From Pedobacter sp. (GTDB lineage: Bacteria > Bacteroidota > Bacteroidia > Sphingobacteriales > Sphingobacteriaceae), in the NCBI GenBank assembly GCA_014378705.1, contig JACMND010000081.1:1-46760 (forward strand): a stretch of 46,760 nt of DNA. The letters run 5' to 3'. Both the position numbers and the translations under genes were made by a program. Below are positions 1 to 46,760 of the stretch, one piece after another (positions within the stretch are counted from its first letter, which is position 1; each line of letters begins with the position of its first letter). Below the pieces are notes generated by a model that did not search any database, was not told the origin of the DNA, and saw only the letters and a program-made list of their open reading frames with translations.

Positions 1-155
1 TTGATTTGGGTGTTTTTAGTGTGAATTCTGAAGATAACGGAATGATCAAAATGAAAGATATTGCTGCTGCTCAGGCTTTTGCAGTAACTCTTGAGCTTCG
101 CGGTGGAAGTATAAACCCTACTATGGAACAGATGATGGTAATGGGTGCCATTTAA
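1..155 (+). CDS. Anti-sigma factor, C-terminal end (partial)
   Basis: The reading frame is open from the window edge (first full codon at base 3) to the TAA at 153-155, giving about 50 residues. The visible end contains AFAVTLELRGGS followed by NPTMEQMMVMGAI. This matches the last strands of the RskA/anti-sigma-K C-terminal domain, where an 'aFAvTlEp-GGS-P' block precedes the C-terminus. Family members hold an ECF sigma factor at the membrane and release it on a signal; the sigma-binding part and the membrane segment would lie outside the window to the left. An ECF sigma gene just upstream is expected but cannot be seen. The call rests on a short block, so it is firm for the fold type but not for the cognate sigma factor. 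Confidence 0.7.
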   Translation, partial: DLGVFSVNSEDNGMIKMKDIAAAQAFAVTLELRGGSINPTMEQMMVMGAI

Positions 156-325
156 TTTTAAAATTTTTTTTTAAAAGCTATTTTAATTTTAAAATTGGTC
201 ATTCAAATTTTCTGATTATTTTAGTACTCGCTTTTCTTTAAAATCTTATGGTAAAAATTTAGAAGAAATATCCGTCTTAATCAGGTTCATTTAATTTTTT
301 ACAAGAATTATATGCTTTAAGTGAT

Positions 326-1831
326 CTAACCAATGAATGATCCGATTGTTTTAGGCAGCCGGTTAATAATGTACCTCGGCGGGATGCAATGCATCCTGCT
401 TTTTTCGTATATAATATCACCGGTTTTACCATGAAGATAGCAAGCTGCTATTGCCGCGTCTTCAGGTTTAAAGCCCTGAGCAAGAAATGAAGTAATTATA
501 CCAGTCAGCACATCCCCCATTCCGCCTACAGCCATTGCAGGATTTCCAGTAGGATTGATTATCACATCTCCGGCTGGCAGAACAATAAATGTATACCGGT
601 TTTTTAAAACGATAACTATTTGATACGCCGCAGCATTTTGCCTTGCCGTATTAATGCGATCCCACCAGTTCGTATGCTCACCAAACAAACGATCAAACTC
701 CTTTAAATGTGGTGTAAGAATGGTTTTATTGGGCAACAGCTTTAGCAAGTCGGGTTTACCAGCAATAATGTTTAAAGCATCGGCATCTAAAACAAGTTTG
801 CTTGTGCAATTTTTTATAACATAATGCAAAAATATATAATCATCTTCAGTTTTGCCAATACCGGGACCTATCGCAACAGCTTGATATTTTCCAAACTCTA
901 AATTCAAAATTTTATTTTTATATCTGAGTATGGCCATTATTTCCGGCGACCTTGAGTTTAGCGCATAAAGCCCTTCTTCTGGTATACAAGCAGTAGTTAA
1001 CCCAGAACCAGAATGCAAACAAGCATCGGCACAAAGAAGTGCGGCACCCATAGTTTCTGTATTTCCGGCAATAATTAAAGCATGTCCGTAAGTACCCTTA
1101 TGACTAAATTGATGACGGGGTTTAATAATTTTAAGGATATCAGCCGGCTCCGTCAGTTTCCAACTGACAGGTTGAGATTGGATAAATTCTTCATCTAAGC
1201 CTATACTCAAATATTTAAATTGTTTAACTGCTGTTGCAGATTCCGGAAAGAAAAAATTAATTTTTGGGAGTTGAAAAGAAATAACCAGATCTGCTTTGAT
1301 AACAATTGCATTCTGATCAATAATTCCTTCTGAAGTAAATCCGGAAGGAAGATCTACAGATACAATAATTTTTTTCAGTGAGTTTAGGTATTCTATTAAA
1401 TTTTTGAAGGCGTAACCCAGAGGTCTGTTTAATCCTGAACCGAGAAGAGCATCAATTAAAATATCACTGTCTTCCTCCGGGAGGTCCGCATCTTTTTCGA
1501 TCTGAGCTGCAGTAATTCCGGTAAGTTCAAGCCGCTTCAAGTTTGTTTCAAAATCAGCGGAAGATCCCAGGTTAAATCGGGCAATCCTAACAGAAATCCG
1601 CTCATAACCCTGCTCTTTAAGCAACCTGGCAATAGCCAAACCGTCCCCTCCATTGTTTCCGGTGCCGCAATACACGGAAATAGAATCATCCGGATTGGTA
1701 AAAGTCTGGGTGAAGGCTGTAACAAACGCATTGGCTGCCCTTTCCATCAAATCAGAGGAAGATACTAATTGATTTTTTAAAGTAATACTGTCTGTAGCCC
1801 GTATCTGATCGGTAGTTAAAAGGTTAAGCAT
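326..1831 (-). CDS. nnr: Bifunctional NAD(P)HX epimerase / ADP-dependent dehydratase
   Basis: This 501-residue protein repairs damaged (hydrated) NADH and NADPH in the cytoplasm. The N-terminal half (about residues 1-215) is a YjeF_N epimerase domain with the glycine-rich motif GTGNNGGDG at 56-64. The C-terminal half (about 225-500) is the ribokinase-like dehydratase, with GGMGDVLTG near the end; the aspartate in it (D440) is the expected catalytic residue. Length and domain order are those of the normal bacterial fusion. The ATG at 1831 lies 112 bases after the uvrA stop on the same strand, so readthrough from uvrA is possible, although nothing in the gap proves a shared transcript. No clear terminator follows the stop at 326. 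Confidence 0.95.
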   Translation of the reverse strand: MLNLLTTDQIRATDSITLKNQLVSSSDLMERAANAFVTAFTQTFTNPDDSISVYCGTGNNGGDGLAIARLLKEQGYERISVRIARFNLGSSADFETNLKRLELTGITAAQIEKDADLPEEDSDILIDALLGSGLNRPLGYAFKNLIEYLNSLKKIIVSVDLPSGFTSEGIIDQNAIVIKADLVISFQLPKINFFFPESATAVKQFKYLSIGLDEEFIQSQPVSWKLTEPADILKIIKPRHQFSHKGTYGHALIIAGNTETMGAALLCADACLHSGSGLTTACIPEEGLYALNSRSPEIMAILRYKNKILNLEFGKYQAVAIGPGIGKTEDDYIFLHYVIKNCTSKLVLDADALNIIAGKPDLLKLLPNKTILTPHLKEFDRLFGEHTNWWDRINTARQNAAAYQIVIVLKNRYTFIVLPAGDVIINPTGNPAMAVGGMGDVLTGIITSFLAQGFKPEDAAIAACYLHGKTGDIIYEKSRMHCIPPRYIINRLPKTIGSFIG

Positions 1832-1943
1832 CGTTTTAAGCCTTTAAAGTAATTAAATAGTGTTCAACGCTGGTTATTGAGAAATTAACGGGCATAGATT
1901 TCAATATTACACTACTATATTGCAATACCTTATTACTTGCAAA

Positions 1944-4784
1944 CTATATCAACTCTTTTGCCAAATACATACCAGTATGACTTTTTTTAGATTTTATTAA
2001 ATTTTCAGGTGTTCCTGAAAACAAAATTTCTCCCCCTCCTGCCCCGCCTTCAGGTCCTAAATCAATAACCCAATCTGATACTTTAATTACATCCAGATTG
2101 TGTTCTATTACCAGTACCGTATTCCCGTGATCCACAAGTCGGTTTAACACGCCAAGTAACACATTGATGTCCTCAAAATGAAGGCCTGTTGTAGGTTCAT
2201 CTAAAATATAAAATGTGTTTCCTGTATCTTTTTTGGAAAGTTCGGTAGCTAGTTTCACCCTTTGAGCCTCACCGCCGGATAAAGTAGTTGAGGATTGGCC
2301 AAGTTTAATATATCCCAATCCAACATCATTAAGAGTTTTTATTTTGCGGTATATAGCCGGTATAGCTTCAAAAATCGGAACAGCTTCTTCAATGCTCATA
2401 TCCAAAACATCACTTATTGATTTCCCCCTAAAACGCACTTCCAAAGTTTCACGGTTATATCTCCTACCACCACACTCTTCACAAGGAACTTGCACATCAG
2501 GCAGAAAATTCATTTCGATTAGTTTCATGCCTGCTCCCTGACAGGTTTCACAACGCCCGCCCTTTACATTAAATGAAAAACGGCCCGGCTTATATCCTCT
2601 TATCCTGGCTTCGGGAAGCATTACAAATAAATTTCTTATATCAGAGAACACCCCGGTATAAGTTGACGGATTTGATCTTGGGGTTCGGCCTATTGGTGTC
2701 TGATCAATTTCAATTACTTTGTCTATATGTTCTAACCCCTCAATCTTTTTAAAAGGCATTGGTTTTTTCTTGGCCCTGAAAAAGTGGTGGTTTAAAATGG
2801 GATATAAAGTTTCTGTAATTAAACTGGATTTACCGCTGCCGGAAACCCCGCTTACGCAAATAAACTTACCTAAGGGGAATTCAACACTTACGTTTTTAAG
2901 GTTATTGCCTGTAGCATTTTTAATCGCTAACACTTTTCCTGTGCCTTTACGCCTTTCTGTCGGTGTCGCAATTTCTTTTAATCCACTTATATAATCGTTG
3001 GTCAGCGTTTTTGCTCTTGAAAACTCTGCAGGCGTTCCTTGTCCTACCACTTCTCCACCATGAATTCCGGCGGCAGGTCCCATATCAATTACATGATCAG
3101 CTTCCATGATCATTTCTTTGTCATGCTCAACAACAAGTACGGTATTTCCAATATCACGCAAATTTTTTAGTGCCGAAATCAAACGTGCATTATCCCGCTG
3201 GTGCAAACCAATGCTTGGTTCATCTAATATGTAGAGCACATTAACCAACTGTGAACCAATTTGGGTTGCCAGCCTAATCCGTTGGGCTTCACCACCTGAA
3301 AGTGTTCGTGCTGTACGGTCGAGTGTTAGGTAATTTAAACCAACGTCAAGTAAAAAACCTATTCGTGACCTAATCTCTTTCAAAATTTCTTTGGCGATAA
3401 TATTCTGCCGTTCATTTAACCTTGATTCAATGCTTTCAAAAAATTGAGCTAAGCTGGAAATATCCATCGAAGCCAGTTCAAATATATTTTTTTGTGAAAC
3501 TTTTATATGTAGTGACTCTTTCTTTAACCGGGCTCCATGGCAAACCGGACAAACTTTTAAAACCCTGTAGTTTTCAAGATCTTCGCCAACCGCATCTCCG
3601 CGACGTTCGGTTTGCTCCTCAAGCATTTTGATAATGCCATCAAACGATATCTGATAATTCTGGACGTTCCATTTATTATATTCAACCGGAACATTAATAA
3701 TATCTGTAGAACCTTTTAAAATTATCTCTATAATTTCTGCTGGAATTTTTTCTATTGGTGCAGACATAGAAAAATTGAATTTTTTGGATAATGCTTTTAA
3801 AATTTGAAATATCCATGTTTCCCTGTACTCACCAAGTGGCGCTAAACCACCCTGAGTAATACTTAATTTTGCATTGGGAATTACAGAATTATAGTCAACC
3901 TCAAAAATATAACCTAGTCCGCTACAACGTTCACAAGCTCCGTACGGGGAATTAAAAGAAAAAGTATTGGGCTGAGGTTCGTCATATGAGATACCAGAAA
4001 CAGGGTCCATTAAAAACTTACTGTAAAAAAACTCGGTGTTATCTTTATCGCTAACTTTAATAATACCCCTGGAAACCTTTAATGCCGACTGAATAGAATC
4101 ATACAATCGTTTTTTATCATTTTCAGAAACCAGCAGGCGGTCAATGACCATTTCTATATCATGTATCTTGTAGCGGTCCAGTTGCATTTTGGCAGAAATA
4201 TCCATTATCTCACCGTCCACTCTAACCTTTAAATAACCTTGCTTCCTAATTTGCTCAAATAACTCCCGGTAATGGCCTTTACGACCTTTTACAACTGGTG
4301 CAAGAATATTTACAGCCTGCTTATCAAACTTTTCAAGTATATTCTTAAAAATCTGGTCTTCAGACATGCGTTCCATTTTTTCGCCTGTAACATAGGAAAA
4401 AGCTTCCCCAACCCGGGCAAATAATAACCGCATAAAATCATAAATTTCAGTGATTGTGCCAACCGTTGATCGCGGGTTTTTGCTTGTCGTTTTTTGCTCA
4501 ATGGCAATTACCGGACTCAATCCTGAAATTTTGTCTACGTCAGGCCTTTCCATCCCACCCAAAAACTGCCTTGAATAGGCACTAAAGGTTTCCATATATC
4601 GCCGCTGTCCTTCGGCATAAATCGTATCAAAAGCCAGCGAAGACTTTCCGCTACCACTTAAACCGGTAATAACAACCAGCTTATTACGTGGAAAAGAGAC
4701 ATCAATATTTTTTAGATTGTGAACCCGGGCACCATATACTTCAACTTCACTTTGCTCGCCCAGGTCGGTAACAGATTTGCTCAT
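1944..4784 (-). CDS. uvrA: Excinuclease ABC subunit A
   Basis: UvrA (946 residues, normal length) is the damage-recognition ATPase of nucleotide excision repair and loads UvrB on distorted DNA. Two ABC modules are visible. Walker A motifs are GLSGSGKSS at 41-49 and GVSGSGKSS near 640. ABC signatures are [16 protein letters not shown] near 494 and [17 protein letters not shown] near 833. Zinc-finger cysteines occur in both halves (CERCSG with CPVCHG; CETCQG with CEECGG). The ATG at 4784 is followed by the expected N-terminus. The gene stands alone with its own upstream spacer, which contains the terminator of the preceding transglycosylase gene. Nothing looks truncated or altered. Confidence 0.98.
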
Positions 4785-4884
4785 AAATAATTAGGTGATG
4801 AAAAAAGTTCGTAAAGATGCAATTTTTAAATAAGGCATGTGTTTCACTATCGTCAAAGAAGATGGTAACGGCAAATTTAATCAC

Positions 4885-4913
4885 AAAAAAAAGGTTGAGA
4901 GTCCCTCAACCTT
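4885..4913 (-). terminator. Rho-independent terminator after the lytic transglycosylase gene
   Basis: A 9-bp perfect stem (AAGGTTGAG at 4891-4899 with CTCAACCTT at 4905-4913) closes a 5-base loop. On the minus strand it is followed by a run of Ts (A-run 4885-4892 on the plus strand). It lies 18 bases after the stop of the transglycosylase gene and before uvrA, so it should separate the two transcripts. Confidence 0.85.
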
Positions 4914-4930
4914 GACTATAAACCTTATAA

Positions 4931-5758
4931 TTAGTTTTTCTGAAACTGCTGTGATAAAAAAGAGGTGTTTTCTGCTACCGGATGAAAATACAAATAATGA
5001 TCTCTCTTAAAATTCTGTCTAGCCAAAAGGCGTAGAGATCCTTTGTAACCGTGTATTTTAGGGTTTTCAATAATCTCTTTCATAGATATCAACTGGTAAA
5101 CATAGGAAGCCGTTTCTTTGTTAAGTTTCATTTTAAAATAGTTTGCCTGCTTCTGCCTGTTCATTTGTCGCTTTAAACTTCCTTCTCCTATGTTATATGC
5201 TGCAGCAACCAGTGTCCAACTTTTAAATTCGCGGTGCAAAGATCGGATATATTTACAGGCAGCAATAGTTGATTTTCTAATCATTTGCCTTTCATCAACA
5301 TTAGAATCTACTTTTAATCCAAAATCACGTGCGGTTTGTGGCATAAATTGCCAGTATCCTGAAGCACCTTTTGGGGAAGTTCCAGATTTAAGACCGCTTT
5401 CTACTAAGGGAACATACTTGAAGTCTTCTGGAATACCATAATATTTCAATATAGGTTCTATTACAGGGAAATAAATAGCCGCTTTACGATGAAGAATATT
5501 AGTTTGAAGTTGCTTGAATTTATGAGCTTTTAAAATAAACTTCATCCGCTTTTTTACTTTCGCATCCCCTGCAGGAAGCAGCTCGTTTGCAAAGCTTAAC
5601 CTACTGTAATAGGTATCTGTAGAAAGCGGCTGATTTTCTATTTTTTTGTTGTATTCGATTACTGCCAATGGATTAATAGTGGTGCTTGAAATAAGCATTT
5701 TCATTACAATAAACACTATTAATAGTAACGAGCAAGTGATTAAGTGTTTCCTTATCAT
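4931..5758 (-). CDS. Lytic transglycosylase, SLT domain (MltD-like catalytic part)
   Basis: This 275-residue protein is predicted to cleave the MurNAc-GlcNAc bond of peptidoglycan in the periplasm, leaving anhydro-MurNAc ends. Residues about 7-24 form a single hydrophobic anchor or uncleaved signal. The SLT domain runs from about 93 to 215: PLVESGL places the catalytic glutamate at E120, followed by GASGYWQFMPQTA and later AAYNIGEG. Unlike E. coli MltD there are no LysM repeats after the catalytic domain, so wall binding would depend on the membrane anchor. A good promoter match lies just upstream and a terminator just downstream, so it is probably a single-gene transcript. Confidence 0.9.
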   Translation of the reverse strand: MIRKHLITCSLLLIVFIVMKMLISSTTINPLAVIEYNKKIENQPLSTDTYYSRLSFANELLPAGDAKVKKRMKFILKAHKFKQLQTNILHRKAAIYFPVIEPILKYYGIPEDFKYVPLVESGLKSGTSPKGASGYWQFMPQTARDFGLKVDSNVDERQMIRKSTIAACKYIRSLHREFKSWTLVAAAYNIGEGSLKRQMNRQKQANYFKMKLNKETASYVYQLISMKEIIENPKIHGYKGSLRLLARQNFKRDHYLYFHPVAENTSFLSQQFQKN

Positions 5759-5795
5759 TTGATATTTCTATTATCAATCTTCCAATTAAAGTGAA

Positions 5796-5827
5796 CAAAA
5801 TTACTAATTAAATACTTAATTATCAAA
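5796..5827 (-). promoter_or_regulatory. Bacteroidota-type promoter for the lytic transglycosylase gene
   Basis: Read on the minus strand, TTTG (5827-5824) is followed after 20 bases by TAATTTTG (5803-5796). This fits the Bacteroidota primary sigma pattern TTTG / TAnnTTTG. Transcription would start near 5789, about 30 bases before the ATG at 5758. Confidence 0.65.
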
Positions 5828-5933
5828 TGGTTATAAAATGACCATTAATTTTTAACGAAACGCTTTGAATTATCAGGGCCTTAAAAAGGTCATAAAAGAC
5901 ATCCCTAACAAGTGTTTATACTACATTTTTGAG

Positions 5934-5941
5934 TAGATTTG
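5934..5941 (+). promoter_or_regulatory. Possible -7 element of the pseudouridine synthase gene
   Basis: TAGATTTG matches the Bacteroidota -7 consensus TAnnTTTG exactly and lies 30 bases before the ATG at 5972. No convincing TTTG is seen at the expected distance upstream, so this is only a candidate. Confidence 0.4.
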
Positions 5942-5971
5942 TAGCCGCTGTTTTCAGCTATAAATTTTACC

Positions 5972-7801
5972 ATGCCAATTAAAAATAATAGGAATAGTCG
6001 TGACGACAAGTCCAATAAATTCAATAAGTCTGCCAGAACTGACCGAAGCTCTTTTAATGATAATAAACAAAAATCTGAGAGGCCCGAAGGAGAAAACGCA
6101 ACAAAAAAGAAATTGTTTGATCGGGAGTCTAACCACTCTTTTAAAAAAACATTTATTAAATCGACGGAACGAACTCAATCAAAATCTTACGGAGACAAGA
6201 AGATTTTTAAGAAAGAAACTCCTGACCAAGACAATAATTTTAAAAAGGCTACAGGAGAAAAAACTTTTGGCAGCAGAAAGACTTTCTCTCCAGGATCTGA
6301 GCATAAGCAGTTTGAGAGAAAACCCTACGGAACAGATGGCAGCCGCCCCGAGAGAAAACCGTTTAACAAGGAAGGTTCCCAAAGCAATAGCAAACCATAT
6401 GGGGAAAAGCCTCAAGGCGATAGAAAACCCTATGGTGGAATAGGCAGCCGCCCCGAGAGGAAAACTTTTGGCTATGAAGCATCCCAAAGTAATAAAAAAC
6501 CTTACGTTGAAAGGCCTCAAGGTGATAGAAAACCCTACGGAACAGAAAGCAGCCGATCGGAAAGGAAACCTTTTAATAAAGAAGGATCTCAAAGTAATAG
6601 TAAACCTTATGGTGAAAGGCCTCAAGGTGATAGAAAACCCTACGGAACAGAAAGCAGCCGCCCGGAAAGGAAACCTTTTAATAAAGAAGCATCCCAAAGT
6701 AATAGCAAAACTTATGGTGAAAGACTTCAAGGTGATAGAAAACCCTACGGAACAGAAAGCGGCCGCCCAGAAAGGAAACCTTTTAATAAGGAAGGATCCC
6801 AAAGTAATAGTAAACCATATGGTGAAAGGCCTCAAGGTGATAGAAAACCCTATAGAACAGAAGGCAGCCGTCCGGAAAAAAAACTTTTCACCAGCGACAG
6901 GCCCCAAAGTTTTGAAAAAAGAGGCGAAATCTTCGATAATAAGAATTATAAATCCGGGACTGAAAATTCCTTCCGTCCTTATAACCGCGAGAAAAGTTAT
7001 CTAAATGATAAAAACAAAGAAAATTCTGATGAAAATTTTAAGCCAGAAAATCGTGTTAAAAAACTTGCAGAAGGAAAAAAAGATAGTTTAATTCGTTTAA
7101 ACCGTTTTATCGCTAATGCTGGAATTTGTTCACGAAGAAAAGCCGATGAGCTAATCAGTGCCGGTGTAGTTTCAGTTAATGGTATAGCTATTACAGAATT
7201 GGGTTTTAAGGTTGATCCGGCTAAAGATCTGGTTCGTTATAACGGAGAGGCTTTAAGAAGGGAAAAAATGGTTTATGTTTTACTGAATAAACCCAAAGAC
7301 TATATTACCACTACAGATGACCCTCAAGAACGGAAAACAGTGATGAGTCTGGTAGAAAAAGCCTCAAAGGAACGGATATATCCTGTAGGAAGACTGGATA
7401 GAAATACAACCGGCCTGCTTTTAATGACTAATGATGGAGATTTGGCTGAAAAATTATCGCACCCAAGAAATAATGTTACTAAAATTTACCAGGTTGAACT
7501 GAACAGAAACGTGCCTCAAGGCGATTTGAATAAGATCGCTTTTGGTTTGGAACTGGAAGACGGTTTAATTAAGCCAGATCAGGTAAGTTACGTTACAGGT
7601 GGAAGTAAAAATGAAATTGGAATTCAGATACATAGCGGTAAAAATCGTATCGTACGCCGAATTTTTGAACATCTAAACTACGAAGTTGTTAAACTTGACC
7701 GCGTTGTTTATTCAAATCTAACTAAGAAAGATCTTCCAAGGGGTAAATGGAGGCACCTGGAAGAAAAAGAAATTATTCAGTTAAAACATCTTATTAGATA
7801 A
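5972..7801 (+). CDS. Pseudouridine synthase (RsuA/RluB/RluE/RluF family) with long repetitive basic N-terminal tail
   Basis: The C-terminal third (about residues 370-609) is a complete RsuA-family enzyme that isomerises a uridine in ribosomal RNA. It has an S4 RNA-binding domain beginning near R375, then the catalytic motif GRLDRNTTGLLLMTND with the nucleophilic aspartate at D476, and the conserved HSGKNRIVRR segment. In front lies a 370-residue low-complexity tail rich in K, R, S, N, G and P. It includes five full 35-residue repeats and a decayed sixth (residues about 117-310). Plain RsuA-family proteins are about 230-300 residues, so the tail more than doubles the protein. It is probably disordered and RNA-binding (inference). 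The target base is not predictable; RluB-like 23S modification is a reasonable guess. The ATG at 5972 sits after a candidate -7 element. Confidence 0.93.
   Translation: MPIKNNRNSRDDKSNKFNKSARTDRSSFNDNKQKSERPEGENATKKKLFDRESNHSFKKTFIKSTERTQSKSYGDKKIFKKETPDQDNNFKKATGEKTFGSRKTFSPGSEHKQFERKPYGTDGSRPERKPFNKEGSQSNSKPYGEKPQGDRKPYGGIGSRPERKTFGYEASQSNKKPYVERPQGDRKPYGTESSRSERKPFNKEGSQSNSKPYGERPQGDRKPYGTESSRPERKPFNKEASQSNSKTYGERLQGDRKPYGTESGRPERKPFNKEGSQSNSKPYGERPQGDRKPYRTEGSRPEKKLFTSDRPQSFEKRGEIFDNKNYKSGTENSFRPYNREKSYLNDKNKENSDENFKPENRVKKLAEGKKDSLIRLNRFIANAGICSRRKADELISAGVVSVNGIAITELGFKVDPAKDLVRYNGEALRREKMVYVLLNKPKDYITTTDDPQERKTVMSLVEKASKERIYPVGRLDRNTTGLLLMTNDGDLAEKLSHPRNNVTKIYQVELNRNVPQGDLNKIAFGLELEDGLIKPDQVSYVTGGSKNEIGIQIHSGKNRIVRRIFEHLNYEVVKLDRVVYSNLTKKDLPRGKWRHLEEKEIIQLKHLIR
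6320..6844 (+). repeat. Five in-frame 105-bp tandem repeats (plus a decayed sixth to about 6900)
   Basis: The segment GGCCTCAAGGTGATAG and its near variants recur at an exact 105-base spacing (matching positions 6407, 6512, 6617, 6722 and 6827). Units begin with the codon for the K of KPYG at 6320, 6425, 6530, 6635 and 6740, and each encodes 35 residues of the type KPYGTESSRPERKPFNK followed by EGSQSNSKPYGERPQGDR. Copies 3 to 5 are very similar at the DNA level, including silent positions, which points to recent duplication or gene conversion. The period is a multiple of three, so copy-number change keeps the frame. Confidence 0.95.
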
Positions 7802-7868
7802 TAAGATGGCTCGGTTAAATACTTTCTCTGGAATAATTACCTAAATTAAAATTATTATATCTTGCTGT

Positions 7869-9011
7869 ATGAGTTTATCAAATATTTTAGTTTTGATGTT
7901 CCTGCCAGTTATGGTTTCCGCTCAAAAAATTGAAAACACAATTAGCAACCTGATTATTGGCACATATACCGAACCTGGTAAAAGCGAAGGATTGTATGTT
8001 TATGAATTTAATTCTCTAACCGGAGACTTAACATATAAATCAAAAGCTACTGGCATTCAAAATCCATCATATTTGGCTGTTTCAACCAACCATGAATACG
8101 TTTATTCAGTTAATGAAACCGGACGTGAGAATCCTGGTAGCGTAAGCGCATTCAAATTTGACAGCAAAAGCGGTCATCTTGAGTTTTTAAACAAGGTTAG
8201 CTCTATGGGAGACGATCCCTGCTACATTAGCGTTGATAAAAAAGGTAAAAATGTGTTTGTTGGAAATTATTCAGGAGGTAACCTTTCCAATTTTAAAGTA
8301 AAAACTGATGGGTCATTGGAACCGGCGATACAAGTTATTCAGCATGAAGGGAAAAGTATTAATGAATCCCGGCAGGAAAAGCCTCATATACATTGCACCG
8401 TAATTTCACCTGACCATAAATATTTATTTGCTGTTGACCTTGGAACTGATAAAGTGAATTCATATCGTTTAAGATCAAGCAGCACCGTTAAAGTTTTAAC
8501 CAACCATCAGCCTGAATTTACGGCTGTTAAACCCGGAAGCGGACCACGCCATTTAACATTTCATCCCAATGGAAAAATAGCCTATCTAGTACAAGAATTA
8601 TCCGGTGATGTTTCTGTTTTTAAATATAAAAAGGGTGCTCTAATACCCTTACAAACCATCACTATGCTGGCACCAGATTTTAAAGGAGCTATAGGAGCTG
8701 CAGATATTCATGCTTCTTCGGATGGAAAATTTTTATACGCATCAAACCGCGGCGACGCTAATGAAATTGTTATTTACGCGATAGCGGAAAAAGACGGGCA
8801 ACTAACGCTTGCAGGAAGACAATCTACACTCGGCAAATCACCCCGGAATTTTGCTATTGATCTAAGCGGAAATTTCCTTTTGGCTGCTAATCAGAATAGT
8901 GATGAGATCGTTGTTTTTAAACGTAACCAGATTACGGGTTTATTACAGGATACCGGCAAAAGAGCACAAGTTGGTAAACCCATTTGCTTGAAATTTAGTA
9001 GTATTAATTAA
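7869..9011 (+). CDS. Secreted lactonase, 6-phosphogluconolactonase-like seven-bladed beta-propeller
   Basis: The 380-residue protein starts with a short hydrophobic signal ending in VSAQ (about residue 18), so export is likely. The body is a lactonase-type beta-propeller (YbhE/Pgl-like) with regularly spaced blades. Recognisable segments are the opening NLIIGTYTEPGKSEGLYVY, then PSYLAVS, GPRHLTFHPNG and DIHASSDGKFLYASNRG. Cytoplasmic E. coli Pgl hydrolyses 6-phosphogluconolactone, but many Bacteroidota relatives carry signal peptides and act on unknown sugar lactones, so the substrate is open. It lies 67 bases after the pseudouridine synthase on the same strand and converges with bshA after a 22-base gap. 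Confidence 0.85.
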   Translation: MSLSNILVLMFLPVMVSAQKIENTISNLIIGTYTEPGKSEGLYVYEFNSLTGDLTYKSKATGIQNPSYLAVSTNHEYVYSVNETGRENPGSVSAFKFDSKSGHLEFLNKVSSMGDDPCYISVDKKGKNVFVGNYSGGNLSNFKVKTDGSLEPAIQVIQHEGKSINESRQEKPHIHCTVISPDHKYLFAVDLGTDKVNSYRLRSSSTVKVLTNHQPEFTAVKPGSGPRHLTFHPNGKIAYLVQELSGDVSVFKYKKGALIPLQTITMLAPDFKGAIGAADIHASSDGKFLYASNRGDANEIVIYAIAEKDGQLTLAGRQSTLGKSPRNFAIDLSGNFLLAANQNSDEIVVFKRNQITGLLQDTGKRAQVGKPICLKFSSIN

Positions 9012-9033
9012 AAATCACTTTTAGTTAGTATTC

Positions 9034-10170
9034 TTATTTAACCAGAGCTCTATCAAGAACTTCCTTGTAGTAATTTTCATACAAAGGAAGTATTAAACTT
9101 AAATCAAATTGTTTGGCCCTATCCAAAGCACTGTTTTTAAATTTAATGAGCCTCATTTCATCTTCAAGTATGTAAATCGCATGTTCAGCCATTGTTTCTA
9201 TATCTCCTACCTCGTCCATAAAACCTGTTACTCCCTGGACGTTTAGTTCGGGTAAGCCACCGGCATTGGATGTAATTACAGGAACTTTACATGCCATCGC
9301 TTCCAATGCAGCTAATCCAAAACTCTCAGATTCTGAGGGCATGATAAATAAATCAGAAACAGAAAGAATTTCTTCAACAGCATCTTGTTTCCCAAGGAAT
9401 CTGACATTGTCATTAATTCCGAGCGTACGGCAGAGTTGTTCGCTATAAACACGTTCAGGTCCGTCTCCTACCATCAATAATTTAGAAGGTACAGCTTTGA
9501 GAATCTTCTCAAAAATTCTGATCACATCCTGGGTACGTTTTACTTTACGGAAATTGGAGGTATGAATTACGATACGTTCGTTATTTGGTGCGATAGCTTT
9601 TTTAAAATGATCCTTTGCCTTTAAACTAAATCTGGTGAGATCTATAAAATTAGGAATTACCCGGATTTCATTCTGAATATCAAAATGTTTGTACGTGTCG
9701 TCTTTGAGGTTTTGTGAAACTGCGGTAACGCCATCAGACTGATTTATCGAAAACGTTACAACAGGTTTATATGTAGGATCTTTACCAACCAGTGTAATAT
9801 CCGTTCCGTGAAGCGTTGTTACTACCGGGATGTGAATACCATATGTTGCCAATATCTGTTTGGCCATAAAAGCTGCCGACGCATGCGGGATAGCATAATG
9901 AACATGCAAAAGATCCAATTTTTCAAACCGCACAACATCTACAAGTTTACTGGCAAGGGCAAGTTCATATGGAGGATAATCAAATAGAGGATATTGGGAG
10001 ACCGTAACTTCGTGGTAAAAAAGATTTTCTGAAAAAAAATCTAATCTTGCCGGCTGGCTATAAGTTATAAAATGAACCTGATGGCCATTATCTGCAAGAG
10101 CTTTTCCCAGTTCAGTGGCCACAACGCCACTCCCCCCAAAAGTGGGATAACAAACAATGCCTATCTTCAT
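9034..10170 (-). CDS. bshA: N-acetyl-alpha-D-glucosaminyl L-malate synthase
   Basis: This GT4 glycosyltransferase (378 residues, usual length) joins UDP-GlcNAc to L-malate, the first step of bacillithiol synthesis. The N-terminus MKIGIVCYPTFGGSGVVATE is the characteristic BshA opening (nucleotide-sugar loop GGSGVVA). The family block around FDYPPYELALASK is present, and the C-terminal GT4 donor site reads MPSESESFGLAALEAMAC with the E-x7-E spacing. It implies that the organism makes bacillithiol as its low-molecular-weight thiol; bshB and bshC are not in the window. The start at 10170 gives the correct N-terminus directly. The terminator of the lipoprotein gene lies between the two genes, so bshA probably has its own promoter. 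Confidence 0.95.
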   Translation of the reverse strand: MKIGIVCYPTFGGSGVVATELGKALADNGHQVHFITYSQPARLDFFSENLFYHEVTVSQYPLFDYPPYELALASKLVDVVRFEKLDLLHVHYAIPHASAAFMAKQILATYGIHIPVVTTLHGTDITLVGKDPTYKPVVTFSINQSDGVTAVSQNLKDDTYKHFDIQNEIRVIPNFIDLTRFSLKAKDHFKKAIAPNNERIVIHTSNFRKVKRTQDVIRIFEKILKAVPSKLLMVGDGPERVYSEQLCRTLGINDNVRFLGKQDAVEEILSVSDLFIMPSESESFGLAALEAMACKVPVITSNAGGLPELNVQGVTGFMDEVGDIETMAEHAIYILEDEMRLIKFKNSALDRAKQFDLSLILPLYENYYKEVLDRALVK

Positions 10171-10232
10171 TTTGATTGATTTTTTGACAAAGTAAACACT
10201 TTACCAATACATAAATGTGTCTGCATTGTAAC

Positions 10233-10260
10233 AAAAAAAGCCACTTTTCAAGATGGCTTT
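10233..10260 (-). terminator. Rho-independent terminator after the small lipoprotein gene
   Basis: AAAGCCA (10237-10243) pairs with TGGCTTT (10254-10260) across a 10-base loop. On the minus strand the stem is followed by seven Ts (A-run 10233-10239). It lies 9 bases after the stop at 10270 and should end the amidohydrolase/serine hydrolase/lipoprotein transcript. Confidence 0.75.
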
Positions 10261-10269
10261 TAATCGGAA

Positions 10270-10743
10270 TTAGTTATTCGGAACAAATTCTACCTTTGAT
10301 TTAAGATCATTGAGATCTCTTTCAGTTTGTTCAGTTTTTCTCTGTAACCCTTTAATTTTATTGTTTACATTATCCAACTGATTATTTAGTTTTTTTGCTC
10401 TCTTGGCATCTTTGGCCGCCTGTTGTGAAGCTCTGTTAGACCTGTTCGCCATTCCTGACTCACCCGGATTACGGCTAACCCTTCCAGAAAGTTCCTGCGC
10501 ATCAGAAGAAGATGCGGAAGCCTCTCTGTTTATGCTTTCTACATCTTTAGTTAACTGAATTTGTCTAACTAAATTTTTTTCGAGCTCAAGTTTGTAGTTG
10601 TTAAGCTGTGTGGTCTTTTTTAACACTGCCTCCTGGCTCTTGAGCGTATCAATATTTTGACTGGTAACCTTTGAAGAACAACCAATAGATGATAGTGCTC
10701 CTATTATTAATCCAAAACTTAAGATTTTGCTAAAAATTTTCAT
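10270..10743 (-). CDS. Small coiled-coil lipoprotein, unknown function
   Basis: The protein has 157 residues. It begins with a basic, hydrophobic leader ending in ALSSIGC (C22), an imperfect lipobox, so lipid attachment and a periplasmic location are likely. The rest is strongly polar with two helical stretches of heptad character (about residues 36-75 and 110-150), separated by a Ser/Gly/Asn-rich hinge. No enzyme motif is visible. It resembles small coiled-coil envelope lipoproteins only in general build, so no function is assigned. It follows the serine hydrolase gene by 24 bases on the same strand and is followed by a terminator, making it the last gene of a probable three-gene unit. Confidence 0.7.
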   Translation of the reverse strand: MKIFSKILSFGLIIGALSSIGCSSKVTSQNIDTLKSQEAVLKKTTQLNNYKLELEKNLVRQIQLTKDVESINREASASSSDAQELSGRVSRNPGESGMANRSNRASQQAAKDAKRAKKLNNQLDNVNNKIKGLQRKTEQTERDLNDLKSKVEFVPNN

Positions 10744-10767
10744 ATCTGATTTATTTATGTTTATAAT

Positions 10768-12612
10768 TTATTTATTATTACTTTTTTCAATAGCCTCGTA
10801 AATCACATCCTGTATGCGGCTGCGGATATTTAACTTCCCTAGTTTTTCAGATACAGACGGGTGGACTCTGTTTGATAAAAAAATATAAATCAAACCATAT
10901 TTCGCATCAACCCAAATACATGTTCCGGTGTAACCGGTGTGGCCATATGTTTCTGATGAAGCATACTTTGAAGGATACTCTTTACTAAGATCCGGATCGT
11001 ACCTGTCAAAACCCAAACCTCGACGACTTATTAACGATTGTTTTGACGTAAAGTTTTTGATCGTTTCAGGTTTTAAATACTGCTCTCCGCCATAGGTTCC
11101 CCCATTTAAAATCATCTGAAATTCAATAGCCAGATCATTGGCACTTGAAAATAACCCGGCATGGCCAGATACGCCGCCTACCATCGCGGCACCCTGATCA
11201 TGAACATATCCTTGCAAAAGAGTTTTTCTAAAAGTCAAATCGTTTTCGGTAGGTATAATCTGATCTTTTGGAAAGCGGATTCTTGGATTAAATCCGGCGG
11301 TTTTCATTCCCAGAGGCTTATAAAATTCTTCAAAAACATAATCTTCTAAAGGTTTTCTAGACTGGCGTTCTATAATTTCTTTCATAAAATACATACTCAA
11401 ATCACTGTAAACATACTTGCCGCGGTTATTAAGCGGAGAGTTCAGCATTTGCGGCCACATTACTTTTGCGAAATATCCTTTACGCATATAAAAATTATCG
11501 GCTGCTTTTACAGAATAAGCTTCCGAAGAATCGCGGCTGAAGTCAGACGGCAGGATATTTTTATAAAAAGGAATGAACGGAATAAAACCAGCTTGATGAA
11601 GCATTACTTCTCTAACCGAAATAGAATTTTTATCGGTTTTCCTGGCTTTAGGAATATAAGCGCCGATATTGGTATCAAGTTTTAATTTATTTTGTTCGGT
11701 TAGGCGCATCACCGCCATTGTAGTTGCAGCTATCTTTGTAATGGATGCAAGATCAAAAATATCAGTTATCCTGGTGGGTTCATTGCCATCGTAAGTGTGT
11801 TTTCCATAGGATTTGTTAAAGATGACAACACCGTCTTTAACGACCATAATTACCGCACCAGGCGCAGCTTTTTCACGCATGGCTTCACCAGCTATCTCAT
11901 CAATACCTTGTAAATCCCTGCTATTGATTCCTACTTCTTCGGGCACAGAATATTTAAGCCGGGTAATTTTAGTATCCCAACCAAGGCCTTTTAAATATTT
12001 GGGAGAATAATCCTGATTTAAACGGGAAGAAACTGCCACACCGCCGAAGATCAATTGAGCGGCAAACTCGGCGGAAGCCAGCGTTTGTTTGTTTACCCGA
12101 ATTATGGGTTGTTCAATCGCATCAAGTGCTCTTAAGCTTTTCAGATCTCCGAATAAAACGACAACAATTTGTTTGCTTCGCTGGATATCAAGCAAAAAAC
12201 CGATAGTTTTCGGATCTATAACTGATTGATCTGTAACCTGTATAATTATTGTGGTATAAAATTTCAGATCATCGCTTAGGTCATCAAGGCTTAAAGAATC
12301 TGAATTATATCCGGTTGAAGAAAAGCTGGTAACGGAAGTGTACTTGTTTAATAAGCTATCAAAGTTAGATGCAAAAGCATTCCCTAAACTAATACTCGCA
12401 ATCTTGTTATCACGTAAGTTATTAATTGGTATAAAGCCTGAAAGATTGTTTAAAAGCACTGCTGACCGCGAAATTAGCCGGTCTTCCCGTAACCTTTGCT
12501 TATTGTTTTGAGGTATGGGCGGCTGAGCACATGCCGGCAAATAAAGAATATGAGCAACTAAAGCTATTGCTACTAGTAAGAAGCATTTCAAAGGATTTTT
12601 AGGATAGATCAT
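10768..12612 (-). CDS. Serine hydrolase (class C beta-lactamase fold) with N-terminal GH3 C-terminal-type domain
   Basis: From the ATG at 12612 the product has 614 residues. That start gives a clean signal peptide ending in YLPAC (C28, possible lipobox). The frame could open at an ATG at 12663, but that adds 17 unlikely residues and overlaps the upstream gene. Residues about 40-200 match the C-terminal alpha/beta domain of GH3 glycosidases (SRSAVLLNNLSGFIPINNL is the typical entry). Residues about 225-614 are a beta-lactamase/PBP4*-type domain with S290-I-T-K293, Y402-S-D and H558-T-G. The GH3 catalytic domain that normally precedes the GH3-C part in Bacteroidota GH3/beta-lactamase fusions is absent. 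A role in peptidoglycan or muropeptide metabolism is inferred from family context only. Confidence 0.85.
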   Translation of the reverse strand: MIYPKNPLKCFLLVAIALVAHILYLPACAQPPIPQNNKQRLREDRLISRSAVLLNNLSGFIPINNLRDNKIASISLGNAFASNFDSLLNKYTSVTSFSSTGYNSDSLSLDDLSDDLKFYTTIIIQVTDQSVIDPKTIGFLLDIQRSKQIVVVLFGDLKSLRALDAIEQPIIRVNKQTLASAEFAAQLIFGGVAVSSRLNQDYSPKYLKGLGWDTKITRLKYSVPEEVGINSRDLQGIDEIAGEAMREKAAPGAVIMVVKDGVVIFNKSYGKHTYDGNEPTRITDIFDLASITKIAATTMAVMRLTEQNKLKLDTNIGAYIPKARKTDKNSISVREVMLHQAGFIPFIPFYKNILPSDFSRDSSEAYSVKAADNFYMRKGYFAKVMWPQMLNSPLNNRGKYVYSDLSMYFMKEIIERQSRKPLEDYVFEEFYKPLGMKTAGFNPRIRFPKDQIIPTENDLTFRKTLLQGYVHDQGAAMVGGVSGHAGLFSSANDLAIEFQMILNGGTYGGEQYLKPETIKNFTSKQSLISRRGLGFDRYDPDLSKEYPSKYASSETYGHTGYTGTCIWVDAKYGLIYIFLSNRVHPSVSEKLGKLNIRSRIQDVIYEAIEKSNNK

Positions 12613-12640
12613 ACGGGGGAAAATAAAATTGGATCGTAAG

Positions 12641-14269
12641 CTATTTGGCAAATACCAGTTCACCGTTCACATAGGTTTTTAAAACTTTGGTATTAATCAG
12701 ATCTTCAGGTTTAACTTTCATAATATCCTTATCCAAAAGTATAAAATCAGCAAACTTCCCAACTTCTAAACTACCCTTTTCAGTTTCTTCAAAACTACCT
12801 TTTGCAGCCCAAATAGTCATCCCACGAAGGGCTTGTTCTCTGCCAAGCGCATTTTCCATCTGATATCCATTTGCAGGAAAGCCTTTTAAATCTTTACGAA
12901 TTACTGCCGCATAAAAAGTTTTTATCGGATCAATATCTTCTATCGGAAAATCTGTTCCTAAAACAATCCATCCATTCTGATCCAATAATTGTTTGTACGC
13001 ATACGCACCTTTTACACGATCATTTCCCAATCTGTTTTTGGCCCAGTACATGTCAGAAGTTGCATGCGTACTTTGAACTGACGGTATTATGCTATTTTGT
13101 CCGAAAAGTTTGAAATCAACCGGGTTTATAACCTGCGCATGTTCAATACGCCACCGCAAATCATTTTTACCTTTTAATACTTTTTTATAAACATTGAGTA
13201 TTTCACGGTTTGCGGAATCGCCGATCGCATGGGTGTTCATTTGAAATCCCTTTGCTGCAATTTTTTGAGCTACTTCCGCAAAATGCTTTTTTTCACTTAA
13301 TAAAAACCCTGAATTGGAGGGCTGATCCGTATAAGGTTGCAATAAACACGCACCACGAGAGCCTAAAGCACCATCTGCATAAACTTTAAAGGATCGCACA
13401 TTGAGCCGTTCGGTTTTAAAAATGCCGTTTTTGAAAAGATAGTTTAGGTTTGAAGCATTGTCAGACAGCATGACATACATTCGCATTTTTAACTGATTTG
13501 CTTTTTGCAAGTTGTCAATTACTTTAATCATCGGATAATCCAATCCACAATCTACAACCGTTGTAAGGCCAACTTTAAAACAGTTTTTTTGCGCATCTAA
13601 AAGAGCTTGTTTTTGTTGAACGGGAGTTGAAACAGGGATTTTGGCAAAAACCAAATCAACAGCGTTATCAATTAGTAAACCTGTAAGTTTTCCGTTCAGG
13701 ATTTTTATATCACCGCCAGTTAACTTTTGACCTGGTTGTATAGCCGCAAGTTGCATCGCTTTCGCATTTACAATTGCGGCATGTCCATCAACACGGCTTA
13801 AAAAGACGGGCTGATTGGGGAATAAAATATTAAGTTCTTCATTATCCGGAAAGTCCTTTTTATCCCAGTCATTTTGATCCCAGCCACGGCCAATTATCCA
13901 GCCAGCCTTATTTTTTCCGGCAAAGATTTTAACTTTTTCTATGACTTCATTCCAACTGTGTGTCCCAACCAAATCAACTGACTGTAGGCCTTCGCCGTAA
14001 CGGTAAAAGTGAGAATGACCGTCAATTAATCCGGGATAGATCCATTTTCCACTTGCGTTTAAATTTTTATCGGCTTTAAATTTTTTCCGTATACTTTCTG
14101 ATGACCCTGTTTCTATAATTTTACCTTCTCTAACCGCAAAAGCCTCAGCTACTGAAAAAGAATTGTCTACAGTGTATACATGCGCATTGTAAACTACAAG
14201 ATCAGCTTGTTCATGAACATTACATGAAGAAAGGACTATACCTAATACTAACAGGCTTAAAGGCTTCAT
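12641..14269 (-). CDS. Amidohydrolase family 3 lipoprotein (YtcJ-like)
   Basis: The 542-residue protein starts with MKPLSLLVLGIVLSSC, a good lipoprotein signal with the lipidated cysteine at C16. The mature part is a metal-dependent amidohydrolase of the YtcJ/NfdA type: GLIDGHSHF provides the metal-binding HxH, NTHAIGD and RIEHAQ give the further histidines, and LGTDFPIE the aspartate. Family members hydrolyse N-formyl or N-acyl bonds of diverse compounds; the substrate here is unknown. It is the first gene of a minus-strand unit with the serine hydrolase (28 bases between this stop and that gene's preferred start at 12612) and the small lipoprotein. The shared envelope location suggests a common extracytoplasmic substrate, which is inference. 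Confidence 0.88.
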   Translation of the reverse strand: MKPLSLLVLGIVLSSCNVHEQADLVVYNAHVYTVDNSFSVAEAFAVREGKIIETGSSESIRKKFKADKNLNASGKWIYPGLIDGHSHFYRYGEGLQSVDLVGTHSWNEVIEKVKIFAGKNKAGWIIGRGWDQNDWDKKDFPDNEELNILFPNQPVFLSRVDGHAAIVNAKAMQLAAIQPGQKLTGGDIKILNGKLTGLLIDNAVDLVFAKIPVSTPVQQKQALLDAQKNCFKVGLTTVVDCGLDYPMIKVIDNLQKANQLKMRMYVMLSDNASNLNYLFKNGIFKTERLNVRSFKVYADGALGSRGACLLQPYTDQPSNSGFLLSEKKHFAEVAQKIAAKGFQMNTHAIGDSANREILNVYKKVLKGKNDLRWRIEHAQVINPVDFKLFGQNSIIPSVQSTHATSDMYWAKNRLGNDRVKGAYAYKQLLDQNGWIVLGTDFPIEDIDPIKTFYAAVIRKDLKGFPANGYQMENALGREQALRGMTIWAAKGSFEETEKGSLEVGKFADFILLDKDIMKVKPEDLINTKVLKTYVNGELVFAK

Positions 14270-14626
14270 TTAATTGAGTGACTTTTTAAACGATTTAAAA
14301 ATGGTAAATATAATCCATATTCTCCATCAGCATTGCAGTATGGAAATAAACCAGTCGAAATTAACTATACGATCCAAACCGCCGCCACCCCAAAGTAAGT
14401 AATGGTCTTATTTATAAACCACAAATGGGCTAATGCAAAGAAAAACGGGGATTTCTCCTTAAAGGGTCGTCTAAATACCGGTGATTTCAATGGTTTAATT
14501 AAAAATTGAAGGACATCATATTAAATCAGGAGGAGCCGCGGTACAATTAATTCTTGAATTTCAAATTATATATGTCATACATAAGCCGGAGTGCTTGATT
14601 AAAAAATTAGCTATTTTTGCTATCTT
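14270..14626. other. Divergent intergenic region with no recognised gene
   Basis: These 357 bases separate the minus-strand amidohydrolase from plus-strand mutL. I find no credible ORF, tRNA or strong hairpin. TATTTTTG at 14612-14619 matches TAnnTTTG, but it would place the mutL transcription start within a few bases of the ATG at 14627, and the nearest upstream TTG is only 14 bases away, so it is weak. Promoters for both genes must lie here. Confidence 0.4.
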
Positions 14627-16492
14627 ATGTTTGATATTATACAGCTTTTACCGGATTCTGTAGCCAACCAGATCGCCGCGGGCGAAGTTGTTCAGAGACC
14701 CGCTTCAGCAGTAAAAGAATTAATTGAAAATGCGATTGATTCAGGTGCCGATAGAATACAATTGCTGGTAAAAGAAGCAGGCAAATCGTTAATTCAGGTA
14801 ATAGATAATGGTTGCGGAATGAGTATTACGGATGCCCGGATGTGCTTTGAACGGCATGCCACTTCCAAAATCCGTAAAGCAGAAGATTTATTTACAATCC
14901 GTACCATGGGTTTTCGTGGCGAAGCAATGGCTTCTATCGCTGCAATTTCTCAGGTTGAACTGAAATCCAGAAGGCACGAAGATGAATTGGGAACTTGTAT
15001 CCGTATTGAAGGCTCGCAGGTTATTAGCCAGGAGAGCATCTCCACTTCGGCAGGTACCTTGATCAGTGTAAAAAATTTGTTTTATAACACACCCGCCCGC
15101 AGAAATTTTCTTAAAGGCAACTCGGTTGAAATGCGCCACATTATTGACGAATTTCAACGGGTGGCACTTGCTAAACCTGAAATCTATTTTACACTTCACC
15201 ATGATGGCAATGAAGTTTTCCATCTGCCGAAAGGAAGCTTAAAGCAACGCATTATCCATCTTTTTGGAAGTGCATACAATCAAAAGCTGGTTCCGGTAGA
15301 AGAAGATACGAGCATTATTAACTTAAAAGGGTATGTAGGAAAACCTGAATTTGCAAAAAAAACCAGGGGCGAACAGTTTTTTTTTGTGAATAACCGGTTT
15401 ATCAGGGATGCTTATTTAAACCACGCCGTATTTTCTGCTTTTCAGGAGGTTTTACAACCTGATAGCTTTCCGCTATATGTACTATTTATAGACATTGATC
15501 CGGCAAACATTGACATCAACGTTCATCCCACAAAAACAGAAATTAAGTACCAGGACGAAAAGGCGATATACGCCATAATTAGATCGGCCGTAAAAAGAGC
15601 TTTAGGTAAATATAACATCAGCCCAACGCTTGATTTTAACCAGGAAACGGGGTTTAGTCAAATGATTACAACTAAAGCCCAGGAAGATATTGTGCCTCCA
15701 AAAATTTCTTATAACCCGGATTTTAATCCCTTCTCTACGGATCTTAAACCAAACCGTGAAATTCCATTTTTACGCAACAATGGCGAAGGACGGAAGGAGA
15801 GGTCATCGTCGGGCTGGGAATCTTTGTATGAAATAATTAAACCGGAGTATCCGGAAATTAATCAGCTTTCGTTAGCCGGCAATACCCAAATTGAACTGGT
15901 TAATGAAAAGATCCATAAAATTGGAGAACGGCAGATCTTTCAGTTACATAACCGTTTTATTATTTCTCAAATAAAATCAGGTTTTATGCTGATAGACCAG
16001 CAGGCAGCCCACGAACGCATTTTATACGAACGATTTCTGGTTCAATTAGAGAACCGCCAAGGCGCAAGTCAGCAGAGTTTGTTCCCTCAAAGCGTATCTT
16101 TAAACGCGGCAGATTTTGAACTTGTTAAAGATCTCTTGCCGGATATTCAGGCTTTAGGTTTCCAGATACGCGAGTTTGGCAGAAACACGATTGTAGTAGA
16201 AGGTATCCCTGCAGATCTGGGAAACAACATTAGCGAAATTGAAATGCTTGAACACTTAATTGAAGGATTTAAGAATAATCAATCTACCCTAAAACTTGAT
16301 AAAAGAGATAATTTGGCCCGTTCTTTAGCCCGAAACTCAGCTGTTAAAACCGGTACTGCTTTATCCGCCATGGAAATGAACCTTATGGTTGATGAGTTGT
16401 TTGGCTGTAACATGCCAAATACTTCGCTAAACGGAAAACCGGTTGTAATAACCATTACTATTGAAGAATTAATACAAAAATTTGATAAATAA
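14627..16492 (+). CDS. mutL: DNA mismatch repair protein MutL
   Basis: MutL (621 residues) links mismatch recognition by MutS to strand removal. The N-terminal GHKL ATPase motifs are clear: ELIENAIDSGAD, DNGCGM and TMGFRGEAMASIAAIS, followed by the transducer region containing DINVHPTKTEIKY. The C-terminal dimerisation domain carries D457-QQAAHERILY-E468, corresponding to the endonuclease motif DQHA(x)2E(x)4E but with Gln in place of His at 459. The gene therefore belongs to the nicking type of MutL rather than the E. coli type, with one altered metal-site residue. It is followed after 23 bases by a rhomboid gene on the same strand. Confidence 0.97.
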   Translation: MFDIIQLLPDSVANQIAAGEVVQRPASAVKELIENAIDSGADRIQLLVKEAGKSLIQVIDNGCGMSITDARMCFERHATSKIRKAEDLFTIRTMGFRGEAMASIAAISQVELKSRRHEDELGTCIRIEGSQVISQESISTSAGTLISVKNLFYNTPARRNFLKGNSVEMRHIIDEFQRVALAKPEIYFTLHHDGNEVFHLPKGSLKQRIIHLFGSAYNQKLVPVEEDTSIINLKGYVGKPEFAKKTRGEQFFFVNNRFIRDAYLNHAVFSAFQEVLQPDSFPLYVLFIDIDPANIDINVHPTKTEIKYQDEKAIYAIIRSAVKRALGKYNISPTLDFNQETGFSQMITTKAQEDIVPPKISYNPDFNPFSTDLKPNREIPFLRNNGEGRKERSSSGWESLYEIIKPEYPEINQLSLAGNTQIELVNEKIHKIGERQIFQLHNRFIISQIKSGFMLIDQQAAHERILYERFLVQLENRQGASQQSLFPQSVSLNAADFELVKDLLPDIQALGFQIREFGRNTIVVEGIPADLGNNISEIEMLEHLIEGFKNNQSTLKLDKRDNLARSLARNSAVKTGTALSAMEMNLMVDELFGCNMPNTSLNGKPVVITITIEELIQKFDK

Positions 16493-16515
16493 TTCGCAAA
16501 GCGAAAAAGTAAAAT

Positions 16516-17268
16516 ATGAACGTATTGCAGTCCTCCCCATTTTCAAATATTCCTCCGGTTGTTAAAAACCTTCTAATCATTAACATTATATTTTTTATTG
16601 CCACAGCTATTTTTGAAAGTAAAGGCATTTCGCTGGTTACTATGTTAGGGGTTTATTACTTTGATTCTCCAAATTTTAAGGTATGGCAGATGATTACCTA
16701 CATGTTTATGCATGGTGGTTTCACACACATCCTTTTTAACATGTTTGCGCTATTTACCTTTGGTTCATCGCTTGAAAGTATAATGGGTTCAAAACGATTT
16801 TTAAATTTTTACCTTATTACCGGTTTAGGCGCACTGGGACTTCAGTTTTTAGTTCAAGCTATAGAACTTTATAGCATTACAGGTTACATAACCAATCATG
16901 GAAGCTTTATAATTGATGCCGCAAGCCGCAGAATTTCTTATGATGAACTTTTATACACACAAAAACAGGCATCTACAATTTTACAAACGTATGTTGGTCC
17001 GATGGTTGGCGCATCAGGGGCTATTTTTGGATTACTCATTGCATTCGGAATGCTTTTCCCGAATGCCGAACTTTATATCATGTTTATACCGGTTCCTGTA
17101 AAAGCGAAGTATATTATCCCCGTTTATGTAGTATTGGAATTATTTTTGGGTGTTGCCCAGTTTGCGGGAGATTCCATTGCTCACTTCGCTCATTTGGGCG
17201 GAGCTTTATTTGGATTTATATTGGTGAAAATATGGCATTTAAACCGACCAAGAAATTTTTATGAATAA
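16516..17268 (+). CDS. Rhomboid family intramembrane serine protease
   Basis: The protein has 250 residues with about six membrane segments. Rhomboid signatures are complete: HGGFTHILFNMFALFTFG supplies the conserved His/Asn of the second core helix, VGASGAIFG gives the nucleophile S167, and FAHLGGALFG the partner H226. It should cleave transmembrane segments of other membrane proteins; substrates are unknown. An insertion of about 45 residues (roughly 115-160) lies before the catalytic serine. It overlaps the next rhomboid gene by 8 bases (17261-17268), so translation of the two is probably coupled. Confidence 0.93.
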   Translation: MNVLQSSPFSNIPPVVKNLLIINIIFFIATAIFESKGISLVTMLGVYYFDSPNFKVWQMITYMFMHGGFTHILFNMFALFTFGSSLESIMGSKRFLNFYLITGLGALGLQFLVQAIELYSITGYITNHGSFIIDAASRRISYDELLYTQKQASTILQTYVGPMVGASGAIFGLLIAFGMLFPNAELYIMFIPVPVKAKYIIPVYVVLELFLGVAQFAGDSIAHFAHLGGALFGFILVKIWHLNRPRNFYE

Positions 17269-18115
17269 ATCTATTTTCAGTAATTTATACTACAAAGTTG
17301 TTCAGTCAGGGAACCCCCTGTTCCTGTTTATAGGGATAAATGTGCTTGTTTTTTTACTAATCCAGCTTGTTGCGGTAGTTGAGTTTTTAGGAACGGGAAG
17401 TAAAGCAGCATCTGATTGGATATCTTTTCAACTATCAATGCCTGCCTCATTATTGCCATTGTTATATAAATTCTGGACTGTTATTACCTACATGTTTGCC
17501 CATAACGGCATTTTTCATATTCTCTTTAATATGCTCTGGCTATATTGGTTTGGGAGGATTTTTCTGGATTTTTTAAACAGCAGACAATTTATTTTTACTT
17601 ATTTGGCTGGCGGTATATCTGGTGCGGCCTTATTTATTTTTGCCTATAATGTATTTCCGGCATTTAAAGCATCTTTGCCAATAGCTGTTTTAATCGGATC
17701 CTCTGCAAGTGTAATGGCTGTTGTGGCTGCCACGGCCACATTATTGCCAGATTACACAATCAGACTCATTTTATTGGGCTCTGTAAAGTTAAAATACCTG
17801 GCATTGGCTTATTTTGTTTTAGATCTGATTGGAATTGCCGGCTCTAACCCCGGAGGAAGCATCGCTCACATTGGTGGTGCCATATTGGGATTTATTTATA
17901 TCAGACAACTCAGAAATGGGGACGACTGGAGTAAAATATTCCGTAAAAAGAGAAGATTAACGGTGGTACAAAGAGACAATACAAGGGCGAAAGTTGTAAG
18001 GCTTCCAGACCAGGAAGTTATAGACCAAATATTAGATAAAATTTCAAAATCAGGATACGATAGTTTAACCACCAGAGAAAAAGAGCAGTTGTTTAAGGCC
18101 AGCAATAAAGAATGA
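17261..18115 (+). CDS. Second rhomboid family protease with cytoplasmic C-terminal tail (DUF6576-like)
   Basis: This 284-residue paralogue also has the rhomboid core: FAHNGIFHILFNMLWLYWFG, a nucleophile region reading LIGSSASVM (G146-S147-S148-A149, so S148 stands in the GxS position) and IAHIGGAILG with H203. The GASG motif is thus altered to GSSA; activity is plausible but less certain than for its neighbour. After the last membrane helix comes a basic segment and a C-terminal helix-turn region ending in LTTREKEQLFKASNKE, which resembles the DUF6576 tail seen on Bacteroidota rhomboids. It overlaps both neighbours (8 bases upstream, ATGA downstream), giving a tight three-gene unit. Confidence 0.88.
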   Translation: MNKSIFSNLYYKVVQSGNPLFLFIGINVLVFLLIQLVAVVEFLGTGSKAASDWISFQLSMPASLLPLLYKFWTVITYMFAHNGIFHILFNMLWLYWFGRIFLDFLNSRQFIFTYLAGGISGAALFIFAYNVFPAFKASLPIAVLIGSSASVMAVVAATATLLPDYTIRLILLGSVKLKYLALAYFVLDLIGIAGSNPGGSIAHIGGAILGFIYIRQLRNGDDWSKIFRKKRRLTVVQRDNTRAKVVRLPDQEVIDQILDKISKSGYDSLTTREKEQLFKASNKE

Positions 18116-19227
18116 TTCGCAAGAAGAAATCGAAATTCAGCTTCTTTAATAAAATTATTTTCCTGAGCAACCTGGCAGCAGCGGCATTTTTATTGTTTAG
18201 CTACCTGGCATCAGTTATTGATCCCAACACGTTTTGGCCGATTGCTTTTTTTGGCCTGGCTTATCCTTTATTTTTAATTTTAAACCTGGCTTTCCTTGTT
18301 TATTGGCTTATTAAGGCTCCAAAATATGCGTTAATTTCTATAATATCTATTTTGGCAGGCTACAAATTCCTTACGGGATTTGTAGGTTTCAGAGAATCAA
18401 GCGCTATAACGGTCCCAAAATCTTCTCAAAATTTTATACGCGTAATGACATACAACGTGCATAATTTTAAACAATATGGTGGTAAAAATGATCAGTTTAC
18501 CAAAGATCAAATCCTGGATATTATCCGTAAAGAACAACCGGACGTTTTATGCATCCAGGAATTTTTTTCAAGAAAAAAAGGAGAATATAATTTTAAAAAA
18601 GAAATTTTTGAGATTATGGATACAAAGAATTACTACTTTGTTCCGAATTCAGAAAATGAATATGAATCCATAGGCATGGCTATATTCTCTAAACTTCCCA
18701 TCGTAAACAAAGGCCATATTCCATTTGAAAATGTTAAAGGCAACGAAGCTTTGTTTACAGACCTCAAGTTTAAAGAAAAAATATTTAGAATTTATAACAT
18801 TCACTTTCAATCAATTAGCTTTCAGCCCGAAGACTATAAGTTTTTAAAAGATGTAACCAAAGAAATTGACACCGATGTAAGGTCATCCCGCCGGATTGGC
18901 AGCAGACTTAAGCAAGCGTTTTTAAAGCGAAGCAACCAGGTGAAAATTGTAAAAGCACATACGGAAACATGCGAAAGCCCATATATCGTTACCGGAGATT
19001 TTAACGATACTCCTATTTCTTACACCGTTAACTTAATGAGTGAAGGCATGCAGAATAGTTTCAAAAAAAAAGGAAGTGGCCTTGGTATAACCTATAACGG
19101 CGATTTTCCCAACTTTCAGATAGATTATATCCTAACGTCAAAAGAATTTACAGTGAGAAATTATCTTATCATTGATAAAAAACTTTCAGACCATTATCCT
19201 GTAAGAGCAGATCTCGAAATTAACTGA
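18112..19227 (+). CDS. Membrane-anchored endonuclease/exonuclease/phosphatase (EEP) family protein
   Basis: The 371-residue protein has two to three hydrophobic segments in its first 100 residues. An EEP (DNase I-like) domain follows, with the ordered motifs MTYNVHNF, VLCIQEFF (metal-binding Glu), NIHFQS, VTGDFNDTP and a C-terminal SDHYPVRADL (catalytic His). The fold hydrolyses phosphodiesters or phosphomonoesters in nucleic acids, phosphoinositides or sphingolipids. With a membrane anchor, a lipid or extracytoplasmic substrate is at least as likely as DNA. It begins inside the stop of the second rhomboid gene (ATGA overlap), so the three genes are very probably co-transcribed. The functional link is unknown. 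Confidence 0.88.
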   Translation: MIRKKKSKFSFFNKIIFLSNLAAAAFLLFSYLASVIDPNTFWPIAFFGLAYPLFLILNLAFLVYWLIKAPKYALISIISILAGYKFLTGFVGFRESSAITVPKSSQNFIRVMTYNVHNFKQYGGKNDQFTKDQILDIIRKEQPDVLCIQEFFSRKKGEYNFKKEIFEIMDTKNYYFVPNSENEYESIGMAIFSKLPIVNKGHIPFENVKGNEALFTDLKFKEKIFRIYNIHFQSISFQPEDYKFLKDVTKEIDTDVRSSRRIGSRLKQAFLKRSNQVKIVKAHTETCESPYIVTGDFNDTPISYTVNLMSEGMQNSFKKKGSGLGITYNGDFPNFQIDYILTSKEFTVRNYLIIDKKLSDHYPVRADLEIN

Positions 19228-19259
19228 CAGCAAATCTTAACCTTTGAACGAATCAAAAT

Positions 19260-20711
19260 ATGGTCATTTACAATACCCTTACCAGGGTTAAAGAAAATTT
19301 TGAACCTATAAACACCCCTTTTGTTGGGTTATACGTTTGCGGGCCAACTGTATACAGTGATGTTCATTTAGGTAACTGCCGTACATTTATTTCGTTTGAC
19401 CTGATATACCGTTACCTATCGCATTTAGGATTTAAGGTTAGATACGTCCGTAATATAACAGATGCAGGCCACCTGGAAGGAGACAGGGACGAAGGTGATG
19501 ACAAGTTTGCCAAAAAAGCCAGACTGGAGCAACTGGAACCAATGGAAATAGTACAAAAATACACATTGGGCTTTCACGATGTTATGCGCCTGTTCAATAC
19601 ATTGCCTCCCAGTATAGAACCAACCGCAACCGGACATATTTCCGAACAAATTGAAATGATCAGGCAGATCATTAAAAACGGTTATGCTTATGAAGTTGAT
19701 GGAACAGTTTATTTTGATGTAGAGAAATATAACCAGGAATATAACTACACCATTTTGACCAACCGCCAACTTGCAGATCTACTTGAAAATACCCGGGCTC
19801 TGGGCGGTCAGAATGAAAAGCACGGCAGACTTGACTTCGCCCTTTGGATTAAAGCGAAACCAGAACATCTGATGCATTGGCCCTCACCATGGGGAACTGG
19901 TTTTCCGGGCTGGCATATTGAATGTTCTGCAATGAGCAGTAAATATCTGGGCGAGCAGTTTGATATTCATGGTGGAGGAATGGACCTGGCCGCTACCCAT
20001 CACACAAACGAAATAGCCCAATCGCAGGCATGCAACCATACCAGCCCGGTTAAATATTGGATGCACACCAACATGCTTACCGTAAATGGCACTCGTATGT
20101 CTAAAAGCAAAGGTAACGGGTTTTTACCCCTCGAACTTTTTAGCGGAAATCACCCCTTATTAAATCATGGTTACTCGCCCATGGCTGTGCGCTTTTTTAT
20201 GTTACAAGCACATTATCGGAGTACCCTTGATTTTACGAACGATGCGTTGCAAGCTTCAGAAAAAGGATATAGACGGTTAATGGCTTCTTTGTTATTATTA
20301 GAAAAGGTAAAACCATCAGACAGAAACTCAGATTTTAATTTAGATGAGTTTTCTCAGAGATGTTATGCCGCAATGAACGATGATTTTAACAGCCCAGTTT
20401 TACTTGCAGAATTATTTGAAGCCAGCCGTTTCATTAATAGTGCGTATGACGGGAAAGCGGATATTAATCTACACGATCTTGAAATATTAAAAAAGTTGTT
20501 GCATAGTTTTGTTTTTGACGTATTGGGATTAAAAGAAGAAAACAGCCAAACAGAAGATACTGAAAAACTGATGGAACTGATCATCCGGCTGAGAACGGAA
20601 GCGAAAGCAGATAAAAACTACGCAACTTCTGACAGTATAAGGATTGCTTTAAAAGAAATTGGAATTCAGTTAAATGACAGCAAAGAAAATACAAGCTGGA
20701 GTAAATCCTAA
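19260..20711 (+). CDS. cysS: Cysteinyl-tRNA synthetase
   Basis: CysRS (483 residues, normal length) charges tRNA-Cys. The class I signature appears as GPTVYSDVHLGNCRTF with HLGN in the HIGH position. Zinc ligands are seen at C27 (in YVCGPTVY), WHIECSAM, and the DIHGGGMDLAATHHTNE block. The KMSKS loop reads RMSKSKGN. The ATG at 19260 gives the standard N-terminus. It lies 32 bases after the EEP gene on the same strand and converges with a small secreted-protein gene, with only 7 bases between the stops and no visible terminator. Confidence 0.98.
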   Translation: MVIYNTLTRVKENFEPINTPFVGLYVCGPTVYSDVHLGNCRTFISFDLIYRYLSHLGFKVRYVRNITDAGHLEGDRDEGDDKFAKKARLEQLEPMEIVQKYTLGFHDVMRLFNTLPPSIEPTATGHISEQIEMIRQIIKNGYAYEVDGTVYFDVEKYNQEYNYTILTNRQLADLLENTRALGGQNEKHGRLDFALWIKAKPEHLMHWPSPWGTGFPGWHIECSAMSSKYLGEQFDIHGGGMDLAATHHTNEIAQSQACNHTSPVKYWMHTNMLTVNGTRMSKSKGNGFLPLELFSGNHPLLNHGYSPMAVRFFMLQAHYRSTLDFTNDALQASEKGYRRLMASLLLLEKVKPSDRNSDFNLDEFSQRCYAAMNDDFNSPVLLAELFEASRFINSAYDGKADINLHDLEILKKLLHSFVFDVLGLKEENSQTEDTEKLMELIIRLRTEAKADKNYATSDSIRIALKEIGIQLNDSKENTSWSKS

Positions 20712-20718
20712 TGATCGG

Positions 20719-21384
20719 TTATTTAAGGGTATTATAATAAGTTGCTAAGATGATCAGGCCAACTTCTGATTTTAAACTGAGGTTGTTTGCTTTAATAAAC
20801 AGTTCCAATTCCGGAGTCCAATCTCCATAAGTTTCAAGAACAGACATTTTATCTTTTTTGATTTTTACCGGCAACCCATTTTTTATAAGGTAATAGTTGT
20901 TTGTTTCCTGAAACGTTTTTGATGTCGTTGCAGAATTAAATGCTTTATTCTCAACCACCTTTTTAGATGTTTTTTTAGCGAGAATAGTTTCCCCGTCAGC
21001 TAAAATCTGATAGAAAGTTTTTGTTGTCAGATGATCATCATTGGGTTTAAAACCGTTTTTAAAAACCGCTGTCTGGCCGGCTTGAAAAATAGTAAATTCT
21101 CTGAAAGGATTAACAAGGTTCATAGGTTGCCCGCTGTTATTCTGAAATATTAATTGTTCATCCAGCAGGTTGTACTTTACTAAAACATCTTTATAAACTG
21201 CGCCGTCATTCATCTTAATAAGCCCGTTGAGCCAGGATTCTGAATAAAAGGCAGTTCCTTGAATATCTGTGTACTCTATCTCTGATACAGGCTTGCCACT
21301 AATGTCATTTACAAACTGAGCTTTTACAGATACCCCTAAAAAAAAGAAATATATTAAACAAAATCTGGAACTGATATTTTTCAT
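20719..21384 (-). CDS. Secreted hypothetical protein
   Basis: The 221-residue product begins with a signal peptide (hydrophobic segment, then VSVKAQF, cleavage near residue 22). The mature part is predicted beta-rich with alternating hydrophobic residues and no cysteines or catalytic motif that I recognise. The segment NDGAVYKDVLVKYNLLDEQL near the middle is of a type seen in Bacteroidota envelope proteins of unknown role. It is transcribed alone and convergently to cysS. No function is assigned. Confidence 0.65.
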   Translation of the reverse strand: MKNISSRFCLIYFFFLGVSVKAQFVNDISGKPVSEIEYTDIQGTAFYSESWLNGLIKMNDGAVYKDVLVKYNLLDEQLIFQNNSGQPMNLVNPFREFTIFQAGQTAVFKNGFKPNDDHLTTKTFYQILADGETILAKKTSKKVVENKAFNSATTSKTFQETNNYYLIKNGLPVKIKKDKMSVLETYGDWTPELELFIKANNLSLKSEVGLIILATYYNTLK

Positions 21385-21509
21385 AAGATTTAAATATATA
21401 ATTAAAGAGGCTAGATGTTTGTTAATGTAATAAACGGTAATGTAGTTATTTTAACGTGTTAGAAATTTTAAATGCTTTATTCTCGTACGCTGAATGTCTT
21501 ACTTTATCG

Positions 21510-21539
21510 TTTGTAAAGAAAACTGATTGTGACAATTTG
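21510..21539 (+). promoter_or_regulatory. Possible promoter of the kinase-like gene
   Basis: TTTG at 21510-21513 is followed after 18 bases by ACAATTTG (21532-21539), which keeps the TTTG end of the Bacteroidota -7 element but not its TA. TTTGTTTG at 21536-21543 is an alternative. Weak candidate. Confidence 0.3.
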
Positions 21540-21574
21540 TTTGATGCAATATAAAACACATAATATTATTGGTA

Positions 21575-22300
21575 ATGAATGACATAAATGCGGAATCTAT
21601 AATTGATTTGCAAAATGAAAAAAAATATTTTGCAAGTATACTTTCACATGATCTTAGAAGCCCTTTAAGTAGTATTGTTTTGTTGGCAAGCTACATTAAA
21701 ACTAAATCAGACAATCCCGAAATGCTCCAATACATTGAATTAATTGAACAGTCTTCAAGAAAAGAGTTGCATTTAATGGCTACTTTATTATCTCTTATGC
21801 GGACAGGAACAACCCTTAAATCAGAACTGTTAGAAGAAGTTGATCTAAGATCTGAAGCAGATAAAATCTTCAGTGCACTAATTATAGAAACAAATTCAGA
21901 GCAATTTAAATGTACCTTAATTCTAACCTCAGAAATCAGATTTCTTACCAATCTTTTTATTTTTAAAACCCTCTTTAATAGCTTATTGACGCATGCTATT
22001 AAATTATCAGCACCAAAACAAAAGGTTATAATTACTGCCAACAAAAAGGATTCAAGTATCATAATACAGATTAAGTTTTTAAACGATAAAATAACTGAAG
22101 AGGATTTAATGTTGTTATTCAGTTCTGATATGCTGCTAAAAGATGGCATCAAAGAATTCCCCGACCGGATTGATTTGTATTTCTGTCAAAAACTAATAAG
22201 TACTCTTGATGGCACAATTCATGCTAAGGTGAACAAATCAGATAATTCCTGCAGTTTTATGATGATCTTAAAGCAGCAGAACCCCCCACGCACTATATAA
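21575..22300 (+). CDS. Histidine-kinase-like protein with intact H-box and degenerate ATPase domain
   Basis: The preferred start is the ATG at 21575; a TTG six bases earlier also keeps the frame. The protein has 241 residues and no sensor domain or membrane segment. The dimerisation helix has a good H-box, FASILSHDLRSPLSSI (H25). The following region aligns in order with a HATPase domain, but its motifs are lost: the N-box reads NSLLTHAIKLS (His for the key Asn), the DxGxG box is absent, and the GLGL segment reads RIDLYFCQKL. ATP binding is therefore doubtful. It may serve as a dimerising scaffold or passive phosphoacceptor. One base separates it from the next gene, so the two are co-expressed. 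Confidence 0.75.
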   Translation: MNDINAESIIDLQNEKKYFASILSHDLRSPLSSIVLLASYIKTKSDNPEMLQYIELIEQSSRKELHLMATLLSLMRTGTTLKSELLEEVDLRSEADKIFSALIIETNSEQFKCTLILTSEIRFLTNLFIFKTLFNSLLTHAIKLSAPKQKVIITANKKDSSIIIQIKFLNDKITEEDLMLLFSSDMLLKDGIKEFPDRIDLYFCQKLISTLDGTIHAKVNKSDNSCSFMMILKQQNPPRTI

Positions 22301-22301
22301 A

Positions 22302-23180
22302 ATGAGACTTTTATTTATTTTCTTTTCGCTTATTATTTTTCTGTTGCCGGTAGCCTTCGGACAAACATCAAACGGCCAGGTAAGTTCCCTAATTGCGGCG
22401 GAAAACTATTTTACAAGCATTGTTAAAGAGAAAGGAATTAAAAAAGCGTTTCTAACTATAAGTGACGAAGAAACAGTTGTTTTCAGACTGGATCCTGTAA
22501 AAGCGTTACGCTATTTTGATAAACAAAAAACAGATGAAAGGCAACTAATAAGGGAGCCGGCACTTGCTAAAATTTCCAGAAGCGGAGACTGGGGTTTTAC
22601 AACCGGGCCTTATAAATACAATTCAGAAGTGAACCCTGTATATGGTGAATACGTTTCTATATGGAAAACAAACTCAAACGGAGTTTGGAAATTAGCAATT
22701 GATTTAAATATTATTCATCAAAAACCCATTGCCGACCAAAAGTTGCAATTTACCGATCCCAAAGACTACAAGTTTTTTAAACAACGATCTGAATCCCGAC
22801 AAAAAGAAAGAGAAGTAATTATACTCACAAGTGATAACCTTTTTTCAAAAACCTTGGAGAAATATAATAATCTTGCTTACAATGTTTTTCTTGCTGATGA
22901 CGCCCGCCTAATATTTCCCGATCATGAACCCATAATTGGAAAAAATAATATAACCGATTTTTTACGTGTAAAGGAACTTGAAATAAAAACTACACCCAGA
23001 GAAGCGGATCGAGCCTTCGGCAGTGATCTGGCTTATACTTATGGATCAGCGGAAATAACTAAAAGTGGTAAAATTACATCATACAATTACCTTAGAATCT
23101 GGGAAGTGCAGGATGGGTTCAAGTGGAATGTGATACTGGAAGTATATACAGAAAAGGAACCCCATAAAACAAATTTCTAA
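22302..23180 (+). CDS. Secreted protein with two NTF2/SnoaL-like (DUF4440-type) domains
   Basis: The 292-residue product has a signal peptide (MRLLFIFFSLIIFLLPVAFGQ). The first domain (about 25-145) shows the DUF4440-type pattern GDWGFTTGPYKY followed by YGEYVSIWKTNSNGVWK. The second (about 180-290) repeats the theme with NVFLADDARLIFPDHEPIIG, then LAYTYGSAEI and YLRIWEVQDGFKWNVI. Such NTF2-like folds bind small ligands or act as lyases or isomerases; neither copy has an obvious catalytic set. It starts one base after the kinase-like gene. Its last four bases overlap the convergent asparaginase-like gene. Confidence 0.8.
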   Translation: MRLLFIFFSLIIFLLPVAFGQTSNGQVSSLIAAENYFTSIVKEKGIKKAFLTISDEETVVFRLDPVKALRYFDKQKTDERQLIREPALAKISRSGDWGFTTGPYKYNSEVNPVYGEYVSIWKTNSNGVWKLAIDLNIIHQKPIADQKLQFTDPKDYKFFKQRSESRQKEREVIILTSDNLFSKTLEKYNNLAYNVFLADDARLIFPDHEPIIGKNNITDFLRVKELEIKTTPREADRAFGSDLAYTYGSAEITKSGKITSYNYLRIWEVQDGFKWNVILEVYTEKEPHKTNF

Positions 23181-24226
23181 TCCTTATAAATTAAAACTTC
23201 AATCTTACCTTGTTTAGTAATAGTGCCCCGGTACATGCCTGCAGTATTAAAAGGCATGGCAACGTTTCCATCTTTATCAAGAGCTATTAAACCTCCATCT
23301 CCCCCCAAAGCAGGAACTTTCTTCATAATAACTTCGGTAGCGGCTTGCTCTACGGTCATATTTTTGTATTCCATCAAAGCAGCTACATCATGGGCAACCA
23401 CACTACGGATAAAATATTCGCCCCATCCGGTGCAAGATATTCCTACCAACTTGTTTGCGTAAGTTCCTACTCCAATAAGCGGCGCATCTCCAACCCGACC
23501 ATATTTTTTATTGGTCATACCACCGGTTGAGGTTGCTGCAGCCAGGTTTCCCTTATTATCAAGTGCAACAGCACCAACAGTACCGAATTTATGGTCGTGA
23601 TTTTCACTTCCCAATTTAATGGATTTTTTATCCGTTTGATTGTTAATTTTTTTTATCGAATCCTGTTTTTTTATCTGTTGCAATGCGTCCCAGCGTTCTT
23701 TAGTCCAAAAGTATTTCGGATCTACTATTTCTAATCCGGCCTCTAAAGCAAATTTCTCAGCTCCGCTTCCCACCATCATCACATGCTCTGATTTTTCCAT
23801 GATAGCTCTGGCCGCAGAAATCGGGTTTTTAATGGTAGTTACACCAGCCACAGAACCTGCCATTAAATTACTTCCATCCATGATGGCAGCGTCAAGTTCA
23901 TTTTTGCCCTCGTTGGTAAAAACAGCACCTTTACCGGCATTAAACAAGGGGGAATTTTCCATAACAATTACCGCGGCTTCCACTGCGCTGATGCTGCTTT
24001 CACCAGCCATAAGCTTATTGTATCCGGTTCGCAGAGCAAGGGTAAGGGCAGCTTTGTAAGCCTCCTCTTTTTCAGGCGTCATTTGAGACTTTAAAATAGT
24101 GCCCGCTCCTCCATGAATTACCAGCACATACTTCCCGGCAGATTTATTTATTTGGGGGAAAACCTGCGCTGAAATAAAAAGCATTACAAAAGATATGAAT
24201 ATCTTAACTTTAACATAGTTGATCAT
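23177..24226 (-). CDS. Isoaspartyl peptidase / L-asparaginase (Ntn-hydrolase, exported)
   Basis: This 349-residue plant-type asparaginase is made as a precursor that cleaves itself before a threonine nucleophile. The opening KYVLVIHGGAGTI and the motif GTVGAVALDNKGNLAAATSTGG are diagnostic, placing the nucleophile at T216, with GRVGDAPLIGVGTYA following. It should hydrolyse beta-aspartyl (isoaspartyl) dipeptides and asparagine. An N-terminal signal ending near SAQVF directs it to the periplasm. The gene is convergent with and overlaps the NTF2-like gene by 4 bases, and is divergent from the small gene at 24265 with only 38 bases between starts. Confidence 0.93.
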   Translation of the reverse strand: MINYVKVKIFISFVMLFISAQVFPQINKSAGKYVLVIHGGAGTILKSQMTPEKEEAYKAALTLALRTGYNKLMAGESSISAVEAAVIVMENSPLFNAGKGAVFTNEGKNELDAAIMDGSNLMAGSVAGVTTIKNPISAARAIMEKSEHVMMVGSGAEKFALEAGLEIVDPKYFWTKERWDALQQIKKQDSIKKINNQTDKKSIKLGSENHDHKFGTVGAVALDNKGNLAAATSTGGMTNKKYGRVGDAPLIGVGTYANKLVGISCTGWGEYFIRSVVAHDVAALMEYKNMTVEQAATEVIMKKVPALGGDGGLIALDKDGNVAMPFNTAGMYRGTITKQGKIEVLIYKD

Positions 24227-24264
24227 ATTTAACTGAGATTTAAATTAGTATAAATCTAAAAAAC

Positions 24265-24579
24265 ATGAGTGCAAGTCCAAGAAATTATTTGACAATGCTT
24301 GAAGCGGTTGAAAACCTTCGAAAAAGGGGGTACAACTATGAATTTAATTATGAACATGCTTGTCTTTACTGTGATCTGATCAGTAAAAAGTTTAACGCCG
24401 AAGATTTGCGAATCACCGAATATTACCGGTTTGAAGGCATGAGCGATCCGGATGACAATACAATTGTTTATGCTATTGAAAGCAAAGACGGACATAAAGG
24501 AACGTTAATTGACGCTTACGGGCCATACGCTGACGAGCATAAATCGGCATTTATACAAAATATCCGGGTGATGGATTAA
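24265..24579 (+). CDS. Small conserved-looking acidic protein, unknown function
   Basis: The 104-residue protein has no signal or membrane segment. It has a helical start (MLEAVENLRKRGYNYEF), a Cys pair region (HACLYCDLISKKFNAEDLRI) and a beta-rich middle (RFEGMSDPDDNTIVYAIES) ending in an acidic tail. From memory, similar short Bacteroidota proteins are sometimes auto-labelled 'phosphoribosylpyrophosphate synthetase', but no PRPP-binding motif is visible here and the protein is far too short, so I do not use that name. Its stop overlaps the stop of moxR on the other strand by 4 bases. Confidence 0.7.
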   Translation: MSASPRNYLTMLEAVENLRKRGYNYEFNYEHACLYCDLISKKFNAEDLRITEYYRFEGMSDPDDNTIVYAIESKDGHKGTLIDAYGPYADEHKSAFIQNIRVMD

Positions 24580-25535
24580 AAAAGATTGGCGATTAACTTC
24601 TCCGTAGTTATACCCTCAGCTTCCGCTTTATAGTTCCTCACAATACGATGTCTTAATATAGATTCTGCCACAGCCTGAACATCTTCCCGGTCTGGCGAGT
24701 ATTTACCACTGATAGCTGCGTTGCATTTAGCTGCCAGTACTAAAAATTGAGAAGCCCTTGGTCCTGCACCCCAGCTTAAAAATTTGTTCACTTCGTCTGT
24801 AGCATTCGCGGTTCCCGGCCTTGTTTTGGCGGCCAGTGAAACAGCATATTCAAGCACGTTATCTGTTATAGGAATATTCCTGACTAGCTGCTGAAAGTAT
24901 AAGATCTGATTCGCGTTTAATATCTTCTTTAGCTCAATCTTGCGGTTTGTGGTAGTATTTTTTACAACTTGCAATTCTTCGGCAAAACTTGGGTACGTTA
25001 AAGAAACATTAAACATAAAACGGTCTAATTGTGCTTCGGGCAAAGGGTATGTGCCTTCCTGTTCAATTGGGTTTTGAGTGGCCAATACGAAAAAAGGCTG
25101 AGGTAATGGATGTGAATGTCCGCTGACTGTAACCACTTTTTCCTGCATCGCTTCAAGCAGTGCCGCCTGTGTTTTAGGCGGTGTCCGATTTATTTCGTCA
25201 GCCAGAATGATGTTTGAAAAAACAGGGCCAGGCATAAATTTAAAAGTACGGTCTTCACCCAGTATCTCTGACCCTATTATATCAGAGGGCATCAGATCTG
25301 GGGTAAACTGTATCCGATTATATGATAAGTCTAATACCTGCGCCACCGTTTGCACAAGCAAAGTTTTTGCCAGACCGGGCACACCAACCAACAAACAATG
25401 CCCATTACTAAAAATTGAAATTAGAACTGATTTTACTACTTCATCCTGCCCGACAATAACTTGCGCTACTTCCTTCCTGGTTTCCCGGTAAGCTGCACTT
25501 AAAGCGTCAACTCCTTCTACTTCAGTTTGATACAT
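24576..25535 (-). CDS. MoxR-family AAA+ ATPase
   Basis: From the ATG at 25535 the protein has 319 residues. An upstream in-frame ATG at 25676 would add 47 residues unlike the family, so it is rejected. Motifs are standard: VIVGQDEVV at the start, Walker A GVPGLAKTL, Walker B with ILADEINRTPPKTQAALLEAMQE, sensor 1 ATQNPIEQEGTYPLPEAQLDRF, and an arginine-rich C-terminal lid (GPRASQ). MoxR proteins act as chaperone-like ATPases, usually beside DUF58/VWA genes. Here the gene follows two parvulin chaperone genes on the same strand (gaps of 145 and 215 bases), which hints at a role in envelope protein maturation (inference). Confidence 0.92.
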   Translation of the reverse strand: MYQTEVEGVDALSAAYRETRKEVAQVIVGQDEVVKSVLISIFSNGHCLLVGVPGLAKTLLVQTVAQVLDLSYNRIQFTPDLMPSDIIGSEILGEDRTFKFMPGPVFSNIILADEINRTPPKTQAALLEAMQEKVVTVSGHSHPLPQPFFVLATQNPIEQEGTYPLPEAQLDRFMFNVSLTYPSFAEELQVVKNTTTNRKIELKKILNANQILYFQQLVRNIPITDNVLEYAVSLAAKTRPGTANATDEVNKFLSWGAGPRASQFLVLAAKCNAAISGKYSPDREDVQAVAESILRHRIVRNYKAEAEGITTEKLIANLF

Positions 25536-25750
25536 AATAATAAGTAATTTTAGATTTGAAAAGCAGTTTTTGTGCCTGCCGGTTGTCGCGCTTCCCCTAT
25601 CCGTTACAAATGCTGGCAACACCCAGACTATCACCATTATCTGATTTAGTTGTTCAAGGCCATTTATTTCTAACAACGCTTTCTATAAAGCTGTTATTGG
25701 ATATTTCTCTAATTATACCGTACCTTATAAATTAGGAAGTTTGCCTTAGG

Positions 25751-27112
25751 TTACTTCGCCGGTTCAGTTATCCAATCTTTTAAAACCCCGCAAGATTGAA
25801 ATTCTTCATCTATTTTGGTAAAGGTTGTTTTACGGCGTTTTTCAAACCACTGACTTATTGTTCGGTTGACTTTATCCTGATAGGCAACCTCTTTTATTTT
25901 GGGATAGTCTTGATCAAGATTTGCAGTATGCGGGCCGGTTTTGGACTTTAAATACAAAAATCTGTAGCCTTGCTTAGCTGCGGCAGAAGTAAAAATCTCA
26001 GGGGTAGAAAAACTGCCTGTTTTCATTGTATCCACACTTAAAAATACCTGAGCTTCTAATTTATCCGTTGGTATGTATGTACTTCTGTTCTGAACGTTTT
26101 CGGCATTTAACATCATCCCTCCATTATATTTGGTTTCGGTATTGTCTGAGTATAATGAAGCAGCAGTAGCAAAATCCAGTTTTTTATCTTTTATTTTATT
26201 GTAAATACTGTCTATGTGTGCTTTTGCTCTGTCAAGACTTGCCGTTGTAGGTTCGGTTTTAATAAGTATATGGCGTGCATTCACTTGCTCTCCTCTACGC
26301 TCTACAACTTGTAAAACGTGAAAACCAAACTCTGTTTCAAATACCGGCGACAGATCGCCAGCTTTTAATTTAAACGCCATGGCGGCAAATTCTTTAACAA
26401 AAGTAGACCGGTCCTGAAATCCCAGGTCCCCCCCTTCGGCCGCTGAACCGGGATCTTGGGAATAGAGCCGGGCTAGCGTAGCAAAATCTTCGCCTCCCTT
26501 TATTCGCAAACGCAAAGCTTCTGCTTTGTCCCTAAAGGTTTCTTTTTCTAGTTTGGTTAACTTTGGAAAAACAACAATCTCACCAATCTCCACTTCGGTA
26601 TTAAATGAAGGTAAACTATCTTTAGGTATCGCATCAAAATACCGTCTGACTTCCAGCGGCGTAACGTCAACATTCGCGGTAATTTTTCCCTCCATCTTGC
26701 TGGCTACCAAATTTTCCCTGATATCAGAACGGATTTCATTTTTGTATTGCAATAAAGATCGTCCTAAAAACTCCTCCAGGCGTTCCTCACCACCGGCACG
26801 GCCTGTCATTGCACGTAACCTTCTATCAACTTCGCTGTCAATCTGGTCTTCAGTTACCGAAACTGAATCAATTATAGCTTGCTGAGAAAGTAGTTTTTGC
26901 GATAAGATTTGTTGGAGGATAATACATTTAATATTCAAGTCTTCAGGATTTCCCTGGGCCAGGTACTGGGCATACTGCATTTCGATATCGGATTGTAATA
27001 CAATTGAAGAACCTACTACCGCTGCCACCTTATCTAATGATTTTTTTTGTGCCTGAACGTATGTTATTGTTATAAAAAGCAAAGCAATAATTATCCCTAA
27101 GGTCTTTCTCAT
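25751..27112 (-). CDS. SurA-like periplasmic peptidyl-prolyl isomerase
   Basis: The 453-residue protein has a signal peptide (MRKTLGIIIALLFITITYVQAQ). A SurA-type N-terminal chaperone domain follows (VAAVVGSSIVLQSDIE at the front, paired helices to about residue 160), then two parvulin (PpiC) domains at about 170-280 and 285-400, and a C-terminal helix. The second parvulin starts at NARHILIKTEP. Parvulin signatures visible include GGDLGFQDRSTFVKEFAAMAFKLKAGDLSPVFETEFGFHVLQV. It should escort unfolded outer-membrane proteins through the periplasm. It sits between another PpiC protein and MoxR. Confidence 0.92.
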   Translation of the reverse strand: MRKTLGIIIALLFITITYVQAQKKSLDKVAAVVGSSIVLQSDIEMQYAQYLAQGNPEDLNIKCIILQQILSQKLLSQQAIIDSVSVTEDQIDSEVDRRLRAMTGRAGGEERLEEFLGRSLLQYKNEIRSDIRENLVASKMEGKITANVDVTPLEVRRYFDAIPKDSLPSFNTEVEIGEIVVFPKLTKLEKETFRDKAEALRLRIKGGEDFATLARLYSQDPGSAAEGGDLGFQDRSTFVKEFAAMAFKLKAGDLSPVFETEFGFHVLQVVERRGEQVNARHILIKTEPTTASLDRAKAHIDSIYNKIKDKKLDFATAASLYSDNTETKYNGGMMLNAENVQNRSTYIPTDKLEAQVFLSVDTMKTGSFSTPEIFTSAAAKQGYRFLYLKSKTGPHTANLDQDYPKIKEVAYQDKVNRTISQWFEKRRKTTFTKIDEEFQSCGVLKDWITEPAK

Positions 27113-27257
27113 TTTTATTTAATCTCTATGATGTTATTACCAAAGTCTAAAATTAAATTCCGGCAATAATGTATATGCATTTTTAATAATGTGCGCAAAT
27201 ATCAGATATATTTATTTAATAAACTTTTATATTCCAATGAAAAAAATAGTGAAAAAA

Positions 27258-29141
27258 TTAACGGTTTATCTTTCTTAATTGAGCTTGATTAATCGTTATA
27301 GGGTATTTAGCCTTTAAATCTTTTAACCATTCCTCTTCTAAATATTTCTCGTAATCTGTTAAAAGAACATCCTGCACTTCACTAATTGATTTCCTAACCG
27401 GTGGTAAAATACGGCTAATCTTAACTAAAGCGATAGCGTTTCCTATTTTGACTTCAGAATCTAAATTGCTTTCCCATTTGGCCCGATCTAAAAAGGGATT
27501 GGTACCCCGTTCAAACTTCCCTGAGTTAATTATCAGGTTAATTGGATTTGACTTATTCATTTCTTTTAAAATCCCTTCATCGCCCATGTTATGTTTTTGC
27601 ATCCCTTTTAACACCTCCAGTTCGCCAACTGAATTTACCATGTAAATACGGGTATCAGCCCGTTCCTTCCAACTATAAAAAGCGGAACGGCTGTTGTAAA
27701 ACCGCATTAATTTTACACTGTCTGACGGGGTGTGGTTCCATATTTTGATTTCTGACACATTAAAAAGCAATGTGCCTTCACGATACTCATTTAGTAAATA
27801 CTTAAAATCAGCATACTTCTCTTCTAAGTGCTGATCCTCATGCGCAATAAGTTTCATTTTAACGAATTGCTTATATACGTATTCAGGGCTTTGGCCATCT
27901 GTTTTATGAAGAACTAGAAATTTCAAAAAATCATTTAACACAACCTTCTCTTTGTTAATGCTAAAAAGGAGATCTTCACCATTTTTATCCGCCGAAGCTA
28001 ATTTTTCCATTAAGACTTCGTGTTTATTCTTTAAGGAATTATCTTCATAAAAGTTATTCTGCTTTTTAAGTCTTTCAATAAAATAATCCTCACCCAGCAA
28101 AGAACGCTCATCCGCGGCAACGCGATTTACGAGCTGTGTTTTGACCAGTTGAAGAGGCGGAATAGGTATTTTACGGATTAACTTGATAATATGCCAGCCA
28201 TAAGGGGTATAAACGGGAGCTGAAATTTCTCCTGGTTTATTAAGAGCAAAAGCTGCCGCTTCTAATTTTTTATCCGACTTGCCAAAGTTCATAATTTGTA
28301 AAACCCCTCCGGTTTCAGAAGTAAATGTATCATCAGAAAACTGCCTGGCCATTAATTCAAAATTCGCCCCCTGAAGTAGCTGCTTATAAATTTCCACCGC
28401 TTTGGCTTGCGATTCTTTATCAGCATCAGCGGGTTTTGTAGAAATCAAAATATGCGCAATCTCAATCTGTCCCGGATTATCTTTAACATCATTTACCTTA
28501 ATTAAATGATATCCGAAACGTGTTCGGGTTATTTGAGAAACCTCACCTTTAGGGGTATTGTAAGCAGTACTTTCAAATGGATAGGACATTTCAAAAACAG
28601 TAAAATCTCCGAGTAAGCCCTTCACTTCAGAAGCCCCAAGTTCCTCAGAAAATTGTGTTGCCAGCTCTTCAAAGTCTTGTCCGGCATCAGACAGTTTCTT
28701 TATTCGGCTAATTTTCTGATAAGCAACTAATGTATCCGCAGGGCTTGCATTAGAAGAACAAAGAATTAAGATATGACTGGCATTTATTAGCTTTAAAGAA
28801 CGGCTATAAGCTTCCAGAACTAGTTTATCGCTTACTTCCCTCTCCAATAAAAATCGTTCTGCAAGCCGCGTCCGGTAACTGCTAATTTCATCAATAAAAG
28901 ATTTCTTTTTATCTAAGCCCATAGCCTCAGCGTCAATAACCTTCAGCTTAAAATTTATGTACATATTCAGGTAACTGCGAATATCATTTTTACCTGAAGG
29001 TTTACCTAAAGCGTTCCCTTTGTTGTAAGCCCATAAAAATTCCGGTACGGAAAGTTCTAAAGAACCTATGTTGACAAGAGTTTGTGCTTGCGCAGATATC
29101 CCCAATAAAATAATAAAAATTGAAAAGAAAAACTTGCTCAT
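27258..29141 (-). CDS. Periplasmic peptidyl-prolyl isomerase with two PpiC domains
   Basis: The 627-residue protein has a signal peptide (cleavage near SAQAQ, residue 19). After an N-terminal helical region come two parvulin domains, at about 115-222 (INASHILIL to FGYHLIKV) and 224-332 (IEIAHILIS to YGWHIIKL). A further 290 residues, mostly helical, have no recognised domain. This is longer than SurA and resembles the PpiC proteins that precede SurA in Bacteroidota. The neighbouring surA-like gene suggests that both act on outer-membrane or lipoprotein clients. The start ATG at 29141 is divergent from the gene at 29294. Confidence 0.88.
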   Translation of the reverse strand: MSKFFFSIFIILLGISAQAQTLVNIGSLELSVPEFLWAYNKGNALGKPSGKNDIRSYLNMYINFKLKVIDAEAMGLDKKKSFIDEISSYRTRLAERFLLEREVSDKLVLEAYSRSLKLINASHILILCSSNASPADTLVAYQKISRIKKLSDAGQDFEELATQFSEELGASEVKGLLGDFTVFEMSYPFESTAYNTPKGEVSQITRTRFGYHLIKVNDVKDNPGQIEIAHILISTKPADADKESQAKAVEIYKQLLQGANFELMARQFSDDTFTSETGGVLQIMNFGKSDKKLEAAAFALNKPGEISAPVYTPYGWHIIKLIRKIPIPPLQLVKTQLVNRVAADERSLLGEDYFIERLKKQNNFYEDNSLKNKHEVLMEKLASADKNGEDLLFSINKEKVVLNDFLKFLVLHKTDGQSPEYVYKQFVKMKLIAHEDQHLEEKYADFKYLLNEYREGTLLFNVSEIKIWNHTPSDSVKLMRFYNSRSAFYSWKERADTRIYMVNSVGELEVLKGMQKHNMGDEGILKEMNKSNPINLIINSGKFERGTNPFLDRAKWESNLDSEVKIGNAIALVKISRILPPVRKSISEVQDVLLTDYEKYLEEEWLKDLKAKYPITINQAQLRKINR

Positions 29142-29293
29142 TACTGTAAATGGAATACGATCTTTGTCGCATTTATGGGCCTAAGTTAAAGTTTTATGGC
29201 TGGCACGGCTACCATTTAACTATTTTTAACAGATAAATAATTAAATCTTAATTAACAAAAATCGATGGTTTTTATTGGTTCAAAAAAAAATAA

Positions 29294-29809
29294 ATGTCAG
29301 ATCTTTTAAGTCAGAACCTTGCAGCTCTTCGTTTGCTTTTTACAGAGGATCTGTATTTGGTCAGGAAACAGCCTGGTTTGGCATCCAAACCGGAAATTAA
29401 TGATAAAAAGAAAATTAAAGAGACTAAACCAGCTTTTGAATATGTTGGAGATAATCTAAAAAATGTCTTGATCCTGATCAACGACCCGATACATACTAAA
29501 ATTAACCCTGTTCACCAGGAAATGCTGTTGAAAGTAATGTGGGCTATTAAACTGGACATCAGGGATCTGGCTATAGTGAATATGAACCATTATTATCAGG
29601 TTGATTTCAACACATTAAAAATATTTTTTAATTGCAATCGCTTAATTTTATTTGGATTAGATCCGATAACTATCGGTTTACCTAACAATGTGCTAAACAA
29701 GGTTGATCAAAAAGACAACGTTAAAATACTTGCCACACACAGCTTTGAGGAAATGCGGAACAGTGAAGGTAAAAAGCGTGAATTCTGGCAGGTACTTAAA
29801 AGCTTTTAA
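29294..29809 (+). CDS. Uncharacterised protein with HolD (DNA polymerase III psi)-like layout
   Basis: The 171-residue protein has no signal or membrane segment. An N-terminal helix (LSQNLAALRLLFTEDLYLVR) is followed by a 25-residue lysine-rich linker. An alpha/beta part then follows: VLILINDP, a helix after NPVHQEMLLKVMWAI, a strand and the phrase RLILFGLDP, then KILATHSFEEMRNSEGKKREFWQVL. This order parallels E. coli HolD as I recall it (VANDLP, a DP-helix, WRLG, then ASPALTDLRANPTARAALWQQI). The similarity is my own pattern match, not a search result. Its stop TAA shares a base with the ATG of rdgB (TAATG), so the two are translated together. The function is otherwise unknown. Confidence 0.65.
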   Translation: MSDLLSQNLAALRLLFTEDLYLVRKQPGLASKPEINDKKKIKETKPAFEYVGDNLKNVLILINDPIHTKINPVHQEMLLKVMWAIKLDIRDLAIVNMNHYYQVDFNTLKIFFNCNRLILFGLDPITIGLPNNVLNKVDQKDNVKILATHSFEEMRNSEGKKREFWQVLKSF

Positions 29810-30384
29810 TGGAAATTGTATTTGCAACGAACAACCGGCACAAACTGCAAGAAGTAATGGCTTTAACAGGGGAAACTATCCTTTTAAGAAGTTTATCTGA
29901 TATTAGTTGTTTTGATGAAATCCCGGAAACGGGAATAACTTTTAATGAAAATGCAAGCCAAAAAAGCCGATATATTTTTGACAGATACAAAATGAACTGT
30001 ATTGGGGATGATTCCGGACTGGAAGTTGAAAGTTTAAATAATGAACCGGGTGTTTATTCTGCAAGATACAATGGAACCCGTGATATGGAATTGAATGTAC
30101 AATTGGTTTTAGATAAGCTTAAAAATCATACCAACAGAAAAGCCCGTTTCCGTACGGTTCTGTCTTTGATGCTTAAGGGAAAAGAATATTTTTTTGAGGG
30201 AACGATTAATGGTCACATAACTGAAAAAAGATCAGGAGATGAAGGATTTGGTTATGACCCTATTTTTATTCCTGCCGGATATTATCAAACATTCGCAGAA
30301 ATGACCTTTGAACAAAAAAACATGATCAGCCATCGTTCAATAGCATTAAAAAAAATGCTTCGATTTCTTAAGTTAAGTACTTAA
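29809..30384 (+). CDS. rdgB: Non-canonical purine NTP pyrophosphatase (RdgB/HAM1)
   Basis: This 191-residue enzyme hydrolyses dITP, ITP and XTP to monophosphates and keeps deaminated purines out of DNA and RNA. Family motifs are present in order: FATNNRHKLQEV at the start, GDDSGLEVESLNNEPGVYSARYNG, the FEGTINGHI strand, GFGYDPIFIPAGY, and the SHRSIAL block near the C-terminus. Length is normal. It is translationally coupled to the HolD-like gene by a 1-base overlap, and its stop overlaps the convergent OstA-like gene by 4 bases. Confidence 0.96.
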   Translation: MEIVFATNNRHKLQEVMALTGETILLRSLSDISCFDEIPETGITFNENASQKSRYIFDRYKMNCIGDDSGLEVESLNNEPGVYSARYNGTRDMELNVQLVLDKLKNHTNRKARFRTVLSLMLKGKEYFFEGTINGHITEKRSGDEGFGYDPIFIPAGYYQTFAEMTFEQKNMISHRSIALKKMLRFLKLST

Positions 30385-32441
30385 GTAATTTTCTTAGCTG
30401 TAATAACTGTTTTTTTTACGGGCGGGCTATTTTTGCCGGGGATTTTCAATCCTTGTTTTTTAACCCGTGAAGGAATAATTGCTTCTTTAGACTTGGGTCG
30501 TTCTTTAGGTTTCCAGATAAAGCCTTTCAAAATATCTTCGTCAGGTGGAATTTTGTCAATTGGATAAAAATTGCCCTCAGGCTTTAAAATAGATATAATA
30601 TCATTCAGTTTACCATCCCTAAAAACAACTTTAATCCGGCTGCTTAACATTCGGTTCAATCCGGTATAAGCGGTGTCTTCCTTAATATAATAGATACTTT
30701 CCGCATTGCCGTCTACAAACATTTTATCCAACTTTCCCTTTGCGAAAATCCCGGTAATCACTTTTCCTTTAACCTGATTAAAATGTGTAGAATCACCCTC
30801 GGCAGTATTAACAACAAAGCTGTTGTGCTGCAAAAGCATGTTATCCAGTTTCTTATTTTTTAGTTGAAAGTAAACCGTATCACCGGATAGTTGGGATCCC
30901 TGGGTCCAGAACATTGGATTTACATAACAACGTATTGTTGAATCGCCATAGCTAAAAAACATTGAATCGGCCCGAGCTTGCAAATCTGACTTAAAAATTT
31001 TAGCACGGTGGTAAGCCATTACCACCCTTGTTTTTGCGGTGTCGGCAGGTGATTTTACTTTAGCGGATTTTGGTTTTACAATAGTAGAGTCTTTTAAACT
31101 ACCCGCTTTTTTTGCTCCTGATTTAGCTGGCTTTGGCTTTTTTTGAGCTGTAGAAACCTTGTCTTTTTTATTGGGAATGCTATCAATAATTTTAACGGAG
31201 TCTGAAGCATCTTTAATTTTTACGGACGCGGCAGAATCAATTTTTGCATTGGTTGTGGATGGTTTTTCTACAACTGAACTATCGTTTACAAGGGCTGGAT
31301 TTTTCGCGGCCAGCTTTTTTTGCTTTCTGCTAAGTTTTGCAACTACAGGTACTTTTGCTGAAATTACTGGTTTTAAAGCTTTATTATTCGTACTGTCTGT
31401 TATTGTTTCCTGCAGTTCGTTATCCTTTTTTAACTTTTCTTTTTGTGCTGGATTTAATTTACTGTTTAATATCATTTTACTGAAAAGAGTATCCGCAGTC
31501 ATGTAAATTGAGTCTACTTTGTTCGAATCAGATTCAGTTGTAATAATCAGATACGCATTTTTTGTGGCCAGTATGCTTTCATCAATCTTCCTGTAAAGCC
31601 CCATTTCCCCCTTAAAAGTAATGTCTTCTGCTGCGTCTACAAAAGTAATGTTCCCTATGGCCCGCCCGTAACCGGCATTCCTATCATAAAACAAACTATC
31701 CCCCTTTAATGATTTATTTCCCTGGGTGTATAAATTTTTTTTTCCAAACCGGGCTTGATCGTTAACTGTGTTATAAGTTCCGTTTTCTGTGTAAAGTGTA
31801 TCATCCTTACCATAAATATTAGTAGGACCATAGAAATAGGCGATTTTTGAGGTTGAATTATATCTTAAAGTATCCGATTTAATAAGGGCATCCGGCGTAG
31901 TTAGTACCACATTGTTTCTGAAATAAGCATCTCTGGAATTTGCGAAATAGTACCCACGTTTACTAGTCAGAACATTAGAACCATTTACAATTTTACCACC
32001 ACCCAGATAAGTGCCAATTTTAGTACCTATGTTGTACGTAAGCAATTCTGTAGTAAGCGTAGCATCGCCATCAATAAGCCTTACATTACGGGTAAGAACA
32101 GCCACTTTATTGTTGCCATTGTATTTTAACAGATCAGAATATACAGTTGTTCCATTGGGCTGAGTTATAACAATATTGCCAAAAGCATCGAAGGTATTGC
32201 GTTTCTGATCAAAATTAGCACTATCTGAAGACAATGTTGAACCTTCGTGAGAAAAAACTGGTCGTATAATTCTAATTAAACCCTGTGCTGTAAACCCCTT
32301 AGACAACTGCGAAGAAATAAGCTCCACTTTTTGTGTTGATTGGGCAAAACCGGAGAAACTGATTACGATAAAGAATATTGAAATTAAATATTTTATCACT
32401 TTACAAAAGTAGTTATTTGAGTTGCGGAAATAATGAATCAT
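30381..32441 (-). CDS. OstA/LptA-like periplasmic protein with long charged linker
   Basis: The 686-residue protein has a signal peptide (hydrophobic segment about 16-30, ending GFAQ). Residues about 38-325 are an LptA/OstA-type beta-jellyroll with repeated strands such as FDAFGNIVITQPNGTTVYSD, matching the LPS-transport bridge fold. A low-complexity linker rich in K, S, A, P and D spans about 328-472. Then more OstA-like strands appear (about 475-640) and a basic tail. It may take part in LPS transport to the outer membrane, but it is much longer than LptA (about 180) and lacks the LptD barrel, so its exact role is open. It is divergent from tilS with 78 bases between starts. Confidence 0.8.
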   Translation of the reverse strand: MIHYFRNSNNYFCKVIKYLISIFFIVISFSGFAQSTQKVELISSQLSKGFTAQGLIRIIRPVFSHEGSTLSSDSANFDQKRNTFDAFGNIVITQPNGTTVYSDLLKYNGNNKVAVLTRNVRLIDGDATLTTELLTYNIGTKIGTYLGGGKIVNGSNVLTSKRGYYFANSRDAYFRNNVVLTTPDALIKSDTLRYNSTSKIAYFYGPTNIYGKDDTLYTENGTYNTVNDQARFGKKNLYTQGNKSLKGDSLFYDRNAGYGRAIGNITFVDAAEDITFKGEMGLYRKIDESILATKNAYLIITTESDSNKVDSIYMTADTLFSKMILNSKLNPAQKEKLKKDNELQETITDSTNNKALKPVISAKVPVVAKLSRKQKKLAAKNPALVNDSSVVEKPSTTNAKIDSAASVKIKDASDSVKIIDSIPNKKDKVSTAQKKPKPAKSGAKKAGSLKDSTIVKPKSAKVKSPADTAKTRVVMAYHRAKIFKSDLQARADSMFFSYGDSTIRCYVNPMFWTQGSQLSGDTVYFQLKNKKLDNMLLQHNSFVVNTAEGDSTHFNQVKGKVITGIFAKGKLDKMFVDGNAESIYYIKEDTAYTGLNRMLSSRIKVVFRDGKLNDIISILKPEGNFYPIDKIPPDEDILKGFIWKPKERPKSKEAIIPSRVKKQGLKIPGKNSPPVKKTVITAKKIT

Positions 32442-32519
32442 TCTTAAACATTGGATATAATACAGATTCTAATTAATTTTTAATATTCATTTGTAATATT
32501 GTGAAGCCAAGCAGCATTC

Positions 32520-33869
32520 ATGTTAAACATCCAGCCCTTTCAGTCATTTATCAAACAAAATGCCCTGTTCAATCAAGAAGAACGAGTATTGCTGGCCGTA
32601 AGTGGCGGCCGAGACTCTGTTTTAATGGCGCATTATTTTAAACAGAGTGAATACGCTTTTGGTATTGCGCACTGTAATTTTAACCTGCGGGGTACAGATT
32701 CTGATTTAGAAGAAGAATTTACATTAAAGCTTGCGAAAAAAATGGATGTCTCATTTTTTTCTACCCCGTTTCCGACAACTGCTTATGCTTTAAAGAACCG
32801 GATATCTATACAAATGGCTGCAAGAGAAATGCGATATCAATGGCTTGAAGAAATAAGAGCAAAATTTGGATATCAGTACATTGCGTTAGCACATCATCAA
32901 AACGATTTAATAGAAACTGTTTTATTAAACCTGACCCGCGGTACCGGAATAGCCGGCTTGCACGGGATTTTACCGAAGCGGAATAGAATAATTCGGCCAT
33001 TGCTGTTTTTAAGCAGAACTGAAATAAATCAAATTACAAAAAACGAAAACTTTGATTACTGCAATGATGCGTCAAACAGCTTAAGCAAATACGCCAGAAA
33101 TAAAATCAGACTGCAAGTAATCCCGGTTTTGAAAGAACTTAATCCAAAACTCGAATTTACATTTGCAGAAAATATAAGACGTTTTTCTGAGGTAGAAATT
33201 ATTTTACAACAAAGAGTAGCTTTTTTAAGGAAAAATTTATTTTGTCAGGTGTCTGAAGGAGAGTGGACTGTTTCTATAAAAAAGATTCAAGAGCTTCACC
33301 CTGTTAATATCTTGCTTTACGAATTGTTAAATCCGTATGGTTTTACCGAAGCTGTAATCCATGACCTGAAAAGAAATTTGGGAAACCAACCCGGAAAAAG
33401 ATTTGAATCAGTTTCTCATGTCATTTTAATTGATCGGGGAAATTTAATTTTAAGCGTAAAGACAAAAACAGAGATTGAGCAGAAAATGATTTTTGAAACT
33501 GATAATTACTTTACCTGGAACGGGGATGATTATGAATGCAGTTTGCTTACAGCTTTGGATTTTAAAATTAAACCTGGTAATAACTTTGTTCAGCTTAATT
33601 CTGAACTATTGAACTTTCCAATAAAAATGAGGAATTGGCAAAGTGGCGATTTTTTTTATCCACTCGGCATGAAAGGTCGTAAAAAGCTAAGTGATTACTT
33701 TATTGAACAAAAAATTCCCTTAATTCATAAAGAAAAAATTGGCGTTTTGCAAAACGGTAATGGGGATATTTTATGGATCGCAGGTTACAGGGCAGATGAG
33801 CGCTATAAGATTACAGCCAAAACCGAAAAAATTTTTACCTTAGAAAAGGTAAATTCCAATGGAAAATAA
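32520..33869 (+). CDS. tilS: tRNA(Ile)-lysidine synthase
   Basis: TilS (449 residues) attaches lysine to C34 of tRNA-Ile(CAU) so that it reads AUA. The N-type ATP pyrophosphatase loop SGGRDS is at 28-33. Other family segments are IAHCNFNLRG, LAHHQNDLIETVLLNLTRGTG and RPLLFLSR, and the C-terminal substrate domain contains MRNWQSGDFFYPLGMKGRKKLSDYFI. Length and domain order are normal. The last 11 bases overlap the next gene, so the two are co-transcribed. Confidence 0.96.
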   Translation: MLNIQPFQSFIKQNALFNQEERVLLAVSGGRDSVLMAHYFKQSEYAFGIAHCNFNLRGTDSDLEEEFTLKLAKKMDVSFFSTPFPTTAYALKNRISIQMAAREMRYQWLEEIRAKFGYQYIALAHHQNDLIETVLLNLTRGTGIAGLHGILPKRNRIIRPLLFLSRTEINQITKNENFDYCNDASNSLSKYARNKIRLQVIPVLKELNPKLEFTFAENIRRFSEVEIILQQRVAFLRKNLFCQVSEGEWTVSIKKIQELHPVNILLYELLNPYGFTEAVIHDLKRNLGNQPGKRFESVSHVILIDRGNLILSVKTKTEIEQKMIFETDNYFTWNGDDYECSLLTALDFKIKPGNNFVQLNSELLNFPIKMRNWQSGDFFYPLGMKGRKKLSDYFIEQKIPLIHKEKIGVLQNGNGDILWIAGYRADERYKITAKTEKIFTLEKVNSNGK

Positions 33870-34356
33870 AACACTATTTGTTGAAAAACAGTATTTAGGA
33901 CGTGATTATGGTCGGATAAGCATCCGAATGGTGATGGCGTTGTTTTGTTTTGCCTCCTATTACATTACAGAAAGAAGGGAGCAAAATGCAGATCTGTTTC
34001 TTGTTGTAGGTTGTGCTATCTTATTTGTATCCATTATAATGATGTTCCTGTTACATTACCAAACCAGAATAGTTGAAAACGCCATAATCATTAACGGTTT
34101 ATGGACAACATCAAAAGTTAATATTAATTTTAACAGTATAATTAAGGTAGAAAAAACCAGATACAGTTCATTTATACTTAATAATCCGGTGTATAACCTA
34201 CATAAAAAAGGAACGATCAGATTTTATGCCGGTGGTAAAGACGCAATAAGATTAACAGATCGGGATGGATTAATCTATGTGATCGGAACGCAGTGTCCGG
34301 AAGAATTTGAAGCGAAATTACACCTGGCCATGAAAGCCTCTAATGCTACTGTGTAA
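33859..34356 (+). CDS. Small membrane protein with bacterial PH-like domain
   Basis: The 165-residue protein has two predicted membrane helices (about 22-37 and 47-67) followed by a soluble beta-rich part. The pattern RIVENAIIINGLWTTSKVNINFNSIIKVEKTRYSS resembles the first strands of bacterial PH-like (bPH) domains, which are often attached to membrane hairpins. No catalytic motif is seen. It overlaps tilS by 11 bases, so expression is linked to it, without an obvious functional reason. I do not recognise a named family with certainty. Confidence 0.65.
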   Translation: MENKTLFVEKQYLGRDYGRISIRMVMALFCFASYYITERREQNADLFLVVGCAILFVSIIMMFLLHYQTRIVENAIIINGLWTTSKVNINFNSIIKVEKTRYSSFILNNPVYNLHKKGTIRFYAGGKDAIRLTDRDGLIYVIGTQCPEEFEAKLHLAMKASNATV

Positions 34357-34521
34357 GGCTACTAAGCGACAGAGGTTATATTCTCCCAGTATGACACAAG
34401 TGTCCGTCTAAATATTTTTCTGGTGTTGTATTTCCATTGGCTTTTAAATAAGAACCTTGAAGGAAACGTATATAAAGATTATTGGACCCTAAAGAAAAAG
34501 TTAGCTAACAATCTCTAATAC

Positions 34522-35214
34522 ATGAAAGAAATATTTGAATGGAACCGTTTTCTTTTTAACGACCTTCCGGCTATTTTTTTGGTAGAAGTACTCGTCAGGG
34601 CACTAATTATGTATGTCATTATTCTGGTGGCATTACGCTCATCCGGTAAACGTGGTGTAAAGCAATTATCAATTTATGAACTTGTATTAATTATCGGACT
34701 TGGTTCCGCTGCCGGAGATCCGATGTTTTATGAAGATGTTGGCATCATCCCGGCTATCACAGTGTTTATTGCAATTATTTTTTTATACAGGATCACAACC
34801 TGGTTATCAGGTAAAAATAAAAAATTTGGAAAAATACTTGAAGGCAAACCTGTAACACTTATTACAAACGGAAGATTTTCTATAGAGAACTTTAAAAAAG
34901 AAAATCTGGCACAAACAGAATTCTTTTCGGAATTAAGACATCAAAACGTTGAACATCTTGGTCAGATAAGGATTGGCATAATTGAACCTACAGGTGAAAT
35001 CAGTTTATTTTTTTATGAGGATAAGGATGTAAAACCCGGTTTGCCATTGATACCAGAGGTTTTCTCCAAATCAGTAATGCTGATAAGCGAACAGGCTGTA
35101 TATGCCTGCACATTTTGCGGTGATACCCAGGAAATAGGAAAAGGCTTATTAAAATGCCCGGTTTGTAAAAGAAATAGTTGGGTAAAAGCTATAAATAACA
35201 AAAGGCAATCCTAA
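34522..35214 (+). CDS. DUF421 (YetF-like) membrane protein with C-terminal zinc ribbon
   Basis: The 230-residue protein has three N-terminal membrane helices (about 15-40, 50-70 and 75-95) and a soluble YetF/DUF421 domain. Segments include RSSGKRGVKQLSIYELVLIIGLGSAAGDPMFYEDVG and the ENLAQTEFFSELRHQNVEHLGQI region. Uncommonly, the C-terminus adds four cysteines as CTFC...CPVC, a rubredoxin-like zinc ribbon. The domain's biochemical role is not established. It has its own upstream spacer of 165 bases, in which I see nothing definite, and its stop abuts the stop of the response regulator with no base between. Confidence 0.85.
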   Translation: MKEIFEWNRFLFNDLPAIFLVEVLVRALIMYVIILVALRSSGKRGVKQLSIYELVLIIGLGSAAGDPMFYEDVGIIPAITVFIAIIFLYRITTWLSGKNKKFGKILEGKPVTLITNGRFSIENFKKENLAQTEFFSELRHQNVEHLGQIRIGIIEPTGEISLFFYEDKDVKPGLPLIPEVFSKSVMLISEQAVYACTFCGDTQEIGKGLLKCPVCKRNSWVKAINNKRQS

Positions 35215-35592
35215 TTAACCTGAAACGTTTGTATTTTCAAAAACACTATGAATTACTTGTTCCAGTTCTTCTATATCAAAAGGTTTTGCTAAGTAGGCAT
35301 CAGCTCCGGCTTCATTGGCCAAGCTTTTAATATCATTATTTGCAGAGAAATATATTACAGGAATATCTTTAAACTGGTCAACGCCTTTAATAGCCTGGGT
35401 TGCTTTTATACCCCCAGAATCAGGAATCCAGTTATCCATCAATATTATGTGCGGTTTAATATCGCTTAAAATCTCAATTATATTATTACAATGAGTTCGG
35501 GTATGAACTTCCCAACCCTTTTCTTCGAGAATATAAGTACAAATTGAAAGAATATCAGCATCATCATCACATATCAAAATGCGTTTAACCAT
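35215..35592 (-). CDS. Single-domain response regulator (CheY-like receiver)
   Basis: The 125-residue protein is a receiver domain with no output domain. Key residues are present: the acidic pair D10-D11, phosphoacceptor D53 (in IILMDNWIPD), S83 in the Thr/Ser position (YFSAN) and K103 in YLAKPF. It would pass a phosphoryl signal by protein-protein contact. No sensor kinase lies beside it; the kinase-like gene at 21575 lacks ATP-binding motifs and is 13 kb away. It is transcribed alone, with a candidate promoter upstream. Confidence 0.9.
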   Translation of the reverse strand: MVKRILICDDDADILSICTYILEEKGWEVHTRTHCNNIIEILSDIKPHIILMDNWIPDSGGIKATQAIKGVDQFKDIPVIYFSANNDIKSLANEAGADAYLAKPFDIEELEQVIHSVFENTNVSG

Positions 35593-35652
35593 AAATAATT
35601 TAGTTTATACGTTTAGAACAGATTCTGATACTTTAATTAAGAAACCTGTAGT

Positions 35653-35683
35653 CAAAATTAATTATTTATTCCAAAAAAACATA
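35653..35683 (-). promoter_or_regulatory. Possible promoter of the response regulator gene
   Basis: On the minus strand TATG (35683-35680) is followed after 19 bases by TAATTTTG (35660-35653), an exact TAnnTTTG with one mismatch in the -33 element. Transcription would begin near 35646, about 54 bases before the ATG at 35592. Confidence 0.45.
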
Positions 35684-35847
35684 AATTCTTCAATTTAGGG
35701 GTCAAAAAAATTTGGTTTTGGAGATGACCATTCTAAACCTAGTTTTTTACCGCTTTGGACACTTGCTATATCACGTTTTAATAAAAAATTTCTATTTTTT
35801 CGTTAAGATTCTATTTTATAAATTGCCAGTCAAAAACCAATTCGCAA

Positions 35848-37767
35848 ATGTTATATAAAAGCTTGTTTAAAATACTTTCTGGCTGCTTAATATCTGTTCA
35901 GCTTTATGCACAACCCTTAAAAACAACAGTTGCCATTATTCCTGAGCCTGTTTCAATTATGATGAACGAGGGAAAGTTTACACTTCCCAAGAACGTGGTT
36001 ATTCAAAGCAGTAAGCATCCTGAACTTGAATCAGCACTTAATTTTATGACGACGCGATTTGAAACAGCTGCCGGAAGAAAGGTAACGGTCGTAAATTCTG
36101 CAACTCCCGGAGTAAGTATTCGGTTAATGCTAAACTCAGAAGTAGATACCGGTATCGCAACCGAAGGTTATCGTCTGTTGGTAACCACAGACCACATTAC
36201 CATAAGGGCAAATAAGCCTGCTGGTATTTTTTATGGGGTGCAAACACTAATGCAACTGTTTCCGAAAGAAATTGAAAGTAAAGAACTAGCCGAAAATGTA
36301 CAATGGAGTGCCCCTGCACTTTCAATTGCAGATTACCCAAGGTTTGGTTGGAGGGGCTTAATGTTTGATGTTTCAAGACATTTCTTTACTAAAAATGAAG
36401 TTATGCAATATATAGATGCGATGGTGCGCTATAAATTCAATATACTTCATTTGGGTTTAACCAATGATGAAGGTTGGAGAATTGAGATTAAAGGTTTACC
36501 CAGACTAACTGAGATAGGTGCGTGGAACGTAAAACGCATCGGCACGTTTGGAGAATTTATCCCTCCTACTGCCGATGAACCTCGAAACTACGGTGGTTTT
36601 TATACCCAGGAAGACATTAAAGAATTGGTTCAATATGCAAAAGAAAGGTTTGTAAATATCCTTCCGGAGATCAATGTTCCTGCACATAGCCTGGCTGCCA
36701 TTGTCTCTTATCCTGATCTATCTTGTACGGAAGGTGCTGAAAAATATGTAGTACGTTCTGGTGAACAAATCATGGACTGGTCTAAAGGTGCTCCGCCAAT
36801 TGCACTGGTTGACAACACACTTTGCCCTGCGAACGAGAAAGTTTATCAATTTCTGGATACGGTATTTACGCAGGTTGCAGCACTGTTTCCCTTCGAATAT
36901 ATTCACGCCGGTGGTGATGAAGCCCCAATAAATTATTGGCAAAAAAGCAGCGCTATCAAAGCCCTGATGCAGAAAGAAAACTTGAAAGATATGCACGCCC
37001 TACAGGGGTATTTTACCAAACGGGTTGAGAAGATTATTAATTCAAAAGGTAAAAAAATGATAGGCTGGGACGAAATTTTGGAAGGTGGTTTAAATCCTAG
37101 TGCCGCGATAATGAGTTGGAGGGGAATGAAAAGCGGAATTGAAGCTGCCAAAAAGAAACATGAAGTAGTAATGAGCCCTGTAGAATTTGCATATCTTGAT
37201 TACATGCAGTCTGACAAAATTATGGAACCTAATGTTTATGCTTCACTTCGTTTAAAGGATACATACAAATTTGACCCACTGCCAGAAGGGGTAGATAAAA
37301 AATACATCAAAGGTGGGCAAGGTAATTTATGGACCGAACAAATTTACAATCTTCGCCAGGCAGAATATATGACCTGGCCAAGAGGATTTGCTCTGTCTGA
37401 ATCTTTATGGTCCCAAAAAGAAAAAATAGACTGGAACCGGTTTTTCCCGCGGGTTGAAAAGCATTTTGAGCGATTGAATATAGCTGAAATAAAATTTGCA
37501 CCCAGCGTCTACGACCCCATTTTTAATGTACGCCGTTTAGCAGAAAACAAATTAAGTGTTTCACTTTCTACAGAGGTTGATGGCCTGGATGTTTATTACT
37601 CATTTGATAATTCATATCCCGATAGGTTTTATCCTAAATATACAGAAGCGCTAATTGCCCCGGTTGATGCAACATTGCTTCGTGTAATTACCTATAGAGG
37701 TAAAGAACCAGTAGGCCGGATGGTAAATATGCCTATCTCTGAATTAAAAAGCAGGTTGCCTAAATAA
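35848..37767 (+). CDS. Secreted beta-N-acetylhexosaminidase, GH20
   Basis: This 639-residue enzyme removes terminal GlcNAc or GalNAc from glycans or chitin-derived oligosaccharides. A signal peptide (ending LYAQ) directs it out of the cytoplasm. The GH20 N-terminal domain covers about 25-165, and the TIM barrel starts at YPRFGWRGLMFDVSRHF. HAGGDEAPINYW contains the catalytic pair D357-E358, and GWDEILEGG and GGQGNLWTEQ are conserved substrate-site blocks. The C-terminus has a CHB_HEX_C-type beta domain (VYYSFDNSYPD). It is a single gene with no polysaccharide-utilisation partners nearby, so cell-wall recycling or general glycan use are both possible. Confidence 0.95.
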   Translation: MLYKSLFKILSGCLISVQLYAQPLKTTVAIIPEPVSIMMNEGKFTLPKNVVIQSSKHPELESALNFMTTRFETAAGRKVTVVNSATPGVSIRLMLNSEVDTGIATEGYRLLVTTDHITIRANKPAGIFYGVQTLMQLFPKEIESKELAENVQWSAPALSIADYPRFGWRGLMFDVSRHFFTKNEVMQYIDAMVRYKFNILHLGLTNDEGWRIEIKGLPRLTEIGAWNVKRIGTFGEFIPPTADEPRNYGGFYTQEDIKELVQYAKERFVNILPEINVPAHSLAAIVSYPDLSCTEGAEKYVVRSGEQIMDWSKGAPPIALVDNTLCPANEKVYQFLDTVFTQVAALFPFEYIHAGGDEAPINYWQKSSAIKALMQKENLKDMHALQGYFTKRVEKIINSKGKKMIGWDEILEGGLNPSAAIMSWRGMKSGIEAAKKKHEVVMSPVEFAYLDYMQSDKIMEPNVYASLRLKDTYKFDPLPEGVDKKYIKGGQGNLWTEQIYNLRQAEYMTWPRGFALSESLWSQKEKIDWNRFFPRVEKHFERLNIAEIKFAPSVYDPIFNVRRLAENKLSVSLSTEVDGLDVYYSFDNSYPDRFYPKYTEALIAPVDATLLRVITYRGKEPVGRMVNMPISELKSRLPK

Positions 37768-37944
37768 CAATTCTAAAGATGCTTAAAAAGGCTAAATATA
37801 CTTTGCGCAAAAAAAAATTGGATGGTGAATATTTTTTTCGGCTGATTACTTTTTTTAAATTGTATTTTATCTAAAGGAATTCGTCCAGCTTAGTATGTTT
37901 TTGCTTTTAATTTTTAGAAACGCTCTAAAATTTATATTTAGGTG

Positions 37945-37974
37945 TTTGAATTATGGCTATAAAGAGTACTTTTG
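37945..37974 (+). promoter_or_regulatory. Bacteroidota-type promoter of atpD-atpC
   Basis: TTTG at 37945-37948 is followed after 18 bases by TACTTTTG at 37967-37974, an almost perfect TTTG / TAnnTTTG pair. Transcription should begin near 37981, leaving a leader of about 56 bases before the ATG at 38037. This is the best promoter match I found in the window. Confidence 0.75.
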
Positions 37975-38021
37975 CAAATCCAAAAAACGCTTATACGCGG
38001 CTTAATTTTTTATTTAAATAA

Positions 38022-39542
<1,521 letters not shown>

Positions 39543-39621
39543 ATATGTACTGGGTAAAGCTTTTGCGTATTGAGATTAATCTCACCGTAATATTCAATAT
39601 TCAATACTTAATACGCTACAA

Positions 39622-39876
39622 ATGACCTTAGAAATTTTAACCCCAGATAAAACAATATATAATGGAGAAGTTACATCAGTAACTGTTCCAGGAACTATGG
39701 GTTTTTTTGAAGTTTTAAAAGACCACGCTCCAATAATTTCAACCCTTGAAAAAGGTAAAGTTACTATCCGCGGAGGCCATAAAGTTGAAGAAGTAGTGCA
39801 TATTATTGGTGGGGTTGTTGAAGTTCAAAATAACAGAATAATTGTACTAGCTGAGGGCGTTGAGGAAATATCTTAA
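39622..39876 (+). CDS. atpC: ATP synthase F1 subunit epsilon (short form)
   Basis: The 84-residue subunit contains the complete N-terminal beta-sandwich (MTLEILTPDKTIYNGEV, GTMGFFEVLKDHAPIISTL and the VVEVQNNRIIVLAE strands). It ends there and lacks the C-terminal two-helix domain that inhibits ATP hydrolysis in E. coli and Bacillus epsilon. The stop is clean and followed directly by a terminator, so this is a natural short form rather than a break. It follows atpD by 79 bases under the same promoter. Confidence 0.95.
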   Translation: MTLEILTPDKTIYNGEVTSVTVPGTMGFFEVLKDHAPIISTLEKGKVTIRGGHKVEEVVHIIGGVVEVQNNRIIVLAEGVEEIS

Positions 39877-39900
39877 AATAATTTTTTAATTAAGTAACCG

Positions 39901-39930
39901 CCCGGCAAATTTTTTTAGCCGGGTTTTTTT
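39901..39930 (+). terminator. Rho-independent terminator of atpD-atpC
   Basis: CCCGGC (39901-39906) pairs with GCCGGG (39918-39923), followed directly by seven Ts. It lies 24 bases after the atpC stop and insulates the ilv leader downstream. Confidence 0.93.
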
Positions 39931-40145
39931 ATGCGATAATTTAAAAATTATAAATAATAGTGATGGTTTTAAGCAGAATTTAAAAAATTATCAGCTAATT
40001 TTAAAAATTGAACCCAAAACCAAATCAGAAATTAGTCTACCTAATAAAAACTTTAATTGGGCGTTAGCTATATAATCAATTTTAAATTTTATTATAAAAA
40101 GATAAACCAAATAATATTCTAATAATATAAATATGAAAATAACTG

Positions 40146-40176
40146 TTGACAAATTGAACAAGTAGCTCTACCTTAA
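40146..40176 (+). promoter_or_regulatory. Possible promoter of the ilv operon
   Basis: TTG at 40146-40148 is followed after 20 bases by TACCTTAA (40169-40176). This keeps the spacing and the TA and TT positions of the Bacteroidota pattern but misses the final TG. A start near 40183 would give a leader RNA of about 207 bases containing the leader peptide and attenuator. The 215 bases before it (39931-40145) are AT-rich with no other recognised signal. TACTTTAC at 40296-40303 is a second, less likely candidate because it lies inside the leader peptide. Confidence 0.4.
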
Positions 40177-40223
40177 AAAAACAAATTTCAATGTAAGTGA
40201 GCGTTTCTAATAACTAATTAACT

Positions 40224-40319
40224 ATGGAATTATCAGAATCATATTTATTGTTCCGTCAATCGTTTTTTAACTTTTCCTACAGCATTCTACTTCTGTACTT
40301 TACAACCATGGCGCTATAA
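40224..40319 (+). CDS. ilv operon leader peptide (attenuation)
   Basis: A 31-codon ORF opens with ATG at 40224 and ends at TAA 40317-40319. Seven of its 31 residues are Leu, and codons 21-24 read Ile-Leu-Leu-Leu (ATT CTA CTT CTG, 40284-40295). CTA, CTT and CTG are the less used Leu codons in this AT-rich DNA, where TTA and TTG dominate. Its stop lies 23 bases before the attenuator stem, and its last codons contain GGCGCT, the 5' arm of the antiterminator. The position just before ilvE and the codon content fit a peptide whose translation senses charged tRNA-Leu and tRNA-Ile. It contains no Val codon. Confidence 0.7.
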   Translation: MELSESYLLFRQSFFNFSYSILLLYFTTMAL

Positions 40320-40345
40320 TTTTATACAACTTCATATGCAGCGCC
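40310..40345 (+). promoter_or_regulatory. Antiterminator pairing in the ilv leader
   Basis: GGCGCT (40310-40315) is the perfect complement of AGCGCC (40340-40345), giving a 6-bp GC-rich helix that can be extended by ATA/TAT (40316-40318 with 40335-40337) across a two-base bulge. The 3' arm includes the GCC that starts the terminator stem, so the two structures exclude each other. The 5' arm overlaps leader codons 29-31, so a ribosome at the stop codon would cover it and one stalled on the Leu codons would leave it free. Confidence 0.65.
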
Positions 40346-40374
40346 TTCTCCTCAAAAGACAAGGCTTTTTTTTT
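40343..40374 (+). terminator. Attenuator terminator of the ilv operon
   Basis: GCCTT (40343-40347) pairs with AAGGC (40361-40365). Inside, TC/GA can add two pairs past a C-C mismatch. Nine Ts (40366-40374) follow. It stands 16 bases before the ilvE ATG at 40390, which makes sense only as a regulated terminator inside the leader. Confidence 0.75.
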
Positions 40375-40389
40375 AAGATAAAAACGAAC

Positions 40390-41280
40390 ATGCAATATTA
40401 TAATAACGAAACATTAATTTATTTAAACGGCGAATATGTTAAGGCAGCCGAAACCAAAACTGATCTTTACGGTCAGTCATTACATTATGGATATGGGGTC
40501 TTTGAAGGAATAAGGGCTTATCAAACTCATAATGGAACCCGTGTATTTAAAGCAAAAGATCACTTCAAACGTCTTCAGCGGTCGGCTGAATTAGTGAATA
40601 TCCCATACAATTTCAATAATGATCAGCTAATTAATGCTACCTATAAAATTTTAGAATTAAACAATCTTAAAAACGCTTATATCCGCCCCATTATATTCAG
40701 TAGCCCAAACATGGCATTAACCAGGCCTGTAGAAACTTCTATAATGATCTGCGCCTGGGAATGGGAAGCTTATCTGGGGCACAAACTCTTAAAGGTTTGT
40801 ATTTCAAGTTTTCAAAGGCCAAATCCACGATCTGTAAAAGTAGAAGCAAAAGTAACAGGGCATTATATCAATTCCATTTTAGCTTCTACAGAGGCAAGAG
40901 ATAGGGGTTTTGATGAAGCTCTTTTATTGGATATGCATGAAAATATTGCAGAATCACCGGGGGCTAATTTCTTTTTGGAAAAAGATGGTTGCCTGTACAC
41001 TCCACAACTTGGCAATATTTTACCCGGCATTACCAGAGCTACCGTGTTTGAAATCGGGCAAATGCTCGGCATCCCGGTCATTGAAAAAACACTAACAATT
41101 AAAGATATTGAATCAGCAGATAGTGCATTTTTTTGCGGTACTGCCACAGAAATTGCTGGGATTTACTCAATTGACAGTACCATTTTTAAAACCGATTGGA
41201 GGGAAAGTTTAGGTGCCACCATTCAGCTTACCTACAAAAATCTAGTTTTAGAAAAAGCAAACTATGAAGTTTTTATCTGA
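40390..41280 (+). CDS. ilvE: Branched-chain amino acid aminotransferase
   Basis: This class IV PLP enzyme (297 residues from the ATG at 40390) makes the final transamination to Leu, Ile and Val. The opening [19 protein letters not shown] and [15 protein letters not shown] are typical. [11 protein letters not shown] contains the PLP lysine K154, and ESPGANFFL and [13 protein letters not shown] are conserved cofactor-site blocks. An upstream in-frame ATG at 40336 is rejected because its 18 extra codons run through the attenuator stem and T-run. It is the first structural gene of the ilv operon. Confidence 0.95.
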
Positions 41281-41284
41281 AATC

Positions 41285-42964
41285 ATGGAAATGAACCGCT
41301 ACAGCAAAACCATAACCGCTGATCCAACTCAGCCAGCAGCTCAAGCCATGCTTTATGGAATCGGCCTAACAACAGCTGATTTAAAAAAGGCCCAGGTCGG
41401 CATTGTCAGTATGGGTTACGAAGGCAATACCTGCAATATGCACCTGAATGATCTTGCTAAGCTGGTTAAAACCGGTGTTTGGAATAATGATTTGGTGGGA
41501 TTGATCTTTAACACGATCGGCGTTAGTGATGGCATTTCTAATGGCACAGACGGAATGCGATATTCTTTAGTATCCCGGGATATTATCGCGGATAGCATTG
41601 AAGCCGTTTGTGGTGCCCAATACTATGATGGAATAATCGCGATTCCCGGTTGCGATAAAAATATGCCAGGTTCTATTATGGCTATGGGCCGGTTAAACCG
41701 CCCGGCGATAATGGTTTATGGCGGCAGTATCCATTCAGGTAAATATAAAGGACAATCATTAAATATCGTGTCCGCATTTGAAGCTTTGGGTCAAAAAATA
41801 GCAGGAAATTTAAACGAAGAAGATTTTCAAGGAATCATCCAAAACGCCTGTCCGGGAGCAGGTGCATGTGGTGGAATGTATACTGCCAATACCATGGCTT
41901 CTGCAATTGAAGCTTTGGGAATGAGTCTTCCTTACAGTTCTTCTTATCCTGCCTTGAGTGAAGAAAAAAAGGAAGAATGCATTAAAGCGGGCGGAGCCAT
42001 TAAAATACTGCTTGAAAAAAACATTCTCCCGTCTGATATTATGACTGAAAAAGCCTTTCATAATGCCATTGTAATGGTGATGGTGTTAGGAGGTTCAACG
42101 AATGCGGTTTTGCATTTAATAGCGATGGCCCGCTCGGTTGATTTAAATTTATCCCTTGATGATTTTCAAAAAATAAGCGATAAAACACCTGTTTTAGCAG
42201 ATTTAAAACCCAGCGGACAATACCTAATGGAAGATGTTCATCGGATCGGTGGCGTTCCCGCAATACTAAAATACTTGTTAAAAATGGGTTTAATTTACGG
42301 CGATTGCATAACCGTTACCGGAAAGTCAATAGCTGAGAACGTAGCTGATGCCAGGGATTTAAACTTTAATATGCAGGATGTGATACGCCCGGTTGAAGCC
42401 CCGATAAAAGATACAGGACATTTACAAATGCTTTACGGCAATTTATCGCCGAAAGGCTCTGTAGCAAAAATCAGTGGAAAAGAAGGCGATTGTTTTGAAG
42501 GCCCTGCCAGGGTTTTTGATGGCGAAAAATCCCTGATTGCTGGTATTCAAAGTGGAAAGGTACACAAGGGAGATGTGGTGGTCATTCGGCATGTTGGTCC
42601 GAAAGGAGCGCCGGGAATGCCGGAAATGCTAAAACCAACTTCGGCAATTATTGGTGCCGGTTTGGGGAAAACGGTGGCACTTATTACAGATGGCAGATTT
42701 TCAGGTGGTACACACGGTTTTGTAGTTGGTCATATCACACCAGAAGCATGGGAAGGAGGTGCGATTGCGCTTGTAAACGATGACGATATAATTGTAATTG
42801 ATGCTAAAAATAATCATATCAACGTGATGATAAGTGATGCAGAGCTGGAAAAAAGACGCAATAATTGGGTGCAACCAAAGCCTAACGCAACTAAAGGAAT
42901 ATTATTTAAATACTTAAAACAAGTGAAAAATGCTAGTGAAGGATGTGTTACCGACGAAGACTAA
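41285..42964 (+). CDS. ilvD: Dihydroxy-acid dehydratase
   Basis: IlvD (559 residues from the ATG at 41285) dehydrates 2,3-dihydroxy-isovalerate and its C6 homologue. The Fe-S cysteines appear as [21 protein letters not shown] and [16 protein letters not shown], and the C-terminal substrate block reads [16 protein letters not shown]. The frame is open back to an ATG at 41264 that overlaps ilvE. The ATG at 41285, four bases after the ilvE stop, gives the usual [11 protein letters not shown] start and is preferred. Confidence 0.96.
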
Positions 42965-44669
42965 ACAAGCAGAGACGCTGACAAAATTAAGCGGATCGCA
43001 AATGATCCTGACTGCGTTAATGGAAGAGGGTGTAAGTACCATCTTTGGCTATCCTGGTGGAGCAATTATGCCTTTGTACGATGCCTTGTATGATTTTAAT
43101 GACCATTTAAATCACATCCTGGTAAGGCATGAACAAGGTGCGGTTCACGCAGCACAAGGCTACGCAAGGGCTTCGGGGCTTACAGGTATTGTGTTTGCCA
43201 CAAGCGGCCCGGGTGCTACAAATCTGGTAACCGGCCTGGCAGATGCCCAGATTGACAGTACGCCTATTGTCTGTATAACCGGGCAAGTTTACGCTCATTT
43301 ACTTGGTACAGACGCTTTTCAGGAAACAGATGTAATTAACATTACAGCACCTGTTACAAAATGGAATTATCAGGTTACGGATGCCAAAGAAATACCTGAA
43401 GCCCTGGCAAAGGCATTTTATATAGCACGTAGCGGCAGGCCGGGGCCCGTTTTGATCGACATTACAAAAAATGCCCAGCTACAAATCGAAGAATTCAGCC
43501 CCTATAAAAAATGCCATCATATCCGTAGTTACAGGCCTTCACCCAAGGTTCGCATTGAACCTATCCAACAAGCTGCTGAACTAATTAACCAGGCCAAAAA
43601 GCCCTTTGTTTTGTTTGGGCAGGGGGTTATTTTGGGTAAAGCAGAGCAGGAGTTTAGATCTTTTATTGAGAAAACCGGAATACCTTCTGCCTGGACTATT
43701 TTAGGCGATAGCGCCATACCTACAGATCACCCGTTAAACGTCGGAATGCTGGGAATGCACGGGAATTACGGGCCAAATGTACTTACAAATCAATGCGACG
43801 TATTGATCGCCATTGGGATGCGTTTTGATGATCGAGTAACCGGTCGCCTCGATAAATATGCGAAACAAGCCAAAATTATTCACATGGATATCGATCCCGC
43901 CGAAATAGACAAAAATGTGAAGGCCGATATTGGAATCTGGGGCGACTGTAAAGAAACGCTTCCGCTGCTTTCTGAACTGGTAAAACCAAATTCGCATCAA
44001 GAATGGTTGCAACTCTTTGCTGATCACGATAAAGAAGAACGTCAAACCGTTATTCATCAGGAATTAAACCCGCAAAGCGGAGAAATAACAATGGGTGAAG
44101 TAATACGGAACCTGAATGAACTAACAGGTGGCGACGCTATTATAGTTACCGATGTTGGTCAGCATCAAATGGTTGCCTGCAGATATGCCAAGTTTAATTC
44201 AAGCCGTTCAAATATTACTTCAGGTGGTTTGGGTACGATGGGATTTTGCTTGCCGGCTGCAATTGGAGCAAAATTCGGGGCCCCAGAAAGAACTGTTGTA
44301 GGAATTGTTGGTGACGGGGGTTTTCAAATGACCTTACAAGAGTTGGGAACGATTATGCAATCGAAAGTTGATGTAAAGATCGTAATCTTAAACAACCGCT
44401 TTTTAGGAATGGTCAGACAATGGCAGCAATTATTTAATGATAAGCGCTATTCGTCGGTAAATATTGAAAGTCCTGACTTTGTTGCACTTGCAAAAGCTTA
44501 CCGAATTGATGGCCAGCTAGTTGAAGATAGAAACAATTTAAATGAAGCCCTAAAAACGATGCTGGACAATAAAGGAAGTTATCTATTGGAAATCCTGGTA
44601 GGCAAAGAAAACAATGTATTCCCGATGGTGCCACAAGGTTGTAGCGTAAGTGAGATCAGGTTAAAATAA
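42930..44669 (+). CDS. ilvB: Acetolactate synthase large (catalytic) subunit
   Basis: This ThDP enzyme (579 residues) condenses pyruvate with pyruvate or 2-oxobutyrate. Motifs seen are [33 protein letters not shown] with the catalytic Glu, the FAD-binding middle domain ([12 protein letters not shown]), and the ThDP motif GDGGFQM followed by [13 protein letters not shown]. The ATG at 42930 overlaps the end of ilvD by 35 bases, which implies translational coupling. A large subunit with a separate regulatory subunit (ilvN) downstream indicates the feedback-regulated anabolic form. Confidence 0.96.
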
Positions 44670-44747
44670 AGCCTTATCCAGGCAGATGACTTTAACTTTG
44701 ATGTAGAAAAGAGTAGTTGAGAGTATGGAAACTGGTAAAAGGTTTTT

Positions 44748-44791
44748 GAAAAGCGGGTTTCAGGTTGCTATTTAAGTTGGCCCTGCTTTTC
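44748..44791 (+). other. Hairpin in the ilvB-ilvN spacer
   Basis: GAAAAGCGGG (44748-44757) pairs with CCCTGCTTTTC (44781-44791) as a 10-bp stem with one bulged T, closing a 23-base loop. It is not followed by a proper T-run (GTCTTAATCTTTTT comes after), so it is more likely an RNA processing or stability element than a full terminator. It sits in a 222-base gap in an operon whose earlier genes overlap or nearly touch. Confidence 0.5.
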
Positions 44792-44891
44792 GTCTTAATC
44801 TTTTTGCCTTGAAGTGGTTCAAAAAGGATTTTCACCTCAATCAGGTTTTGTTAGAGGAGCGAAGAGGCATTTTAAAATTAATATTAAAATA

Positions 44892-45542
44892 ATGAGCGAT
44901 ATAAATATCAATCAAAATACCAGTTTGTTTTCCAAGGAAGATGACGGTTCTGAAACTAAACAGGAATATACGTTTACGGTTTATTCAGAAAACCGGATTG
45001 GAATATTGAGCCGCATTGCTATCATTTTTTCCAAGCGTAAAATCAATATTGAAAGCTTGAACACCTCCCCTTCGGAAATTGAAGGGATACATCGTTTCAA
45101 TATAGTGATCCAGGAAACCGGCGAAGTGGTAAAAAAGCTCGCCCGGCAGATTGAAAAGCAGGTTGAGGTTTTAAAAGTTTATTACAGTACCAATGATCAG
45201 ATCATCTGGCAGGAACTTGCTCTATATAAAGTTCCTACGGATGTAATTGCTGAAAAAGTAGAAGTAGAAAGATTGCTGCATCAATTTGGAGCTACCGCAG
45301 TAGTGATTCGAAAAGATTACACCGTGTTTTCTGTTACGGGACACAAAGAAGAAACAGACCGCTTGGTAACTGCCCTGGAACCATACAGTTTAATTGAATT
45401 TGTTAGGAGCGCCCGGGTCGCGATTATAAAAAACAGTCGTGGATTTCATGAAAAACTAAAAGAATTTGAGGCCCTGGAACCAGGCGAAGAAGTTATTGAA
45501 AATGAGTTTTTAAATAAAGGGGACGATGTTTTTACAATGTAA
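44892..45542 (+). CDS. ilvN: Acetolactate synthase small (regulatory) subunit
   Basis: From the ATG at 44892 the protein has 216 residues; an upstream in-frame ATG at 44814 adds 26 residues unlike the family. The N-terminal ACT domain begins at YTFTVYSENRIGILSRIAIIFSKRKINIESLN, and the C-terminal regulatory domain follows (VERLLHQFGATAVVIRKDYTVFSVTGHKEETDRLV). It binds IlvB and confers valine feedback inhibition and full activity. An acidic C-terminal tail ends at 45542. It resembles the long bacterial IlvH type (about 160 residues) with short extensions at both ends. Confidence 0.94.
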   Translation: MSDININQNTSLFSKEDDGSETKQEYTFTVYSENRIGILSRIAIIFSKRKINIESLNTSPSEIEGIHRFNIVIQETGEVVKKLARQIEKQVEVLKVYYSTNDQIIWQELALYKVPTDVIAEKVEVERLLHQFGATAVVIRKDYTVFSVTGHKEETDRLVTALEPYSLIEFVRSARVAIIKNSRGFHEKLKEFEALEPGEEVIENEFLNKGDDVFTM

Positions 45543-45570
45543 GACGTATGGAATGCAAAGATTAAACACA

Positions 45571-45675
45571 GTTGCGTGAGGGATTGCAGCGGAAATCCTT
45601 TTTGCCCATCCTGAGCGCAGCGAAGGATCGGGCAAAAAGATTGAAGCGAAAAGCCCGACCCGCAGGGACACGCCC
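45571..45675. repeat. Nested palindromic intergenic repeat element between ilvN and ilvC
   Basis: The core is a long hairpin: TTTTTGCCC (45599-45607) with GGGCAAAAA (45630-45638), and inside it ATCCT/AGGAT around CGCAGCG. A small hairpin GGATT/AATCC (45581-45598) flanks it on the left, and GCGTG (45574-45578) can pair with CACGC (45669-45673) to close the whole unit. The motif GATTGnAGCG occurs twice (45582 and 45639), flanking the central stem. The GC-rich, symmetric make-up differs sharply from the AT-rich surroundings. From memory, sequences of this sort are dispersed in many Bacteroidota genomes, so I call it a REP-like element. Confidence 0.75.
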
Positions 45676-45825
45676 AAATAAATAACTAAAGTAATATCAA
45701 GAACAAAATTCATAACTCAAATCACATGTAACTAAGTCCGTAAAGTTTAATAAAAGCAAGCTAACCTAAAACTAGTACCGACTACTTTCAAACTACAAAA
45801 CTTAAAATCAATAAAACTAAATAAC

Positions 45826-46760
45826 ATGGCACAAATCAATTTTGGCGGAACAGTAGAAAACGTTGTTACCCGCGAAGAATTTCCGTTAGAAAAAGCGTTG
45901 AATATATTGGAAAAAGAAGTAGTAGCCGTAATCGGTTATGGCGTACAAGGTCCCGGGCAAGCTCTTAACCAAAGAGATAACGGGGTTAACGTTATTATTG
46001 GCCAACGTAAAAATTCAAAAAGCTGGGATAAAGCTGTCGCTGATGGATTTATTGAAGGCGAGAACCTTTTTGAAATTGAAGAAGCTTTAAAACGCGGAAC
46101 CATTATTTGTTATCTATTAAGTGATGCTGCTCAGATTGAACTCTGGCCTACCGTTAAAAAACACCTTACGCCGGGCAAAGCGCTTTACTTTTCGCATGGT
46201 TTCGGAATTACCTTTAATGAGCAAACCGGCATTATCCCTCCAGAAGGTGTGGACGTATTTTTGGTTGCCCCAAAAGGATCCGGCACTTCTTTACGCCGGA
46301 TGTTCCTTCAGGGCAGGGGTTTAAATTCCAGTTACGCTATTTTTAAAGACGCCACCGGACGGGCAAAGGAAAGAGTAATTGCATTGGGAATCGCTGTAGG
46401 TTCCGGCTATTTGTTCGAAACAGATTTCAGAAAGGAGGTTTTCAGTGATCTTACAGGTGAACGCGGTACTTTAATGGGTGCGATTCAGGGAATTTTTGCG
46501 GCTCAATACCAAGTTTTAAGAGATAACGGCCACTCGCCATCTGAGGCTTTTAACGAAACCGTTGAAGAGTTAACGCAAAGCTTAATGCCTTTAGTTGCTG
46601 AAAATGGCATGGACTGGATGTATGCAAATTGTTCTACCACTGCGCAACGTGGCGCATTAGATTGGTGGAAAAGGTTCCGCGATGCAACACAACCCGTTTT
46701 TGCAGAATTATATAAGAGCGTTGCAAGCGGAGTTGAGTCACAACGATCAATTGACTCCAA
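45826..46760 (+). CDS. ilvC: Ketol-acid reductoisomerase (partial, runs off the window)
   Basis: The frame is open from the ATG at 45826 to the window end (311 codons visible). IlvC isomerises and reduces acetolactate or acetohydroxybutyrate with NADPH. The Rossmann loop reads VAVIGYGVQGPGQALNQRDNG. Further blocks are GKALYFSHGFGI, LVAPKGSGTSLRRMFLQGRG, DLTGERGTLMGAIQG with the metal-binding acidic residues, and later ANCSTTAQRGALDWW. The class II-like extra C-terminal part would lie outside. It follows ilvN after 283 bases that hold the palindromic repeat. Confidence 0.96.
   Translation, partial: MAQINFGGTVENVVTREEFPLEKALNILEKEVVAVIGYGVQGPGQALNQRDNGVNVIIGQRKNSKSWDKAVADGFIEGENLFEIEEALKRGTIICYLLSDAAQIELWPTVKKHLTPGKALYFSHGFGITFNEQTGIIPPEGVDVFLVAPKGSGTSLRRMFLQGRGLNSSYAIFKDATGRAKERVIALGIAVGSGYLFETDFRKEVFSDLTGERGTLMGAIQGIFAAQYQVLRDNGHSPSEAFNETVEELTQSLMPLVAENGMDWMYANCSTTAQRGALDWWKRFRDATQPVFAELYKSVASGVESQRSIDS

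Follow-up and report, generated by a model that had tools for sequence, protein, structure and literature searches.

Does the interval between atpC and ilvE in the Pedobacter sp. contig studied here decide whether the ilvEDBNC operon is transcribed? The window, that is, the whole stretch of 46,760 nucleotides that we analysed, carries at positions 40146-40389 a 5' leader of this operon which, judging from its sequence and modelled folds, very probably works as a ribosome-mediated (leader-peptide) transcription attenuator, and probably as a leucine-weighted one. Leader-peptide attenuation is a textbook mechanism. What is new here is thus not the mechanism, which is classic, but its occurrence in many related Bacteroidota, where such elements are little described.

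The leader and the genes around it

The leader ORF occupies positions 40224-40319 (all features lie on the forward strand unless stated otherwise) and consists of 31 codons and a TAA stop. Its peptide, MELSESYLLFRQSFFNFSYSILLLYFTTMAL, has a C-terminal pattern, ILLL...AL*, common to near relatives. Codons 21-24 (40284-40295; ATT CTA CTT CTG) spell Ile-Leu-Leu-Leu, as the first-pass annotation had read them, and the peptide contains no Val and a single Ile. The operon is thereby preceded by a short ORF rich in codons of the pathway, with a Leu core kept through synonymous changes. Within the final leader codons lies the antiterminator 5' arm GGCGCT (40310-40315), recognized in the sequence and by the swap test described below; its 3' arm AGCGCC (40340-40345), recognized in the sequence and by folding, would be mutually exclusive with the terminator, positions 40343-40345 being common to both. 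The terminator stem-loop GCCTT.TC/GA.AAGGC (40343-40365), obtained by folding and with pairs that covary in the family alignment, is built of 5 bp, a C-C mismatch, 2 bp and a 7-nt loop, has a stability of -6.4 to -6.6 kcal/mol and is followed by exactly nine Ts (40366-40374). An intrinsic terminator of weak stem (40343-40374) hence stands between the leader ORF and the first gene, the leader stop being 70 nt away from ilvE. Both the terminator with its nine Ts and the 6-bp helix overlapping the last leader codons had been described in the first-pass annotation and are borne out, except that the gap from the T tract to the ilvE ATG (40390) is 15 bases and not 16.

We envisage the following course of events. 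RNA polymerase would start near 40180 and be followed by a ribosome translating the 31-codon leader. With an ample supply of charged tRNA-Leu (and tRNA-Ile), the ribosome would reach the stop codon and cover GGCGCT, upon which the terminator would form and transcription would end before ilvE. Under a shortage of leucine (or isoleucine), the ribosome would be expected to stall on codons 21-24 with its leading edge just before 40310, leaving GGCGCT free to pair with AGCGCC; the terminator would then be pre-empted and the operon transcribed. The amino acids sensed would be Leu first and Ile second. The lack of Val codons had earlier been taken to suggest that Leu and Ile only are sensed. Val is indeed absent here, but many relatives have it within their runs, and the narrower reading is drawn from this one peptide and from the Leu-rich core of the family.

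A putative promoter, with TTGACA at 40146, TACCTTAA at 40169 and a spacer of 20, may occupy positions 40146-40176. The 20-nt spacing recurs as TTGATT...TACATTGA in locus L003 and as TTGACA, TTGATA or TTGATT...TAAATTGG in L078, L033, L062 and L162; the distance to the leader ATG is 47 nt in the window versus 25-31 nt in these five loci. On its own, the window's promoter score (8.0 versus a shuffle mean of 7.4) is weak, and since the promoter scan as a whole gains only weakly over shuffles (mean 8.2 versus 7.4), the promoter stays putative. As for translation, Bacteroidota initiate it mostly without Shine-Dalgarno sequences, and the finding of an AGGA, GGAG or GAGG match upstream of the leader start in only 5 of 102 Bacteroidota leaders agrees with this Shine-Dalgarno-poor initiation.

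The operon comprises ilvE (branched-chain aminotransferase, 40390-41280; NCBIfam TIGR01122 and PRK06606), ilvD (dihydroxy-acid dehydratase, 41264-42964; TIGR00110), ilvB (acetolactate synthase large subunit, 42930-44669; TIGR00118), ilvN (acetolactate synthase small subunit, 44814-45542; TIGR00119) and ilvC (ketol-acid reductoisomerase, 45826-46758, truncated by the contig end; TIGR00465), each of these models matching above its cut-off. We place the ilvE start at 40390 because IlvE proteins of close relatives align from the Met at this position and the two NCBIfam ilvE models (both above cut-off) begin at residues 23 and 29 of the ORF from 40336. By this comparison, the ORF from 40336 appears to be an over-extension of ilvE that reads through the terminator; as the first-pass annotation foresaw, a gene call starting there would hide the element, which may serve as a warning to annotators. 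The family matches of ilvN start late as well (TIGR00119 at residue 54 and PRK11895, below cut-off, at residue 52), and the true ilvN start is probably near 44967, about 50 codons past the mechanical ORF start.

Two Flavo-1 RNAs (RF01705) lie within the operon, at 44775-44852 on the reverse strand in the ilvB-ilvN gap and at 45566-45664 on the forward strand in the ilvN-ilvC gap; the mechanical start of the ilvN ORF (region 44814-44967) falls inside the antisense copy. Genome-wide, Flavo-1 gave 57 matches at E up to 0.001, 27 of them over the cut-off, and the copies look like a dispersed repeat and not like a gene-specific RNA.

Upstream of the leader is atpC, in the same orientation, which invites the suggestion that we are dealing with an ordinary terminator of the atp transcript and a short ORF that arose by chance. 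We find this hardly credible: atpC has its own terminator at about 39900-39924 (seen in the sequence and also as the scan's first unit of L001), and the short ORF, the Leu run, the position of the control codons and the pairing are all conserved in relatives.

The configuration against chance and among relatives

Compared with shuffled sequences, neither the plain fold of the leader (z -1.0) nor the terminator alone (z -0.3) is unusually stable, and a simple terminator scan listed no site in 39600-40800. As the fold of the single sequence was unremarkable, we scored the configuration as a whole, defined as a terminator, an ORF of 8-60 codons that ends no more than 90 nt from it, a helix in which the end of the ORF pairs with the 5' arm of the terminator (helix score threshold 12) and a run of I/L/V codons. 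With at least three consecutive I/L/V codons, it was present in 56 of 84 distinct ilvE upstream regions, in none of 420 dinucleotide-block shuffles and in none of 182 gene starts, the latter being ORFs of at least 130 codons, spurious ones included, taken from the window together with 214,682 bases of its genome in 20 stretches, with ilvE present only with its over-extended start at 40336. For runs of at least four such codons, as in the window, the counts were 49/84, 0/420 and 0/182, respectively. Chance falls far short of explaining the complete configuration.

An ilvE of this type (E up to 1e-60) was detected in 174 of the 301 genomes searched in the family and in 46 of 395 in the class, two named records (L032, Flavihumibacter soli R14, and L033, Pedobacter metabolipauper) being the basis of the family and genus labels of relatives. 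The 124 loci compared below are a non-random sample, mostly best matches to the window's ilvE. At a helix score of at least 10, we scanned 72 loci from three genera of the family and found the complete element (leader, I/L/V run, antiterminator and terminator) in 63, the other nine having failed the scan; conservation of the small ORF, of its Leu/Ile runs and of both pairings, which the first-pass annotation had itself named as a test, is therefore seen in relatives. The nearest relative (78% ilvE identity) has the leader MVPHNTQTALIYAPLVSDHKLVSLIYLAGTILLLILQQAL, ending TILLLILQQAL, whose likeness to that of the window is limited to the C-terminal control end, the N-terminal part being different. 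The leader of P. metabolipauper reads MNPVLNAIFIVIINVILLLIIQQKKAL, and those of other relatives end with VILLLIIQQKKAL and have the same GGCGCT arm.

In alignment A2 (15 loci, with rows chosen for this arm type), GGCGCT is invariant, and the three Leu positions of the control codons are Leu in 14, 14 and 15 of the 15 loci, the first two drawing on four different Leu codons each. In 25 of the 63 loci, which form a sub-group, 100 of the 100 cells of the four core positions are Leu, and these positions use 5, 4, 4 and 4 different codons. Such a Leu core with varied codons means that the amino acid is conserved, and not the DNA. In alignment A1 (63 rows), six T columns of the terminator are invariant. 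The aligned stretch begins about 75 nt ahead of the leader stop and runs to the terminator; within it, conserved columns are found in the leader codons and in the terminator. Riboswitches, T-boxes and protein-dependent leaders also use terminator/antiterminator logic, and a leader of one of these classes would share this side of the element; with conservation placed as above and no Rfam match either in 39950-40500 (E up to 10) or in 14 related loci (gathering score), we consider it very unlikely that the ilvE leader is one of them.

The make-up of the I/L/V runs differs between lineages: Leu accounts for 56% in the three family genera versus 19% in other loci, and Ile for 23% versus 56%. In the Leu runs of the family, TTA and TTG are avoided (86 of 350 codons versus 477 of 983 in ilvE coding stretches), and CTA and CTC are favoured relative to ilvE. 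This bias hints that the switch may read the CUN isoacceptors of tRNA-Leu; the P-values for the bias and for the swap test below are too small because related loci were counted as independent.

Covariation in both helices had been proposed as a check. For the terminator, it was found: 97.4% of cells are paired across the 63 family loci, and 49 cells are double-changed versus 14 in shuffles, a value reached by none of 500 shuffles (counts that also treat related loci as independent), with two of the five measures, both-side-changed pairs (126/500) and pair types (301/500), not above shuffles. For the antiterminator, column covariation in a single register was not above shuffles (439 of 500 reach the score; 69.6% of cells paired). 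Its register differs between sub-groups (GGCGCT/AGCGCC, GGACGC/GCGTCC, AGGCGC/GCGCCT and others), and we therefore replaced the single-register count with a register-free swap test, in which the leader end is scored against its own terminator arm and against the arms of other loci. The fraction scoring at least 15 was 0.62 with own versus 0.37 with swapped arms in the family set (69 loci), and 0.82 versus 0.27 in the remaining set (33 loci, including L008 of genus g17, where the end of atpC seems to have been taken for a "leader"). The antiterminator pairing thus draws its support from the swap test and not from column covariation in one register.

The element is absent from all nine loci of genus g17 (L008, L040, L096, L098-L101, L164 and L165) and from all three of genus g4 (L011, L103 and L104). 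Given these loci and the nine family loci that failed the scan, the element is not essential. By eye, a promoter-like pair CTATTG...TAnCTT seems to be kept in several g17 and g4 loci. In L005 (G015, of the window's genus), a terminator of -10.8 kcal/mol stands before ilvE together with a short ORF (MKQTSHFTHHN..., by eye) that has no I/L/V run, and the scan found no candidate; L005 is possibly a decayed attenuator.

Control-codon position and the computed switch

If a stalled ribosome is to free the antiterminator arm and a ribosome at the stop codon is to mask it, the position of the control codons relative to the arm should matter. We measured this in the 96 of 124 loci that have all three parts (helix score 12; arm sought between 24 nt upstream and 14 nt downstream of the leader stop), however far the run lay from the arm. 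Among codons whose end is 12-29 nt upstream of the arm, a fraction of 0.76-0.89 are I/L/V codons. This fraction drops to 0.43 at a distance of 9-11 nt, to 0.08 at 6-8 nt and to 0.02-0.06 at 0-5 nt; within the arm, 7-9 nt beyond its start, it is back up at 0.31. In 62 of 63 family loci, at least 10 nt separate the last Leu codon of the run from the arm; in the window, this distance is 14 nt. An E. coli ribosome reaches about 10 nt beyond its A-site codon, and the edge at 9-11 nt would about match the reach of a stalled ribosome.

This placement bears on a further possibility, namely that the main role of the leader ORF is to supply ilvE with ribosomes by reinitiation, with no action via transcription termination. 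A reinitiation role has been proposed for short ORFs just upstream of adjoining genes, with a preferred spacing of 11-14 bp in Bacteroidetes (PMC4833913). In the window, 70 nt and a T-tract terminator separate the leader stop from ilvE, and reinitiation leaves the placement of I/L/V codons relative to the arm unexplained; we give it next to no weight and proceed with attenuation.

The switch was computed by folding nascent RNA made only up to the terminator loop. In the window, P(antiterminator) is 0.98 with the A site on codons 1-25, 0.56 at codon 26 and 0.00 from codon 27, so that the proposal of a stall on the Leu codons freeing GGCGCT, and of a ribosome at the stop masking it, gains a computed switch at codon 26. 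In 91 of 93 loci, P(antiterminator) was at least 0.5 for a ribosome stalled within the run and fell below 0.1 for one at the stop; this set of loci (helix score 12) was chosen with an I/L/V run near the arm required. The density profile from this set is partly circular, since it demands a run near the arm; the 96-locus measurement repeats it without that demand. We also considered the equilibrium terminator probability as a general test and replaced it with the nascent P(antiterminator), as a stop-minus-stalled difference of at least 0.3 was seen in only 12 of the 93 loci; most loci must therefore work kinetically, with the antiterminator forming first.

The window is among these 12: its equilibrium terminator probability is 0.12-0.15 while the ribosome is on codons 21-25 and rises to 0.92 once it reaches codon 26. 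This result has to be weighed against the idea that the window carries a decayed attenuator, an ancestral leader which, with a weak terminator and poor I/L/V content, has lost strong regulation here. Its terminator is the weakest of the 60 configuration candidates, the others ranging from -10.6 to -27 kcal/mol; Val is missing and Ile single, where many relatives have long I/V/L stretches; and the L005 locus (terminator but no candidate leader, in the same genus by our count) and the examined g17 and g4 loci without the element would be in keeping with decay. But ILLL, the antiterminator pair and the nine Ts are all intact, and the window switches even at equilibrium. We regard decay as improbable and retain the reading of a working attenuator.

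Six E. coli attenuators served as controls. The same procedure recovers the geometry and the switch in five (thr, leu, trp, ilv and phe); hisL was dropped because the helix search settled on an incorrect register there, with P at 0.00 for every codon and at 0.98 untranslated. Overall, the control codons in the window appear to stand where a stall would free the arm and the stop would mask it, as indicated by the computed switch, the distance profile and the E. coli controls.

The untranslated state is less straightforward. With RNA made to the terminator loop and no translation, the window has a P(antiterminator) of 0.98, and 76 of 93 loci have 0.5 or more, versus 0.00-0.43 in the five E. coli leaders. 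In this nascent-RNA model, no effective protector is therefore predicted, and an untranslated leader would read through. However, as long as the 3' arm has yet to be transcribed, upstream sequence is predicted to pair with the 5' arm; the probability of this is 0.85 in the window, close to the five E. coli leaders (0.77-0.96), and reaches at least 0.5 in 67 of 93 loci. At equilibrium, moreover, the untranslated full leader of the window has a terminator probability of 0.65, the median over the 93 loci being 0.95. These modelled values speak against a protector-less reading. It is tempting to suppose that many lineages of the class share a protector-less two-state attenuator of branched-chain amino acid operons that reads through if untranslated, in which the sensed residue shifted from Ile/Val to Leu (CUN) in the family, which became tandem in some lineages and was lost in others, and whose 9-11 nt edge reflects ribosomes close behind RNA polymerase. 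We offer this joint picture tentatively and with some doubt, its odds being lowered because the upstream pairing and the equilibrium results speak against its protector-less part.

Known attenuators and other Bacteroidota

The first-pass annotation had likened the element to the enteric ilv and leu attenuators, and the likeness holds for the leader, the antiterminator, the terminator and the control-codon geometry, with five of six E. coli controls recovered. Like leuL and ilvL of E. coli K-12, the window has a short leader ORF with Leu or I/L/V runs and an antiterminator that would pre-empt a T-tract terminator, a ribosome stalled at the control codons freeing the arm. It differs from them in that the distance from the start of the arm to the end of the leader stop codon is 10 nt (34 nt in leuL and ilvL), in that the predicted untranslated P(antiterminator) is 0.98 (0.00 in leuL and 0.14 in ilvL), and in that Bacteroidota leaders are poor in AGGA, GGAG and GAGG (5/102). 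In its spacing, the window resembles E. coli thrL, where the corresponding distance between arm start and stop-codon end is 12 nt (10 nt in the window) and the terminator follows 21 nt after the leader stop (23 nt in the window), but thrL has Thr/Ile codons and an untranslated P(antiterminator) of 0.43.

Among the matches listed in a full-text literature search, with subscription papers mostly outside its scope, there was no description of an ilv or leu attenuator in Bacteroidetes; a survey of attenuation across bacteria (Lopatovskaya 2010) may already list Bacteroidetes ilv cases. The Bacteroid-trp RNA (RF01692), which we take to be a Trp leader, had no match in the window's genome, nor in the window at the thresholds used. 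It was put forward as a Bacteroidetes cis-regulatory candidate (PMC2864571). Leader-peptide attenuation of amino-acid operons has been suggested in Flavobacterium psychrophilum, of the same phylum as the window, in a paper whose main text contains neither "ilv" nor "branched-chain" (PMC9723704), and the thetaiotaomicron map speaks of sORFs "reminiscent of leader peptides" (PMC7366714). The ilvE leader provides a worked, testable case of leader-peptide attenuation in Bacteroidota, and the comparative distance profile makes transcription-translation coupling testable in a phylum that mostly does without Shine-Dalgarno initiation.

Finally, we would like to comment on tandem leader-terminator units, which we count in 9 of 124 loci, all in other families, after dropping five of the 14 flagged. 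Three of those dropped (L001, L033 and L074) look false, their first unit being the end of atpC with its terminator, and the count also leaves out L076 and L144. Two units in series, each with its own I/V-rich peptide, occur in L009, L043, L044, L049, L087, L089 and L090; L034 and L088 look tandem by eye, and in L034 each unit has an I/V-rich peptide.
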